NCBI GenBank assembly: GCA_900169235.1
Contig: FWCC01000283.1
Location: 179,070 to 243,069, forward strand
Direction of reading: 5' to 3'
Length of the DNA: 64,000 nt
Source: Zarea fungicola
Lineage: Eukaryota > Ascomycota > Sordariomycetes > Hypocreales > Cordycipitaceae
In this document: positions 1 to 64,000 of the stretch, piece after piece
Layout: each line of letters opens with the position of its first letter
Numbering within the stretch: the stretch's first letter is position 1
Translations under genes and position numbers: made by a program
The notes under the pieces: model-generated
What the model saw: the letters and a program-made list of their open reading frames with translations, nothing else
The model's database searches: none
What the model was told of the DNA's origin: nothing

Positions 1-1
1 C

Positions 2-580
2 GAGACTGCTCGCCGGCGGGATTACATTTTGTTCCCCCCCAGGGCATCCCAGGATTTCTCTTACCCGGATGACGTTCGCATAGCACTCGACATCTTTGCA
101 GGACAGCTGTATTTCGGATCATATGGCGAGTATATGGACGTGTGCAGCTTCCTCGGCCTGCTGCACTTTTCCGACGCGCCGGATGATCTCGAGCTGCAGC
201 CCGACCTGTTTGTGACAAAAAAGCAGCGTCGGGTTCTCCGGCGTGATCACTACAGCTGGTGCTGCGACGCGCGCGGCGGGCTCGATTTGCTCTCTAGCCG
301 CTTCAAGAGCAGTCCTGTTCCCTTTTTGAAAAAGTTTCTCACCGTGGTGCGGAATCACGGGGCGAGCATTGACCACACGCACATGGGTCGCGTCCTGAAT
401 GGAGAGCGACTCGGCATGGAGGAATTCTGGGAGGGCAGCACCATCAGCCGCAAACGATGCTGCGCTGCAGCAGATTGCGAACATGCGCCACAGCCGGCGA
501 AGAAGCGCAGAACGGAGAAGAATGGCGAGGGGCTAGGGCTAAAGACGAGTAGGGGCGTCAAGAGGGAACGGGAGGAGTAA
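2..580 (+). CDS. 3' end of a large protein cut by the window edge, possibly DUF3638/DUF3645 family
   Basis: The reading frame is open to the left edge (from base 2) and ends at TAA 578-580, so only the last 192 residues are visible and no start can be assigned. The visible part has a globular stretch (ALDIFAGQLYF, CSFLGLLH, then SPVPFLKKFLTVVR and THMGRVLNGE) followed by a basic, low-complexity tail of about 45 residues rich in Lys, Arg and Glu that could act as a nuclear signal. From memory this pattern resembles the C-terminus of the giant fungal DUF3638/DUF3645 helicase-like or ubiquitin-related proteins. That match is tentative because the diagnostic domains lie outside the window. It is coding rather than a chance frame: the composition is GC-rich and there are no stops for 190 codons. 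Confidence 0.6.
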   Translation, partial: ETARRRDYILFPPRASQDFSYPDDVRIALDIFAGQLYFGSYGEYMDVCSFLGLLHFSDAPDDLELQPDLFVTKKQRRVLRRDHYSWCCDARGGLDLLSSRFKSSPVPFLKKFLTVVRNHGASIDHTHMGRVLNGERLGMEEFWEGSTISRKRCCAAADCEHAPQPAKKRRTEKNGEGLGLKTSRGVKREREE

Positions 581-873
581 TTGAATGGTCAGATAGGATT
601 CCAATGGGTTTAAATGGTGCTTGGCTTTTTAACAACAATTTCCTTTTGCATGGTGGCGGGATATATAACTGACTCAACTTGGGATACATTACGTTTGTTC
701 TATTATTATTTCCACAAAGTTTTGCACTCAATAGCTGGGTGGATGTGAACAAGATAGAGGAATGCTTATTTTTAAACCAAAACCAATTTTAATAGAGTGA
801 GAAATTTCCTTGTAATTTGATTTTATTTTCATTGGCTTTTACTTTTGTTTTGTTCTCCGAGTAACGCAAGTGT

Positions 874-2927
874 CTACCTCGCCCATCGCTCAACAAACTC
901 GTCCCTCTTCAAACTGCCAAAGCCCATCTTTTGATCCTCCAGCCGCTCCAGCTTCTCCCGGGCCTTGTCGACCTCCTGGCCCAGCACCTCAATGGACTGC
1001 TCGATGCCGGGGTCCACGAGACTGGGGTGCCCAAACGGCGTCTCCGCGAGGACGCTGTCCCGCAGCAGCTGCAGCGCGCGCCTTGCATCCCCGAGCCGGT
1101 CCGCCGCCAGCGCCTCAAAGTCCTCCTGCACGCTCTGCGCCACGTCCGCTTCCTTACGTCGCCTCTCCTGCAGGATCCTGGACAGCGCGTCAATCTGCGA
1201 CTGGACGGTGCCGTCGCCGTAGGCGTCCATGGGCAGTGCGAGCGTCTGCATGAGGATGTCGAGGGCGGGCAGCTCGTGGAGGCCGGACGAGCGACGGCGG
1301 TGCGTCATGTCCCTTGAAAGACGCTTGCTGCGCGCCGGCGGCTTCATGGGCGATGGTGCTTCCGTCGAGGGTGGTTGCTGCTGCTGTTGTGCCTCTGAGG
1401 TAGGCTCTGGGACCTCGGAGGCCATTTCCTCCCGCGCCGTCGCAACGACTCTGTTCACGGCGGACTGGTGGGCCGTGTATTGCTTGGCATGGTCGTCAAG
1501 CGCCGCGATGCGGCCGAGGAGGTGATCGAGGCACTGGTCAATATATTGGAGGGACAAGCCCGTCTTGCGCAGGCTCTGGCCGCTGCGTGCGGCGATGGAC
1601 TGCAGCGCCGGCTCGAGATGCTGCTGCTCCACAGACATTTGCGCCACGGGCAGAATCTCTGAATAGAGCGATTCGACCTCGGCTTGCAAAGCCTCCACCT
1701 CATCCGGATCGACGTGCGAATAGCTCCTCGAGAGCTGCTGGTGCTGCTGTTGCGCTGCCGTGAGGGCGGACAGGTAGGTTGTATCCAGTTTCGCCCTGAT
1801 GGTCTCGACTGTGATTTTAATTAACCTAGATGCCAAACGTTAGACAATTTTCCCCCAAGATCAATACTGAACAAGGAATAGAGGCACAAGAAGAAAGTAA
1901 AACTTGCCGTAAGCATGTCTCTCGTAGTTTGTCTGTAGATTTGGCTTCTTCTGGGTCCGGCTCGCTCAACTCCCAGCCGAGTTTCTGGAGGCTCGTCAAG
2001 AGGGCATCGTCTGATTGGAGGATGACGTCGACGGCGTGCTCCAAGGTTGTCGTCTTGTGATCAGTATTGTCCTGCTTGAGCTCGGAGATGCGAAACTCGA
2101 GACCGTGTGCGATTTCAGTAATCTGCATGGAAGGCGATGCATCTTTGTCAATAAAAGAAAGAAAAAGGCAAACGTACGACCAGAGTAGAGGGCGAATGAG
2201 AAACGGCTCTTATTCCTTGGCGGAAATCGCGAACGAATATATAAAGCAAACTTTTCATCATTGTCTCACGCATCAAATGTCATGGGGAAGGCTTTTTTGC
2301 AAGAAAATCATGGAATCAATAAAAAAAAACCTCGCTCATACCTCTGACGAGATTCGTACGCGCTCGGATTCCGATTTGCGCTGCCGGTCCACCTCAAGCT
2401 CGCGCCGCCTGGCTAGGCCTTCGGCACGCTTCGCTACAAGGCGCGCGAGGGCTTCGTGTTGGTGACGCAAGGTTTCAGCTTGCTTGTTCATGGCGTTGGT
2501 CGACTGCCTGAGCTCCTCGACTGCGGCCTTGACGTCGTCCTCTCGCAAGGACTGGACATCCGACAGGTCATGCAGTTCGGCGAGTCGGTCCACCTGACCG
2601 CTCTTGTCGAGAGCGTTGTACCTGGGGGGTTATGTTAGCGAAGGTTGGTTGGTATCTCTGTTTTGTCTCTTGTCTTTTGTGTTGCTCTTCAGACGCCGGC
2701 GTTCGGGATAGTATACCCGTCACAACGTGAATTACTCACAAGGCCAATTCATCTACAGTCAAGAGATTGTCAACAAGCAAGTTGGACGTCGCCCATTGTG
2801 CCAGGTCGGCGCCGCTCTGGCCATCTGCGAGGGCCGCACGAATCTCTGCCAGGCCGCCGGCGATGTGGATGTTGTGCGACGCGGCCGCCTCGACAAGTAG
2901 CGACTCAGCCTCGGAGCGATTGCTCAT
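874..2927 (-). CDS. HAUS augmin-like complex subunit 3-like coiled-coil protein (544 aa)
   Basis: I model four exons, 2927-2740, 2621-2342, 2122-1908 and 1825-874, together 545 codons. The start is the ATG that begins MSNRSEAES; an in-frame upstream codon at 2981 is not ATG. The N-terminal region (about residues 25-65, LAQWATSNLL..DNLLTVDEL..YNALDKSG) resembles the N-terminus of HAUS3, where a similar W..N....LLS..EL...L.KSG pattern precedes coiled coils. The rest is heptad-rich coiled coil (about 75-200 and 230-380) with a polar Gln/Pro-rich insert near 390-420. Augmin recruits gamma-tubulin to spindle microtubules. Length is close to human HAUS3 (about 600 aa). Intron 3 has a GC donor (cg|GCAAGT); only this choice keeps frame into the next exon. 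Another spindle or kinetochore coiled-coil protein is the main alternative. Confidence 0.55.
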
Positions 2928-4821
2928 GATTGCCTCGGCGGGGGAGGGGTTTCGACCCAGAGCTGGATTGCCCAAATACACGTTTCAGGTATTGGGTACC
3001 TAACTATGCGTTGGACGGAACACGTCGCAAGTAGTAGACGGGCCTTGGTCGTGTTGTATTTTATCTGCACAGTGCGTTGGCGACGGATTCCTCCAATTTC
3101 CAACGTCCTGCTGGGTGACGCCGATGAGCTGTAGATGTGCTCTGGTTGGTCGAATGCAGAGTCTCTGCTGCATCAAATGAGTACAAGATGGTATGCAGTT
3201 TGTGAGGAAAAGGAACTTTGTAAGCCTTGGGAGATGACGTTGGGTGGATGAAGGTCGACCGGCAGAGAGGCAGACGGACAGGGGGAGACTTTGGTAGTGA
3301 AGTCATACCAGGTACAGTAGCTGGCAGCCTTGGTGGGGGCCTTTGCAGTGACAAGGTTGGGAGTGCGGTGCGGATAAAGGCAGAACAAAGACGTCGATTT
3401 GAATTTTTGAGAAGTAGTTAAGTTACATGTAAATGATGAGAGGACCGTCTTTACTTTTCAACAGATCAGATGTGTTGCGTTGTTGTTGTGAGCTTCATGG
3501 ACTCAGTGTGCTACTTATCTGGCGACGTTTGCGACAGTGGCAAGACGTGAGATGCCAGCCAGTAGAGTCGTATTTTAATGCAATGACCAGATTAAAATTC
3601 ATTGAAATATATTTTCAGCCATATTCAATTTCTATTTGATTTGGACTTCTTTTTCTTTCTCATCAGACATCTTTCCTCGGTCCACCGTTGGTGACAATGT
3701 GAAGGCAGATTGTCTAGGCCATGTCAGTGGTGACGAGGACTGAATGAATTGCCCACCGGCGATGGGCAAGCGAACTGGAATTTGGAAAATTTCAGAATGG
3801 GATCTGAAGAGTAAAAGCCATTGTATTAAATGCAGTAAATTCCCGGTATTCTAATCCATTTACTCGGATGCCGCAGTGTTCCGTGTCTGAATCCCCGACA
3901 TGATTCACGACTCGGCCATTGGGCAGTAGGCAAGGTCGAATGTGGCAGCAACGCAGGCATGGACAGCCGTCTCAAATCACCACTTTACGGCTTCTTTTTA
4001 ATGGAATTTAGACTCGGTAGGAGTATGGTGGCGACATGATGCGCCTCAATGTGTACAGCAAAGTTTGATTATAGTGGCGGCGCCTTCAGATCACGAAACC
4101 CAAGTACAAAAGATGGCGGATCATGGAATAAAATCGTAGCCAGAAATACTATTCGCAATTGTTTGCATAAAGAAGACTAAATCCATAAAACATCAGACAT
4201 TCCTCAGATACCATCCCACACTGATCAACTAGGAAAGAGTCGCGACGGGACCTCTGCCCTGCCACACAACTACAACTACACTACCAGTCGTCTTCACTTT
4301 TCCCTTGAACGGACTCTCGGTGATTCGGCCATCTATGGTAACCAAACGCACAAAGTGAGAGCTGACATGCAAACGGTTCCGAGGCAAGCTGTGATTCGAG
4401 GTGCATACATGGAATGTGTAAAGCTATAAAGCCAGGTCCATCAGCGCTCTTTGGTTTATTTTATTTTCCACCTTACCTTTTGTTTCATCCACCTCTGAAA
4501 CATAGAGACAGCAATCTCTTGTGCTATCAGGTTTATTTTTTGGTGCGACAGGATTCGTCTGATCGTCTTTCTTGCCTCTTGTGTCTCTTTATTGGCCTTG
4601 TCTGTCTGCCAGCTGCGCAGGTTACACAGGGCCGTCTGCCGGTCCGTCTGCTCCTACTTACACCTGCGGACCGCTGACAGACTGGAATCCCCTCCTTGTC
4701 CTTGGCGCAAAAATTGCATAAAAAATACATTCGTTTCTTTTCTGCTTTTACTTTACTTCTTCTTCCTCTTTTTCCCTCTTTTTTCTTTTGCTCTTCTTCG
4801 ATTCTCAACTCGTCGTTCGAT
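2928..4821. other. Divergent intergenic region
   Basis: This 1.9-kb gap separates two divergently transcribed genes. No reading frame has coding character. A long pyrimidine-rich tract on the plus strand (about 4735-4800) sits just before the start of the LrgA/LrgB gene and is typical of a fungal core promoter or leader. I see no RNA gene or repeat here. Confidence 0.5.
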
Positions 4822-6676
4822 ATGCCGTCTTGCCTGCCCTCCCTCTGGCCAGCTGGCTGGCTAGCAGGGCAAAAAAATCTTCAATCAATCGACTTGGAAA
4901 GCAGTAGCAACTACTTGCTACGTGAGAGATTTCGGGAGTTCTTTCAGGGAGTTGTCGACTTCGCGGCCATTGCAGTCATCTACCTCGTCAGCGAGCTGCT
5001 CATCTGGGGCTTGAGTCTGGCCCTCGCCCCTGCACAGCTCGAATTTCTCTCTTCCGTCTTTGGCATGTTGATTAGCTTTGGCATTATGATTCTGATTTGC
5101 TTCTTAATTCCGAATTGTAACATCTTGTACCAAAGGTACATCAAAAGCAAGGTACGAGCATCGATTCCGCACCAGCTCCGCGCGCCGCTGACCCTTCCAG
5201 ATTGACTTCATCAACCGCCATATGAGCGTAGCCTTTGCCATTCCAATGGTTATGCTCAACGGAGGAACTCCAATGGATGCTACGACAATTGGTTTAATTA
5301 TCGGGATTTTTGGTATATTTCTCTTCGTCTCTTTTACCAGCGGCAAGACTAACAAAGCTGCAGTGGCCACCACCCTCGTCGCCTGGACTACCGTCTTTTT
5401 GCTTGCACGATTGGCACTTTTTCTTGTCAATACGCTGTCCAAACAAATCTCGAAAAGACTATACTCCGCATCCTCCCAGACAGAGACGGAAAAGTTGGGG
5501 AACAACCCCAGCCAACAGACCAATGCCTTTACAAGCGACGCCGCCATATTCAACAATTTTGCTCTGCAACGACAACCGCTACTCTGGACTTGGCTGTGCC
5601 AGTTCTGGCCATTGATTGCATCATTTCTTTCTATTTTTGCCATTGGCGTGCCTCTGTCCCTTGTTCTCGACGATCCTCGCGTCCTCGACGGCTCAGTACT
5701 CTGGTTCATCTGGATGACGGCCATCACCGTGCAGCGCACCATGAAGCAGCAAGCTAAAACTCGCACAAAGCCTCCGACAATACTCGCAGTCTTTACAACG
5801 CTCGCAAATCCGGTCCTGATTACAATTCTACTCATGACAGCCTACGCCCGTGCACGAGCGTACACTTTATCCACGAGCATCTCCTACATTCTCGACAGGC
5901 TCAGCAGTGGCGTCCAAGTATACACACTCTGGACAGCCAGCGTTCAACACACCTCCGACGGTGCCTCTTTGTCCGCATGGTTTGGCGCAGGAGACGCTGC
6001 TCTGTCCCTTCTCGGCTGTGGCTTCGTCGTCTGGGGCTTCAAGCTCTACGAGTGTCGCCGTCAGCTCTTCAGCACCTCTGGTCTCGTCACCGTCCTCGTC
6101 AGCGTGGCCGCCGCCGCCGCCAACGTGTACCTGAGCACGTACGCCGCTTTTCTCATGGGTCTCAGCCGGGCCGAGGCGCTCGCGTTTGCGGCCCGCATGA
6201 CGACGCTGGCCCTCGCGATCCCCGCCATGAAGAACATTGGTGGCAACACGAGTCTCACTGTCGCGCTCATGATTACCAGCGGCATCCTCGGCCAGCTCGC
6301 CTACCCTTCCTCGCTGCACGGTGTAGATAATCAAGACGGCAATCGCGGCCGGCTGAAGAGGAACCCGTCCACGGATAGCAACTGCAGCGACCGTTCTGGG
6401 CCGGAAGGCATTTTGACGCCAAGCACCACGACTTCTATTCAAAAGCGGCATGTCGCCAAAGACGTCGTCGTCGAGGATGATGCAAACACAGTGGCGGCGG
6501 GCATCGCCATTGGCATCAACGGCGCGGCTATGGGCGTGGCCTACCTGTACGAGAACAAATCCCGGTCTGCTCCGTACGCCGCGCTTGCTATGACCACGTA
6601 CGGCGTCGTGACGGTTGTATTTATCGCAGTGACGCCTTTTAAGGAGGCGTTGTTGAGTTTGGTATCAAGAGCATGA
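4822..6676 (+). CDS. LrgA/LrgB fusion membrane protein, plastidal glycolate/glycerate transporter-like (601 aa)
   Basis: Two exons, 4822-5151 and 5201-6676, joined by a 49-nt intron (GTACGA..CAG). The ATG at 4822 follows a pyrimidine-rich leader; upstream codons in the same frame are not ATG. The N-terminal third (residues about 40-150) has four or more hydrophobic segments in an LrgA-like arrangement. The C-terminal part carries the LrgB signature: AAFLMGLSRAEA, the run around PAMKNIGGN, and a final GIAIGINGAAMGVAYLYE followed by a TM helix. A polar linker of about 60 residues splits the LrgB half. Bacterial LrgA/LrgB modulate murein hydrolase export, and the plant fusion protein PLGG1 exports glycolate and glycerate from plastids. 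The fungal substrate is unknown; a carboxylate or glycolate role is inference. About 12 TM helices are visible. Confidence 0.85.
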
Positions 6677-7182
6677 TTTGGATATGATGTATAGTGTTGC
6701 TATATTTTATTTTTCCTTTTATTTTCCCCTTTTTCCTTTGTCATTCTTTTTTCTTTTTTTTTTCTTTTTTGTAGCTTTGGACAAGTTACTTTGTTGGCAA
6801 GCATTCATGCACCGCCTGAGCAATCAATACGCCAGATGGCAGGCATGACATTCAAAACACACAAAAGGCAAGCATAGCATGGTGTTATTTATCTTTTCCC
6901 CGGCATTATAGGGGCAAACCCGAGTTCTAGACATGAATCAGACAATGGCAAAAGGAGGGGAAATAGAGTAAAGTGGTCGGATATACGGAGTTTTTGGTTC
7001 AGATGGACTTTGTACTGTTCTTTGTAACATATTGATTCACAAGGTATAAAAAGACAGGATTTACTACACACTTTCCCTGTGATGACGGTCTGCGAGTTCC
7101 ATTCCCTTTCGGCGTCGTTTTATTTTTAGTGTTTTGTCGATTCTTTTAAGAAGCTCAACTTATTAGAAGCTCAGCTTGTAAT
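6677..7182. other. Convergent 3' intergenic region
   Basis: This 0.5-kb stretch lies between the 3' ends of the LrgA/LrgB gene and ess1. It is T-rich at 6700-6770, consistent with 3' processing signals. I see no gene. Confidence 0.5.
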
Positions 7183-7988
7183 TTACTCGAGTCTGAGCTT
7201 TTTGTTAGCATGTCCATTCCGTAAATCAAGTCCAAATACATTCCAGCAAAAAGAAGAAAAAAAAGGAAACTCACCTCTCAATCAAGTGCAGACCGCTCGC
7301 CGTCTCAACCACGCCGCTCATGTCGCCCACCTTGAGGGCAAACGAGGCCTCCTCAAACTCCTTTTGCATGTCGCCGCGCCCAAAGTAGCCCAAGTCGCCC
7401 CTCTTGCGCGCCGACGAGCAGTCCGACTCGGTGGGTGCCAGGTCGCCGAGGGTCGCCGCGCCGCCGCGAATCTTGGCCTCGTGGGCCTTGAGTATCTCGA
7501 GGGCCTCCTCCTTAGAGCGCGTAATCTCGGCCTCGCGCCAGCTGCTGGGCCGTCTGCTGTCGCGGTGCTTGACGAGGAGGTGCGCGGCGCGAATCTTGCC
7601 CTCTGGCGCGCCCGCATTGGAGGTTGCCGCCGCCGCCGCAGAGCCTCGCTGTCCCGCGGCGCTGTGGTGGTTGGCCATGTAGTGCTTGAGCTTGTCGCTG
7701 TCGGTGCCGGCGGGGGGCTCCCATCGCGAGACCTTGTCGACCGAGTTGAAGTAGTAGGGGAGGCCCTTGGAGTTGGAGTGGCGCACTTCCCAGTTTGGGG
7801 GGAGACCTGTGTCAGCCTGCAGGAGGCAGTAAAGAAACAAAGTTAGTAACTAGATGATTCCATATATATATGCATATTTTTTTTTTATTCTTCATTTTTT
7901 GTCTTGACATTATTCTTGCTGCGTCAGGTGCTGGGACTCGGCGCGCGATGAAGAGGGCGGGGGCGGGTGTTTGATTCGGGCGTACCAT
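7183..7988 (-). CDS. ess1: Ess1/Pin1-type peptidyl-prolyl cis-trans isomerase (184 aa)
   Basis: Three exons: 7988-7986 (only ATG), 7816-7275, and 7192-7183 (ten bases including TAA). Splicing gives MADTGLPPNWEVRHSNSKG at the N-terminus and LHLIERLE at the end, both as expected for fungal Ess1. The WW domain spans residues about 6-38 with Trp10 and Trp33 and the Tyr-Tyr-Phe core. The parvulin domain follows an Ala/Gly-rich linker (about 50-70) and shows AAHLLVKHRDSRRPSSW, the DCSSARKRGDLG turn with the active Cys, and F..ASFALKVGDMSG. Pin1 enzymes isomerise phospho-Ser/Thr-Pro bonds, notably in the RNA polymerase II CTD. The unspliced frame would stop at AGG TGA one residue after LIE. The gene diverges from uL14m across a promoter with a long poly-C tract. 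Confidence 0.95.
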
Positions 7989-8694
7989 GATTTGAGGTCG
8001 TGTGAACAGAGTATGTATAGCTTGTGATGAGTAGTAGAAACTCTTCAGTCGTGACCGGTGTCGGTGTCAAAGCTCTATTTTGTTGCTAATCTCGAAATGG
8101 GACTATGCTCTTTACCCAGTCCTTTGATGGTTGCAGGGAGGAAAGCTGCCTTTTGTCTTGTTTTGGCCGCAAGAGCTGAAATGACGTCTGACCCCCCCCC
8201 CCCCCCCCCCCCAAGTAACCCAGCTGGTGCGGTTGGGATTTTGGGTTACTGAGTAGGTACCCCACGTTTCCAGCGCGGCGGGGGTGCTGGGACGAATGCC
8301 ACCGCAACTACGGACGAAAAAAAAAAAAACAGGAAATATATGCGCGCCGTCGCAAATTGCGATAAAATGGGCAAATCAAAGTGAAAAGTGCTACAGTTAT
8401 TCAAAGTCACATTCCTGTTTTTCGCCATCGTTTTTCTGCGGGATGATGCATAATTGGGACCTCTTATAGCTGCAGGGTCCGATCAGCGCATTTACAGCGG
8501 CCATCAGTGGCTCTCAGCCCACCTTGTACGGGACCTTACAGCGGCCGGCCATTTCTCATGCATCAGGCAAGCCGTCCCTTGCACGTGACCCTCTGGCGGA
8601 AAAACTGCCCAGCGCCAAAAATGTCGTGAAGCTATTGGGAAAGGAGCTCGGAAGGACTTGATTCTGAGGCCGCGATATATATTCACAGCCCAGC
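7989..8694. promoter_or_regulatory. Shared divergent promoter region of ess1 and mrpl38
   Basis: The 706 bases between the two divergent start codons contain an uninterrupted run of 21 C (8192-8212) and a poly-A run near 8319-8330. No gene is visible. The G-run on the minus strand, which is the sense strand of ess1, could form intra- or intermolecular G-quadruplex structures. Confidence 0.5.
8192..8212. repeat. Homopolymer C21 tract
   Basis: Twenty-one consecutive C on the plus strand, counted directly, lying about 200 bases upstream of the ess1 start codon. Long poly-C runs are rare in fungal DNA and length-unstable, so the exact count may also be a sequencing estimate. Confidence 0.9.
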
Positions 8695-9349
8695 ATGATT
8701 CAATTAAAGGTTTGTAGCCCTATTTTTCGCTCTACTTGTCCTCTGTCCGAGGGTAATTGATTGGCTTTGCTAACAATGTTCTTGGTATAACAGACGATTC
8801 TCAACTGCATCGACAACTCGGGCGCGGCCCTGGTCGAATGCGCCTTGGTAGTTGGACAGAAGCGAGCCGCCAGAATAGGTAAGATTTTTTTTTTCCTTCT
8901 TCTCGAATCGATGTGACAAACTTCAACCAAAGTCAAAAATTACTGCCGATTGGATCTGGTGCCAGCCCGTCGTTGTCATGGCCAAACCCGGCTTCGATTC
9001 CTATTCCAAACGAAACAATCTCATCGAAACCAGTCTGACACTCTTCACTCTAGGTGACCGCATCGTCGTCGTCGTCCAGGAACACCGCGCCGCCTCCTCG
9101 TCCGGCATGTCGGGCGTCTCCAACGCCGCCAAGGTCCGCCGCGGCGACATCCGCCACGCCGTCGTCGTCCGCACAAAGTACCCGACCCAGCGCCGCGACG
9201 GCTCCGTCGTCCGCTTCGACGACAACGCCTGCGTCCTCCTCAACAAGGCCGGCGACCCCGTCGGCTCGCGCATCAACGGCGTCGTCGGCGCCGAGCTGAA
9301 GCGCAAGAAGTGGAGCAAGATTCTGTCCATGGCCCCGATGCAGGCGTAG
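8695..9349 (+). CDS. mrpl38: Mitochondrial large-subunit ribosomal protein uL14m (131 aa)
   Basis: Three exons: 8695-8709 (ATGATTCAATTAAAG), 8794-8878 and 9054-9349. The spliced start MIQLKTILNCIDNSGA is the conserved uL14 N-terminus. Further uL14 hallmarks are GDRIVVVVQEHR, KVRRGDIRHAVVVRTKY, RRDGSVVRFDDNACVLLN, and GSRINGVVGAELKRKKWSKI. It differs from the cytosolic and bacterial forms by a short insertion (SSGMSGVSN) typical of fungal mitochondrial L14. It binds 23S-type rRNA in the mitoribosome, near the subunit interface. Length is as expected, with no separate presequence, which is normal for this family. The first exon is only five codons. Confidence 0.95.
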
Positions 9350-9941
9350 AGCACAAAGCGAGAGATGGGTTGAGGAAGGACAGGGGGGGAAGACAATATC
9401 TACGTGTAACAAAACATTCAGGGGACATTCAGGGGATGATACAATCCTTGTACAACTACATATACAACACTGGCATTTTTCTGCGTGGCGTTTTAGATGA
9501 GGGGAGCCTGTGCAAGGCCAAAACTCCTTGAACAATTTCATGATTTCATTCTACAATTGCTGCGTTGAATCAACGTGACCAAAGCTAGCATCTCGGGTTT
9601 CTTATTTAACAGTCACGGCATGCAATTTTTAAAGCAATAAACGTAATTAATTCGTATAGTATACATCATACAATCCTGCAAGGCAAGGCCATGGCACTAC
9701 ATGCTGTAGACAGCCTACATTGTCCCGCCCATAATAAAAATTCCTTGAAAAGGCAACAAAGAAACATGTAAAAACTCCTCCAAACTCCCTCTAGTTGCGA
9801 AAAAAAAAAATTATGCAGCAACATGAAAAGGCTCCGTTCCACTTCATCACCACCGACCCTGCATGCGACCTCTTTTTTCGTGGGTATCTCGTACAAGGCG
9901 TAGTATAAAAACACAAGAAAACATGACCGCTCTCTTTTTGT
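9350..9941. other. Convergent intergenic region
   Basis: About 590 bases lie between the ends of mrpl38 and rpb9. The stretch is AT-rich and I see no gene or repeat. Confidence 0.5.
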
Positions 9942-11000
9942 TCAACTGAAAATATGACCGCATTCGCAGCAAACATAAAATAGTTTCTTTTCAAGGACAA
10001 CGTCAACACCAAGCTTCAAAAAAAAGTATACAAGACCAAAGCCAGGATAGGGTTCAAGGCTTACCATGCCGGTTTCAGTGGTTCGCTGCTGAGATTGGAA
10101 AAAGACAGCCTCTTCATGGCTGCAGCGAGGGCAAGTCTTGTTGGACCGAGGAAGCTATAGTTGGGGGTTGTGATGCCAGTTAGCGAGCCAGTTCCATATG
10201 AAAACAAGAAGAAAAGGGCTGCGCAAATGATGTGGTGGACATGAAAAGACAAATAAGAAAACGTGTATAACGTGTATTTTGTGTTTCCAAAACGCCAATG
10301 CCGGTTTAAAAATAAAAGAGGAAAGTCGAGAAGCGGGATATTATTGTCATCATGAGCATGTCTTGTCGTGTCGTGTCGTATCGTGTCTGTCTTTGTTTTT
10401 TTTTTTGAGACGCCGTCAGTTGCTCGGCGGCTCGGACAAAGTATCGCTCAATGTCGAATCGGAATCTGGATGATCGGCAAAGAATTCATTGTCAAAGTCC
10501 ATGTCGTCGCCAAATTCGTCAAAAAGATCTTCTTCGGTCCAGCCAATGTTGGAAGCCATGGCTAGAAGGGCGTCGAGATCTTGAGCGCTCCCGCTTCCAT
10601 TCTTGTCCCTTTCGCAGTGGCCACGACAGGACGTCGTCGTGACAAGCATATCCGGGCTGGGGGAACCGCACGTGTTGCAGGTAATGACAATGCCGCAGTG
10701 GAGGCAAACGGGCAGCATCAGGGCGTCACTAACCGTAGGATCAGAGCCGACGTCCTGGGTGACACCGGCCGTCTCGCCTGCCGAGTTGTTGAGGATGTTG
10801 CGGAAGACGCACGTCGATTGCGCCTCCTCGGTGTACTTGCAAGTCCGGCACGTAAACTGCAACTTGTGAGACTCCTCATCCTCCTTGGGGTACAGCATGT
10901 TGGAGCATTCGGAGCAGAAGCGAAAGGTGATTTGCTCCAGCTTCTTGTCCTCGCCCGCGTCGGCGCCCTGGTAGGAAGTCGTAGACTGAGGGGTCGCCAT
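9942..11000 (-). CDS. rpb9: RNA polymerase II subunit Rpb9 (133 aa, canonical splice form)
   Basis: Exons 11000-10734, 10154-10065 and 9986-9942 give 134 codons. The N-terminal zinc ribbon is [16 protein letters not shown] with FTCRTCKY (two CxxC pairs), followed by the conserved [10 protein letters not shown]. The second ribbon begins at [19 protein letters not shown], continues with [11 protein letters not shown] and ends at [11 protein letters not shown]. Rpb9 contributes to start-site selection, fidelity and TFIIS-stimulated cleavage in the Pol II jaw. Intron 1 (10733-10155) is 579 nt, much longer than the others in this window. It starts with GTTAGT and is open in frame for 105 further codons (see separate entry). 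A naive gene caller would miss the true C-terminus and report the read-through form. Confidence 0.95.
10416..10733 (-). other. In-frame coding extension inside rpb9 intron 1: alternative C-terminus
   Basis: If the GTTAGT donor at 10733 is not used, the rpb9 frame continues for 105 codons to TGA (10418-10416), giving a 194-residue product with only the first zinc ribbon of Rpb9. The extension holds CLHC and CNTC separated by five residues, then a CRGHC, then an acidic tail ([17 protein letters not shown]) and a Ser/Asp-rich end. Roughly 60 percent of its third codon positions are G or C, whereas the rest of the intron is AT-rich. This looks like real coding sequence used by an alternative transcript, or a small nested ORF beginning at the internal ATG near 10718. 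No known domain was recognised. Confidence 0.5.
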
Positions 11001-13042
11001 GGTAAGAAAAAATGATGTTTGTCTGTGTGTGCTGTATTGTACTGTTGACGTCGCGATCGGCCAGAAAAGAAAGCTATCTAAAATGCTGATGCAAAAAAGT
11101 ACAAGATTAGTCCAAAAGCTAGATGCTGCTGGGGTCAGTCGGGACTTTTATTTGTCGGATTGTGGATGGGGAAGAGAAGAAGAAAGATTGGGCGGATGGG
11201 TGCGTTAGGCGCGTGCGTGTTGAAGTGGAAACTCTTTTCTGCGCGCAAGGCAGCCACCAAAGCCGCTCCTCGTGGGGCAGAATTTAGAACCACATTGCCA
11301 CCCACCAATAGGCGATGAGTCAGCAGTCAGTCAATGAGTTGGTCACACGCCAACGATCATTTGGGGACTCGCAGTGACAAAGAAATGCTCCAAAACAGAC
11401 GTTAAAAATGCCTTGAAAATGTCACAAATAAAGGGATAAAAACAAACTGTCAAATTTCAGGAGTTGAATACATGTACTGCGAAAATGAAATACAAGGGTG
11501 TCCTTGGGTGTGCAAAGGTTGCTATTGCCGAACCACCACAATGAGTCACTGTACCAGCAGGCCTGGGAGCACTGTCAGGTTTCAACGGCCAGTGGGTGAC
11601 GTTACAGTGGTCTCCCCGCCCAGATCCAGTGACACTTTGTTGTAGGCCTTGCCTGTCGCTGCTGCCTACCCTATACTGCAACTTGTCGCGTGTGACCAAA
11701 AACAGGCCACAGCGCGGGACTGACTGACGGTAGCATTAGTTGCATGCAGTGGTCTATTCTGTCCAAGTTACAGAGTGCTGATGTTCTGTAAGAGTTACAG
11801 GCAGAGGATGCGAAATGGGACGTGGTGCTGAACCGTGGAGACGTTGGCACCCAACTATTTGCCAAGACAGATCGAAGGTACCGTCTACGGCAGCCAGGAC
11901 AGGATTCAAACAACCCATGTGCAGCCTGCTCACTTGCAAGAATACACTTTCCCCTCTTTTAAAGCGATAATACGCGGAAAAAAAAAAAAAAAAAAAGAGC
12001 GAAGTGGAAAAGACAGGTGCATGCCCAATCACTTCCGACAGTCCAGCAAAGTCGCCTCAGACATGGAGCTTGTTAAAAATAGACAAATAGACAAACAGAC
12101 AAAACAGAAAAGCCACTTGGAGAGTGTGACTAGCACGATAGTTTAGTATTGACAAGGGCGGTATAGTATGCCACAACCCGGAACTGCTTGTGTCCGTAAA
12201 ACTTATAGGGCCTCCAAGTAAGCACTTGGTCAAGGCATATGCCCTTGCTCAAATCTTAGTTCCAGCCACCACCAACAGACAATAGGCTATCGGCAAAGCT
12301 CATGTCGACACTGGCCCAGCAAGCAAGTCCCTCGTGCATGCTGGCCGCTGCAGGGACTTCGACCTGAATACGAGGCATGAAAACAGCCATCTGCAGCAAC
12401 TAAGCGAGGGATACCCCTACCTAATTAAACAACACCATGTACCCTAGAATACAGGTGAATTTCCATGAACATTGTTATAATTCGACGCTTACTAAGCGGA
12501 TAACTGCTCTTATTGGCATACGTTCAACAGTTCCTGTATAGAAATCAATCGCGATTAAAAATTACCAATTCTATATATTCATTCTTAGCATCTAAAGTCG
12601 GCCCCTATTACCACTAAAAGTAATAGTAACACGACAGGATGTGGTGGGTGTGTCTAGTACGCCGATGAGATTTAGTGCCAAGGCTGGTTCGCGAAGGCGT
12701 CCTTGCTTGCGACCTTATTAATTGCTGAAACTACAATACCTGTGATATCTGTTGCACAGCAAGAGTTCTTGAGCTTACCCAGGCCTATGCCGACGGTGGC
12801 ACTCTATCTTTCAAGCTTTATCAGGGTCTTTTGATCATGGAAATTTAGCGATAGCTCAAAGGACCAAATGGGTGCTTTCCGCAATCGTGCTAATGATTTA
12901 TGACCAATAATCAAGCCAGTCAGCTATTCCGAGACTTACTTCGCGACCAAGGCCTGAGATCCTTGGAACGAAAATCCGACAGTTGAATTTGACAATTATT
13001 CTACAACACAAACCATTTGATACAATGTTTATTGTGCGTCAT
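11001..13042. other. Gene-poor region
   Basis: Two kilobases downstream of the rpb9 start hold no credible coding frame. An A18 run sits near 11980-11998. From about 12450 the sequence becomes AT-rich with scattered stops in all frames, as in decayed repeats, but I could not match it to a specific element. Confidence 0.4.
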
Positions 13043-13390
13043 TGTTGGTATATCACAGGTAGTTACGCGGCACGGTACTGAGAGAGGCGTCTCTCAATAG
13101 GTATACTGCCGTCGGTCAGGCCGGTTGACCGACGGAAGCCTGCTGCGGCAGGAGTCAGGCTTCATCAGAACGGCTGCTTGACCTGACTCGGTAGTCACAA
13201 CAGTGATAATTGATTGTGATGAAGGAAGAGTGAGGAATGTGCCACACCACCGATGGTGGCTGCGGGAAGGGACATGTCTTGATTTCTATATATAGATGTA
13301 CAAACATTGCCTCTTCATCAACTACAACCCCAACTACTCTACTTGATGAACCTTGTACACCTAATAATATCCCCTGCTTTATTTCCTACA
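13043..13390. mobile_element. Hairpin-rich island, possible solo LTR (Ty1/copia style)
   Basis: The segment starts TGTTGGTATATCAC and ends near CCTACA, the TG..CA form of an LTR. It contains a TATA-like box (TATATATAG near 13291) followed by a CT-rich tract, as in copia LTRs. Within the first 210 bases there are four inverted repeats: TGAGAG/CTCTCA (13079-13096), a ten-base perfect stem CCGTCGGTCA/TGACCGACGG (13109-13135), GAGTCAGG/CCTGACTC (13152-13189) and CCACC/GGTGG near 13250. I could not find a convincing target-site duplication, no second copy lies in the window, and no internal retroelement genes are present. A structured noncoding RNA is an alternative. Confidence 0.3.
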
Positions 13391-13908
13391 CCGTCTTCCA
13401 AGTTCAAACCGCCTGCAGCGGCTATTGGTCCCGTACTCCATGCATCAAGTACGTAAACTAACCAATGGACACTTTCAAAGATGGCCAGAAACAAAATACG
13501 TTTGAAGTTCAGTTGCAAACGCCGCCTTCATTTCTTGACTTTGGGTAGTCATGCATGCGCCATTCCTCCACCCCCCCAAAAAAAGATTCCTCTGCGTTGG
13601 TCAGCCACAGCGCTTCTGTGCCAGCTGAATTATACGGCCGTTGTCCTGCATGCAGAAATCAATATTAGCCCCTCGCCCGGCCTTGCAGTACCCGTAATAG
13701 AAGGTGCTCCGCGGGGCTGAACTGAATGAATTGCAGCAACAACGAATATGGGCTCGGCGGTCGCTGCGGGCGGCCCAGCTATGCCATCTGCAAGTCATCA
13801 GCTGCGCAAGGCGCGAAGCCTTGGATGTACAGGACGTAAATACCATGCACTGGTCGGCTCGCACCAGGCTGTTCTTCATTTCAAGTTCAGAACATTTACG
13901 TGCCAGTC

Positions 13909-16416
13909 ATGGAGTACAACTTGGTGCGTAACTTTGACGACCATGCGTTGGACATGGAGTACAGCAGCTCCGTGTCTGGACATAACCGATCGTCTGGCGC
14001 TGTGATGATCAGCCGCATACCATTTGTATCCGATGAAGGCCCACTGGATATGATACCACTTGTGGAGAGGTAAGCACGCCGTCGGTTGTGGGACAGTCCA
14101 TTTATTCAGGTTAACAGAAAAAGAAACGAGTCCAACATTAATCATGACGCTACGACTTCCCACGAATTTGGCAGTATTGAGGACTTGGCACCGTGGTTTC
14201 CTGAACTACACCCCGGCTATGCCAAGGCGCGAGGAGGGTGGAAATGGTACATGTCTCGACGCCCTAGAATGCTATCTATGCAGCTTGGGATAACCGCCAT
14301 CGTTTTATTCGTCAATGTTGGCCTGACTCTATGGGCATCGATCAATCGCACATTGGAAATTGGAACCTCTGTGATATTCCGAGGGAACTGCAGACAAGTT
14401 CAGCGCCTGGATACAGCAGCTCATCTAGTCATCAACCTGCTGTCAACAATACTACTTGGAGCGAGTAACTTTTGCATGCAGATTCTCGTTGCACCAACCC
14501 GACAAGAGATTGACCGCGCACATGCCTCTCACACGTGGCTACATATTGGAGTTCCGAGCTTGCGTAATCTGACAAAGATTGACCCCCGGCGCGTTGTCAT
14601 TTATGCAATCCTGGCTCTCAGCTCCTGTACGCTGCACTTGCTGTATGAAAGCCCCCACCTCACCTCTTGGTCAGTCATTAATATTCTTTTATAGATGGAA
14701 TGGAGCAGTTTATACGTCAACTCCATTTGTCAAGTACAACGCCGTTATGGTGACATCCGACTTTGAAGTGAATGACAGGCCGTGGAATATTTCCAACTCA
14801 AATATCACATTGCCAATGGTTGAAAAGATTCGTGCAAACTGGACAAAGTACACCACTCTAAACCGAACCGCTTGCATTAACCGGTACATGAGCCCCTTTT
14901 CGGGTGCGGGTGATGTCGTGGTGGTCACTACCGAAAGCAACAACAGTGTCACAAGAAATGATGGCACATCCCTGATATACGTTCAGGGGTTCGGAGCTCG
15001 TGATTGGAACGCAATGCCATGGTGGATGTGTCGACGCACTGGTCCTTCATTTGACTGCACGAAAGAGAACCTTCTCCCCGATGCGAATGATTGGCGGGTA
15101 ACAGTAACAAACGAAAATGGAACTCTTTGGTCAGTTCCTCTGAATCGCACCAAGGATGTAACTGTCAGTTACTGTCTGAGCGAAGGCATCATGGATATCG
15201 AGCAATGGTGCAGTCTTGAAATCAGTGTCACGATTATGGAAGTAGTATGTGTTATGAACCTGCTCAAGCTCATTTCAGTCGCAATCATGGTGGCTTCAGC
15301 AACCTTTGCCCAAAAGAGAGCCTTTAGCCAACGCTACAAGGCCTCCTCCAGGGAGCCTTTGATCACGATTGGTGATGCTATAGAGTCCTTCCTGGACAAC
15401 CCAGATGCGACAACGAAGGGCATGTGCCTCTTTTCCCAAACGGATTTTGAAGGGCCTCGAGGCTGGAATACTACGGAAAAACAATGGTACGGAGAGACTG
15501 TAGTCAAAAAGTTCACACTGGTATCTCGGAAAAGTTGGATAATCACAATTGTTAGGTGAGTATATGACTTTCTTCCGCCCCAGTCTACCATGCATATGAA
15601 TAATGGTTTTTTTGGTTTTATCCCAGTTCCTCCATAACAGTAGGGGTTGTATCGTATCTCTTCGCATCATCTCTTCACACTCTTGCGGCTACGGGTCAGG
15701 GGACCGACTTGCGATCATTGTATGCTCAAGGGCTTGGGACTGTTAGTATGTCCAACATTGTGAGCATTTTCCCAATTGACGAAGCACGGACCGAGAGCCG
15801 CTTTTGGGCCTGTGCTGCGTTTGCAAACAGCTGGCAGCTACTCATCAGCCTACTCTATGTCATTTACAACTCTGTTCTTACCCAGATCTGTGTTGGGTTG
15901 GAATGGAGCCATTACGCAATGCGTCGCAGCTTCCTGCGGACCTCATGCCCCAAAGGCATGCAGCGATCATCCTATTTTCTTTCACTCCCATACAGATACA
16001 GCATACCTCTTTCCATTTTGATGGTGTTATTGCATTGGCTCATATCTCAAAGCATCTTCTTGGTCCGATCGTCCTCCTACACCTTTGACGGCATTAGGCG
16101 TCCTGGTGCCCCGTCCTCCGAGGTCGGCTTCTCTAGCCCGGGCATCCTGCTGTCTCTGGTGATTGGACTCCTTTTACTGCTTTTTCTGGCTTTTGTCGCG
16201 AGCCAGAAAGCGACATTCCGGCTGCCGGTTGTATCAACGTCAAGTGCTGCCATCAGCGCCGCTTGTCATCCAGCGGCGAAGGATCAGAGCGCTGCTTTAT
16301 TGCCGGTGCGCTGGGGTGTCATCCCATCCAAGTCGTATCCTGGCGACGTTGGGCACTGCTCATTTAACACGCATGCTGAGACTCATGATGCAATTGTTGG
16401 ACATTTGTATAAATGA
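13909..16416 (+). CDS. DUF6536 fungal multi-pass membrane protein (778 aa)
   Basis: Four exons, 13909-14069, 14118-14642, 14695-15555 and 15627-16416, total 779 codons. The DUF6536 core is clear in exon 2: GITAIVLFVNVGLTLW as the first TM helix, then HLVINLLSTILLGASNFCMQ, LVAPTRQEIDRAH, WLHIGVPSLRNL, and HLLWNGAVYTS across the second intron. A lumenal or external region with several N-glycosylation sequons follows, then about five more helices and the usual C-terminal motif LPVRWGVIPSK with GHCSFNTH. The function of the family is unknown. Acceptor choice at intron 1 (AACAG) and donor GTATGA at intron 2 are set by frame and by family conservation. The upstream 500 bases include the hairpin-rich island. 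Confidence 0.85.
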
Positions 16417-16959
16417 CCCGTCTTGGGGAACAACTCGGACCGAAGATCAGGGTTGGACGTCTGTCGAATGCGAATGCGAATCGATAGTTTCATTCCACGC
16501 CAAGTCTTACGAATGTTTAATCGAACGGGCGGCCATTCGATTCGAAGCGAATCATACATGGTGCCACCATTCAACCGGAAATAGCATAGTGACTTGATTG
16601 GCCGCGGTTGTTTGGGGATCTTCGCCAACCCTAACCCTGTATCTGTAAGTGAGGGTCGCTGCGCCGGTGCCTAAAGGCTTACCACTGAAAGGCCAAGGCC
16701 AATTAGGATAGCAAAACACAACAGGGATGGGGAGCGCTGAAGCTTACACGTAAATACAAAAAGAGAGTTCATTCCTCACTGGACATATCGACAAGAGTGA
16801 AGGAATTTAAGTAACTAGTATAGTGAAATGCAACGGGAGCAATGCGTCCTTTTTGACTTTGACAAAATCAAGGTAAAGATGCAGTGATGAACTTGAACGA
16901 TATACTTGTTTTCCAGCTCCAAGAGTCTGCCCTAAAGATATTCATCTGCTCCCAGTGAC
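16417..16959. other. Convergent intergenic region with a two-unit telomere-like motif
   Basis: About 540 bases separate the 3' ends of the DUF6536 and Mpv17 genes. AACCCTAACCCT occurs at 16627-16638, two units of the fungal telomere repeat. Otherwise nothing is recognised. Confidence 0.5.
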
Positions 16960-17675
16960 TTAGTGGTCTAATTTAGCCCTCGACTCTATGCCCTCGCGCT
17001 CCTCAGCCTTTCTATTCATATAAGCCAAGTATGTCTGCCAACCCAGCCCAACAATCCCATTAAAAACAGCACGAGACTCCATGGGCACATATGTGAAACT
17101 AAAAGCAGTAGCAATGGGCCAAATCTTCATAGCGTCAGCAAAACTTGCTGGCACAGTCGCCTTGATTCGACGCCATGCTTGTGCTCCGCTCTCCCCCATG
17201 AGTAGAGCCTGCATCCCAAAAAAGTAAGTGTTAAATATTGGCGTAAAAATGAATTGGTGAATGGAAACTTTGGTTGCTAGTGATATTGTCCATGACGAGT
17301 AATTGAAATTACGTGAAAGAAAGACAAACCTGTACAGGGATAACTCATTAGCCAAGACGAAATGCGAATTGAAGGACTGCGAGGCGTGCCTCACCACTTG
17401 TATCCTGGGATGCATGCAATGGCCCCAATGACAAGAGATCTACTCGCCCGAGCTGGATCATATGGCTTCCCACTGATGCGCTGTGAAGAGAAATCTGCAG
17501 TGAAATAAATCACCATGGCGCTACAAAATTGTGTCAAATACGGCCGCGTCCGCTGAGCATTGGAGTACGCTTTCGCGAGCCGTGGCAGATGTCCCGGTTT
17601 CGGGCGCTGCAAGACACTTGAAATCGATCTAGACATCTGAGAGCTTCTCCCGCTGTTTGAAATATGTAGACGCAT
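16960..17675 (-). CDS. Mpv17/PMP22-family inner-membrane protein (216 aa)
   Basis: Exons 17675-17395 and 17329-16960 give 217 codons. The intron uses GTGAGG..ACAG, and joining restores PGYKWFVFLSRNFNYSS. Family motifs visible are YLTQFCSAMVIYFTADFSSQ near residue 50, FTPIFNTYFFGMQALLMG in the middle, and the C-terminal KIWPIATAFSFTYVP...RAVFNGIVGLGWQTYLAYMN signature (the W..W..NF..VP type pattern of Mpv17). Four TM helices are expected. Family members (Mpv17, Sym1, PXMP2, Woronin-body WSC) sit in mitochondrial or peroxisomal membranes and act as channels or in stress tolerance. The start at 17675 is the first in-frame ATG, with a second possible start about 14 codons later. The exact paralogue is not resolved. 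Confidence 0.85.
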
Positions 17676-19114
17676 CGTAAAGTATACAGGAATTACTAAT
17701 AAAATTGGCAGAAATGTGTTGAAAATGGACAAGAAATTTGAGCATGGACATTTGGAATTTTTGTATCCTTGACCTACCAGTATATAGGCATCCTCACAAA
17801 AGAGGCTTGAACTTGTTGCACGCTACTAAAAATGGACAAAAAAGCCAAGCTTAATGCCTATTAGACTTCATAGGCACGTGGCTACTCTTTGGACGGCAGT
17901 GCGCTTTCCGACAAGGAGCAAGATAAGCGTGGCTTCCAACGAACGACTTCCGCAAAGGTCTAGACTTTGGTGACTATGTCAGGAAAAGACTTTATCCCGC
18001 CAAAATCCGAGCGAATAGCATCATGAAACTGAGGAAAAGCCGCCACCTCCTGGGACGGATCACACGGCATCAGCAGAGAGGTTGGTCGGAAACCGAGACC
18101 AACTGAACAGCCGGGTACATCAGAAGCCGGATATAGGCAGCACCTCTCGCGATAATCTATAATCAGCGCCAACTAATAATTCCAGGCCAGACTAAGGCTC
18201 AGCTCTCAAATTGAATCATGGTAATTCTCCGTTTCCATTGGCGCCCGGGGCCAACGGATGCTGACCCTAATTTAGAGCTACCGCCGCCACGGCCCGCCGC
18301 GGACCCCAAACGGTGTACTATCTACTAGCCGTTGTTGCTATTATTTTCCGGTCTAAAATAGAATCCTCGTATTGGCCGGCCTTCATGTTTCCCAAACTAT
18401 AACCGACTAGTTATTGGCTTTTGCGCCAGTGGCACAGCTGCTGACTGGTCGGCTAGTTGAATTGGCGCCGCCACGCCGCGCCTCTAGTTCAACACACTCT
18501 GCTTCGCCGCATTCACCGGCCTCTCTTGGTACCAATATTCTGGTCTAAAATATACAGTAAGACTGGTCATCATGGAATTGGATGAAATGTTTTGCGTGCA
18601 AGCTCCGAAGTTGCCGGCCTTTTCTCTTGCACTATATTTAGTGACCAACGTTGGATCTTATCACGCCGTTGTTGGTCAGGCAGTTGGTATGCATGCAATA
18701 TACCTTGAAACAACTTAGTTTAAGCTAAATCTCCCCCGCATGATCCAAACGTGGCAGCTAGTAGATTCAAGGAACCTGGTAAGTGGTGGAAAATAAACCC
18801 ACCACCCAATTTTAGCCCGCGTTTATACCTGGAATCAAGAACATTAATATAGCACATTACCAATATAGGCAGGAGGATTATGTTGTCTAGACCAATGCTA
18901 TTTCGTACTGTGGCCGGCATGGCCGGCTTCTTGCTAACCGAGCTTTAGAAGTTCAGTTTGCAGAATATAGCCAAGTTCAAAATCATCGGCCTGCGCCAAA
19001 GACTCCAGTAAACGGATGATGTAAATAGCTTTGAGTGTTCCTCTCAAGCAAAGAATCAATTCGTTTCACAAGTTGGTAAATCATTTTAAGAAATACAAAA
19101 TTTCAGCGGCAGGC
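17676..19114. other. Divergent intergenic region
   Basis: This 1.4-kb gap between divergent genes has alternating AT-rich and GGCC-rich patches (18200-18520) and repeated GGTCTAAAATA motifs (near 18350 and 18542). No coding frame, tRNA or clear element is seen. Confidence 0.4.
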
Positions 19115-20541
19115 ATGGCCACTCAACAACAAGATGATACAACGAGCAAGGACATGCTCCCTTCTGCCACAAAAGATTACAAAGATGACAGCTCAATAAC
19201 GACTTGGTCAACCGACGAAGTAGATTCTCGCCGCTCAAACTCCATAAAAGAGAGTGACGAGGTACCCGATGGTGGGCTCCTTGCCTGGACACAGGTTCTT
19301 GCTGCCCATCTTCTGGTCTTTAGCGGCTGGGGCTACGTCAACAGCTTTGGCATCTTCCAGTCGTACTATGCCGTGTCCCTCGGCCTGCCGCCGTCGACAA
19401 TCTCCTGGATAGGCGGCCTGCAGACGTGCCTCGTGTTCCTCGTCGGCGCCGTGTCAGGCCGGGCACACGACGCGGGCTACCTGCGACCTGCCCTCGCCCT
19501 TGGCTGCAGCATGCAAATCCTGGCTCTCTTCATGACGAGCCTGTGCACCCGGTACTGGCAGCTCATCCTCGCCCAGGGCGTCTGCCAGGGTCTCGGGTTC
19601 GGCGTCTGCTTCACGCCCGCCATCGCCCTGGTCTCGACGTACTTTAAGCGCCACCGGTCCCTGGCGATATCCATGGTGGCCTCGGGTGCGGCCACGGGTG
19701 GCGTGGCGTTTCCGCTCATGGCACAGCAGCTCCTTGCCCGTGTTGGGTTCGCGTGGACGGTCCGGGCGATTGGGTTCGTCGTCATCTTCAACTCCGCCGT
19801 TGCCCTGGCGCTGGTGAAATCGAGATTGCCGCCTCGCAAGTCCGGCCCGCTGCTGGAGCTGAGCGCTTTTCAAGAGAAGCCTTATGCGCTCTTTACGCTG
19901 GGCATGTGGTTTGTGCTTTGGGCAACGTACATTGCCTACTACTACGTGAGTCCCACACCTGCAGCAGCATCCAAATACATCTCCTGACTTGTGTAAACTC
20001 CCAGGCTCGACCATTTGCTTTGGACATTCTTCATTCCACTCCGTCCACCTCGTTTACGATCCTGCTGATCCTGAATTGTGTTGGTGTGCCGGGTCGAATG
20101 GTCCCAGCATATATTGCTGATAAAATGTCAAGTCCGGTTGTCGTTCTCATTCCCTTCACGTTTGCAGGAGCAGTCTGTCTTTTCTCATGGACAGCAGTAT
20201 CCTCACTCCCTGGACACATGGTCTGGGTTGTCGTCTATGGCTTCGTTGGAGCGGCCATCCAGGGACTCTTCCCAGCATCCTTGTCGTCGTTGTGCCCAGA
20301 TCCTGCCATGATGGGGACCAGGATCGGCATGGTGCTTAGTGTTAGTAGTATTGCGTGTCTGACTGGACCTCCCATGGCAGGTAAACTGATCCAGGTAACG
20401 AATGGGGATTATCTAGCTGCGCAGCTATGGTCTGCGTCTTGCCTCCTGCTCGGTGGACTCATTGTAACGGCAGCTCATTTGGTCAATAGGAGGGAGCAGA
20501 AAGTTAGAGAAAAGAGCGGTCGGCAAATATCTATAGCTTAG
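19115..20541 (+). CDS. MFS monocarboxylate-transporter-type carrier (455 aa)
   Basis: Exons 19115-19945 and 20005-20541 around a 59-nt intron (GTGAGT..CAG), 456 codons. After a hydrophilic 60-residue N-terminus the MCT signature DGGLLAWTQVLAAHLL opens TM1; other motifs are GWGYVNSFGIFQSYY, QGVCQGLGFGVCFTPA in TM4-5, YFKRHRSLAISMVASGAATG, and GVPGRMVPAYIADK in the second half. Twelve TM helices are expected. Fungal members move monocarboxylates, riboflavin or secondary metabolites; the substrate cannot be read from sequence. The next gene is an amino-acid permease in convergent orientation. An in-frame TTG further upstream is not a start in fungi, so the ATG at 19115 is used. Confidence 0.9.
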
Positions 20542-21381
20542 AGAAAGATGCTATGAGGAATAACTCGTTACCGAGAGATGTACTCTAGGCATATCCAGAG
20601 TCAGCATCGCCACAGTATATATGCTATATTCAGTCCCCATTCTAATGTTTTCTATGCCATTTCTCTTATTGAAATCGCTATTTATCGCCTATACTTCCGA
20701 CCTTTAGTCAAACTACCGGGTCTTCCACTCATAGGTTCACCCTCTAACGCTTAACCTGGTATTTATCTTAGCTTCTAGCTGACCAACCTCTCTTACTTAC
20801 ATTTTAGCATTTTGCTTGTTATAATGTGTATCTTAGCAGTTCGTTCATCTTGACGATCTATAATATGTGCCACAAACGTCCAAAACAGTAGAAACAAGAC
20901 TGCACTTCTGGTAAGTGTGATGTCCGCTTTTTACAACGCCAAGGCCTGCTACTTCGGTGGGTTAGATGGCTGTTGGTGGATATAGGAAGTGTACGGAGTA
21001 CATGCTATCATATTCAGGTGACCATAGTAGTTTATTACTAACTAGTGTTGTAATGTCATTCGATAGTGTGTGCGGTCAATTTAAAGCGCCACCAGATCCG
21101 GGCCACGGCAGACTTCTAGATCGCAGTTTTTTCTTCTGTTTGAGCTTTATAATGGATCCAGTTAATCTGTTCAAGAGGCATGATAGGAGGGGCAACTTAG
21201 TTAAAGAAGTTCTCCTGTCACATTATCATTATCAAGTTGGAATCACACAGTTCCTGCTAATTAAGCAACGCGCCATAATTTCTTTAATGCCAAATAATGG
21301 AAAGAACTTAGCACACTCTATTTATAAAAAATATATTCCCAGACTGCAGTTTACTGATATGTAAACTGAGACCTGATACTT
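20542..21381. other. Convergent intergenic region
   Basis: The 840 bases between the MFS carrier and the amino-acid permease are AT-rich. An open frame of 132 codons beginning with ATG at 20966 has no recognisable motif and AT-rich codon use, so I treat it as chance. Confidence 0.45.
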
Positions 21382-23251
21382 TTAAAATAACCATGCGACG
21401 TAGCGGTTATAAAACTTGTCCCAGCCCTTGCTCTCGGCCACCTTTATGCTCTGGTACGTAACAAACAGCTCCTCCTCGCGGTCGATAATATGCTTTCCAG
21501 TGTAAAAGTCTACATCATGAGGCTTGATTCCACGGCTCTTAGTGTACAACATATGCCCAAAGAGAAGGCAGAGGTAAAGTGGGATACCCAAGTACCCCGT
21601 AATGAAGTCCTGGTAGTTGAAAGTGGCACCGTTGTGGTGAAGGAAGACGTCAAAGTTCTTGGTGACGGCAATCAGGCAGCAGAAGAAAAGGGCAATGTAG
21701 GTTCCAATGAGACCCTGGGGAGCCACGTAAGGCATAGTCTTGTTCTCAATATTCTGTGCACGTCGACCCTTGAGGAAATGGATGTACGTGACGAGCAGCG
21801 AAATCCAAGACATGAGGCCGAAGATTGTGGTTAGGTTGACAAAGTAGCCAAAAACCTTTTTCGAGTCATTGGACACAACCATCATCGCCAGGAGGGCAAA
21901 CAGGGAGCACACGATCAGAGAGTACACCGGGACACCGCGGCTGTCGGTCTTGCGGAAGATGGCGGGCGCGGAACGGTCACTGGCCAGTCCGTACAGAGTG
22001 CGGCTGGCAATGTAGAGATCCGAGTTAGCGGCCGAGAAGACAAAGATGCAGATGCAGGCGTTGATGATGTGGGGGAGACCAGTGACGCCAGCAATGGAGG
22101 CAGCGGCGACAAAGGGACTGGCCTTGCCGCTCGTGCTCTTCGAGTTGGCCTCGAGCAGCTCCTTGCTGTTGTAGGGCACAATCATGCCCACCAACAAGAC
22201 ACTGAGGATGTAGAAGACGAGAATTCGGAAAAAGGTGAGGCGAATGGCCTTGGGGATCGAGCGGCGCGGGTTCTGCGCCTCAGCGGCCGTGACACCGACA
22301 AGTTCGGTGCCAAGATAGGCAAACGTGGCGTTGACCATGACGGACCAGAAGCCAAGGAACTTGCCAAGACCATTGGGGAATACAGGATGGCCGGGATGCT
22401 TCAGATCTTCCTGCCAGTAAAGCTTGGCGAAGGCGCCAGGGTTGCTCCAGTACTTGAAGCCAGGTGCGCCACCCTTTGGACCGCCGCCACAGGCAATGAC
22501 AAGAGAGAATAGAATGATGCCTAGGATGACAATGACTTTGAACGAGGACAGCCAGAACTCAAACTCGCCAAAGAACTTGACACCACCAAAATAATTAATT
22601 GCAACGATTAAAACCCAGATGATGGCCACCCAGACACCTGGATTGACCTTTTTGGGGTCAGCCCAGAACGAGATGACGAGCGAGGCGGCAGTAAGCTGGT
22701 TGGGTGTGACGATGATGTACTTCATCCAGTAACTAGTAGCAGTAGCAGTTAGCAGTTGCTACCGGCAAAAGCTGCCTCCGTGTGCCGCGGCGACATCCGC
22801 AACACGGGTAATTGTCAATTGTCAATTGGTTGTAAAGAAAATGTACTTACGACCATCCGAGGGCAAATCCAAGAGAAGGGTGGCAGTAGCGGGTGGCGTA
22901 GCCGGTAAAGCCGGAACTCATCGGCAGCCAAGCAGCCATCTCGCCAAGGCCAGCCATGACGCAGAACACCAAGGCGCCAACAAAGGTGTATGAGATGAAG
23001 AGCGAGCCGGGACCCGACGAGGCCAAGGCTTTGCCAGTGCCGACGATGAGACCTGTGCCGAGAGCACCACCAATCGCAATCATGGAGAGATGGCGTGGCT
23101 TCAGGCCGCGGTTCAGCATTGTCTCCGGATCCGTCTCGAGACCGCGAATATCGAGATGCTCATATTGCTTGCCGTCGAGGCTGGCCTTTTCGGCATCCAC
23201 ATTGTTGCCAGCGGCGCCCGAATGGGCTTCGATGCCATGAGCTGTGTTCAT
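21382..23251 (-). CDS. Amino-acid permease, GAP/DIP5-type YAT family (583 aa)
   Basis: Exons 23251-22851 and 22732-21382 give 584 codons, joined as FALGWSYWMKYIIVTPNQLT. The N-terminal 50 residues are hydrophilic. TM1 carries the family motif LSMIAIGGALGTGLIVGTG, followed by SSGPGSLFISYTFVG, GEMAAWLPMSSGFTGYATRY, the FGEFEFWLSSFKV stretch, and ELVGVTAAEAQNPRRSIPKA in the middle, all standard for fungal amino-acid permeases. Twelve TM helices and a cytosolic C-tail are expected. It is a proton symporter at the plasma membrane by family; specificity is unassigned. The intron contains two tandem AATTGTC units (near 22809-22824). The upstream region is long (2.7 kb, shared with gamma-glutamyltransferase), which would suit regulation by nitrogen source, though no site was proven. 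Confidence 0.92.
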
Positions 23252-25989
23252 GTTTTGCTGAGTTTTGCCGCAAACCAGAATTGTCACAATTCAGGGCTTG
23301 GTAAAAGATGGTCCGACGACAGGGCTGGCGAGAGATGAAAGGACCGTTTTTTCTGTCTTCTCCAGTTGACGAGGATAACAGTATTATATTATTACCGACT
23401 CAGGCTGCAGACAAGCCCACCCGGTCAGCCTACTCTCCCCAGAGCTTTATCGTAATAAGCGACTTTACTCAAACAACCTTAGACTGCTTATCTAGGCGTC
23501 GTGGACAGCATTCTGGTGGGACCTCGACCCAGAATCCGTAAGATCGACCCAGCCACAACCTCCGCTCTCGCTCGCTGTCGCTGCACTCTACTCCGTAATA
23601 GCCCTTTGCTATCCATAAATCCATGCATAAATAGCATTAAATCCCGCACCTTCTCCCCGCCTGTGGCTGCGCATTTACTTCACATTTGTCTAGCCCTTCA
23701 GCCTTCACGCTCGCAGGCTTTTGTAATTGGGGAGCGGCCGGTTAACCTGCCCGTGGACGTGGCTTAACGCCACTGAACAAAAGACAAACCAGCTCCTGGT
23801 TATTTTCGCCCGAGAGTGGAGTGAAAAGTGTTTTCCAGAAGAATTTGGAGACAAACAGGCTTCTGGAACATGACCCCAAAAACGCCTCGGATGAGTGGCG
23901 CATGTATGCATATGCAGAACTGGCGACTCCGTGTGACTACTCCGCAATAAAGGCTAGTCCGGTCTTTGCCACCAATTAACCGTCGCTTCAACGAGGATGA
24001 ATGCACAAACATTGTTAATTTACGCGTCTACCTCGTATAAATGTCGCTGCAAAGCTCATCCCTCATGACTACCCGTAGAAGTGATGGGATTCGACTCATT
24101 GTGAACCACTCGGTGTCATTTTCCAAATACCGGATCTACATGTAATGGCTGAAGTCTTATTAACGTAGCTAGCCAAAATGCACCAGCCTGACCGTCGGAA
24201 TTCAGACTTTGGCATTGTCGGACTTCTGATTTGCTCGCACGTTGTCTGACACAGACCACGGCGCTCCATAATTACTCCATAGCTATTCCAGCTGCTAGCG
24301 CAAAGCAATTATCATTTTGAATGTTTTTAATGTAAGGCATTTATCAGCATACGTGTGGGGCCCCACAAACTGTTGCTTTTGAACTCTGGACAGGGGAATC
24401 GTTGAGGCTTCACCCGCGGAGTTGGTAACTAGCCCCAATCCAGCCCTCTAGCCTAATGAGTAGCTCAACCAACCATGTTCAATGAACCAGTGGACCAGAA
24501 CTAGAGAACAGCACTTGGTGATGTGGGGGGTTGTTCTGAGTGGGTTTTCTCGAAAACTGCAGGCAAGGAAACCCGTTGGTTAGTGATCATATTCCTAGAC
24601 CCTCTAGGTGTAAGCTATGGTTACCAACTAACTTGGTAAACGCTTGATGTTGCATTTTTTGGCCCTTTTACGAGATTCGGTGAATCAATGACAACGAATG
24701 AACCGTTAACCTAGTAAACAAGAAGGAAGACTGGAGGAAGACTACGCGGGATCCGCTTCCATGTTCATCGTAATGAGGTTTATACCCCGCACGCACTGCT
24801 CGCAAGGGCGCGCGCAACACTTCATTTTCCCCAAATTCCCCCAAGATACAAGCAAGATGTTTGATATTTCATGCGGGGTATTGCTTACAGGCCGGCCGAG
24901 ACGGTGGCAGATGACTCTCTGTTTCGAAAATGATCCGGGGAGCTTCTAGGAGATTTCCCAAAGAAGAACGTTTGACGGACGGATTTAACATTACGACCCT
25001 CTATTCTCCATATAACAGAACCAATTAAGTCCTTGAGTCATTTTTATTCCCCAACATCCACGGAGCATTCCGTAGAGGACGGAGTAACGGACTTACATGG
25101 TCCGTATTCCTGGTCAGTGCACACCTAGCCACCAACCATTGTTGTAGGGAACCAAGGAACCACCAGGGAACACACCTGACAAGAAGAATTTCCGTTTAGA
25201 GTCAATGGTATGGTACCCTGCAGCAGAGGTCTCCATCGCGACCTTTGCCAAGCTCTAGGTGTCAATGCAGCAACCCTGCCCAACGTGGCGGCGCCACCTC
25301 CCCCGCATTGACGGCGGAGAATATATTCGAGGCTGAAGTTGATCCATATTTCTATTCATCAGAGTCAATCATAGACCTGTCAGTCATCGATTTACAACCG
25401 CCACTACCAGATTAGGATAAACGAAGGCATTTCACAATAGCAGCTCAGCTATCAGGGATCGTCGACATGTCACTTACACGGGGGCATGCAGGGAACAAGG
25501 CTAGAACCAAGGAATTTGGTTGGAGGAAGCACCCCAGCTTCTAGAAGACAAGAGCCTTTGAGCTCAGGCTCGGCAGTTATTTGAATCAAACGAGAAAAAT
25601 TTCTCGCATGGCATGTAAACAAGTCGCGCCCTCCGCCGGCATTGGAACTACGCGATTCTTGATCGCATGATGCACTGGCCTGCTCGTAGCGTCCTGCGAA
25701 GATCAAGACGCTAAGTACACTCCGATCTAGGCGCCGCCGGTAGTTCGGTTCATTGTACAATTCGTAACCTATTGACATACCTCACCGTATCCAAGAGCTC
25801 TAAACGAAGGAGCTCCAAGGTAAGAGACCTTGTAGCCCATGATATCACGGCCCTCTTAATTTCGTAGTATAAAGCCTGCGTTGGCCCAGCTGTAGAATTC
25901 ATGCATCTTATGGAATAGCATCTCAACCTTCCCCTTCTTCTCCTCCCCCTCTTCCCAGAAGCTATCGACGCGTAGTCGTCTTCTCCATC
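23252..25989. promoter_or_regulatory. Long divergent upstream region of permease and gamma-glutamyltransferase
   Basis: The 2.7 kb between these divergent genes holds no credible coding frame. A perfect 14-base palindrome TGTGGGGCCCCACA lies at 24354-24367. TATAAA at 25868-25873 lies about 120 bases upstream of the gamma-glutamyltransferase ATG and is a plausible TATA box. Confidence 0.45.
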
Positions 25990-27755
25990 ATGATTCCCAC
26001 CCCTGTCAAGTCAATTTGTGGCCTTGCCCTAGCCAGCACTCTAATCTCTGGTGTCATTGCTGCACCGACATTCGAGCAGGTCCCAACAAATGGAGCTATC
26101 GCATGTGAGAGTGATGTGTGTAGCAACATTGGCATTCAATTGCTTCGAGAGGGTGGCACTGCTGCTGATGCCCATGTTGGCATGGTTCTCTGTGTCGGTA
26201 CCATCGGAATGTACCACTCCGGCATAGGCGGTGGCGGATTCATGCTCGTCCGGAGCCCCAATGGCACTTATGAAGTCATCGACTTCCGTGAGATGGCACC
26301 GGCAGCCGCCACCGAGGACATGTTCACCAAGGACCCTACTCTAAGCACAAATGGTGGCCTAGCTGTGTAAGTACTCCTTTTTGTAACGTTGTCTGTATGG
26401 TGTGCAAGCAGTCATCTAACAAGTGTCTCACCAGTGGCGTTCCTGGAGAGCTTCGTGGTCTTGAGTATCTCCACAACCACTATGGTGCGCTATCATGGGA
26501 GCAAGTCGTTTCCCCAGCCATCAAGATTGCTCGTGAAGGCTTCAAGGTAACCCAGGACATGATTAAAGCCATTGGCGGCGCGATACCCAATGCAGACTTC
26601 CTTACCAATGATCCGGCATGGGCCATTGACTTTGCCCCGAATGGAACTCTTGTTAAGCTGGGTGACACCATGACGAGGAAGAGATTTGCAGATACTCTTG
26701 AGACAATTGCAAAGGAGGGTGTTGATGCATTCTACAGTGGAGCTATCGCAAAGGCCACCATTGCTGCTATTCAGGCCGCGAACGGTACTATGACTGTGGC
26801 GGATCTTAAAAACTACACCATTGCTCTGCGAAAACCACTCAGCATCAACTACGGGAAATACAAGCTTACGAGCACCAATGCTCCCTCGAGCGGTCCCGTC
26901 GTCCTGAGTGCTCTCCAAACTGTCAGTGGCTACGAGGGCTTCTTCAGTGACCCGGCTCAAAACAATCTGTCATATCACCGTCTTGACGAAGCTATTCGGT
27001 GGGCTTATGGTCAGCGCACGAAGATGGGAGATCCGTCGTTTGTAAACGGGATGGAAACATATGTGGAAGAAATGATTAGCCCTGCCACCGGCAACCTGAC
27101 TCGCTCAAGGATTGACGACTTTAAAACGCAAAATGTCTCTTACTATGATCCTGAAGGACTTGAGACCATTAACACACCAGGAACTTCTCACATGGTTTCC
27201 GCAGACAAGAGCGGCCTGGCCATCTCCATGACCACAACCATCAACTTGGCATTCGGGTCGCAAGTCATTGTCCCCGAGACTGGTATTATCCTGAACAATG
27301 AAATGGGCGACTTCAGCATCCCCGGTGTCAGCAACACCTTTGGCTACATTCCCACGCCGGCCAACTTTGTGCGACCTGGCAAGCGCCCCCTGTCCTCCAT
27401 CTCTCCCATCATCGCCGAGCTCAACGGCAAGCTCTACCTGGCCCTGGGTGCCGCCGGAGGAAGCCGGATTGCCACGGCCAACATTCAAAACACTGTATAT
27501 GTCCTGTCCGAGGGCCTTAATACCCACGACGCCTTGTCCAAGCCTCGCCTGCACGACCAGCTGAACCCTAACCGCGTCGAGTTTGAATGGGCCTTTGACA
27601 ACTCCACCGTCGCTTACATGAAGAGCATTGGTGCAAATGTCACTTGGGTCCCGCCTGGAAACTCGCTGGCCCAGGCTGTGCGTCTGCTGCCCAATGGAAC
27701 ATTTGAAGCCACTGGCGAGCCTAGAATGAGCAGCTCTGGTGGTTTTGCAGTATAA
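25990..27755 (+). CDS. ggt: Secreted gamma-glutamyltransferase (565 aa)
   Basis: Exons 25990-26366 and 26435-27755 total 566 codons. A signal peptide is visible (SICGLALASTLISGVIAAP, cleavage near residue 25). Family blocks are the N-terminal GA(I/V)A..S..CSNIG..LLREGGTAADA, SGIGGGGFMLV, GVPGELRGLEY, the autocleavage and catalytic site PGTSHMVSADKSG with the nucleophilic Thr at about residue 376, then FGSQVIVPETGIILNNEM and GKRPLSSISP. It transfers or hydrolyses the gamma-glutamyl group of glutathione; the precursor cleaves itself before the Thr into large and small subunits. Several N-glycosylation sequons fit secretion. Extracellular glutathione use as a nitrogen and sulfur source fits the neighbouring permease, as inference. 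Confidence 0.95.
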
Positions 27756-29075
27756 TTTTTGAGTTAATAAAAATAATCTTGGCAAATAGTTCTGATCACT
27801 CTGAATCTACCCTCTCATTCCATTCTACTGTATAGTTTGGAAGACTTGTGTGAAGTTAATTGCTGTAATCTTTACTTTTTGTGCAGGTTTACATTATATC
27901 GGCAATGCCGCAATATCTTTGTTCTCTTGAGTAATGTGCGAGCATTTCAAGGTCGATTCATACCCCCCAAACTATAAAAATATCTGCAGTTAATGCCCTT
28001 CGATCGGCTCTGTAGTGTCTCGCTATCAGTTGCATCTTGAGCAACGTAACTACTTAGCGGCCCAAATGACTTACATGGTGGATAATAAAAGCACGTTGCA
28101 TTGACTAACAAACTAACTTGTTAGTGCCTTTGCAAGGCCACCCGTCTCAGTTGTGGCTTGGCCCACCGAAGCCCACACGGATGGCTTGCAATAGCACAAA
28201 CTTTGGTAACATAATTCCACTCGTCAGCAGAGGAATTCGAATCTGCCATATGTGATGAAAAGGGTGATCCCTTGCGGACCCAAATCTTGCCTCCCGCAAA
28301 AGAGCCCGGGGATGTTAAAAGAATCCCCTCAAGGCACACGAAGGGATAGACATGACTAACAATCAATTAACCATTTATCGCCAAACACACAGGACATTCA
28401 GCCTCCATTTTGGACGACAATTGCCTGCCGCATTTTTACAATGGAAGAAGCCAGGCATGAGGACAAAGTGTTGCTTGTCTGCTTCTTTACACAGTAGCGG
28501 ACCTAGTCTTGTCAAAGAACCAATTATACGTGTTGGTTCACGTGTATTTATAGATCAAGTTAAAAAAAAAAGAATTGGCTTCTACGCTCGTCAACAGATT
28601 CTACAGGGCAGTTAATACTGGCGCATAGCGATTTGGCAAGCAACCCCTGTCGTGCGTCTGTATCAATTGCCGTTAATATCGGCCAGCACCATCGGCACAC
28701 AAAAGTTAAAAGGACCCAACTTAACTAATTGACGATAACCAGCTCTTACATGCAGACTATTATAAAGCTGCCGCGTGTTACTTGAAGCGTATTCCCGTAC
28801 GGCTGCCGCAACCAGCTTTGCTCGCTAACTTATAACGGGTAGTTACCACTCGTGCATTAACCCGAAGCAGCAGTATTATACAATAAGCAACACAGGTTTT
28901 AGACCGTGCTGTAACAGTCAACTAGCTATTACCCCTGACTTTATTCCAATTGCCCTTTTTTTGTATTTTCTTTTTATGTAAAGGAACAGTCAAGGTAGAA
29001 TCCTTTTGCAGCGCCATCTCTTCTACTGGTCGCCCCTTGGCATCAGCATAACAAGCCACTCGAAAATATACCAAC
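27756..29075. other. Intergenic region
   Basis: This 1.3-kb AT-rich stretch has no credible gene. TATAAAG near 28760 lies about 310 bases upstream of the GNAT start, and TTAACTAACT-like motifs recur. No repeat family was recognised. Confidence 0.4.
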
Positions 29076-29827
29076 ATGGGCATCCGAAAGATTACCATTG
29101 ACGACTTACCCAAGGTCAAAGACTACGTAGTCGAATTAACTTGGGAAGACAACTTTCACAAGTGGTTCTTCACTGGCAAGCACGAGCATCCTTTTGCCTA
29201 CCGACGCTGGTGGACCAACTACGTCCGCACTCACATTCTTCGACCCAACCTGTATACGTACGTCTACGAGGAGCAGAGCACAGGTAAAATCCTGGGCTGG
29301 GTTTCTCTGAGCCCGGGTGAGGATAACGACGATCCTGTGGATCTGGACTTGAGCAAGAATTCACCCCGTGAGAGTAAGCATATTAAAAGACAAAAAAAAC
29401 CATGAATAAGTATCATTAATTCGCTAACATTTCTGCAGGGTGGCTGAGAAAATACTGGGCTTACCACAATGGCCTCAGAGAAAAGATTCGGCCGAATCCC
29501 TCCCTCGACAAGGCGCGGCTCGAGTACTATTCCAAAGTTGTACAGCCAGGGCTGAGCAAGACGATATTTGTCGGGGAGGATCGTCGGAACTGGTGCATCT
29601 ACGAGCTGTTTGTGGACCCGGCCTTGCAGCCGCCAGATTCCAAGGACATCCTCCTCCAGCTCCTCGGCAATGCGAAGGAGCAGTGCCGCAAGGACGGCGT
29701 GGGATTCTGGACCCTTTCCACTTCTAACGATGAGCTTGAAGATATGAAGGAATACGGATTCGAGTGGCGCGACAAAATTGAGTTTGGAAACATCTCGTTC
29801 TACGCGATGAAGTATGTGGGAAACTAG
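29076..29827 (+). CDS. GNAT-family N-acetyltransferase (228 aa)
   Basis: Exons 29076-29373 and 29439-29827, 229 codons. The donor is either GTAAGC (used here) or GTGAGA six bases earlier; both keep frame and differ by two residues. The protein begins MGIRKITIDDLPKVKDYV, a typical GNAT opening. Beta-strand 4 to 5 features appear around YVYEEQSTGKILGWVSLSP, and later CIYELFVDPALQPPDSKDIL is the beta-4/motif-A-like segment, though the canonical Q/RxxGxG/A loop is degenerate here (PDSKDILLQLLGNA). The C-terminal DGVGFWTLSTSNDE...EYGFEWRDKIEF is the usual final region. Substrate unknown. It resembles the large set of fungal GNAT orphans related to secondary metabolism or detoxification. Confidence 0.75.
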
Positions 29828-30577
29828 GGACTGTGCCATCCCTTAAGCATTGAATATCCTCAACTCTCCATTTGAAACGACACTTTCCTGGACCGTATTA
29901 TCTATGCTAGGCTTTGAAATCGGAAAAGCCAATTAAAACATGACCGGGTATGCCTCCGGCAACTATGCTCTCATGAACCCGGCAAGAGTGTGCATCCTCG
30001 GTCGGGTGGATTGTACTCGCAAACAAAGCGTACTGATTACACCACGTGCGAGGTCATGATTTCGATTTCGTGCGCACATTCATTGCGATGAAAAATAGCT
30101 GCACTCGATTTGTCAAAGTTGGGCTAGGGAAGCCAGACTTGCGGGAGTGGTAAATCACGAAGCCTGCCAATAATTTGTACTGTTTAAACGCCTACCAATA
30201 TTGACGAATCTGGCCGTGAGCTCCGCGAATACAAAGAAAGGCCTTCACATACAATATAAAAAACACAGCTTTGGGCAAAAGCCATAACTAAGCATTGTTA
30301 AATCACGTGGACGTCTGCTCAGCCTCGTGCGCGTCGGGCCGCTACCTAGCTCATCTCCTCATCGTCAATTCCGCGTCCTTCGAGCTGAGATCCTTGGCGT
30401 GTACTGCTGCTTGCTCCTTGCTGCTTTGCCTCCCGCTCTGCACATACCCAAAAAACCTTACACTTAGATAAACCCTGATCTACCCCAACAAAAAGATGTG
30501 TTCTACCAAATATTGCAGTGCGGCATAATTGCATTCCTCGCCAAAAGTTGCACGAGCTTCTCTGCAACCTTCAAATA
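29828..30577. other. Intergenic region
   Basis: About 750 bases between two same-strand genes. A minus-strand frame at 30346-30567 ends in a plausible-looking polar tail but I could not build a gene with a start and splice sites around it. Nothing else is seen. Confidence 0.4.
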
Positions 30578-33500
30578 ATGGCTCATGATAAAATCCACCT
30601 CAAGGTCTCCATTAAGCTAGGTATATAAAACACCGCATCTAGGCTATAATACAACTCTGGTGTTAATCATCGCAACTAGCTGGAAATGAGACCATCGATG
30701 AAGAAGCTGAAGAAGAGAAGGCCCTCTCGTTACCAGAATTCAAAGCCAGGATTGAACGGAAGCATCATATCCCACCTGGCAATGCCAGCTTGTATGTCAA
30801 CGGGTCCGAGTTCCCCCAGATACCTGTACCGCTTGGCACAATATTAAAGGACGGAGATGTTGTGACCTTGACGGCCGATACAGCTCACTCCGCTGCGGCA
30901 GATGGTTACAACAAGGCTGTAAAGGCATTGTCTATCGGCGGAGCTGTAGCTTTTGGCGTGGTTAGCCTGGCTGGCGGTGGAAGCAAATATCAAGAGCATG
31001 TAAATGATGGTAGTTTCGTTCGCGGGGGCGCATTTGCCGAGAATTTGTTGGCGCGTGAAGCACTGGGTGGCCCTGCATCTAGGAAAGAGAAAATAGGAGT
31101 AGTAGAGGCAGAATCCGTTGCAGATGAAGATACAAATCGCTCAGTTATCGACGGAAACAAGGATGGCCCGAAAGAAGATGCTCCTCGGCTCTTTCCAGGA
31201 CCACGGCGGCGCAGAAGGCATAGTGCAATTACCGACCGGTCATCATCCAAGCATGACCATTTTCGACATCATGTTGCCTTTGACAATATCAAACTCCCAA
31301 GAGGCGACACAACAAGGCAGGTCACAAGGTCGCTGACACTCAATGTGCGGCACAAGGAACATCGAGTTAGCGAGCGGTCACGAACCTTCATGGTCGGGCT
31401 GAGCAGCCACAGCCAATCAGACTTTGCCCTGCAGTGGCTTCTCCATGAATTGGTTGAAGACGATGACGAAGTCGTCTGCGTGAGTGTGCTGGAAAAAGAT
31501 GGATTTCACTGGCAGGGTGCGGATTATAAGCGTGAAGCCGAGAATATCCTGCACGGCATCGTGGAGAAGGCCCATGCAAGCTACGCCATCAGCATCGTGC
31601 TAGAGTACGCCATAGGCAACCTTCTTGATACTTTTCAGCAACTGGTAAGTAGAAACAGTCTCTTTCTTTTAATAATTGGCGGGAGTATCGTCAGGAAGTT
31701 AAGAAAATTCGTGCCTAGGTTCAAACGTATAAGCCAATACTACTAGTCATAGGCACCAGTGGGAGGTCCCTGAGTGGGATTAGGCACAGAGACTCGTTTT
31801 CAAAGTACTGCCTGAAATACATGCCAATCCCCGTAGTCATATTTCGGTCGTTAGAACAACGCGCCCGGAAAAGGCAGCGGCGTGCTAAAGACTGGAGCCG
31901 GCAAACGTATCGGGGCATGCTGAAGGCAACTGGCGGCATCCACGAGGCGGACAGCGACATCACCGATACCTACCAGATTGCGTTGAAGATTTTGCCAGAT
32001 GAAGAACTTTACAACGGTTCGGTCCGGCGGCGGCGTGGGCTGCGCGAGACAGGCAGCAGACCATCTACCAGATCCACGACAGCCATCTCGTTCGATGATT
32101 CACCTCTTGCAACAAGATACATGTCTCGAAGCAGCCCACATTCCAGCGAAAACGAGGAAGAAAACGTGGGAGAAGAGGAGGAAGACGAATATGACGGGTT
32201 CGAAGTTATGTCTGGAGCTACAATTTTGGATCAGCAACGAAAACTAGGGCTACACGACCAGGCGAGAGCGTCCGAAGCTGCTCTGCTTCCTGCCGTGTTA
32301 GCGATGGATGATGAAGATGGAGACGAATCACAGCGACTGGAAGACTTGATGAAATCCTCCGGAGCTGCTACTGTGCTTTATAATACAAAGCTACTGGACG
32401 AGGAACTTGCAAACGAATCGCAGCATGAGACGAGCCAGAATCTTGGTAGTGACCCTGGCGCTACTCTGGAAAAAATACCACCGCTTAAACTCTTACTTCC
32501 CGTACCAGTCATTTACACAAAAGGTAAAAGTTCTCACGGCCAGACTTTGTTTTTACCCAGGCACTGACAGTTATCTTTCCAAGGCTATCCATACTGCCTG
32601 TCAGCAGTGCTGGAGCTATTCTTTCCTGTACCCGTCATTTTTCGCAGAGAGCCACCAGTCCTTCCAGGCAAAGCCCGCGTGCGATGGACTTGTGTACGAG
32701 ACTCCTCGACTACTCCAATACACTGTTTCTTGTCTGTCATTGCTAATACTTTTATTTTTCATGTAGACTTGTGGAGAAGAGCTCTATGATGACTTTAGGG
32801 AGGTCATACCTGGCGCCCTTGTCCGCCTGCAAGAACGACTACTGTACCAGGCCCAGACGAAATCGCCCGCTCAAGTATCTAGTACTGCTGCCCAAATGGC
32901 CCACAGCTTGCGAGAACACTTGAATGCCGTGGGTTTGTTCTTCGGGCAAATCGCGGACCAGATGAGAGCTCTCGGCAGACAACCGAACAAGCTGCCTCTC
33001 CATAACGAAGAGTCCGGACAAGCTGCGCAGACCCAACAACCGCCAGCGCCGTCGTCTCCCGTAGATCCACCTCCCATTCTTCTTCTTTGCATCGGTATGG
33101 GAGTGAACGGTACCTGGCTGCGGCAGGAGCTTTTAAAAAATGTCCACGATGATGCTACTTTCTTCAAGTTCCTTCGGAGCCAGTCCTCCAAGCACCGTGG
33201 CCGTCTGTCCTGGCTATCTTTGAGAGGGGTCAGCAGGATCTCTCTAACTCGGGTAACCTACCCCTCAAATAACACTGTGAACGACGCTGTCCAATGCATC
33301 CCACTAACAATTCTTTGCAGTTTCGAGTCGACGCGAACCATTTCGCAGAAGTGCATCACCACGACATCAAATGCATCAACAAATGCGTCTGCCTCCCCCC
33401 GCTGGAAAAGCTGCAGGCCAAAGAGTATCTGTGCAATCCGGCGCCCGAACAGGAGCTTGACCACGATCCACCCATTGCTACAAATACTCTAACACATTAT

Positions 33501-33812
33501 TTTCGACAGCCACACTGTCTAAATACGTTGCAGACTAGCGTATTCAATCAGGTGCCTAAGCGAGCCCGCGGTGTGCTGAGTGTCGGCCCGGACGAGTCCC
33601 AGCTGGGATGGGGGATATACATTGCCGATGGCTGGCACTGGCGGCTGATATACTTTGTCATTGTAGTCCCGGTGCTCCTTGGGGGGTTTATTTTTGGCAT
33701 CGCATGGTCCGTGACAAAAGGCGACATTCAGTCGGCATTTGCCATTGCCGCTTCGTGGATGGCTCTAGCGCCGGTGTTGCTAGGATACATTGCCATTCGC
33801 GACATGAATTAA
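30578..33812 (+). CDS. Universal-stress-protein domain protein fused to a fungal TM protein family (966 aa)
   Basis: Six exons: 30578-30620, 30680-31644, 31719-32523, 32584-32693, 32767-33252 and 33321-33812, 967 codons. Residues about 1-80 are an unknown domain with ASLYVNGSEFPQIPVPLG. A USP domain spans about 250-375: FMVGLSSHSQSDFALQWLL, the VLEYAIGNLLDTFQQL helix, and the nucleotide-loop-like LLVIGTSGRSLSG before SKYCLKYMPIPVVIF. An acidic low-complexity region follows. From about residue 605 the protein matches a separate fungal family: RVRWTCTCGEELYDDF, then PPILLLCIGMG, then GWGIYIADGWHWR and two C-terminal TM helices. Introns of 60 and 73 nt bridge the two halves in frame, and the second half has no ATG of its own after the only in-frame stop. 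Two separate genes remain possible. Confidence 0.65.
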
Positions 33813-34175
33813 TGAGATACTATTGGGAGTATATAAATGAAATATAGAAGATCTGTTAAAGGAAACTATGGGAATTCCATAAATTCTTCACTTTTATCAA
33901 TAGTTCATGCAATGTCGAGCATGTCTGCCGTCCTTTATCATGTAAGCGCTCTCGCTGACAGTGGCAGGGGTGGGTGAGTACAAATTTAAAGAAACGCAGA
34001 GTATTTTATTAAGTATTATTCGGCTAGAGTTCAATTAAAATTACCAACCACCTTATTTTCATTCTGCTTTTGATTATCCAATTATTACGCATCTGTCAAG
34101 CAAGCACGCGCTTCTGTCGAGTGGCGCAGAGGGAGGAGCATGATTCACTGGCGATAGGATATCTGCGTGCGTGCT
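33813..34175. other. Convergent intergenic region
   Basis: About 360 AT-rich bases between the USP fusion gene and the GH12 gene. No feature is seen. Confidence 0.5.
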
Positions 34176-35025
34176 TTAATCTGCCTTGGTTCCAATAGAA
34201 GCAGACCACGAATGGGCATAAAAGACCGCGGGACCACCAGTGAAGGGCTCAGTACCAAACTCGAACGCTGTGAATTGGGTAGTTAGTTTATGTCCACGCC
34301 GAAAGGCTGGGGGAGAAATTTCATACACAAGAGATACTGGCTCGAAGCCGGGAAATTTTTCTTCGCTTCAAGGTAGCGAAAGAATTCGACAGCATCGGTT
34401 TCAAATGACAAGAGTGGCGACTGGGCGACGAAGCTAAACGTTTGCTGGGATCCAATCGTCCCATGCCAAAGTTCCCAGGTGAGTCCGGCGAGGCTGACAG
34501 TATCCGTCTTTAAGCCAATGGGCTGGACCCATCCGTACTTGGAAAGCCTACCATGAAGAGAAATAATTAGCTTTTACCTCGTTCCATACATCTCATAGTA
34601 CTCTCTCACCAAATCATGATTTCATAGTCACCGCTCCAAGTGTTATGCTCGGGGTCGGCTGCAGTGAAGAAGTCGTAGGAAACGCCAGCTCTCAAGGTTG
34701 GTCCCGCGTAAATGTACGACCAGTTTGCCTTGGTTGGCATAGTGTCAATGTCACTCACAAGTGATTTGTTGGAAATTTGCAATTTCGTGTTTGGGTAGCT
34801 TTTGACGTTGGCTTCGCCGCCACGCCATTCCCAATTCGCATGCCAGGAGATGGTATCCCCCGACAGGCCATCCTTTGTGACGCACTGCTCGCCAGTTCCA
34901 AAGTCCTGTCCCCATTTGTTGTTTCTCATAAGATACTGTCCCGCAGACAGTGTGTCGTATTGGCCGCAAAGTGTTTGCGCGGCCACGAGCGGCGCGGCAG
35001 TGGAGAGTAGTGCAGCAGGTCTCAT
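34176..35025 (-). CDS. Glycoside hydrolase family 12 endoglucanase/xyloglucanase (242 aa)
   Basis: Exons 35025-34610, 34547-34327 and 34267-34176 sum to 243 codons. A short signal peptide (RPAALLSTAAPLVAAQ) precedes LCGQYDTLSAGQYLMRNNKW, the GH12 N-terminus. Further blocks are the YIYAGP region and DYEIMIWLSKYG with the nucleophile Glu135. The C-terminal FEFGTEPFTGG carries the acid/base Glu219, and the protein ends shortly after SWSASIG. The enzyme cleaves beta-1,4-glucan or xyloglucan outside the cell with retention. The last exon is easily missed: reading through its intron gives a false end just after KFLPQPFGVDIN and loses the acid/base residue. The intron has a CTAAC branch site. Confidence 0.93.
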
Positions 35026-36750
35026 GATGAGCCAAGTAAAACGCGGTACGATATGATGGCCAGATGAAGGAAGAAATTTTGAGGGGATCTGGTTTTTTTT
35101 TTCTTTAATGTCAAACTATAAAGCATTGTCTATGATTCATGATAAATCTCTTGTGGCCTAGTCGCCGTTGAATTCCAACGGCTTCAAGCATATTTCCTCG
35201 GCGCCATGTAGGACCTTCTTTGCTCTATCGACTTGAAGAAAGCGAGCTATAGGCGTAATACCAGAGCATGGATCAGCCAAGTCGGTAAAAAAGTCAATCG
35301 ATGGCTGATGGCATATATTCGGTTCCGTTTCAGCGTCGGCCAGTCAGTTTATGTAGCTATTCGGATCCATGAATAGAAGGAGCATGTTTTCATGAAATTG
35401 GTATACCGGTTATTGTTTCAAATCGGCCAGCTTACAAGAGACGACCTCAGCTTCATATCAGAGATATTGCAGCTGGATAGAGATGCCGGCTACGATGCCG
35501 CTTACATTTAGCCCATACTCTTCAGCAAGGTCACCTAGCATGGAGAAGTGCATCGACTACGAGGGATCCAACAGCCTCTTCACGATTACAGTAGACCGTT
35601 TCCTTCTTTTTTTTCTTCTTCGGAAAAACCAAACTCCTACACTTGATATCAGAAACATAGCATGGAGCACTGTCACGGAGAACACTCGGCCCTAATTGCC
35701 CGCTGCTCCCCCTCGTTAAATCGAGGTTCTCTCCAGCTGCTCAAACTCTATTTTGGGACAAAGCAGCTTTGACTATGCCGTCCTCTTGAGTAAGATAAAA
35801 GCACTGAGCAGTATTTAAATTGTCACTGTGAGGGTTGCCTACGATTTTCAATTGTGTCCTGGTAATGAATAAAGAAGGAGAGACTTGTGACTAGTAACCA
35901 GGGCTCCGAAAAAAATCTTTCTGTTTTCTTTCCGTTTTTTTTTTCTTTCTTCTTCTTTCTTTTTTAAAGAAATAAATGAAATTAATACAACGCTCGCACG
36001 TCTCTGTGAGTCAGCCAAGTCACGCAGCCTTTCAGCAGCATCAGTTCACTAAATGGTACGTACGTCAGTGGCTTTCTTCTCATTGGCACCACCAATTACA
36101 GCGCTGGTTTAGGCAGGTAAGCCTGTTGTGCCTACTAAACTCGACTATCCGGCGCTGAAGGACCCCCTGTAATAGGCCCACGGCAGCCCCGGAACCCTGT
36201 CAGGCCTAGCGCCAACGACCGTTTAATTTACACGCAATGGTTGTCCAGCCAGCGGAATGGAGTGCGCGACAGCGGGTCCCCCCAGCCTCAGCCAGCCAGC
36301 TGCCCGCCCACCAAGAGGACAGACTGACAGCCAACCCGTGACAGCCTCTTCCTCACAATCTCACTCAGCTCTCCTCCGTACTGCGTTCTTCTACACTCTG
36401 TCTGCTCAGTACCTCTCTTTGATCGAGGCCGTGGCCTGCATACAGTCCTTTCCATTTTTTTCTCTTTTTTTGCGTACTTTTTTTTCTTGTTCGTTTCCGA
36501 TATACCATCGGCGTTGGCTGAACAACAGGCTACTGCTCGCATGCTCCTGCCTCAGCCCCCTTTGCAACCCCTAGAGCCTCAACGACCTTGAATTGACGAC
36601 AACTACTCGACAACTTGTTCTCCTCCGCGGAGTCTCTCTACTTTTGTAATCCGATTGATCATCAGAGGCCACTTCCGTTCCGTCTCGCCTGCCGACATAC
36701 TTGCCCTCTACTTGTGTTGGTTGAGCCTGGTCTCTAGTCCGACCTGAAAG
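35026..36750. promoter_or_regulatory. Divergent intergenic and promoter region
   Basis: This 1.7-kb region separates the GH12 and set9 starts. Strong pyrimidine tracts occur at 35919-35966 and 36449-36492, the latter in the likely set9 leader. No gene is seen. Confidence 0.4.
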
Positions 36751-38707
36751 ATGCCGCCGTCAAAGACTGCGCCGAACAAACGGCACGTGCTGACACTGGC
36801 ACAACTATCGGCATACGACGACATCCTCACAGATGCCCTTGTCGATCATGTACGTCCAGCCTGGCGGTTGCAAGGGGACAACGGCAAACTAATACAACTA
36901 GGTATTCTACTGGACAACCATTCCTAAGAACCGACCGTCGTACCATCCCTCGCGCGGAGTCCAAGAAGACACCATTTCCAAGATACTGCAGGACGAAATT
37001 GTTGTAAACAAGAACGCTGCCGCTGCCGAGGCGAGGCTCTTGGCCACCGATGGCCTGCGCAGGTTCTCCGCCTCCCTCAAAACCGACAAGGAAAAAGAGG
37101 ACTTCCGCCGCCATCTGCGACGCTACATCAACATCTACCTCCCCGACTGTCCTTGGGAGGTCAATTCCACCAATCGATACACAGTCGTCACCCATGAAGC
37201 CAGCATCACCGCTCGACGACCTATTCGCAAGAATGAAACCATCAAATACCTCTCTGGCATCCAAGTCAACATCACCCCCGAGGAGGAGGACCTCATCTCG
37301 GTTCGCAAAAAGGACTTTAGCATTGTAGTCAGCTCGCGCAGCAAATCCACTAGCCTCTTCATGGGGCCTGCTCGATTTGCCAACCACGACTGTGACGCAA
37401 ATGCCGCTCTCATGACCACAAGTCATGCTGGCATTGAGATTGTGGCCGTGCGCAACATCGCTGTTGGTGAGGAAATTACAGTCACCTATGGCGAAAATTA
37501 CTTTGGCGATGACAATTGCGAATGTCTATGTAAATCCTGCGAGGATGGGTTCAGGAATGGATGGGAGCACGCAGAGGGCAACCCGGACGAGATGGCGGTG
37601 GCAGACGAGGAGAAGACGGAGACGTATGCACTTCGCAGACGAAGACGTGAGGACAGTCTTGGCGGCTCCTCCCGAACACCCTCAGTCACCCCCACGATAC
37701 GACCAAAGATTCGAAAAACCAGAACCGCTTCGAAACTGGGTGAGGTGAGCTCTGCGGCACCCTCGCCCGCCCCCGACGCAACACCGCGAGGGGCCAAACG
37801 ATCCTTTGATGCCATGGCTACCCCGCCCGTCACGCCAGCAAAGAAGCTGAAGCACTCGATTGAGCTGGTCCAGAGCGCTCGCGATGCTTCTCGGGGAAGC
37901 TCTGTCAGCGGTAGCGTCAGTTCTAGCCAGGACGAGCCTCTCGAAACTGATGTATCGTCGCCCGAACCATCTGATAAAATCAGCGAGCTGGTGGTGCGCC
38001 CCGCCCCCATGTCCCCAAACTCTTCACAGGGCGCTCCTTCGCCACAAAAATTGGATGCCGTTGCAGACCCCTCCTGCATTGCTGTTGTCATCAAGCGCAG
38101 CCACGAGGATGCTCTGGACAGCATCACCGTCAGCATTGAGCATGTGGATGACGCTGAAAAGGCCGATCTGGACGTGGTGCCCAAGCGCAAATACCAACGC
38201 AGAGTCTATCGGGAAAAGACGCCACCGGCCAGAATACGGATTCGCGGTGACTATGTGCTCACGCCGCTGCTGCTCTCGGAACCCGCCATGGCCTGGGTGC
38301 AGTGCGGCATCTGCAGCACGTCGTTTGTGCAGCAAAATGCCTACTTTACCCGGTCGTCGTGCCCGCGCTGCGAGAGGCATTCCAAGCTCTATGGATACAT
38401 CTGGCCCAAGACGGACAAGGAAGGCCCTCGTGATAAGGAAGAGCGTGTACTGGACCATAGAACTGTGCACCGCTTCTTGGATCGTTTTGGCGAGAAGCGA
38501 GCGCGCGGCCAAAAGGGGCCCGTAGAGCCGGCGGAGGCGACGACATCGGAAGAGGACGACGATGTCCCCGCACGCGGCCGCAGCCTCAAGCGCCGGTCCC
38601 TGTCCACCAAAGTGGTCGGAAAGATGGCGGCCGCAGAGGACGAAGCAAGCCGTCTTCGGCGAAGTGGTCGCTCACGTACAGTGAGCAGGAAGCTTGTCGG
38701 GGAATGA
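36751..38707 (+). CDS. set9: Histone H4 Lys20 methyltransferase Set9 (634 aa)
   Basis: Exons 36751-36849 and 36902-38707 (52-nt intron, GTACGT..CTAG) give 635 codons. The start MPPSKTAPNKRHVLTLAQLS and the following DDILTDALVDHVFYWTTIPK are the Set9/SUV4-20 N-terminal region. The SET domain covers about residues 110-240: FMGPARFANHDCDANAAL with Asn194, GEEITVTYGENYFGDDNCEC with Tyr229, and a post-SET-like CLCKSCEDG. The C-terminal half is disordered and basic, with a second cysteine cluster VQCGICSTSF plus CPRCERHSK. It methylates H4K20 in the nucleus, with roles in DNA damage response and heterochromatin. Length agrees with fungal orthologues. The intron-less second exon is 1.8 kb. Confidence 0.95.
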
Positions 38708-39383
38708 ATGGCGCTTTCTGTTGCTTTATTGAGCCCATGTAGCCGTAGAGACGTGGAACGTATTTTGATGGTTTTATCTGTTTTCTTTTCTTGTACAGCG
38801 AGCGGTGTAGGATATATATATCAGCCAGCCATTGGAGGCTACCATGTAAAATTATCAATTGCGCAATTATGCACAAAATTATTTTGTCCCTTTTTTCAAG
38901 ATTCAAGTGATGCAACCTGTTCTTTTGCCTTTTATCGCGATGAATGACGAAATGACGAACGACCCAATATGTGGCCAATGTTGAGCTTCTGTCGTCTTGA
39001 TTTCGCCGAATGTTGATATTCGGCGGCACTAGTTGTCCCAAAGACTTGAACCAAGATAACGGCGACAAGTAAAAAACTCGGAAATCCAGTTAAACGAATC
39101 TGGCGAATTTGGAGACTTTATTACCAATTCGATACTTGTTTTGATTTATTTTATTTTATTTTTTATTTTGAAGGGGCGGAACACTTGCCATCCGTATCAG
39201 CCGACTGGGATGTGCCTGCCGTTCTTGGGCGGGCTCGGGTGATTTAGCAAACGCGCACAATCTACATCTACAATAAGAATGTAGATAAAGACATGGGCTA
39301 GTGTAGATGCAAGATTGACTCGAGAAGAAAGAAGAAGAAAAAGTTTTACAAAGTAGACTGATTCCTTACCGCACTTGCCCACG
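38708..39383. other. Intergenic region
   Basis: About 675 bases between same-strand genes, with a TATTTTATTTT-type AT-rich patch at 39134-39170. No gene is seen. Confidence 0.45.
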
Positions 39384-40843
39384 ATGGAGCTGCATACTAC
39401 AGACAAAGGCACCTCTACACCTACCTCGGCGCCATTCAGTGCAACTACGGACCTTGCATCAACAACGACAGAGAATGTCGACATGGGCAACACCTCTCCC
39501 ACTGATGAGGAGGATGAATCAGAATACCCAGACGGCGGCCGTGAGGCATGGTCCGTCGTCATCGGGGCGTGGTGCGCCATGATCCCGTCCATGGGCCTTC
39601 TCAACACGCTCGCCGTGCTGGAGGCGTGGACTTCCGAGCACCAGCTCCGCGACGTGCCCAAGACCAAGTCGGCGTGGATTTTTAGCTGCTACGCCTTCTT
39701 CCTCTACTTTTGCGGCGCGCAAGTCGGTCCCGTATTTGACGCATATGATGTGCGTTTCCTAACGGTACCCGGATCTGTGGGCATGGTGGCCTCGTTGATC
39801 CTGCTCAGTTTCTCAACCGGTAAGCTCTTTTTCGAGAGCCAACTGCTCTGCTAATCCCCTCTTAACCCCTGCTAACTCACCTATCGTCAGAATTCTACCA
39901 AATTCTTCTCTCCTTTGGAGTCTTGGGAGGAGTGTCCGGATCGCTCCTCTTCAACCCCAGCCTCGCCGCTATTGGGCATTGGTTCCGCAGACGCCGCGCC
40001 TTTGCGACAGGAATTGCCTCCACGGCGGGCGGCATCGGCGGCATCATCTTCCCGCTCATCATCCTCTACCTCGCGCCCATCGTCGGCTTCCCCTGGGCTA
40101 TGCGCATCATTGCCCTCGTCAGCGCCGTCTTTCTCGCCGTCGCCTGTCTTACGCTCCGAAAGCGTCTACCAAATAATAATGCCAATAATAATAAGAATAA
40201 CAACAATAACAAGAAAAGCAGGACCACCGGCGCCGCCATTGACCTGTTGGCTCTCCGCGAGCCCAAGTTCGCCGCTACCACTGTGGCCATTTTTCTTATC
40301 GAGTTTGCCGTCTTCATCCCCTACACGTACATTTCGTCGTACGCCCTCGCGTCCGCCGCACACATGCCGCCGCAGCGCGCCTACCTCCTCAACGCACTCC
40401 TCAATGCCGGGGCCGTACCGGGCCGTGCGGTTCCAGGATACATGGCGGACCGGGTTGGCGTCTTCAACACCATGTGCATCACGGCCTGCATATGCGCGAC
40501 CTTCATATTTGGGCTCTGGTACAATGCCGGTCAGCATGAGGGCCTGATTACAGCGTTTGCCGTCATCTTTGGGTTCTGGTCAGGCGCGGCGATTGGTCTG
40601 ACGCCCGTGTGCGTTGCGCAGGTGTGCAGGGTGGAGGATATTGGCAAGAGGACTGGCACGACGTTTTTTGTGGCAAGCTTCGGGACGTTGACTGGTGTGC
40701 CGATTGCGGCCGCGGTGCTGGAGCAGGGGAGGCAAGAGTATGGCGGGTTGATTGTGTTTGGGGGTGCTTTTTACTTTGCCGCCTTTGTGGCGTTTTGCGT
40801 TGCGAGAGGGATCGCTGGTGGTTGGAACTGGCGTAAGTTTTGA
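39384..40843 (+). CDS. MFS monocarboxylate-transporter-type carrier with Asn-rich loop (462 aa)
   Basis: Exons 39384-39819 and 39891-40843 (71-nt intron) give 463 codons. The acidic N-terminus ends in YPDGGREAWSVVIGAW, the MCT-family opening motif. Later blocks are SFGVLGGVSGSLLFNPSLA, WFRRRRAFATGIASTAGGIG, NAGAVPGRAVPGYMADR and GFWSGAAIGLTPVCVAQ. Twelve TM helices are expected. The central cytoplasmic loop holds an Asn-rich run encoded by AAT/AAC repeats (40171-40216), a likely length-variable site. It is a second MCT-type carrier, about 20 kb from the first and not a recent duplicate (the two differ in most motifs). Substrate unknown. Confidence 0.92.
40171..40216 (+). repeat. AAT/AAC trinucleotide tract in MFS gene
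   Basis: Imperfect AAT/AAC repeats interrupted by GCC and AAG encode an Asn-rich stretch in the central loop of the carrier. Confidence 0.85.
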
Positions 40844-41930
40844 AGGGACATGAGATTATCATGGCTAGCAGCGCTGGGATTCGGGTGGGCTCCATACACA
40901 TAAAAATGGCATCTAGACAAGACATTTAGGCCAGAGTTTGAGTTGATTTGATAACCTGCGCGTACCCCCGTCCAATGTAAATGTTCCAACCTGCATCGTG
41001 CCGTTATCTGCATCGTAGTGTAAATAGTGCATCTCGTGTTATCGCTGTGTTGCATCTGGTGGTTAGACATCCATTTTGTGGCGTCAAATAAGGTTGGTCG
41101 ACGGTACCGCGTGCTGTGCAACGGCCCTGGCACCGATCCAAAAAGGCATCGGCATCTATTCACCGCAACGCATCTCACTAGTGTGCGAACATGCTAGATT
41201 TGGAAATCGCAGTTGGCTCTGCGCCAACCAGAAGACGCTGCATGAACATTCATCTATATGGTTTGCGGGAAGACGCTCGGCTGGTTTTGAAGATGGGCGA
41301 TTGCGATGCCGCCCGCATGACAAAGACACAGTGACGGGAAAAAAACGCCTCGTTTCGTACTCGGGTTGCAACAGCGCCGATGCAGATGACACTTTCTTGG
41401 CGGCACACGATTCAGCAGGTGTGTGTGTACATATGGTATGTGTGTGCTGTCTCTTGTTTGTCAGATGGACAGACCCCGCGCTGTCAAGTGGACATTGTCG
41501 ATACGTCGCACGGGAGATTTTGCAGTCAAATGATGTGTTTTTTTTTTTTGGATGCCATGTTTTATTCGTTGACATTGATGGATTGAATAGCTGTGGTGAT
41601 GGAGACGTTTCGTTAGTAACCAAACTTGGTTTCAAGACTGTCATGGTGGTGCGGAGAAGCTACATGGGCGCTGCACTAACTAGGAGGAGCTTGGCCTAGC
41701 TGACGCCGGCAGCACCAAGTACCACGGCTTGGCTTCAACCACCTCCGAGGACACCGCTGCCAACCATCTCACCAACCATACATACATACAGCAGCCATTT
41801 TCTTGCTTTCCATTTGCCACCTAAAATATTGCCTCTTTTTTCTCATCTTGGTTACCATTTTGGATAACAGTCTCATTGCATACTTTCACATCTGCAGCCT
41901 CCCCATTGAGAGAACTGGGCGGTGGCAATC
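40844..41930. other. Intergenic region
   Basis: This 1.1-kb stretch contains frames of about 160-207 codons on both strands at 41076-41699, but none starts with a convincing ATG or shows a motif. I treat them as chance. Confidence 0.45.
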
Positions 41931-43404
41931 ATGGTGAGCTTCCAAACTCCGCAAACACACTGAAGCTCCGAAGCCGCCGAGACAAGTTGCTGACCGCGCG
42001 TACTTTTAAAAAATACCCCAGGCTCTCAAATCGTTATTTCATCTATCATGTGAGTCGAACAAAATTATCCATTTAATTGCATTGTTTGGGAATATACTTA
42101 TACATTCTCCGTACAGTGCTTTTACCCGCCGTTTGGGCCTGCGACGGCACTGTGCAAGATGCCGACTCGTACTACTCCCGCAACGGCCTGACTTGGACTG
42201 ATGGCAAGGTCCGCATGAATGAGATTCAAGTTGTCGGCACCCACAACAGCTATCATGTCGAGGCTGATGTTCGAGAGCAAGGCTTCATGGCCCGGTTCAG
42301 CAACGATGCCATTAATTTTCGCTACGCCCACTCGGCGCTCGACATACAGCTAGAGTATAGCCGTGTCCGAAGCTTGGAGTGAGTCTGCCCTGTCTGTTTT
42401 TTTTTGTTTTTATTCTTCTGTATATTTTTGGGTGAATTTTCTTTTGTCGTCTCTCATCGCTTCTTTGGCTTTTAGCATCATAACTAACAGCAACAAACAG
42501 ACTCGACCTTCTAGCTGACCCCAACGGCGGCAACTACGCCAAACCCTTCATCAGGCGCCTCGTCGGCATGGACTTTCCCTCTGATCCCACCTACGCCACC
42601 AACAGCACCAAGGTCCTCCACGTCCCGGACCTCGACGTCGGCACCGTCTGCGCCAGCGTCGTCCAGTGCCTCCAGATCGTCAAGCGCTGGGTCGACGACC
42701 ACCCCCGCGCCGTCCCCATCCCCATCCTGCTCGAGCTCAAGACCGCCGAGTCCATCGGCGGCATGATTGGCGGCGCCCGCGTCATCCCCTGGAACGACAC
42801 AGTCCTGCTCGACTGGCTCGACGCCGAGATTCGCTCCGTGTTTCCCCCTTCCCAGATGATTGTGCCGGATGACATGCGCCGCGACACCACCACCCTCGAG
42901 GCCTCCGTCCTGGAGCACGGCTGGCCCGATCTGGACTCGGCCCGCGGCCGGGTCTTCTTCGTCATGGACAACGGGCCCCGTCATCGCGTGCGCACGGCGT
43001 ACATCCAGGGACGGCCCAACCTCGAAGGGCGGGTAATTTTCACCAATGCCGCCGCGGGGGACCCGGACTGCGCCTTTCAGAAGCACAATGACCCGACCAC
43101 GGATCTCCAGGTCGCCGAGATTCAAAGGGCCGTCGCCGCCAACTACTGGGTGCGCACGCGCGCGGACACGCCCCTGGATACCGTCCTGCCGGGCAAGTGC
43201 GATACGGTCATGCGCGATAACGCGCTGCGGTCGGGCGCGCAGATTGTGTCGACGGACTTTCCGACGTACGGGCCGAGTGCGCGATGGGGGTGCGACTATG
43301 CGGTGCGTCTGCCGGGAGGGAGGTCGGCGCGGTGCAATCCTGTCAATGGGCCGAGACGGTGTTCCGAGGCCGAGCTGGAACCGGGTGAGTATAGCAGAAA
43401 TTGA
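41931..43404 (+). CDS. Secreted PI-PLC-like phosphodiesterase (Ca2+-dependent phosphoinositide PLC type, 398 aa)
   Basis: Four exons: 41931-41933 (ATG only), 42022-42049, 42117-42378 and 42501-43404. Splicing yields MALKSLFHLSLLLPAVWA, a well-formed signal peptide that no unspliced frame supplies. Catalytic features of the PI-PLC X-like fold are VVGTHNSYH (first His near residue 53), ALDIQLEYS, then HVPDLDVGTVC, VPIPILLELKTAES, RGRVFFVMDN and a conserved end with IVSTDFPTYGP and ARCNPVNGPRRC. It resembles fungal members of the Ca2+-dependent phosphoinositide-specific phospholipase C family. A consensus donor (GTGAGT) at the end of exon 4 could instead lead to a further exon ending at 43528; the family usually stops near the LEP motif, so the shorter end is preferred. 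Confidence 0.8.
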
Positions 43405-43828
43405 GGAGGTTTGTTTTGGATTTTGTGTGCAATATGGAATAGGAAGTACGGGATATGATAGAACCGCAAGATTTATACCCAGACAGATACGTTACGGACA
43501 GCCATTTTATAGAATTTACGATCAGTGATACCATCATGGATGATCCAAGTCCAGTCCAGAATCGTAATGAGATGATTTGAACGTGTTGATGTAATTATGT
43601 TTGCTAAAACAATTAAAAGTGAAGGAGGAAAACCAATTAAAAGTAAATGATAGTGGTATAATACCACTGGTTAAATTCCATCACTGCTTGGGTGTAACTG
43701 CTTCCTCATTCCCAGCAATAGACAACGCTCCTCAAACAAACCGGGTATCCAACTCCCAATGTACCGAAACGCCGCGCACGGAAGAAACATGAAGAAGAAG
43801 AAGAACAGAAGAACAGAAAAAGACGGCT
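43405..43828. other. Convergent intergenic region
   Basis: About 420 bases between convergent genes, mostly AT-rich. It may include an alternative last exon of the PLC-like gene (to 43528). Confidence 0.4.
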
Positions 43829-44812
43829 CTATTCGAGGTTTCGCTGCATTTCGACACGCGTTTTCCGTGCGAGCTGGCAATCAAAGTAGCTCCATATAAT
43901 GTAAATCAACCGCACTCCCCTACACATATCGTTAGCACTCCATGATTTTCCTCGCGAGTCTTGTTTCTCTTACGCCGTCGCCCAGGTAAGCCCGGCCGTC
44001 ACCAGCATGACATGCCTCCACGGCGCAGGGTCGCCCTCGTCGTCGCCGCGATCGGACAAGCCGACAAAGCTGCCCGCCGTCAGCGCCGCCGCCATCATGA
44101 CAATGTCGAGTCCCGCAATCGCATACGGTGACACGCGCGGCATGACGGTGTTGATGAGGTCCACCAGCATAAACGCATCTATAACAATGGCAACGCCATT
44201 CTTTCAATTCCTTGTCAGTTTAAAAAAACAAAAAAAAGGTTTTTTTTCGGGAGTTTTCGACAAAAAGATGGAAGCCAGTGAAGAAAAGGGGGGGGAAAAG
44301 GGAAAAGAAATCCAACATACCGCTCCAATCGCCACGGCAGCTACACTACGCTTCTGCTGCCACCGAATCGCCAAGTACAAGCCCGTCACCAGCCCGCCCA
44401 TGGCAATGCTAAGCGACACGCTCCGCGCCAGCGCATGCGACAGGCCGTGCCGTCGCGACGCCCGGGGCAGCGCCTGCTCGAGGACCATGTCGTTGCTGAT
44501 GGGCACCACGCGCGGCCGCGATGTCTGCCGCGGCTGCCCGGGCGGCGGCGTCTCTACTTGGTCGTCGTCGCCGTCATCGCCGTCGTCATACTCGCCGCCG
44601 CGGTGAGGCAGGACCGCTGCTGCGGCGGTCCTGCTGCTGCCGCTGTGCCAGATGGCCGGCGTCATCATCGGATGCAGCTCAAACTGCTGCGGCCGCACGA
44701 GTCGGGACGGCCCCGCGACGACGGCATCGGCGCGGTATGACGCGGGCAACGACGGCGCTCGCGGGTGAGGGCGGGTGGTGATGGTGTAGCTGGCGAAAAC
44801 CGCCCCCGCCAT
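43829..44812 (-). CDS. Four-TM orphan membrane protein (269 aa)
   Basis: Exons 44812-44321, 44200-43974 and 43919-43829 total 270 codons. The second intron (54 nt, GTAAGA..CTAAC..GTAG) is strongly supported; reading through it stops after WATA. The first 120 residues are hydrophilic and Pro/Asp-rich, including an acidic run near DDGDDGDDD. Four hydrophobic segments follow: SLSIAMGGLVTGLYLAI, AVAIGANGVAIVIDAFMLV, IVMMAAALTAGSFVGL, and the last around VMLVTAGLTWATAGVRLIYI. A basic C-tail ends at MQRNLE. The topology is MARVEL-like but no family was recognised. It converges with the PLC-like gene. Confidence 0.7.
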
Positions 44813-45823
44813 TTGCTTTGTTCTTGGGCTTCGCCAGCGGGAGTCCAGTCACTCGTTTGCCTTTGGCTATCTACGGTCGTTTCCTCCACTGATGAGGGAC
44901 TGCTCAGTTAGACGTGGCTCATGGGCTATTGAGACGGTGGTTTTTTTATGGCATGCTCCAGCCGTCTTCCTCTTTTTGCTCATTTGAAATGGCAATGCTT
45001 CACATGAAGAAAGCTTGTCCGAGGGCGTCATGGTACGTGAGTGGCTGGGCTGGCTTGCTAACCTCGCAGGCAGAAGCGTTATTCTGGGGAAGCCCGGCGC
45101 TACAACGGCGGGCGTTCGCCGCCACCAACATTGTACTGCGTCCGCAGTGAAACTGCAAAATCAGCTGCTATTGGTGCGGTATCGAGTTTGAAGGTTAAAT
45201 GCCGATCTTTTGCGGAGCGCTCCATACTTTGTCCATTGTTTGAATTTGGTATAGAAATCCAAGTTTGGAAATTCTGACAACATACAGGTCTCTGATAGCT
45301 CAGTAGGACAGTCGCGGACAGAGACGATTTAGTACAAGGAGAAATAGAGGCTAAGTCACTACATAGCGGCTTGGCAAATATGTCGATACGAGAAGTCACT
45401 TGGACGCAAACAAGCTGCGGTCTATTTGGCTTGTCGTGGCTGTGACATTAGTACCCAAGGACGATTTACCCTATACTTGGGTCACGGTGCGATGAGGCCG
45501 TCTGGCCGAATTGTAATGAGGGACCGGTTGGTACTTGCACTATAGTTATAAAAAGTAGTTATCCTTAACATTGATGCTTGCGTTAGCATTAATGCCTAAC
45601 TTTTACTAGATTTGGTGTAATGGACTGGGGATTGTTCCCCGAATTCATGGACGCCTGCGATGGGCAACTTCCCAAAACTGCATTCTTTTGAGTGCCTACT
45701 CTAGAAGATACATTTTCTGGCATTTCTTTGTCCCCTAGCCAGTTCAAATTTATCAACAAAGATTTCGATAAGTTATACCATTCATGTAGGTCAAGCCCGC
45801 CTCTTGTCGTGCACTTGGGATGC
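44813..45823. other. Intergenic region
   Basis: About 1 kb without a credible gene. It lies upstream of the four-TM orphan and downstream of the esterase. Confidence 0.45.
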
Positions 45824-46970
45824 TCACAGAGCAGCCTCATCAGCTTCTGCGTATGCTTCTTCTGACGCCTCTTTCCTCAACAACCACCCAAATCCTTTCA
45901 AAGCATCTATCCTCCGCTTTCGGGACGAGTCCAACTGTGGGAAAACATCAGCATACCCATGAGGAAAGCCAGGGTACACATCAATGCGAGTCTCAACCCC
46001 ACAGTCTCGCAACACTTTCTCATATATCAGCCCATCATCTCTCAATGGGTCGTTTCCGTTTACTTGAAAATAAACCGGTGGGAGACCGCGGTGCGGGCTC
46101 TCGCCATTGAAAGGAGAGTATTCGGGTGAGTTGATATCCGGTTCATATGTAGAGTCGATGAATGCACGAGCTGTCTTGTCGAGAAGAAATGAATCTGCAT
46201 TCTGGTCCCGAGAAAACCATAGTTCCTTGTACTTTTCGGGAACATTGCTGGACTCAATTACATGCGGCATGTTCAGCCAAAGTCCAGTCATGGAAGGGGA
46301 TACCGCCTGCGTGACCCATTTCTGAGCGACGACGGCAGTCAGACTCGCCCCGGCGGACGTGCCGCCGACGATGAAGCCCGTAGACAAATCGACTCCGAGC
46401 GATGCCGCATTTTCTTTGGTGGACAGCCAGCACAGGTTGTCCCAAACATCATGCGGTGCGGCCGGAAACTTGAACTCCGGAGCCAGCCGGTAGGAAATAC
46501 AAACCACAACGGCGTTGTACAATGTGCTTACTGCTCTGGCATGGGTCCTCATGAGGCTGCTATCGCCTAGACAGAATCCGCCACCGTGAATCAGCACGAC
46601 CAAGGGCTTGGGTAGGGATGAAGCGGGCGGCTCGAAGACGAGAGCTCTGTTCTGGTAACCATCTCTCATCGGTACTGTGATGCTCACAGTGTTTTTAGAC
46701 GCTGCCTGCAGAGGCAGCGCATTTTGGCGAGACATCTCTACCAGTTTCGGTAGAGGAATAGACAGCATTGGGTGTTTTGAGCCCTCGCCGGCAAGATGCT
46801 GAACTTTGTTAGTTTCGCGGACCCCAGGGCCAAACTCTCAATGCAACATACCTGGACCACCTCGGGGCTAAAGATGCCTATTAGCTGCGTATTAAAAATT
46901 ATGGAAAATTCGTCACATACTCTACATCGCCCAGAGCAGCAACTGCTTCTTTGGTACTATACGCAGCCAT
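45824..46970 (-). CDS. Alpha/beta-hydrolase, hormone-sensitive-lipase-type esterase (350 aa)
   Basis: Modelled as exons 46970-46926, 46884-46852 and 46798-45824. The third exon is secure. The first two restore MAAYSTKEAVAALGD, then LIGIFSPEVVQ, then HLAGEGSKHPMLSIP and follow a conserved N-terminal pattern, although intron 1 would be only 41 nt. The catalytic machinery is complete: oxyanion motif LIHGGGFCLGD, nucleophile elbow GGTSAGAS (Ser174), Asp in NGNDPLRDDG and His in GFPHGYAD. The YRLAPE strand is the usual HSL/GDXG hallmark. It should hydrolyse short-chain esters or lactones; no signal peptide is visible, so it is probably intracellular. If the upstream exons are wrong, the protein would start at the ATG at 46768. 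Confidence 0.85.
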
Positions 46971-48169
46971 TGCTGTGGTAGTTTCTTGTTTCGAAAGTTG
47001 GTTGTAGTTTCCAGTTTTTAATGGAAATTTGTATAGTTCAATGAAGAATGTCGGGGAGCGTCAAGTTATATACGCATTTCCAGGGTTTATTAAGTACTAA
47101 TATTAATATTAATAATAATCGTCATAATAGCTATTGAGGAAATTGAGGCATTACTTGAATCCTTGCGATGGCTGGCGGAAGGATAGTTGAGCCGCAGAAA
47201 AAGAGTCAGCAGCGGACATGGTGAATGTCGGCTGCTATTCAGTGCTGCGACATTCACGCAGTCTTGAAGGAGGGGCGACATGGATATTTCCTTCAACCAA
47301 AGACAGCGTCGGGGTAACTTGGTGGGTTACTACCAGTAGATACGAGAAGCAGGCATGCGCATAAGCGAGCTTACATGGCTGGGCAAATCGACCCAGCCTT
47401 GGAAGTGATGAGCAGTCGATTATATACAATCCATAGAGTGTTTTGTTTTAATCCGTTTTACCCAAGCTGCTCAAATAAGCCAAGTGGGCCAAATTTAGGA
47501 TAATGGGTTAAATCTTGATTGAAAGGATCGCGTATCGAAATGGCGGAGATGGTCCATTGTGAGGAGCACGCACGCGATTCCACCTCCAGCTGTGCCAAGT
47601 GCTGAACAATAATTTACCACCGCATCGCGTCAGCTCATCATCCCGAGTACGTGGGTCACTAACCCGAATTCGAGTATCATTTTCCCAAAATAGACAGGGC
47701 GGTATGCTAGCCGTGAACCCGACTGTTTCGACAACTAGATTGGAGCGGCCCACCACACTCGATCACTAATCGTCAATTGGCAGGACTTGAGAATCCAGAG
47801 CCCTTTGCAGCATGAAGTCTGTGCTTGGTCCATGTCTGTGATGAAGTCAGCTGTTGCTTGCTCATCATGACACAAGTTTTGATGCAAGACCAGGATATCA
47901 TCGCACTAGGCGGGCGCGTATGTATTCGAATGCTGATACAGCAAGAAGTAGCCTTGCAGATGGAACGGACAGGTCTGTTTCTGTCGAGAAGAGAAACTTA
48001 TAAAAAGCATGGCTTGAGTATGTGCTGAGTGTGCTGAAGGACTATTCATCTCACTCCCATTCTACTCATTGCGATTCAAAGACATTCAAATCTCACCATC
48101 AACTCCCCGGTTTTACGATTGCTCGCCGATTCACTTGAACACTCGGAGAATTAAGCGGATATTATCGAA
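46971..48169. promoter_or_regulatory. Divergent intergenic region
   Basis: This 1.2-kb region between esterase and alcohol dehydrogenase has no credible gene. TATAAAA at 47999-48005 lies about 170 bases upstream of the dehydrogenase ATG and is a likely TATA box. A short ATT/AAT-rich tract is at 47098-47115. Confidence 0.45.
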
Positions 48170-49342
48170 ATGTCAATCAACTACAAATTTGAAGGTTGGG
48201 TGGGCGAGGATGCATCCTCCGCCGAGGGCCACATGGTGTGGAAAGAATTCCAGCCAAAGAAATGGGAAGAGACCGATGTCGACATCAAGATTACACATTC
48301 TGGCGTTTGTGCATCTGATCTGCACACTCTACGCTCTGGTTGGGTACGTTGTATCCGTTGGAGCATTACAGAAAATATGACAGATTTAGCCGTTCTTAAG
48401 TGCCTTGTTGCTAACGCTTAACGCTTCAAGGGTCCAACCTCCTACCCCTGTGTCGTTGGCCACGAAATCGTCGGTGTTGCGATCCGCGTTGGCTCCCAGA
48501 CTGAGGGTGGCATCCAGGTCGGCGACATTGTTGGCGTCGGTGCCCAGGCCGACTCGTGCCTTGGCCGCGGCGCCGACGAATGTGCGCCGTGCAAGACGAA
48601 TGCGGAGTCCTATTGTGTGAATGGCCTCGTCAACACGTACAACTCGCAGCACTACAACGGCGACAAGGCGTACGGTGGCTATGCTCTGTACCACCGAGCG
48701 CCTTCGCACTTTGTCTTTAAGATTCCTAAAGGACTCGCGCCCGAGTATGCCGCGCCGATGCTCTGTGCTGGTGGCACTGTCTGGTCGCCGTTGACGCGCT
48801 GGGGTGTTGGTCCGGGCAAAAAGGTTGGTATTGCCGGGGTCGGTGGCCTGGGCCACTTTGCTGCCATTTTCGCCAAGGCGCTCGGTGCGGACGAGGTCGT
48901 TGGAATCTCGCGCAAGGAGTCCAAGCGTGACGAGGCTATCGCTCTTGGCTGCGATGACTACATCGCCACAGAGGACGATGAGAGCTGGGCTGTGCACAAT
49001 GCGCGCCGTTTTGACATCATTCTGTCCACCATCTCCTCGTCCAAGATGCGCATGGGCGACTACCTCACTGCGCTTGCCTTGGACGGCACACTGGTTCAGG
49101 TCGGTGCGCCCGAAGAGCCTATCCCTGTCCCAATTTTCCCGCTCCTAGGCGGCCGTCGCAACTTGGCCGGCTCTGCTCTTGGCAGTCCCAAGGAGATTCG
49201 TGAGATGCTCGAGTTTGCGACCAAGAAGGATATTAAGCCATGGGTCGAGGTGCGTCCCATGTCGGACGCTAACCAGGCCATTGTCGACATGGAGGCAGGA
49301 AAGGCCCGATTCCGCTACGTTCTTGTTAACAATATCGAGTAA
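48170..49342 (+). CDS. Zinc-dependent NADP alcohol dehydrogenase, ADH6/cinnamyl-ADH type (361 aa)
   Basis: Exons 48170-48343 and 48431-49342 give 362 codons; the intron uses GTACGT and a CAAG acceptor. Catalytic zinc ligands are the Cys in HSGVCASDLHTL and the GHE motif of YPCVVGHEIVGVA. The structural zinc loop is SCLGRGADECAPCKTNAESYC, somewhat variant, and the Rossmann motif is GIAGVGGLGHFAAIFAKALG. The order and the VQVGAPEEPIPVP segment match medium-chain ADH6/7-type enzymes, which reduce aliphatic and aromatic aldehydes with NADPH. The likely role is aldehyde detoxification in the cytosol. Start ATG is the first in frame after a promoter with a TATA box. Confidence 0.93.
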
Positions 49343-49692
49343 CTGGTAGGATCTCGAGGTTTCATGCAACCCAGCAGCGAGGTACTGAGCAAAAGAGAGG
49401 GCCGTCAGGAATACTGGAGGAAAGACGGTCTGCAGTTACATGTAAGGTACAAGCGATAACCAGAGACTAGATGCAATATAAGTTTAATATGTATCTAGCA
49501 CAATCCTTGAAAATTTTATTTGTCTCTGTTTGAAGTGTCAAAGAGTGCTCACAGTGAGGATGCTTTCTTATGGTAGACTGCTAAAAGAAATGAGAGAGAG
49601 AAAACATCAACAATGAAGAAACAAACAGAACAAAATCAATCGGGCAAAAAAGAAAAAAGAAAGAAGGTATGCTGTGAAACACAACATGTTAC
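49343..49692. terminator. 3' region of the ADH gene and Pol III terminator of the tRNA
   Basis: Downstream of the tRNA on the minus strand, T-runs (A-runs on the plus strand at 49645-49657) provide Pol III termination signals within 50 bases. The rest is the 3' flank of the dehydrogenase; no other gene is seen. Confidence 0.6.
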
Positions 49693-49829
49693 CTCCCCCA
49701 GGAAGGCTCGAACTTCCGACCTTTGGATTAACAGTCCCTGATGGGTGGATTAGTAATGTGCTACTTTGCATCCACTATGAGGATATGAATAAAAACTTAC
49801 AACGCTCTAGCCAACTGAGCCATGGGGGA
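49693..49829 (-). tRNA. tRNA-Asn (GTT) interrupted by a 63-nt GT..AG insert in the anticodon stem
   Basis: Removing 63 nt gives a 74-nt cloverleaf with perfect arms: acceptor TCCCCCA/TGGGGGA, D-stem GCTC/GAGC, anticodon stem TTGGA/TCCAA with loop CTGTTAA (anticodon GTT), and T-stem GGAAG/CTTCC with loop TTCGAGC. A-box (TGGCTCAGTTGG) and B-box (GTTCGAGCC) are intact. The insert splits the 5' strand of the anticodon stem after position 28. It begins GTAAGT, contains TACTAAT 12 nt before its 3' end, and ends CAG, so it reads as a spliceosomal intron. Canonical eukaryotic tRNA introns lie after position 37 and are removed by tRNA endonuclease; this one is not there. The exact boundary is ambiguous by one base. 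Confidence 0.85.
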
Positions 49830-50222
49830 TCAGGATGTCTCCGGCAGCTCTTAATTCACTCTTTGTCTGCAAGTACCGACCCGGCTATCTTCACTAGCTT
49901 TACCAGCTTCACCACCCTGTATTCACCATTTTATTGTGACGTAGCCGGTTTCGCTACTCCGTTGTAGTAGTGCAGAGCCATTGTTTAAGTAACCAGTCAA
50001 TAGTGCATGTCCATCCGCAAGAGCTGCGCGTGATCCGCTGCCGCAATGGGCTGCACCATTCCGCCAAGCTGTGACGCCACTCGGGTTCCGCCCGGTCTCG
50101 GATAATTAGCTGCCTCGACTCTTACTTGCATCTCGCACGTCTTATCGCAACTCGGAGTCTCCCTCCCCCATTCACCCACCACCCCCTCAATCCCGCCGGG
50201 CAGCGCATGAAGAAAACCTAAA
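49830..50222. other. Short intergenic region
   Basis: About 390 bases between the tRNA and the aminopeptidase start. C-rich patches at 50160-50195 precede the ATG. Nothing else is recognised. Confidence 0.5.
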
Positions 50223-51872
50223 ATGCCCACCATCGCTCGTCTCGCCTTGGCCGTGGCCGCCGTCGCTGCCAGCGTACACGCATCCGGCCCGGCTGCCCAG
50301 AACCCGCTCTCTAAACACACCAAGAGACCCCTCGTCGAGTCAGACGCCCTCCAGGACCTCATCAACGCCGATGCCCTCTACAAACGCGCTGAGAAGCTGT
50401 ACGACATTGCAAAGCTCTCCGAGCCAGACTTTAACCGCCCGACGCGTGTCATTGGCAGCAAAGGTAAGCTCTCGAATGCTCGACCTGCAAGCTGGTCCCG
50501 CTACGCCTGTACTAATAATCATCGCGCCAGGTCACCGTGGCACTCTCAAATATATTACCAAGACCCTGAAATCCCTTGGGAAATACTATGACGTCTCCAC
50601 ACAGAGCTTCCCCGTCGTGACCAGCACAGTTTACGAGTCCCACCTCGTCATTGGCGACACCGTCATCTCCGACGCGAAGCCGTTTAGCAGGACGCCGCCC
50701 ACCAAGAACAACGAGCCAGTCCATGGCCGTCTAGTCCTTGCCGCCAACAATGGATGCAGCGCCGGCGACTACCCTTCCTCTGCCAAGGACAGCGTTCTTC
50801 TCATCCGGCGCGGCGAATGCGCCTTTGGCCTCAAGTCCCAGCTGGCCGGCCAGGCCGGAGGCAAAGCCGCCATCATCTACAACACCGACGACGAGGACTT
50901 TAGCGGCACCCTCGGCGACCCCCTCCCCGGTCAGGTCGCCACGTTTTCCCTCAAGAGCAGCCAGGCCCAGCCCGTCATTGACAAGCTAAACAAGGGCGAG
51001 CGCATCGACGCCATTGCCTACATTGACGCCGCCATTGAAACCATTCACACCAAAAACGTCATTGCCCAGACCCGCGACGGCGACCCGGACAACTGCGTCA
51101 TGCTCGGCGGCCACAGCGACGGCGTCGAAGCCGGCCCCGGCATCAACGACGACGGTTCCGGCAGCCTGTCCGTCCTGGAAATCGCCGTCCAGCTCGCCAA
51201 GTTCAAGGTCAACAACTGCGTCCGCTTCGCCTGGTGGTCCGCCGAGGAGGAAGGGCTCCTGGGCTCCAACTACTACGCCTACTCGCTGTCGCCGCGCGAG
51301 AACCACAAGGTGCGCCTCTTTGTCGACCTCGACATGCTCGCCAGCCCCAACTACGCCTACCAGATTTACAACTCGAGCAACGACGCCAACCCCGCGGGCT
51401 CCGGGGAGCTGCGCGACCTGTTTGTGGACTGGTACACGGCTCGCGGCCTCAACTACACCTTTACCGAGTTTGACGGCCGCAGCGACTATGTCGGCTTCAT
51501 CGAGACGGGCATCCCCGCCGGCGGCTTTAGCACGGGCGCCGAGGGCATCAAGACGGACGAGGAGGTGGCGCTGTTTGGCGGTATCGCGGGGGAGTGGTAC
51601 GATAAAAACTACCACCAGATTGGCGACGACTTGACCAACCTCAACACGACGGCCTGGGAAATCAACACAAAGGTAAGCGATTCCGAGTTTTTATTATTTG
51701 CCATGAATGAATGAATGAACCCGTTTTTGCTAACGCGCTATAGCTCATTGCGCACACTGTGGCCACCTATGCTCGCTCTTTCGAGGGCTTCCCTGAGCGA
51801 CAAAAGAGCACCGCCGCTGCCAACTCTTTTGGCTCGCGCTTCAAGTACCGCGGGCCTGAACTCATCATGTAA
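50223..51872 (+). CDS. Secreted M28 aminopeptidase with PA domain (503 aa)
   Basis: Exons 50223-50463, 50531-51672 and 51744-51872 total 504 codons. A signal peptide (ARLALAVAAVAASVHAS) starts the protein. A PA domain occupies about residues 140-240 (VLLIRRGECAFGLKSQLA). The M28 di-zinc site is complete: GGHSDGVEAGPG (His275), INDDGSG (Asp287), SAEEEGLLGS (catalytic Glu319 and ligand Glu320), VDLDMLASPNY, and NYHQIGDDLTN (His442). The last short exon (LIAHTVATYARSFEG) supplies the final helix. The family includes yeast aminopeptidase Y and secreted Lap2 of dermatophytes and Aspergillus, which release N-terminal residues from peptides. Together with the permease and gamma-glutamyltransferase it suits extracellular nitrogen acquisition. 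Confidence 0.95.
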
Positions 51873-52341
51873 ACATATACATTAGATTTGATATTCCAGA
51901 GTTGTAGCGTCTTTTCGGTAATGGTTTTGTGCTTTTGTATAGAGTTGATTTCAATAGATTCATTCCTGCATTGGCCGAGGCGTGGCATTATAGTGAGGTA
52001 GCTCAGGTGAATTTTGTCTTTATGCTGTTTTTATTGTCCTGCTTGGCTATTTTTTTTTCTTGATTTTCTATTGGATACCATTATGGGACATTGCGGTTTT
52101 AATTGCCAGTTCTGCGGTGCTGTAGGGGTCCTCAAGGCTCTTGGCTCTTCTCGCACATGGCCTCGACACTTGATCCATGGATGGGGCTAGTCTGTCACCG
52201 ACTAGGCTGGCTGTTGAATCGCCGTTCTTGAAGGAAAGGCGGTTGAATTCTGTGCCGCAATCCCCAGTAGAGGAAGATCAGCTGAAGAAGAAGAAGAAGA
52301 AGAAGAAGAAGATTGAGTAGATTAGATTAAGTAGATTCTCT
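51873..52341. other. Convergent intergenic region
   Basis: About 470 bases with a (GAA)n microsatellite at 52284-52312 and TAGATTAGATTAAGTAGATT-type short repeats next to it. No gene is seen. Confidence 0.5.
52284..52312 (+). repeat. (GAA)n microsatellite
   Basis: Nearly ten uninterrupted GAA units lie about 30 bases beyond the stop codon of the coiled-coil orphan gene, probably in its 3' untranslated region. Confidence 0.9.
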
Positions 52342-53526
52342 CTATAAGCCGAGCCTTTCTCGGAATGTACTATGCTTGCGCTTCAATCCTGTACTGCCTG
52401 TTGCCCTCGTTTCTGCCTCACTTGGCTGGAGGGCAGTAAGCTCATCGACCGCGTTGCTGATGGATGAATACCTTTCCCGTATGATCTCAACCAACTGCAG
52501 TCTGCACTTCATCTCCGCCATGTCATTTTGCATCAGAGCTACTTCTTCCCTGTCCTGCCTAGCCTTCATGTGTAACATTTTTTCCCTCTCCTCAGCTCTC
52601 TCAGCCCTGATCTCAACCATGGCAACCCTGTTTTCCATGAGAGCCTTGAATTCAGACATCTCTTTGCTGAAATGTTCAAGCGTCTCATTTATTTGCTCTA
52701 ACCATTCTACTATCTCGCTCGCTGCGGAATCCAAAGTCGCATCGTCGAGGCTCTGCTGCCCCTCTTCGCCAGTATTCTGCATGCCCCGTTCGCCAGTCAA
52801 CGTCTCATCGTCTGTAAGAAGCAGCCCTCCGTCTCCTGCATTCTTTGCATCACCTTGCTCGCACCCCGCGTCAGCGCCGTCGAGAACTTGCAGCAGGTGC
52901 GTCGAGTTGCACCGCATCAGGGCCAGCACCAAATCCTTGTCCACCTCCTTCTCCCGCCACATGAAGCTCCAGGCGAGTACTTCGCTTTTGAGAGGCAGGC
53001 TCAGTTGCCAATCAGCTTTTTTCGCGGTAAACCTGTCAGCCGCGTCCTCGGCGGCACGCACAATTTCGGTGCCGCGTGCCCGTAGCTGTATGCATTTGTC
53101 ATCCAGCAGGTGGACGACTTTGGTATAGAGAGCATGGAGGTGGTGTTCCTCGTCCATCTCAGCATCTAGGACCGACGTATGCCCGGCGTCGTAGAACGCC
53201 TGGACCATGGCTTTCCCGGCTGCTTTGTAACCTCGTAATTTAACACTAGGTGACCGAGTTTTGCGATTCTGTCGGCCACCACTGCCTCGAACCGTGGAAG
53301 TCGATTTGTTGTCGTGAGTTGCGCTTGCGGTGGTAATCTGGTCGCCAGGATCTGCTTCTATTGTCGCCATGATGGCGTCGGGTTCGTCCACGGCCTCTGT
53401 GGCGCCGTTTTCGTTGTCTGCCTGGTGAGTTTCATCTTCCGAATGATCTGTTCCCTCGAATTCGCTCCCAGACAGGTCCACAAGGTAGTTGGGCTTCGCG
53501 ATAGAGCGAAGTCTGCGCGATGCCAT
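52342..53526 (-). CDS. Intronless coiled-coil orphan protein (394 aa)
   Basis: A single open frame from ATG (53526-53524) to TAG. The N-terminal 100 residues are acidic and Ser/Thr-rich with a basic patch (GGRQNRKTRSPSVKLRGYK). Residues about 105-225 form a predicted globular helical region (MVQAFYDAGHTSVLDAEMDE, EVLAWSFMWREKEVDKDLVL). Residues about 275-360 are strong heptad coiled coil (EWLEQINETLEHFSKEMSEF). The C-terminus is short and basic (GLKRKHSTFRERLGL). No family was recognised. It resembles lineage-specific fungal nuclear orphans expanded in entomopathogens and relatives, but that is an impression. It lacks introns, unlike nearly all neighbours. Confidence 0.7.
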   Translation of the reverse strand: MASRRLRSIAKPNYLVDLSGSEFEGTDHSEDETHQADNENGATEAVDEPDAIMATIEADPGDQITTASATHDNKSTSTVRGSGGRQNRKTRSPSVKLRGYKAAGKAMVQAFYDAGHTSVLDAEMDEEHHLHALYTKVVHLLDDKCIQLRARGTEIVRAAEDAADRFTAKKADWQLSLPLKSEVLAWSFMWREKEVDKDLVLALMRCNSTHLLQVLDGADAGCEQGDAKNAGDGGLLLTDDETLTGERGMQNTGEEGQQSLDDATLDSAASEIVEWLEQINETLEHFSKEMSEFKALMENRVAMVEIRAERAEEREKMLHMKARQDREEVALMQNDMAEMKCRLQLVEIIRERYSSISNAVDELTALQPSEAETRATGSTGLKRKHSTFRERLGL

Positions 53527-56500
53527 TTTGAAAATGCAATATGCTGGGACTTGGTCGGAGCGCTTAGAATCAGTAAACGAGAGAAGTAGATGAATTGATG
53601 AAAGATTTCAAGTAAATTCGAACGTGATCATGGGCTGTAGTTATGTTGAAAGAATAAAATGAAACAGAAACACATTCAGAAGCAAAAAGGTAAATGTTCG
53701 GAGTGAAAGAATTTGAGGGCAGAATAAGAGTACAATAATTTTAGGGACTTGTTCAGCTGATGCCGCGCGTTTGCTTGTTCGCTTTAGAACGCGTTTGCTC
53801 TCGGTTCGTTTCGAGTGACGAAAGCCAAATGGAGCTCGTTGGAATATGCCATCCGCCTTTTATTCTCAATATTCAAGAGAGATGAAGAACACTTCGCAAC
53901 AAGCATCCGTCCACAAGGAGCTGTAGGTACGAGATATCAAACCGCCCATGTGATATAACCGGCAAAAACTGGCAAAAAATTCTCGGAATTTTTTACCTGG
54001 CACGTTTGTCGCTGAAGACTTGGACGTTCCTCGCCCTCAGCACCAGTGTTTCGATTCTGAGCAGACGGTACCCACCCTACATCCCAGGCCTACTCCCAGT
54101 TCTAGCAACTGGCGGACCTTGTGATTCAACGGTTTCTGCTTTATCATTTTCATAAACTATATTTGAAATTAGAGGAGAAAGGAATACAAAAAACCCATCT
54201 AGTGCGCATTTTTCGACCACGGTTGATGCCTTGTTAGTGTTGATTTGCACCTCGTTGAAAATTTGGACATGACGGTCGGAAGGGTGCTTCAGCGCCATAC
54301 GACCATACTGACTAGCATTCTGACATCAAAAGGGGAATACAACTGTGCTAGAAACGCACTATATTCAACTCGAAGAAACTCAGCAGTGAAAGAAACGAAG
54401 TATCTGCCATAGGTCGACAGAACGGCGAGTTGCAGGGATACACCACGAGCGCAATGTGAAAATTGCAGATAGAGAGAACAAAAAGTGGTAGTTGGTTAAT
54501 ATGCGTCGTCAGAGTAAGTACTTATTTACGTAGCTGCGGAATGATACTCGCCCACGATCAAACTGACTTTTTGCGATGCAGACCATCAGCACGTTCACGC
54601 CATTATCGAGATACAACAAGATGCGAGAGTGATAATCGGCTGGTCACGCACTGCAATATCTATGATTCTATAACAATTCTCATCCATTACTTTCCATCTT
54701 GTCCAAGACTCCGGCAGATTCTGTACTACTGGCCACGAACCACAACGAGCATACAAAGCCTCAGTGAGCTGCTAGTAGAGACTGGCTGCTGACTCTCCAC
54801 ACCGAGCACTTTGACTAGACACAGAGAGGGTGTACTGCGCGGACCTGTCATTTGCGGTTACCCCTGACTCTTGATCTGGTGGACAAAATTGGAGAAGCTG
54901 CTCTCGACAAACGGTTAGGATCGCGTGTAGTTCACAGACGGTTGCTCCTCTCCTGCGACTTTGAAGTCATTGTCGCCCATGTCCAGAGAATTGAAGGTCG
55001 ATATTTGTTGGTAAAGGCTTCACCGTATTCAATTATTGTGTATACAATCACAAAAGTTGTATTGGGTCAGAGATTGGGTTGTTTCGTGAGCAGATTTGTC
55101 GGCTCTACTTGCTATACCTCCACACGGCATGTTCCCGCGCTCTATATCCTCTGGGTAGAGAGCCAATTAGAGCAACGCATCTTCAAATACATGTGGCCGA
55201 CTCTGATCCATACTCTAGAACTTCAGGGGGAGACTAGAGACACAATTGTGAAGGGGAGAGTGGCGATAGTAAAATAGTAAAATAGTAAAATGCGATGACC
55301 GCTCGAGACAAGGCTAGTTGAATGCACTATGGAGTACTGCCTCTCTCCCTCAGCTTCATTTTGTAATGCAATGTCTTTTGATAAAATACTCAGGCTCGCC
55401 TGCTGGAGGGTTCCTTTCCCATGGCAGTAATACAATCTCTTGCCCCTACTTACAGGCAATCTGCGTTTGAGCTACTGCATGCAGGTTGCTCATGCGGTAT
55501 CATTGGGCTGCGAGACCTACCTTCGGCACAAGTAAAAGCCGGACTTATTCGTCCGGAACCTTACCAGCCCGAGCTGAAGGAGACTTACCAGAGAGAAGGC
55601 TCGTAGGCTGGCATTTGAGTTTGCTTGGGGAAGTGCTTACAACCACTACTCTGGGGCGTGGCGTGGCGGCGCCCGTCGTATGTACAGCGAACTAGCCATC
55701 GGAATGACTTGGTCGCGGCGCACGACCGGGGCCACGGCACGAGAAGTCTGGACGATAGTTGGAACCTGAAGAGCATGTACGATTCGTTTACTGCAGGAGG
55801 ATATCACTCCAAATTTATATATGAATTTCAATGACTGGCAGACAAAGAGAACGAGGGGTGATGAGTGGCGCTGTATTGGAAGATCAGGGCAGACCAAGGG
55901 CCAAGCAATGTCACTGAATAATCAAAGCAAAGCGTGTCGATACGTCATGAGCAAAGTTAGACGCTTCATTGACTCGACGCGAACAGATGGCTGTACATAA
56001 ACCGCCGACTGAGGCTGAAACAAGACCGTTTATATGCTGGCGTCCTGTCGGGAAATGGCAGCGAAAGACAAGCAAAACGGACTTGACGACGGAATATACC
56101 GACGAACCGCGCGAGCTTCCTACTTGATGGTAGTATGTATTTTACGTGATCCGTGGTGAGTGAAGCTGCGCGCACAGTGGAAGAGCTGCTAGCCTCGCCC
56201 CCGTGTATGTACATGGTTTTAATTTGAGGCTAACCAAACAGTGACCGGTTGCGTTGGTAGCCGTTCGGAGGCGTTGACATCCGAGAGGGGGCCTAGAGGG
56301 AGGGAGCACCAAAAAAAAAAAAAAAGAAGAAAAAAAAAAGGAACAAGCCCAAATCAGGGAATAAAATAAAATAAAAGGAACGCATCCCTGTCAGTTTGGC
56401 TGGGCCGCCGAGGAGCCTAACTAGATTAAACCATGCATGCCAGGATCCAGGCCCTCACCCTCCCTGACCAGCGATCGGCCGAATGTTTCTGTTTCTCATC

Positions 56501-58545
56501 AGAGCGAAACGTCCTCCAGAAAGGTTTAGTGTCTGGGGCAGCTTGCAAACGCATTCAAGATGATTGGCTGGTAAAAAAAGCAGCCATCCCTAGTCTGGGG
56601 AAGACAGGCAGCTCATCTGTCATGACTTGCCCTGACTAGTTTCAATATTCTTGGGAGTCTATCCTCCGCGCGGATTTAGATTAATGATGCGTAGAAAATT
56701 CCAGAGTAATTAATTACATGAGACTTGATCAAAATATGTATGACGAACAGAAGCAAAGCTCTGCCTCATGCGATGTAGAGCGGTTCGACATGACGAGGGA
56801 AGTAAGTTTGTATCTGAAAGCAGATCGCTATGGCGTTCAATAGTGTTAATACTACCAGGAAGCTGGAACTCCAGGTCAATTAAACCCTGCAGCAAAGGAA
56901 AATCATTGAAACAATTCGCCTTGTGGGATCAAGTAGCCGACGTGGTGCCCTAGGAGTTTTTCGCCTGGGCGACACTCATTCCTCTCCCCTGCATGCAGGT
57001 AGCTGCGCCAAGCTAAAAAACAAACAGGCTCCGGATAACTTGCGTCCCGGGCGTCGAGCTCCACGACGGCAGCAAGACTCTCCAATCAAATCGACATTGG
57101 TTTGGAATCATTTTCACATCCCTGTTCACTGTATGATTGAGGGAAAAGAAGAATCACGGTCGTTGTTGTCTTTCTTGGCTTGTTTGTTTACTTGAGCCGG
57201 ATGAATTAAACAAGAAGAAGCTGCAGGTTCAAAGAAGTGTGTGTAAGACTTGTGAGTGCCACATGTGCCCCAGACGGAACAGGGCATTGGAAATGGAATT
57301 ACTTTACAAGGGAGCTAGGTTTTGACTGTTCGTAATTAGAGGAGAGTGAAAATAAAACTAAAATAAAACTAACAAGTACATAGCGTCAAAGCCAGTCGAT
57401 ACTTTTTTTTCTTCTGGCCAACGAGGACGCTCCGCAAAATAATCACTCCGTCATGAGAGGCTCATTCAACTCACCACCCCTGCATGGGATCTGTGGGAGC
57501 CAAGAGCTGTTAGCGTGCGCCTCAGGCTAAGATGGAAGGGGGTGTGCGTGCAGCGATCAACGACGTATGCAGCAGATCAAGAGCTGCCAGCCCAACACGC
57601 ACGGTCTGGGGAGTTCCACTGCCCAATTTACCTAACAAGCAAAAACAAAAGGCTGGCGGCATTTGCGTTCTTCTGTCGTTGTTAGTGCCAAGCCCGATTG
57701 CTCCGTAATAAATAATGGGCTTTGTCTGATTGGCCGTCGGAAACTCAACTATCCCAGGTCTGGGCAGCTTGGTGGTTTGGATGCAGCTCACCTTTCCCAG
57801 GTTGTGTTCCTCATGAACGCCGCTGATTGCATTGATTAAATGAAATTACCTTGAAGTAGCGATGCTGAAGTTTGTCCAGCATAGAGTGACTTCCAAGTCT
57901 CGTAGCATTACGGAGTATACGGCCTCGAATTGCTGTACGATATGAAGCTGCCAGGCACGGCTGTTGTCGCATACTCAACTTTGGGTCATCTTACCTGTCC
58001 CACGTTTGAATAGGTTAGACCCCGGCCTTCATCGGACGGCTTGTCACCTACCCGGCGGACGCAGCCCACGTCCTTCACTCACCCCCGGTAGATTTTGGCG
58101 TCTTAGACACTCCCCCAGCTGCAGAGTGATGGAGACGGTGTGTATGCCTGCCTGTACTTGGTACGGGTGTACCTGTTCAGCCTACCTCCATTACCAGGAA
58201 GGGAGAGAGCTAGCCTTGGGCGCCAGTGTGCGCCATGAATGTTGTTACTCGGTGCTATAAGCTTTCTAGCGGTTGCTCTAGTTGAACTGAACGAGACGAC
58301 TGAGACGAAAAGAGATTGTCGAAAAGGAGGGGTGTGTGCTCATCCCTGTTGTGAGCCATGGGAGCTCACAAACTCGTGCCGTCCTCGAGTTCCTGGTTTA
58401 TAAACCATCCATCGCACTGTTTTTCCCTTTTGCCCTCCCCCTCTTATTCTCCTCCCCAAGCAGAAACATTGTGTGCGAAGATCATCAAAAACCGTTACAC
58501 AAAAGCATCTCAGCAATCCACGAAACCTTAATACAACTAATCAAG
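53527..58545. other. Five-kilobase gene-poor region
   Basis: No model with start, splice sites and motif could be built here. Frames at 54463-54792 and 54852-55277 are open for 110-141 codons but start at non-ATG codons. Small tandem repeats (AGTAAAAT at 55267-55291, AATAAAATAAA near 56360, ACTAAAATAAA near 57355) and an A-rich stretch at 56310-56340 occur. A TATA box (TATAAA, 58399-58404) precedes the next gene by about 140 bases. Confidence 0.4.
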
Positions 58546-59662
58546 ATGCGTTTCTCTACCCTTGCTATTGCCGCTGCGGCCACCGTCGCCAATGCCCAGA
58601 GCTCTAGCAGCACATCTTCTGCGCCTGCCGGACGTCCCACGGATACTCCCATCTGCGACTACTACACCACTGCTCTTCTCAAGAACAACACTGCCGAGAA
58701 CCAGGCCACTCTCCTGACCCTTCTGGTCAACACCGTCGTCATTGGTAACTGTAAGTTGGTCTCACCCTACGGTGAAGGGTTGAATCATGAGGAGTCTTCA
58801 AATGCTGACAATGCCTTCAGACACTATGCCCAATGTCGGTGTCAAGGTTCCTGGTATCCTGGCCAAGGGTGATGTCAACGGCACTGCTGTCAATCTGGCT
58901 CCCTACTTCAGCGGCGGTCTCGCCTCCACCAACCGCGGTGACAAGGCTACCTGCGTCAACTTTCTCGACGGCGGCGCTGCTGAGCCTCTCATGAAGAACA
59001 TGCCCGCCAACGACAAATCGTCGAACCAGTAGTATGTATTCACTCGGGCATATCAATCTGCCAACCAGCAAAAACTGACAACTCGTTCCTTCAGCTTCCT
59101 CCTCACCCATCTGTACCAGTTCTTCGGCACCCTGCTCGGCTGCTCCATGCAGGGCATGTCCGGCTTCGACGCCTACGGCGGCAACCCGTCCATGTACAAG
59201 GTCCACAAGTTCATGAACCTGGGCAACGCCGAGATGACCTACTTCATCACCCAGGTCGGCATGGCCGCCGCCTCGTTCGGCGTCGCCACCGACGACATCA
59301 ACATCGTCGCCAAGGCCCTCGGCGACGCCTTCAACATGCGCTGCGCCGCCCCCGTCGAGATCGTCAAGGGCCAGGGCCCCCAGCCCCAGGCCATCTGCAT
59401 CAAGAGCGACTGCGCCGAGGCCGCCTCCCCCCAGTGCTCCGCCTACGCCGAGGCCGTCGCCCCCGCCAAGTGCAACGGCACCAGCAGCACCACCGGCGGC
59501 TCCAGCACGGCCACGTCCACCGGCGGCTCCGGCTCCGGCTCTGCCACCTCGTCCGGCGGTGCTTCTGCCACGGCCACCAAGCCTCCTGGTACCAACGCTG
59601 GTAGCCTCAACACCTTTGGCGTCGGTGCCGTCCTCGCTGCTGCCGCTGCCTTTGCTCTGTAA
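58546..59662 (+). CDS. Secreted, probably GPI-anchored globin-like protein (327 aa)
   Basis: Exons 58546-58750, 58821-59031 and 59095-59662 total 328 codons. A signal peptide (FSTLAIAAAATVANAQ) and a C-terminal Ser/Thr/Gly-rich stalk followed by a hydrophobic tail (FGVGAVLAAAAAFAL) indicate a GPI-anchored cell-surface protein. The central part contains VNFLDGGAAEPL, FLLTHLYQFFGTLLGCSMQG, MYKVHKFMNLGNAEMTYFI and GVATDDINIVAKALGDAF. The order and the histidine in KVHKFM before a long helix resemble truncated-haemoglobin or related globin folds, where a proximal His sits in such a helix. Haem binding is inference. This family is widespread in filamentous ascomycetes as uncharacterised protein. 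Confidence 0.8.
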
Positions 59663-60706
59663 ATTACTTGCCGCGAATCAAAGATGGTATCGTGATGTTG
59701 GAAGGAGGTTCTCGGGAAAGGAGTATTATACCCAAATGGGAAATCTTTTAATTCATTGATTGGCACAATAAAGTTTTTTTTTCTTGATCTGGGAGGGGAG
59801 ATGCATCCCTAATGTGGATGAGGAGCAGCAAACGGAAACTTTGAGGTGTCAATAATCAACCAAAATCCCATTTTAACACTAGCAATGATTATTGCATTGA
59901 ATGTACATATGCTCATGAATCGAAAATGTTCATGTCGTAAATAAAGAAATGAACGAGTTGTCCTTCACAATACCGCGTGTTGCCGCTTTGTGTTGGAGTA
60001 TATTCTGTTTCAGCCTTGGTCAGTATCACTGAGCAAGCAATTAACTATACACCCTGTCATGTTGCGGACGCCGAGTGAAAGCAACGAAACAAGACACATC
60101 AGTGCGGCATCAACAGCTTGCCTCGTCCCTACCCGTCCGTAAAGTGCTGAGCAAATGTTCACGAGTACAACTAATCGCCAAGTCTCACCTATACTTCTCA
60201 CAAAGTATTACAGACGCACAAGATTCAAGTAGGTAGTGTAACCGTTGTATCGGTCAAATAAATTCATTTACTCGGCTTGGCTTTGCAAGCATCGAGTTCC
60301 TAACTCCGCTGTAGACTGTAGTCAACCATAACGCCCTCCCAATAAAAATCCTGCGTAATGAAAATGCGAGTTTAAAAGTACAACACACGAATGTAGTCAC
60401 CAGACCAAAAAATTTCATTTGCACCCGCAGAAAAGTCGATACGCTGATTTGATGAAAAGAAAAAAAAAGAAGAAAAATTCGCTGGCATCCGTGCTGTACT
60501 CCGAGTTTGGTGTGTAATTAATTGGGCGGGCCCTGGTATCAGACGGCTGTGAGCATTGACTCGGGTCCAATTACTCCCAGCAAGGTCATCAACCATTTGG
60601 GGCGATTGCTGCGTTATCCTTCGCGGCGCAAAAGACGACATATCTGTCTCTGTCACCAGTCCTATACTGACTTGCAGGATGCAGAATCACCCCGACCCAG
60701 CAATAG
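59663..60706. other. Convergent intergenic region
   Basis: About 1 kb between convergent genes. It is AT-rich and nothing is recognised. Confidence 0.5.
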
Positions 60707-61818
60707 TCACCTCCACCGCTTCTTCTTCCGTGGCTGAGGAACAGTAGCTTGATTTACAACGACGGTTGGGTTTGCCGAAGGTATTATTGGCTCTGATATA
60801 GCCCGGCTATTGTCGCTGTTGCTGCTAGTGTTGAGGTGTGGGGTGAAGTTTGCGGGTTTGCCAAGGATAAACCCCAGGGACCTGCTTGTGCCTTGTCCGG
60901 CTTCCACCTTCATGAGTTCACTCAAGTCGTGGCTCACGCGGCGGGCAAACTCAAAAGTGTAATATTTGTCGCCGTCGAGTAGTTCGCCTATGGTGACAGG
61001 AATCGGAATGACGGACATGATGGGCAGGTCAGCCAACGTATAGCCAGACAGCGTCGACCATGTTTGCGTTTGGGGTGATCGTGAGCTGGTGGATCCTGCC
61101 AGATCGTCTTCGGTGGGCTCTCGTTGCGATGCCAAGCGATAGTTGACAAGGGACGCAGCCGGTCCGCGAATGTGAGCAAAGACGTCAATTAAGGTACGCA
61201 TACGGATGGTGAGTTCTGCGTTGGAGGAGAGCAACCGCGCAATGCGCTTCTCCAAACCAGCGCGGGAATTTTCGGCGTCGGCTGGACCAGGGCTGGAGGA
61301 TGGGCAAACTGTCAGCAAATTTACAGTGTCGTATTCAAGGCGCCAGAGTAATGCAGCAACTTTACGTACCATTGAAGAACAGTGGTCACCATTGTCATCG
61401 ACAGATTATGCCAGCGGATGCGAGCGCAAAGGTTGCGAAGCTTGGGGTCAAATTTCTGGCAAATAACCTTGTGATCAGTTGAAGCCGACAGGAGGTTGTC
61501 GATGGCGTAACACATATCCTGCAGCTCGGAGAATGCTAAGACAGTGTCGGCCATGGTGACAATGATATCGTCTACTTGGATCCATGTGCTTCGTTCCGGA
61601 AAAGGTAATCGCGCGGATTCGAGTAGACAGAGTGTCTTGTACATGATGTGGGCAGAGGATCGACACTGCTTTGATTCCAACAGCGCTTCATTGATAAGTG
61701 TTGTGCTGGAGCCGATGACAGTGTTGAGCTCCCACAGCATGTCGAGGATCTTGCCACCGACGGCCAACAGGCCAATACTGGCCGTTGTGACAGACAGGTG
61801 CTCCATGCCAGAGTCCAT
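60707..61818 (-). CDS. Fungal N-terminal-domain (PigL_N / STAND-N-like) protein (344 aa)
   Basis: Exons 61818-61370 and 61292-60707 give 345 codons. The acceptor is the CTCCAG at 61297-61293; the nearer-looking CTGACAG shifts frame. The start MDSGMEHLSVTTASIGLLAV matches the N-terminal helical domain found in fungal azaphilone-cluster PigL-type and STAND/NLR-type proteins, with hydrophobic helices and the AFSELQDMCYAIDNLL pattern. There is no NACHT or NB-ARC domain after it. Instead there is a second helical region and a disordered Ser/Pro-rich tail ending in a basic cluster (PQPRKKKRWR). It may be a regulatory or recognition factor; function unknown. A start at the next ATG (Met5) is also possible. 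Confidence 0.7.
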
Positions 61819-64000
61819 CTTGTCGAGAATCCAAGAGGGACACAAAAAAAAAGTCGTGAGGTTCAAAAGCGATAATCGGATTAATTTGCGTTATTGGCCG
61901 TAAAAACGGCGACGACGTGTACTGTTTTGATTTCGGTGCGGCGGCGTGATCTTGAACCGCTGTTGCGAGGCCTGTAATCGTGTGCCGTTGGGTGGGTGTC
62001 AGGCAACCCTGGCCATGGCTCTGTGTGATTTGGTTTCGGGTGGAAAAATCGAGTCGTGGTCGAAGGGCAAAAAGCGGCTAAATAGCAGATGCCTCGGAAT
62101 AAGAACAAAGAGATTCATGCAGAGGGAAAAATAGCCCTTGGGCAGGGCCGCGCCCGAAAAAGCTGCCATGTTCCGAGACCCCGCAAGACACGGAGAGAGC
62201 AAGGGGAGGAGGAGGACGAGAGTTGCGCGGCGTAGGGCCACCCAGAACTTGTGGCCAGAGTGTGAGTGGTGCAAGTCAGGGCCTAGTACGGATAAACGGC
62301 ACCTGGCGCGAGAGGAGGGGAGCAAGGAATGCTGTTCAGAGTCTTTAGGCGGGAGGAGCCGATTGGGTCCACTGCCGACTATCCGAGATGCTCTGCGCCA
62401 GGAGAAGCCACTCAGAGGCCGGGCCAGTGGTCAGTTGTGTGTGCGTTTTTCTGTTGGTGTCCCTGTGTGCCCGCCTGGTGCCGGCCATGGAGGGAAGGCG
62501 TCGTCGTCATATCGTGTCTTGCAGCAGCCATATCCCGGCAGTGAAGCTCTGGTTTCCCTGGTCGGTGAGTCCAGGTGCCATTGCTTCGCGGGAACAGGTC
62601 CGCTTCTTCGAGGTAGTGGGCCAGACTGACTCTGAGTTTCGCATCAAAGGCGTCTCCTCTGAGGTGCCAGTGTTCCCAGCATGACTCTCAGGTGTCGCCC
62701 CTATGCCATTCGCGGCGACGAAAGCCAGCAGCAGTGGGGCTGCCTAGTGAGCCTTCGGGTCTGGCTCTCGCTCTTGCGGCCAGTGTCATCTCCCTGGCTG
62801 GGTTTCATCGAGACGAGGAATCATCATGGCTGCCAGCCGCAACGGAGACGTAATTTTGGCTGACATGGGTAATGCCCGCGCGGCGACTCAAGGTACGTGG
62901 TGGTTTGCGGTGCGAGCATCTCCGACATCTATTTCATCATCATCATCATTATCATCGGCGTGTGCCTGTGCGTGTCCTGTGATTGTCCTATGCGTGTTTG
63001 TGACATTGCATGATAACGTGCCGCATGCATATTACCAGAAATTTCTGCATGGAGGAAAAGAAAAAGAGGGGAGGCGGCCAACTATTTGCTTCTAGACGAA
63101 GCCACAGCGAGCGTTTGCCTTTGTCTGCCGGTTGGCCGCCGCTGCAGCTGGCAGTTGGCAGCCGCCACCGCCGTCAATTTTCTTGGCAACCTGGGTATCT
63201 TTTTATTACCTGTTACTTGTTACAAGGACGGGCCAAACACAAAGCCAAATATTTATCATCAAACGAAAGACATGTACTGGTATCCATCATCTCCATCCAC
63301 AACGACGAAATCATAAGCAGAACTTACCTTGGAAGTCCTTTCTTTTTCCTCCTTGACAGGTGGCTCAAACTTTGCCGTCCACATGCCCCCACAGCTACGT
63401 GCCGTCCAGCCCGATCCAGCGGCTCCGAGACACCAAAACGACGAGGGTCTCCCTGCTACCCTCCACTAACTATTCAGCCCTTCTAAGAGCGCCAAGAAAA
63501 AGCCAAGAGGGACGGTTTGTCCGGCGCCCGGTCCAGCAAAAACAGTGCCAGTGTTTACTAAACTTATGAGACCAACGGGAGGCAGCCAGCCTGACGACAA
63601 ACGCTACACAGGCTCCAGTTTTGCCAATTAGCGGCCTCCTCCAGGGGATGGGGAATACTTACCGGCGATGCCAAGCGATCCGATTATAACGTGCGCACGC
63701 CGATGCTCAGACATCCAAAGGCGCGCTCTGCCAGTGCCAATGCTCTGGTTTAGGCAAATCTCGGCACTAGAGAAAGGACGCTGCTGCAGGGACGCTAAGA
63801 TACATTCGAGTCCTCTCTTCAGCCGAGTCTGAGAAAACATTTGCTCAAGCTTTCAACAAGTAATCGACCGATTAGCTGCCGACCGCCTAACTAGTCTGTT
63901 CGGTGGTGCCTTCGGCGGTGTCAGTTCGGAGTTGTTGGCAGACTGGTGCTGAGAACGAACGGACAGGGCTAATTTTCGGTCTACTTGTGCCACGCCCCCA
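61819..64000. other. Terminal region without a confident gene
   Basis: Two kilobases to the right edge. Frames at 62138-62629 and 63010-63486 are open but lack motifs. A CAT/ATC-rich tract is at 62936-62959. A possible first exon is described separately. The region may be the upstream part of a gene beyond the edge. Confidence 0.35.
62826..62892 (+). CDS. Possible first coding exon of an unidentified small gene
   Basis: ATG at 62826 opens MAASRNGDVILADMGNARAA and is followed by a good donor (AAG|GTACGTGG). A matching-phase acceptor (CTTGACAG) at 63352-63359 would add about 38 residues (GGSNFAVHMPPQLRAVQ..) and a stop. The intron would be near 467 nt, and the product is short and unrecognised. 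It is recorded because the start context and donor are good. Confidence 0.2.

What the first reader, a model, noticed from the sequence alone, without database searches (positions are those of the whole stretch)
49693..49829. tRNA-Asn gene carrying a spliceosome-type intron inside the anticodon stem
Deleting 63 nt (boundary ambiguous by one base) restores a perfect tRNA-Asn(GTT) with intact A and B boxes. The deleted piece starts GTAAGT, has TACTAAT with its branch A 12 nt before the end, and ends CAG: a textbook fungal spliceosomal intron. It sits between positions 28 and 29, not the canonical 37/38 site of endonuclease-spliced tRNA introns. mRNA-type introns are known inside U6 snRNA genes of some fungi and are explained by reverse splicing; a nuclear tRNA equivalent would be new to me. 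Either a Pol III transcript is spliced by the spliceosome, the gene is made by Pol II, or it is a recently broken copy kept by chance.
Basis: partly seen in the sequence, partly recalled or inferred. Interest (0 to 1): 0.92.

Follow-up and report, generated by a model that had tools for sequence, protein, structure and literature searches.

The report
tRNA genes split by mRNA-type introns
In a relative of insect-infecting fungi, the five nuclear asparagine-tRNA genes that could be found, and two other tRNA genes, are interrupted by introns of the kind normally found in messenger RNAs, which suggests that the mRNA-splicing machine helps to make these tRNAs.

Summary
Window 49693-49829 (minus strand) is a tRNA-Asn(GTT) gene whose exons are separated by 63 nt with GTAAGT, TACTAAT (branch A 12 nt from the end) and CAG; joining the exons gives a complete tRNA. 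It is not a lone broken copy. All five nuclear tRNA-Asn genes found in this 43-Mb genome carry such an intron at the same site (28/29), and no intronless nuclear one was found. Intron bodies have drifted while exons and splice signals are intact; the two exon types differ by compensatory stem changes, one pair lying across the junction. Two more cases: a tRNA-Thr(CGT) gene split at 35/36, its exons 72/72 identical to an intronless paralogue, and a tRNA-Leu(UAA) gene split at 34/35 that also has an ordinary 17-nt intron at 37/38. All seven introns have GTAAGY, CTAAY with branch A exactly 12 nt from the end, and YAG; all seven genes have a nearby T-run. Best explanation: Pol III pre-tRNAs spliced by the spliceosome, in Leu together with the tRNA endonuclease. 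No RNA data or sister genomes were available, and the tRNA survey is incomplete. Ten paper searches listed no such report. Host: Cordycipitaceae.

The parts
49801..49829 (-). tRNA-Asn(GTT) exon 1 (positions 1-28, holds the A box)
   Evidence: ARAGORN on the joined exons; coordinates computed
49738..49800 (-). mRNA-type (U2-dependent, GT-AG) intron, 63 nt: GTAAGT ... TACTAAT ... TCAG, branch A 12 nt before the end
   Evidence: same kind of intron at the same site in the four other nuclear Asn genes found
49693..49737 (-). tRNA-Asn(GTT) exon 2 (position 29 to the discriminator G73; holds the whole anticodon loop CTGTTAA and the B box)
49646..49658 (-). two T6 runs downstream of the tRNA (the first begins 34 nt after the gene), likely Pol III terminator
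   Evidence: first T6 at offset 34. A T5+ run lies within 60 nt in 53 of 58 other tRNA genes read and in 8.2% of 4000 random 60-nt stretches of the window

Best explanation
This is a working nuclear tRNA-Asn(GTT) gene, one of a family in which all five copies found carry an mRNA-type intron at position 28/29. Pol III probably transcribes it from its internal A and B boxes and stops at the T-run (inferred). The transcript holds a complete set of U2-type splice signals of the same kind as the host's mRNA introns (seen in the sequence). The spliceosome removes the intron (inferred), the joined exons form the anticodon stem, and the product becomes tRNA-Asn. The same holds for one tRNA-Thr(CGT) gene (35/36) and one tRNA-Leu(UAA) gene (34/35). 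In Leu a second, ordinary 17-nt intron at 37/38 remains for the tRNA splicing endonuclease, so that precursor would need both machines (inferred). No intronless nuclear tRNA-Asn gene was found, so cytosolic reading of AAC/AAU codons would depend on the spliceosome. The likely origin is insertion of an excised mRNA intron by reverse splicing (inferred; no donor intron was found).
For: (1) 5 of 5 nuclear Asn genes found by DNA search hold the intron at the same site. (2) A strict pattern for an intronless gene, up to 3 mismatches, gave 0 places. A loose one gave 14 places (0 in the reversed control): 5 are the intron-bearing Asn genes, and the other 9 are not Asn by eye. (3) All seven introns: GTAAGT x6 or GTAAGC x1; CTAAC or CTAAT with branch A exactly 12 nt from the end; CAG x6 or TAG x1; 57-75 nt. 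(4) 11 putative mRNA introns in held sequence (open frame of at least 35 codons on both sides; donor, branch and YAG required by the search) are 59-89 nt, with branch A 10-15 nt from the end in 10 of 11. (5) Within each Asn type the mature parts are 99-100% identical, but the introns only 60-72%, no more than across tRNA families (53-71%). (6) The two Asn exon types differ at 12 of 74 sites, with both-side changes in four pairs; one, T-A to C-G at 28-42, has its two bases in different exons. (7) The joined Thr(CGT) exons occur letter for letter (72/72) in the intronless gene L019. (8) Removing the 58-nt Leu insert gives a pre-tRNA that ARAGORN calls Leu(TAA) with a 17-nt intron at 37-38; its fold has an anticodon-intron helix. 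(9) T5+ run within 60 nt downstream in 7 of 7, against 8-9% in controls. (10) Precedent: S. [quoted passage not shown]
Against: No RNA evidence: neither a spliced junction nor a lariat was seen. No sister genome was available (genome search holds no relatives; scans of viral and bacterial/archaeal contigs gave 0). An intronless Asn gene could lie in an assembly gap (456 contigs) or be too diverged for the patterns. Fold predictions show only partly open 5' splice sites (mean unpaired probability 0.53-0.67) and branch regions (0.25-0.74), so folding may compete with splicing; the mean T-stem probability in the unspliced RNAs is above 0.9 in only 2 of 7. Pol III transcripts lack the cap that normally helps splicing (recalled). 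The Thr gene has an intact intronless paralogue, so that copy could be a silent insertion. Some within-type intron pairs still score about 3 standard deviations above shuffles, so part of the signal likeness may be shared descent.
Confidence: 0.85

Rival explanations
1. The inserts are removed by the tRNA splicing endonuclease (TSEN) at unusual positions, as noncanonical introns are in archaea, nucleomorphs and Cyanidioschyzon.
For: Ordinary tRNA introns are common in this genome: ARAGORN flags one in 26 of the 58 other tRNA genes read. Noncanonical introns in eukaryotes are on record (passages of PMC4090602).
Against: TSEN needs no GTAAGY, CTAAY at -12 and YAG, yet all seven inserts have them. 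The sites differ (28/29, 34/35, 35/36), while human TSEN reads the mature body and an anticodon-intron stem (passages of PMC10539383). Single folds show no helix shared by the seven across the two borders (by eye; no BHB model was run).
Confidence: 0.06
2. The genes are made by Pol II as capped transcripts (perhaps as part of a longer RNA), spliced there, and then trimmed to tRNA.
For: The mRNA-type intron itself; the 5' flank of the window gene is shared with the upstream region of a divergent peptidase gene.
Against: Internal promoter boxes are intact, and a T5+ run lies within 60 nt downstream in 7 of 7 genes, as for the other tRNA genes read (53 of 58).
Confidence: 0.08
3. The interrupted genes are pseudogenes, and an intact tRNA-Asn gene exists but is missing from the assembly.
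For: The assembly has 456 contigs; the tRNA survey was limited; the interrupted Thr(CGT) copy has an intact twin.
Against: Five Asn genes on three contigs, exons matching within each type, compensatory stem changes, and splice signals kept while intron bodies diverged. No intronless nuclear Asn gene was found.
Confidence: 0.03

Closest known systems
mRNA-type intron of the U6 snRNA gene (Schizosaccharomyces pombe; other fungi recalled)
   Same: A U2-type intron in a short, Pol III-made noncoding RNA; origin explained by reverse splicing (passages of PMC10484740).
   Different: U6 is itself part of the spliceosome, so contact with free introns is expected. Here the hosts are three tRNA families with no known role in splicing, and for Asn every nuclear gene found is affected.
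mRNA-type introns in other noncoding RNA genes of fungi: U2 snRNA of Rhodotorula hasegawae, rDNA of ascomycetes and deuteromycetes
   Same: Spliceosomal introns in noncoding RNA genes (titles seen only in reference lists).
   Different: Those genes are made by Pol II or Pol I (recalled) and are not tRNAs.
Canonical nuclear tRNA introns removed by TSEN and Trl1
   Same: Introns in the anticodon arm of nuclear tRNA genes; the Leu(UAA) gene carries one of these as well.
   Different: Canonical introns sit at 37/38 (passages of PMC4090602) and need no GT-branch-AG signals. The seven introns here sit at 28/29, 34/35 or 35/36.
Noncanonical (bulge-helix-bulge) tRNA introns of archaea, nucleomorphs and Cyanidioschyzon merolae
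   Same: tRNA introns away from 37/38 (passages of PMC4090602).
   Different: The archaeal and C. merolae ones are read through an RNA structure by a splicing endonuclease. Here linear U2-type splice signals are conserved.

Membership tests
U2-type spliceosomal (mRNA-type) introns | 5' splice site of the host's mRNA type | tested here: met
   GTAAGT in 6 and GTAAGC in 1 of 7. Among 6 putative window introns found with a looser donor pattern, 4 have GTAAGY.
U2-type spliceosomal (mRNA-type) introns | Branch-site motif near the 3' end | tested here: met
   CTAAC or CTAAT with branch A 12 nt from the end in 7 of 7; 10-15 nt in 10 of 11 putative mRNA introns, 24 in the other.
U2-type spliceosomal (mRNA-type) introns | 3' splice site YAG and length near the host's range | tested here: met
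   CAG x6, TAG x1; 57-75 nt, against 59-89 nt for 11 putative mRNA introns (YAG was required). Three of the seven (57, 58 and 58 nt) are 1-2 nt below that small sample's range.
U2-type spliceosomal (mRNA-type) introns | Removed by the spliceosome through a lariat | not testable with these tools
   No RNA data held.
Canonical TSEN tRNA introns | Insertion at 37/38, one base 3' of the anticodon | tested here: not met
   28/29 (Asn x5), 34/35 (Leu), 35/36 (Thr); exon 2 of Asn holds the whole anticodon loop.
Canonical TSEN tRNA introns | Second intron of the Leu(UAA) gene: 37/38 position and anticodon-intron helix | tested here: met
   ARAGORN: 17-nt intron at 37-38 after the 58-nt insert is removed; the single fold shows the helix.
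BHB-type noncanonical tRNA introns | Bulge-helix-bulge at the exon-intron borders | tested here: inconclusive
   Single minimum-energy folds show no helix shared by the seven precursors across the borders (by eye); no BHB model was run.
mRNA-type intron in a Pol III gene (U6-like) | Host gene of Pol III type | tested here: met
   tRNA with internal boxes in the exons; T5+ run within 60 nt in 7 of 7. Polymerase occupancy is not testable here.
mRNA-type intron in a Pol III gene (U6-like) | Spliced mature RNA observed | not testable with these tools
   No RNA data held.

The most novel reading that the evidence does not exclude
In this fungus the entire cytosolic supply of tRNA-Asn, and of tRNA-Leu(UAA), is made only with the help of the spliceosome. 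Leu precursors pass through two unrelated splicing machines in order, spliceosome then TSEN. tRNA genes are a continuing target of intron gain by reverse splicing, as the Thr(CGT) gene and its identical empty-site paralogue suggest.
Probability: 0.55. Interest if true: 0.96.

Novelty: new variant of a known kind. Interest (0 to 1): 0.92.

Why it matters
tRNA splicing and mRNA splicing are treated as separate worlds with separate machines. If these genes work as read, translation of Asn codons in this lineage depends directly on the spliceosome. The Leu gene would give a single RNA that uses both machines. The Thr pair (same exons with and without the intron) is a clean site at which to study intron gain or loss. 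There is also a practical point: gene finders that look for tRNA introns only at 37/38 would miss or misname such genes, as happened here, so tRNA families reported as missing in other fungal genomes may be explained this way.

Tried and rejected
Considered and rejected: (a) a lone broken copy, ended by the five-gene family; (b) one long TSEN intron in the Leu gene, which ARAGORN calls Thr(TGT) with a 75-nt intron, whereas removing the spliceosome-type piece first gives Leu(TAA) in a body with a long variable arm; (c) a spreading repeat, since the intron bodies show little likeness and the Thr intron matched only itself in the genome (one first-look candidate), which also means that no donor intron was found.

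Led nowhere: scans of viral and bacterial/archaeal contigs (0 matches); the AGAGC pattern (85 places against 58 in the control; 64 were printed with letters, and among those I recognised by eye only the 3 Asn genes on C175; the window's own gene is among the 21 printed without letters); the Leu DNA search (itself only, one candidate). One search spent a protein search on an out-of-frame stretch. One search gave 41 places against 44 in the control; I recognised two as tRNA genes (Leu, Thr) by reading the exon letters. One search found 4 of the 5 Asn genes (control 0); the C323 gene was missed because its intron is one base longer than the pattern's gap allows. In one search my T-stem indices were wrong; one search gives the right pairs.

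Limits of the tRNA survey: RF00005 gave the same 63 matches at both thresholds, 14 of them on the mitochondrial contig. Of 353 B-box places (324 in the reversed control) 100 were listed; I scanned the 30 cut as loci and 22 more in 20 stretches. In all, 65 tRNA genes outside contig C218 were read. Nuclear Phe, Tyr, Trp, Pro, Ser(AGA) and other Leu genes were not seen, and I cannot say whether they are interrupted.

Statistical caution: the Fisher test on branch distance 12 (7/7 against 2/11, p = 0.002) treats the five Asn genes as independent, which they are not.

Full report
What is there. On the minus strand of the window, 49829-49693, lies a tRNA-Asn(GTT) gene in two pieces. Exon 1 (29 nt) ends in the anticodon stem after position 28. 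Exon 2 (45 nt) starts at position 29 and holds the whole anticodon loop and the T arm. Between them lie 63 nt that begin GTAAGT, hold TACTAAT with the branch A 12 nt from the end, and end TCAG. The joined exons give a 74-nt tRNA-Asn with complete stems. Unspliced, the gene is not found by Rfam, nor by ARAGORN in the tool's default setting or with introns off.

It is a family. A DNA search of the window's own genome (43.1 Mb, 456 contigs) with the 137-nt gene gave five places, each covering the query from end to end: this gene, one on contig C323, and three within 1.3 kb on C175, the third inverted. All five hold an intron at the same site. To look for an intronless gene I used two patterns with up to three mismatches. 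The strict one gave 0 places. The loose one gave 14 places, with 0 in its reversed control: the five Asn genes, with intron ends in place of exon 1, and nine that by eye are not Asn (seven with other anticodons, two 3' halves that resemble the Ile-like gene L058). The only other tRNA-Asn(GTT) seen is on contig C218, without intron; C218 is the mitochondrial contig (ORFs read by eye, rps3). So 5 of 5 nuclear Asn genes found carry the intron. An intact gene in an assembly gap, or one too diverged for the patterns, cannot be excluded.

Two more families. Reading other tRNA genes showed a tRNA-Leu gene on C98 (L063) with GTAAGC...AACTAAC...GCAG, 58 nt, between positions 34 and 35. As it stands, ARAGORN calls it Thr(TGT) with one long intron. 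After removal of the 58 nt it calls it Leu(TAA) with a 17-nt intron at 37-38, and the fold has the anticodon-intron helix expected of a tRNA-endonuclease substrate. A pattern of AGTGGT, GTAAG and CTAAY gave 41 places (44 in the control). Two of these I recognised as tRNA genes: the Leu gene, and a tRNA-Thr(CGT) gene on C172 (L140) with a 69-nt intron between positions 35 and 36. Its joined exons occur letter for letter, 72 of 72, in the intronless gene L019 on C170. In total 7 of the 65 tRNA genes read outside C218 carry such an intron: the 65 are 59 (which includes the Leu gene), five Asn and one Thr. The survey is not complete.

Why these are introns of the mRNA type. All seven start GTAAGT (6) or GTAAGC (1), have CTAAC or CTAAT with the branch A exactly 12 nt from the end, and end CAG (6) or TAG (1); they are 57-75 nt long. 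For comparison I took 11 putative mRNA introns from the held sequence, with an open frame of at least 35 codons on both sides; they are 59-89 nt long, with branch A 10-15 nt from the end in ten and 24 in one. Donor, branch and YAG were required by that search, so only length and branch distance are independent comparisons, and a few of the eleven may be false. The exact distance of 12 occurs in 7 of 7 tRNA introns and 2 of 11 mRNA introns (Fisher p = 0.002), but the five Asn genes are not independent. Dinucleotide shuffles reach the full signal set in 0, 0, 0, 3, 0, 0 and 0 of 20000 each.

Why they are likely to work. Within each Asn type the mature parts are identical or nearly so (0.99-1.00, where one gene carries an extra end base). 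The introns of the same genes are only 60-72% alike, no more than introns of different tRNA families in the same alignments (53-71%); inner-sequence scores within types are 0.9-3.0 standard deviations above shuffles, so some pairs may keep a trace of shared descent. Exons and splice signals are held while the rest drifts. The two Asn exon types differ at 12 of 74 sites; four stem pairs change on both sides, one in the acceptor stem, one in the T stem and two in the anticodon stem next to the intron. At pair 28-42 (T-A to C-G) the two bases lie in different exons, which is best explained by selection on the joined RNA. A T5 or longer run begins within 60 nt downstream in 7 of 7 genes. The same holds for 53 of 58 other tRNA genes (54 of 59 with the Leu gene), 8.2% of 4000 random 60-nt stretches of the window and 44 of 465 upstream stretches.

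Mechanism. My reading: Pol III transcription, spliceosomal removal of the mRNA-type intron, then end trimming; in Leu also cleavage by the tRNA endonuclease. That signals and products fit is seen in the sequence. That the spliceosome does it, that Pol III makes the RNA, and that in Leu the spliceosome acts first are inferred. All sites lie in the anticodon arm (28-36), where an insert leaves the rest of the tRNA able to fold (inferred). In single-sequence folds of the unspliced RNAs the acceptor stem is kept in all seven (mean probability 0.94-0.99), but the mean T-stem probability exceeds 0.9 in only two of seven, and splice sites are partly paired; this speaks against easy splicing of a folded precursor. 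Reverse splicing of an excised intron is the likely origin, as proposed for U6. The Thr intron matched only itself in the genome, so no donor was identified. The direction (gain in C172 or loss in C170) is not settled.

Host. The peptidase gene beside the tRNA is 74-76% identical to proteins of Cordyceps, Akanthomyces and Beauveria. The mitochondrial ribosomal protein S3 is 79-80% identical to entries named Lecanicillium saksenae, Akanthomyces lecanii and Cordyceps confragosa, and 95% to an unnamed protein. Akanthomyces lecanii is in Cordycipitaceae, Hypocreales.

What is known. Passages of PMC10484740 state that S. [quoted passage not shown] Reference lists seen name mRNA-type introns in a U2 gene and in fungal rDNA (titles only). 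Passages of the review PMC4090602 place eukaryotic tRNA introns mostly at 37/38, call noncanonical ones rare, and take short insertions in D or T arms mostly for pseudogenes; the stem 'spliceosom' has 0 occurrences in its main text. Passages of PMC10539383 describe how human TSEN reads the mature body and the anticodon-intron stem. Ten searches of the open-licence library listed no paper that, from title and start of abstract, reports spliceosomal introns in nuclear tRNA genes; three of them listed only part of what they held (15 of 45, 15 of 16, 7 of 11). I saw passages of three hits that looked nearest (PMC13130702, PMC11782384, PMC8393795), and the passages shown do not report it. Most subscription papers and preprints are outside that library, so novelty is likely but not proven.

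Verdict. It belongs with mRNA-type introns in noncoding RNA genes, and is a new variant of them because the hosts are tRNAs, one of them an essential family in which every nuclear gene found is affected.

Noticed in passing
L121, L138, L119, L120, L126, L131, L129 (contigs C97, C169, C129, C164, C105, C124, C117): Ordinary short introns (8-39 nt as placed by ARAGORN) also occur in tRNA-Gly(GCC), Glu(CTC), Ala(AGC), His(GTG) and, by eye, Cys(GCA) genes (ARAGORN calls the last Leu); ARAGORN flags an intron in 26 of the 58 tRNA genes other than the seven.
   Followed up: partly
L060 (C309:13985-14057): A tRNA-Thr(GGT) gene with a bacterial-looking body; GGT is not a usual eukaryotic Thr anticodon (recalled), so this may be organelle-derived, transferred or a contaminant.
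   Followed up: no
window 49667-49692 (minus strand) and L010 just after 1650: The type-1 Asn genes on C391 and C323 share TAACATGTTGTG right after the tRNA, in C323 followed by CACAACATG, so a hairpin may form in the trailer before the T-run.
   Followed up: no
L066 (C175:278000-287000), genes at 4768, 5061 and 5849 (inverted): Three type-2 Asn genes within 1.3 kb with identical exons but diverged introns; ARAGORN misnames the inverted one tRNA-Phe.
   Followed up: partly
all seven tRNA introns: Branch A is exactly 12 nt from the 3' end in 7 of 7, tighter than in the 11 putative mRNA introns examined; the cause is unknown.
   Followed up: partly
C112:136369-136403 and C187:954-988: 3' halves that look like tRNA-Ile with an intron, not in the RF00005 list, which shows that list is incomplete.
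   Followed up: no
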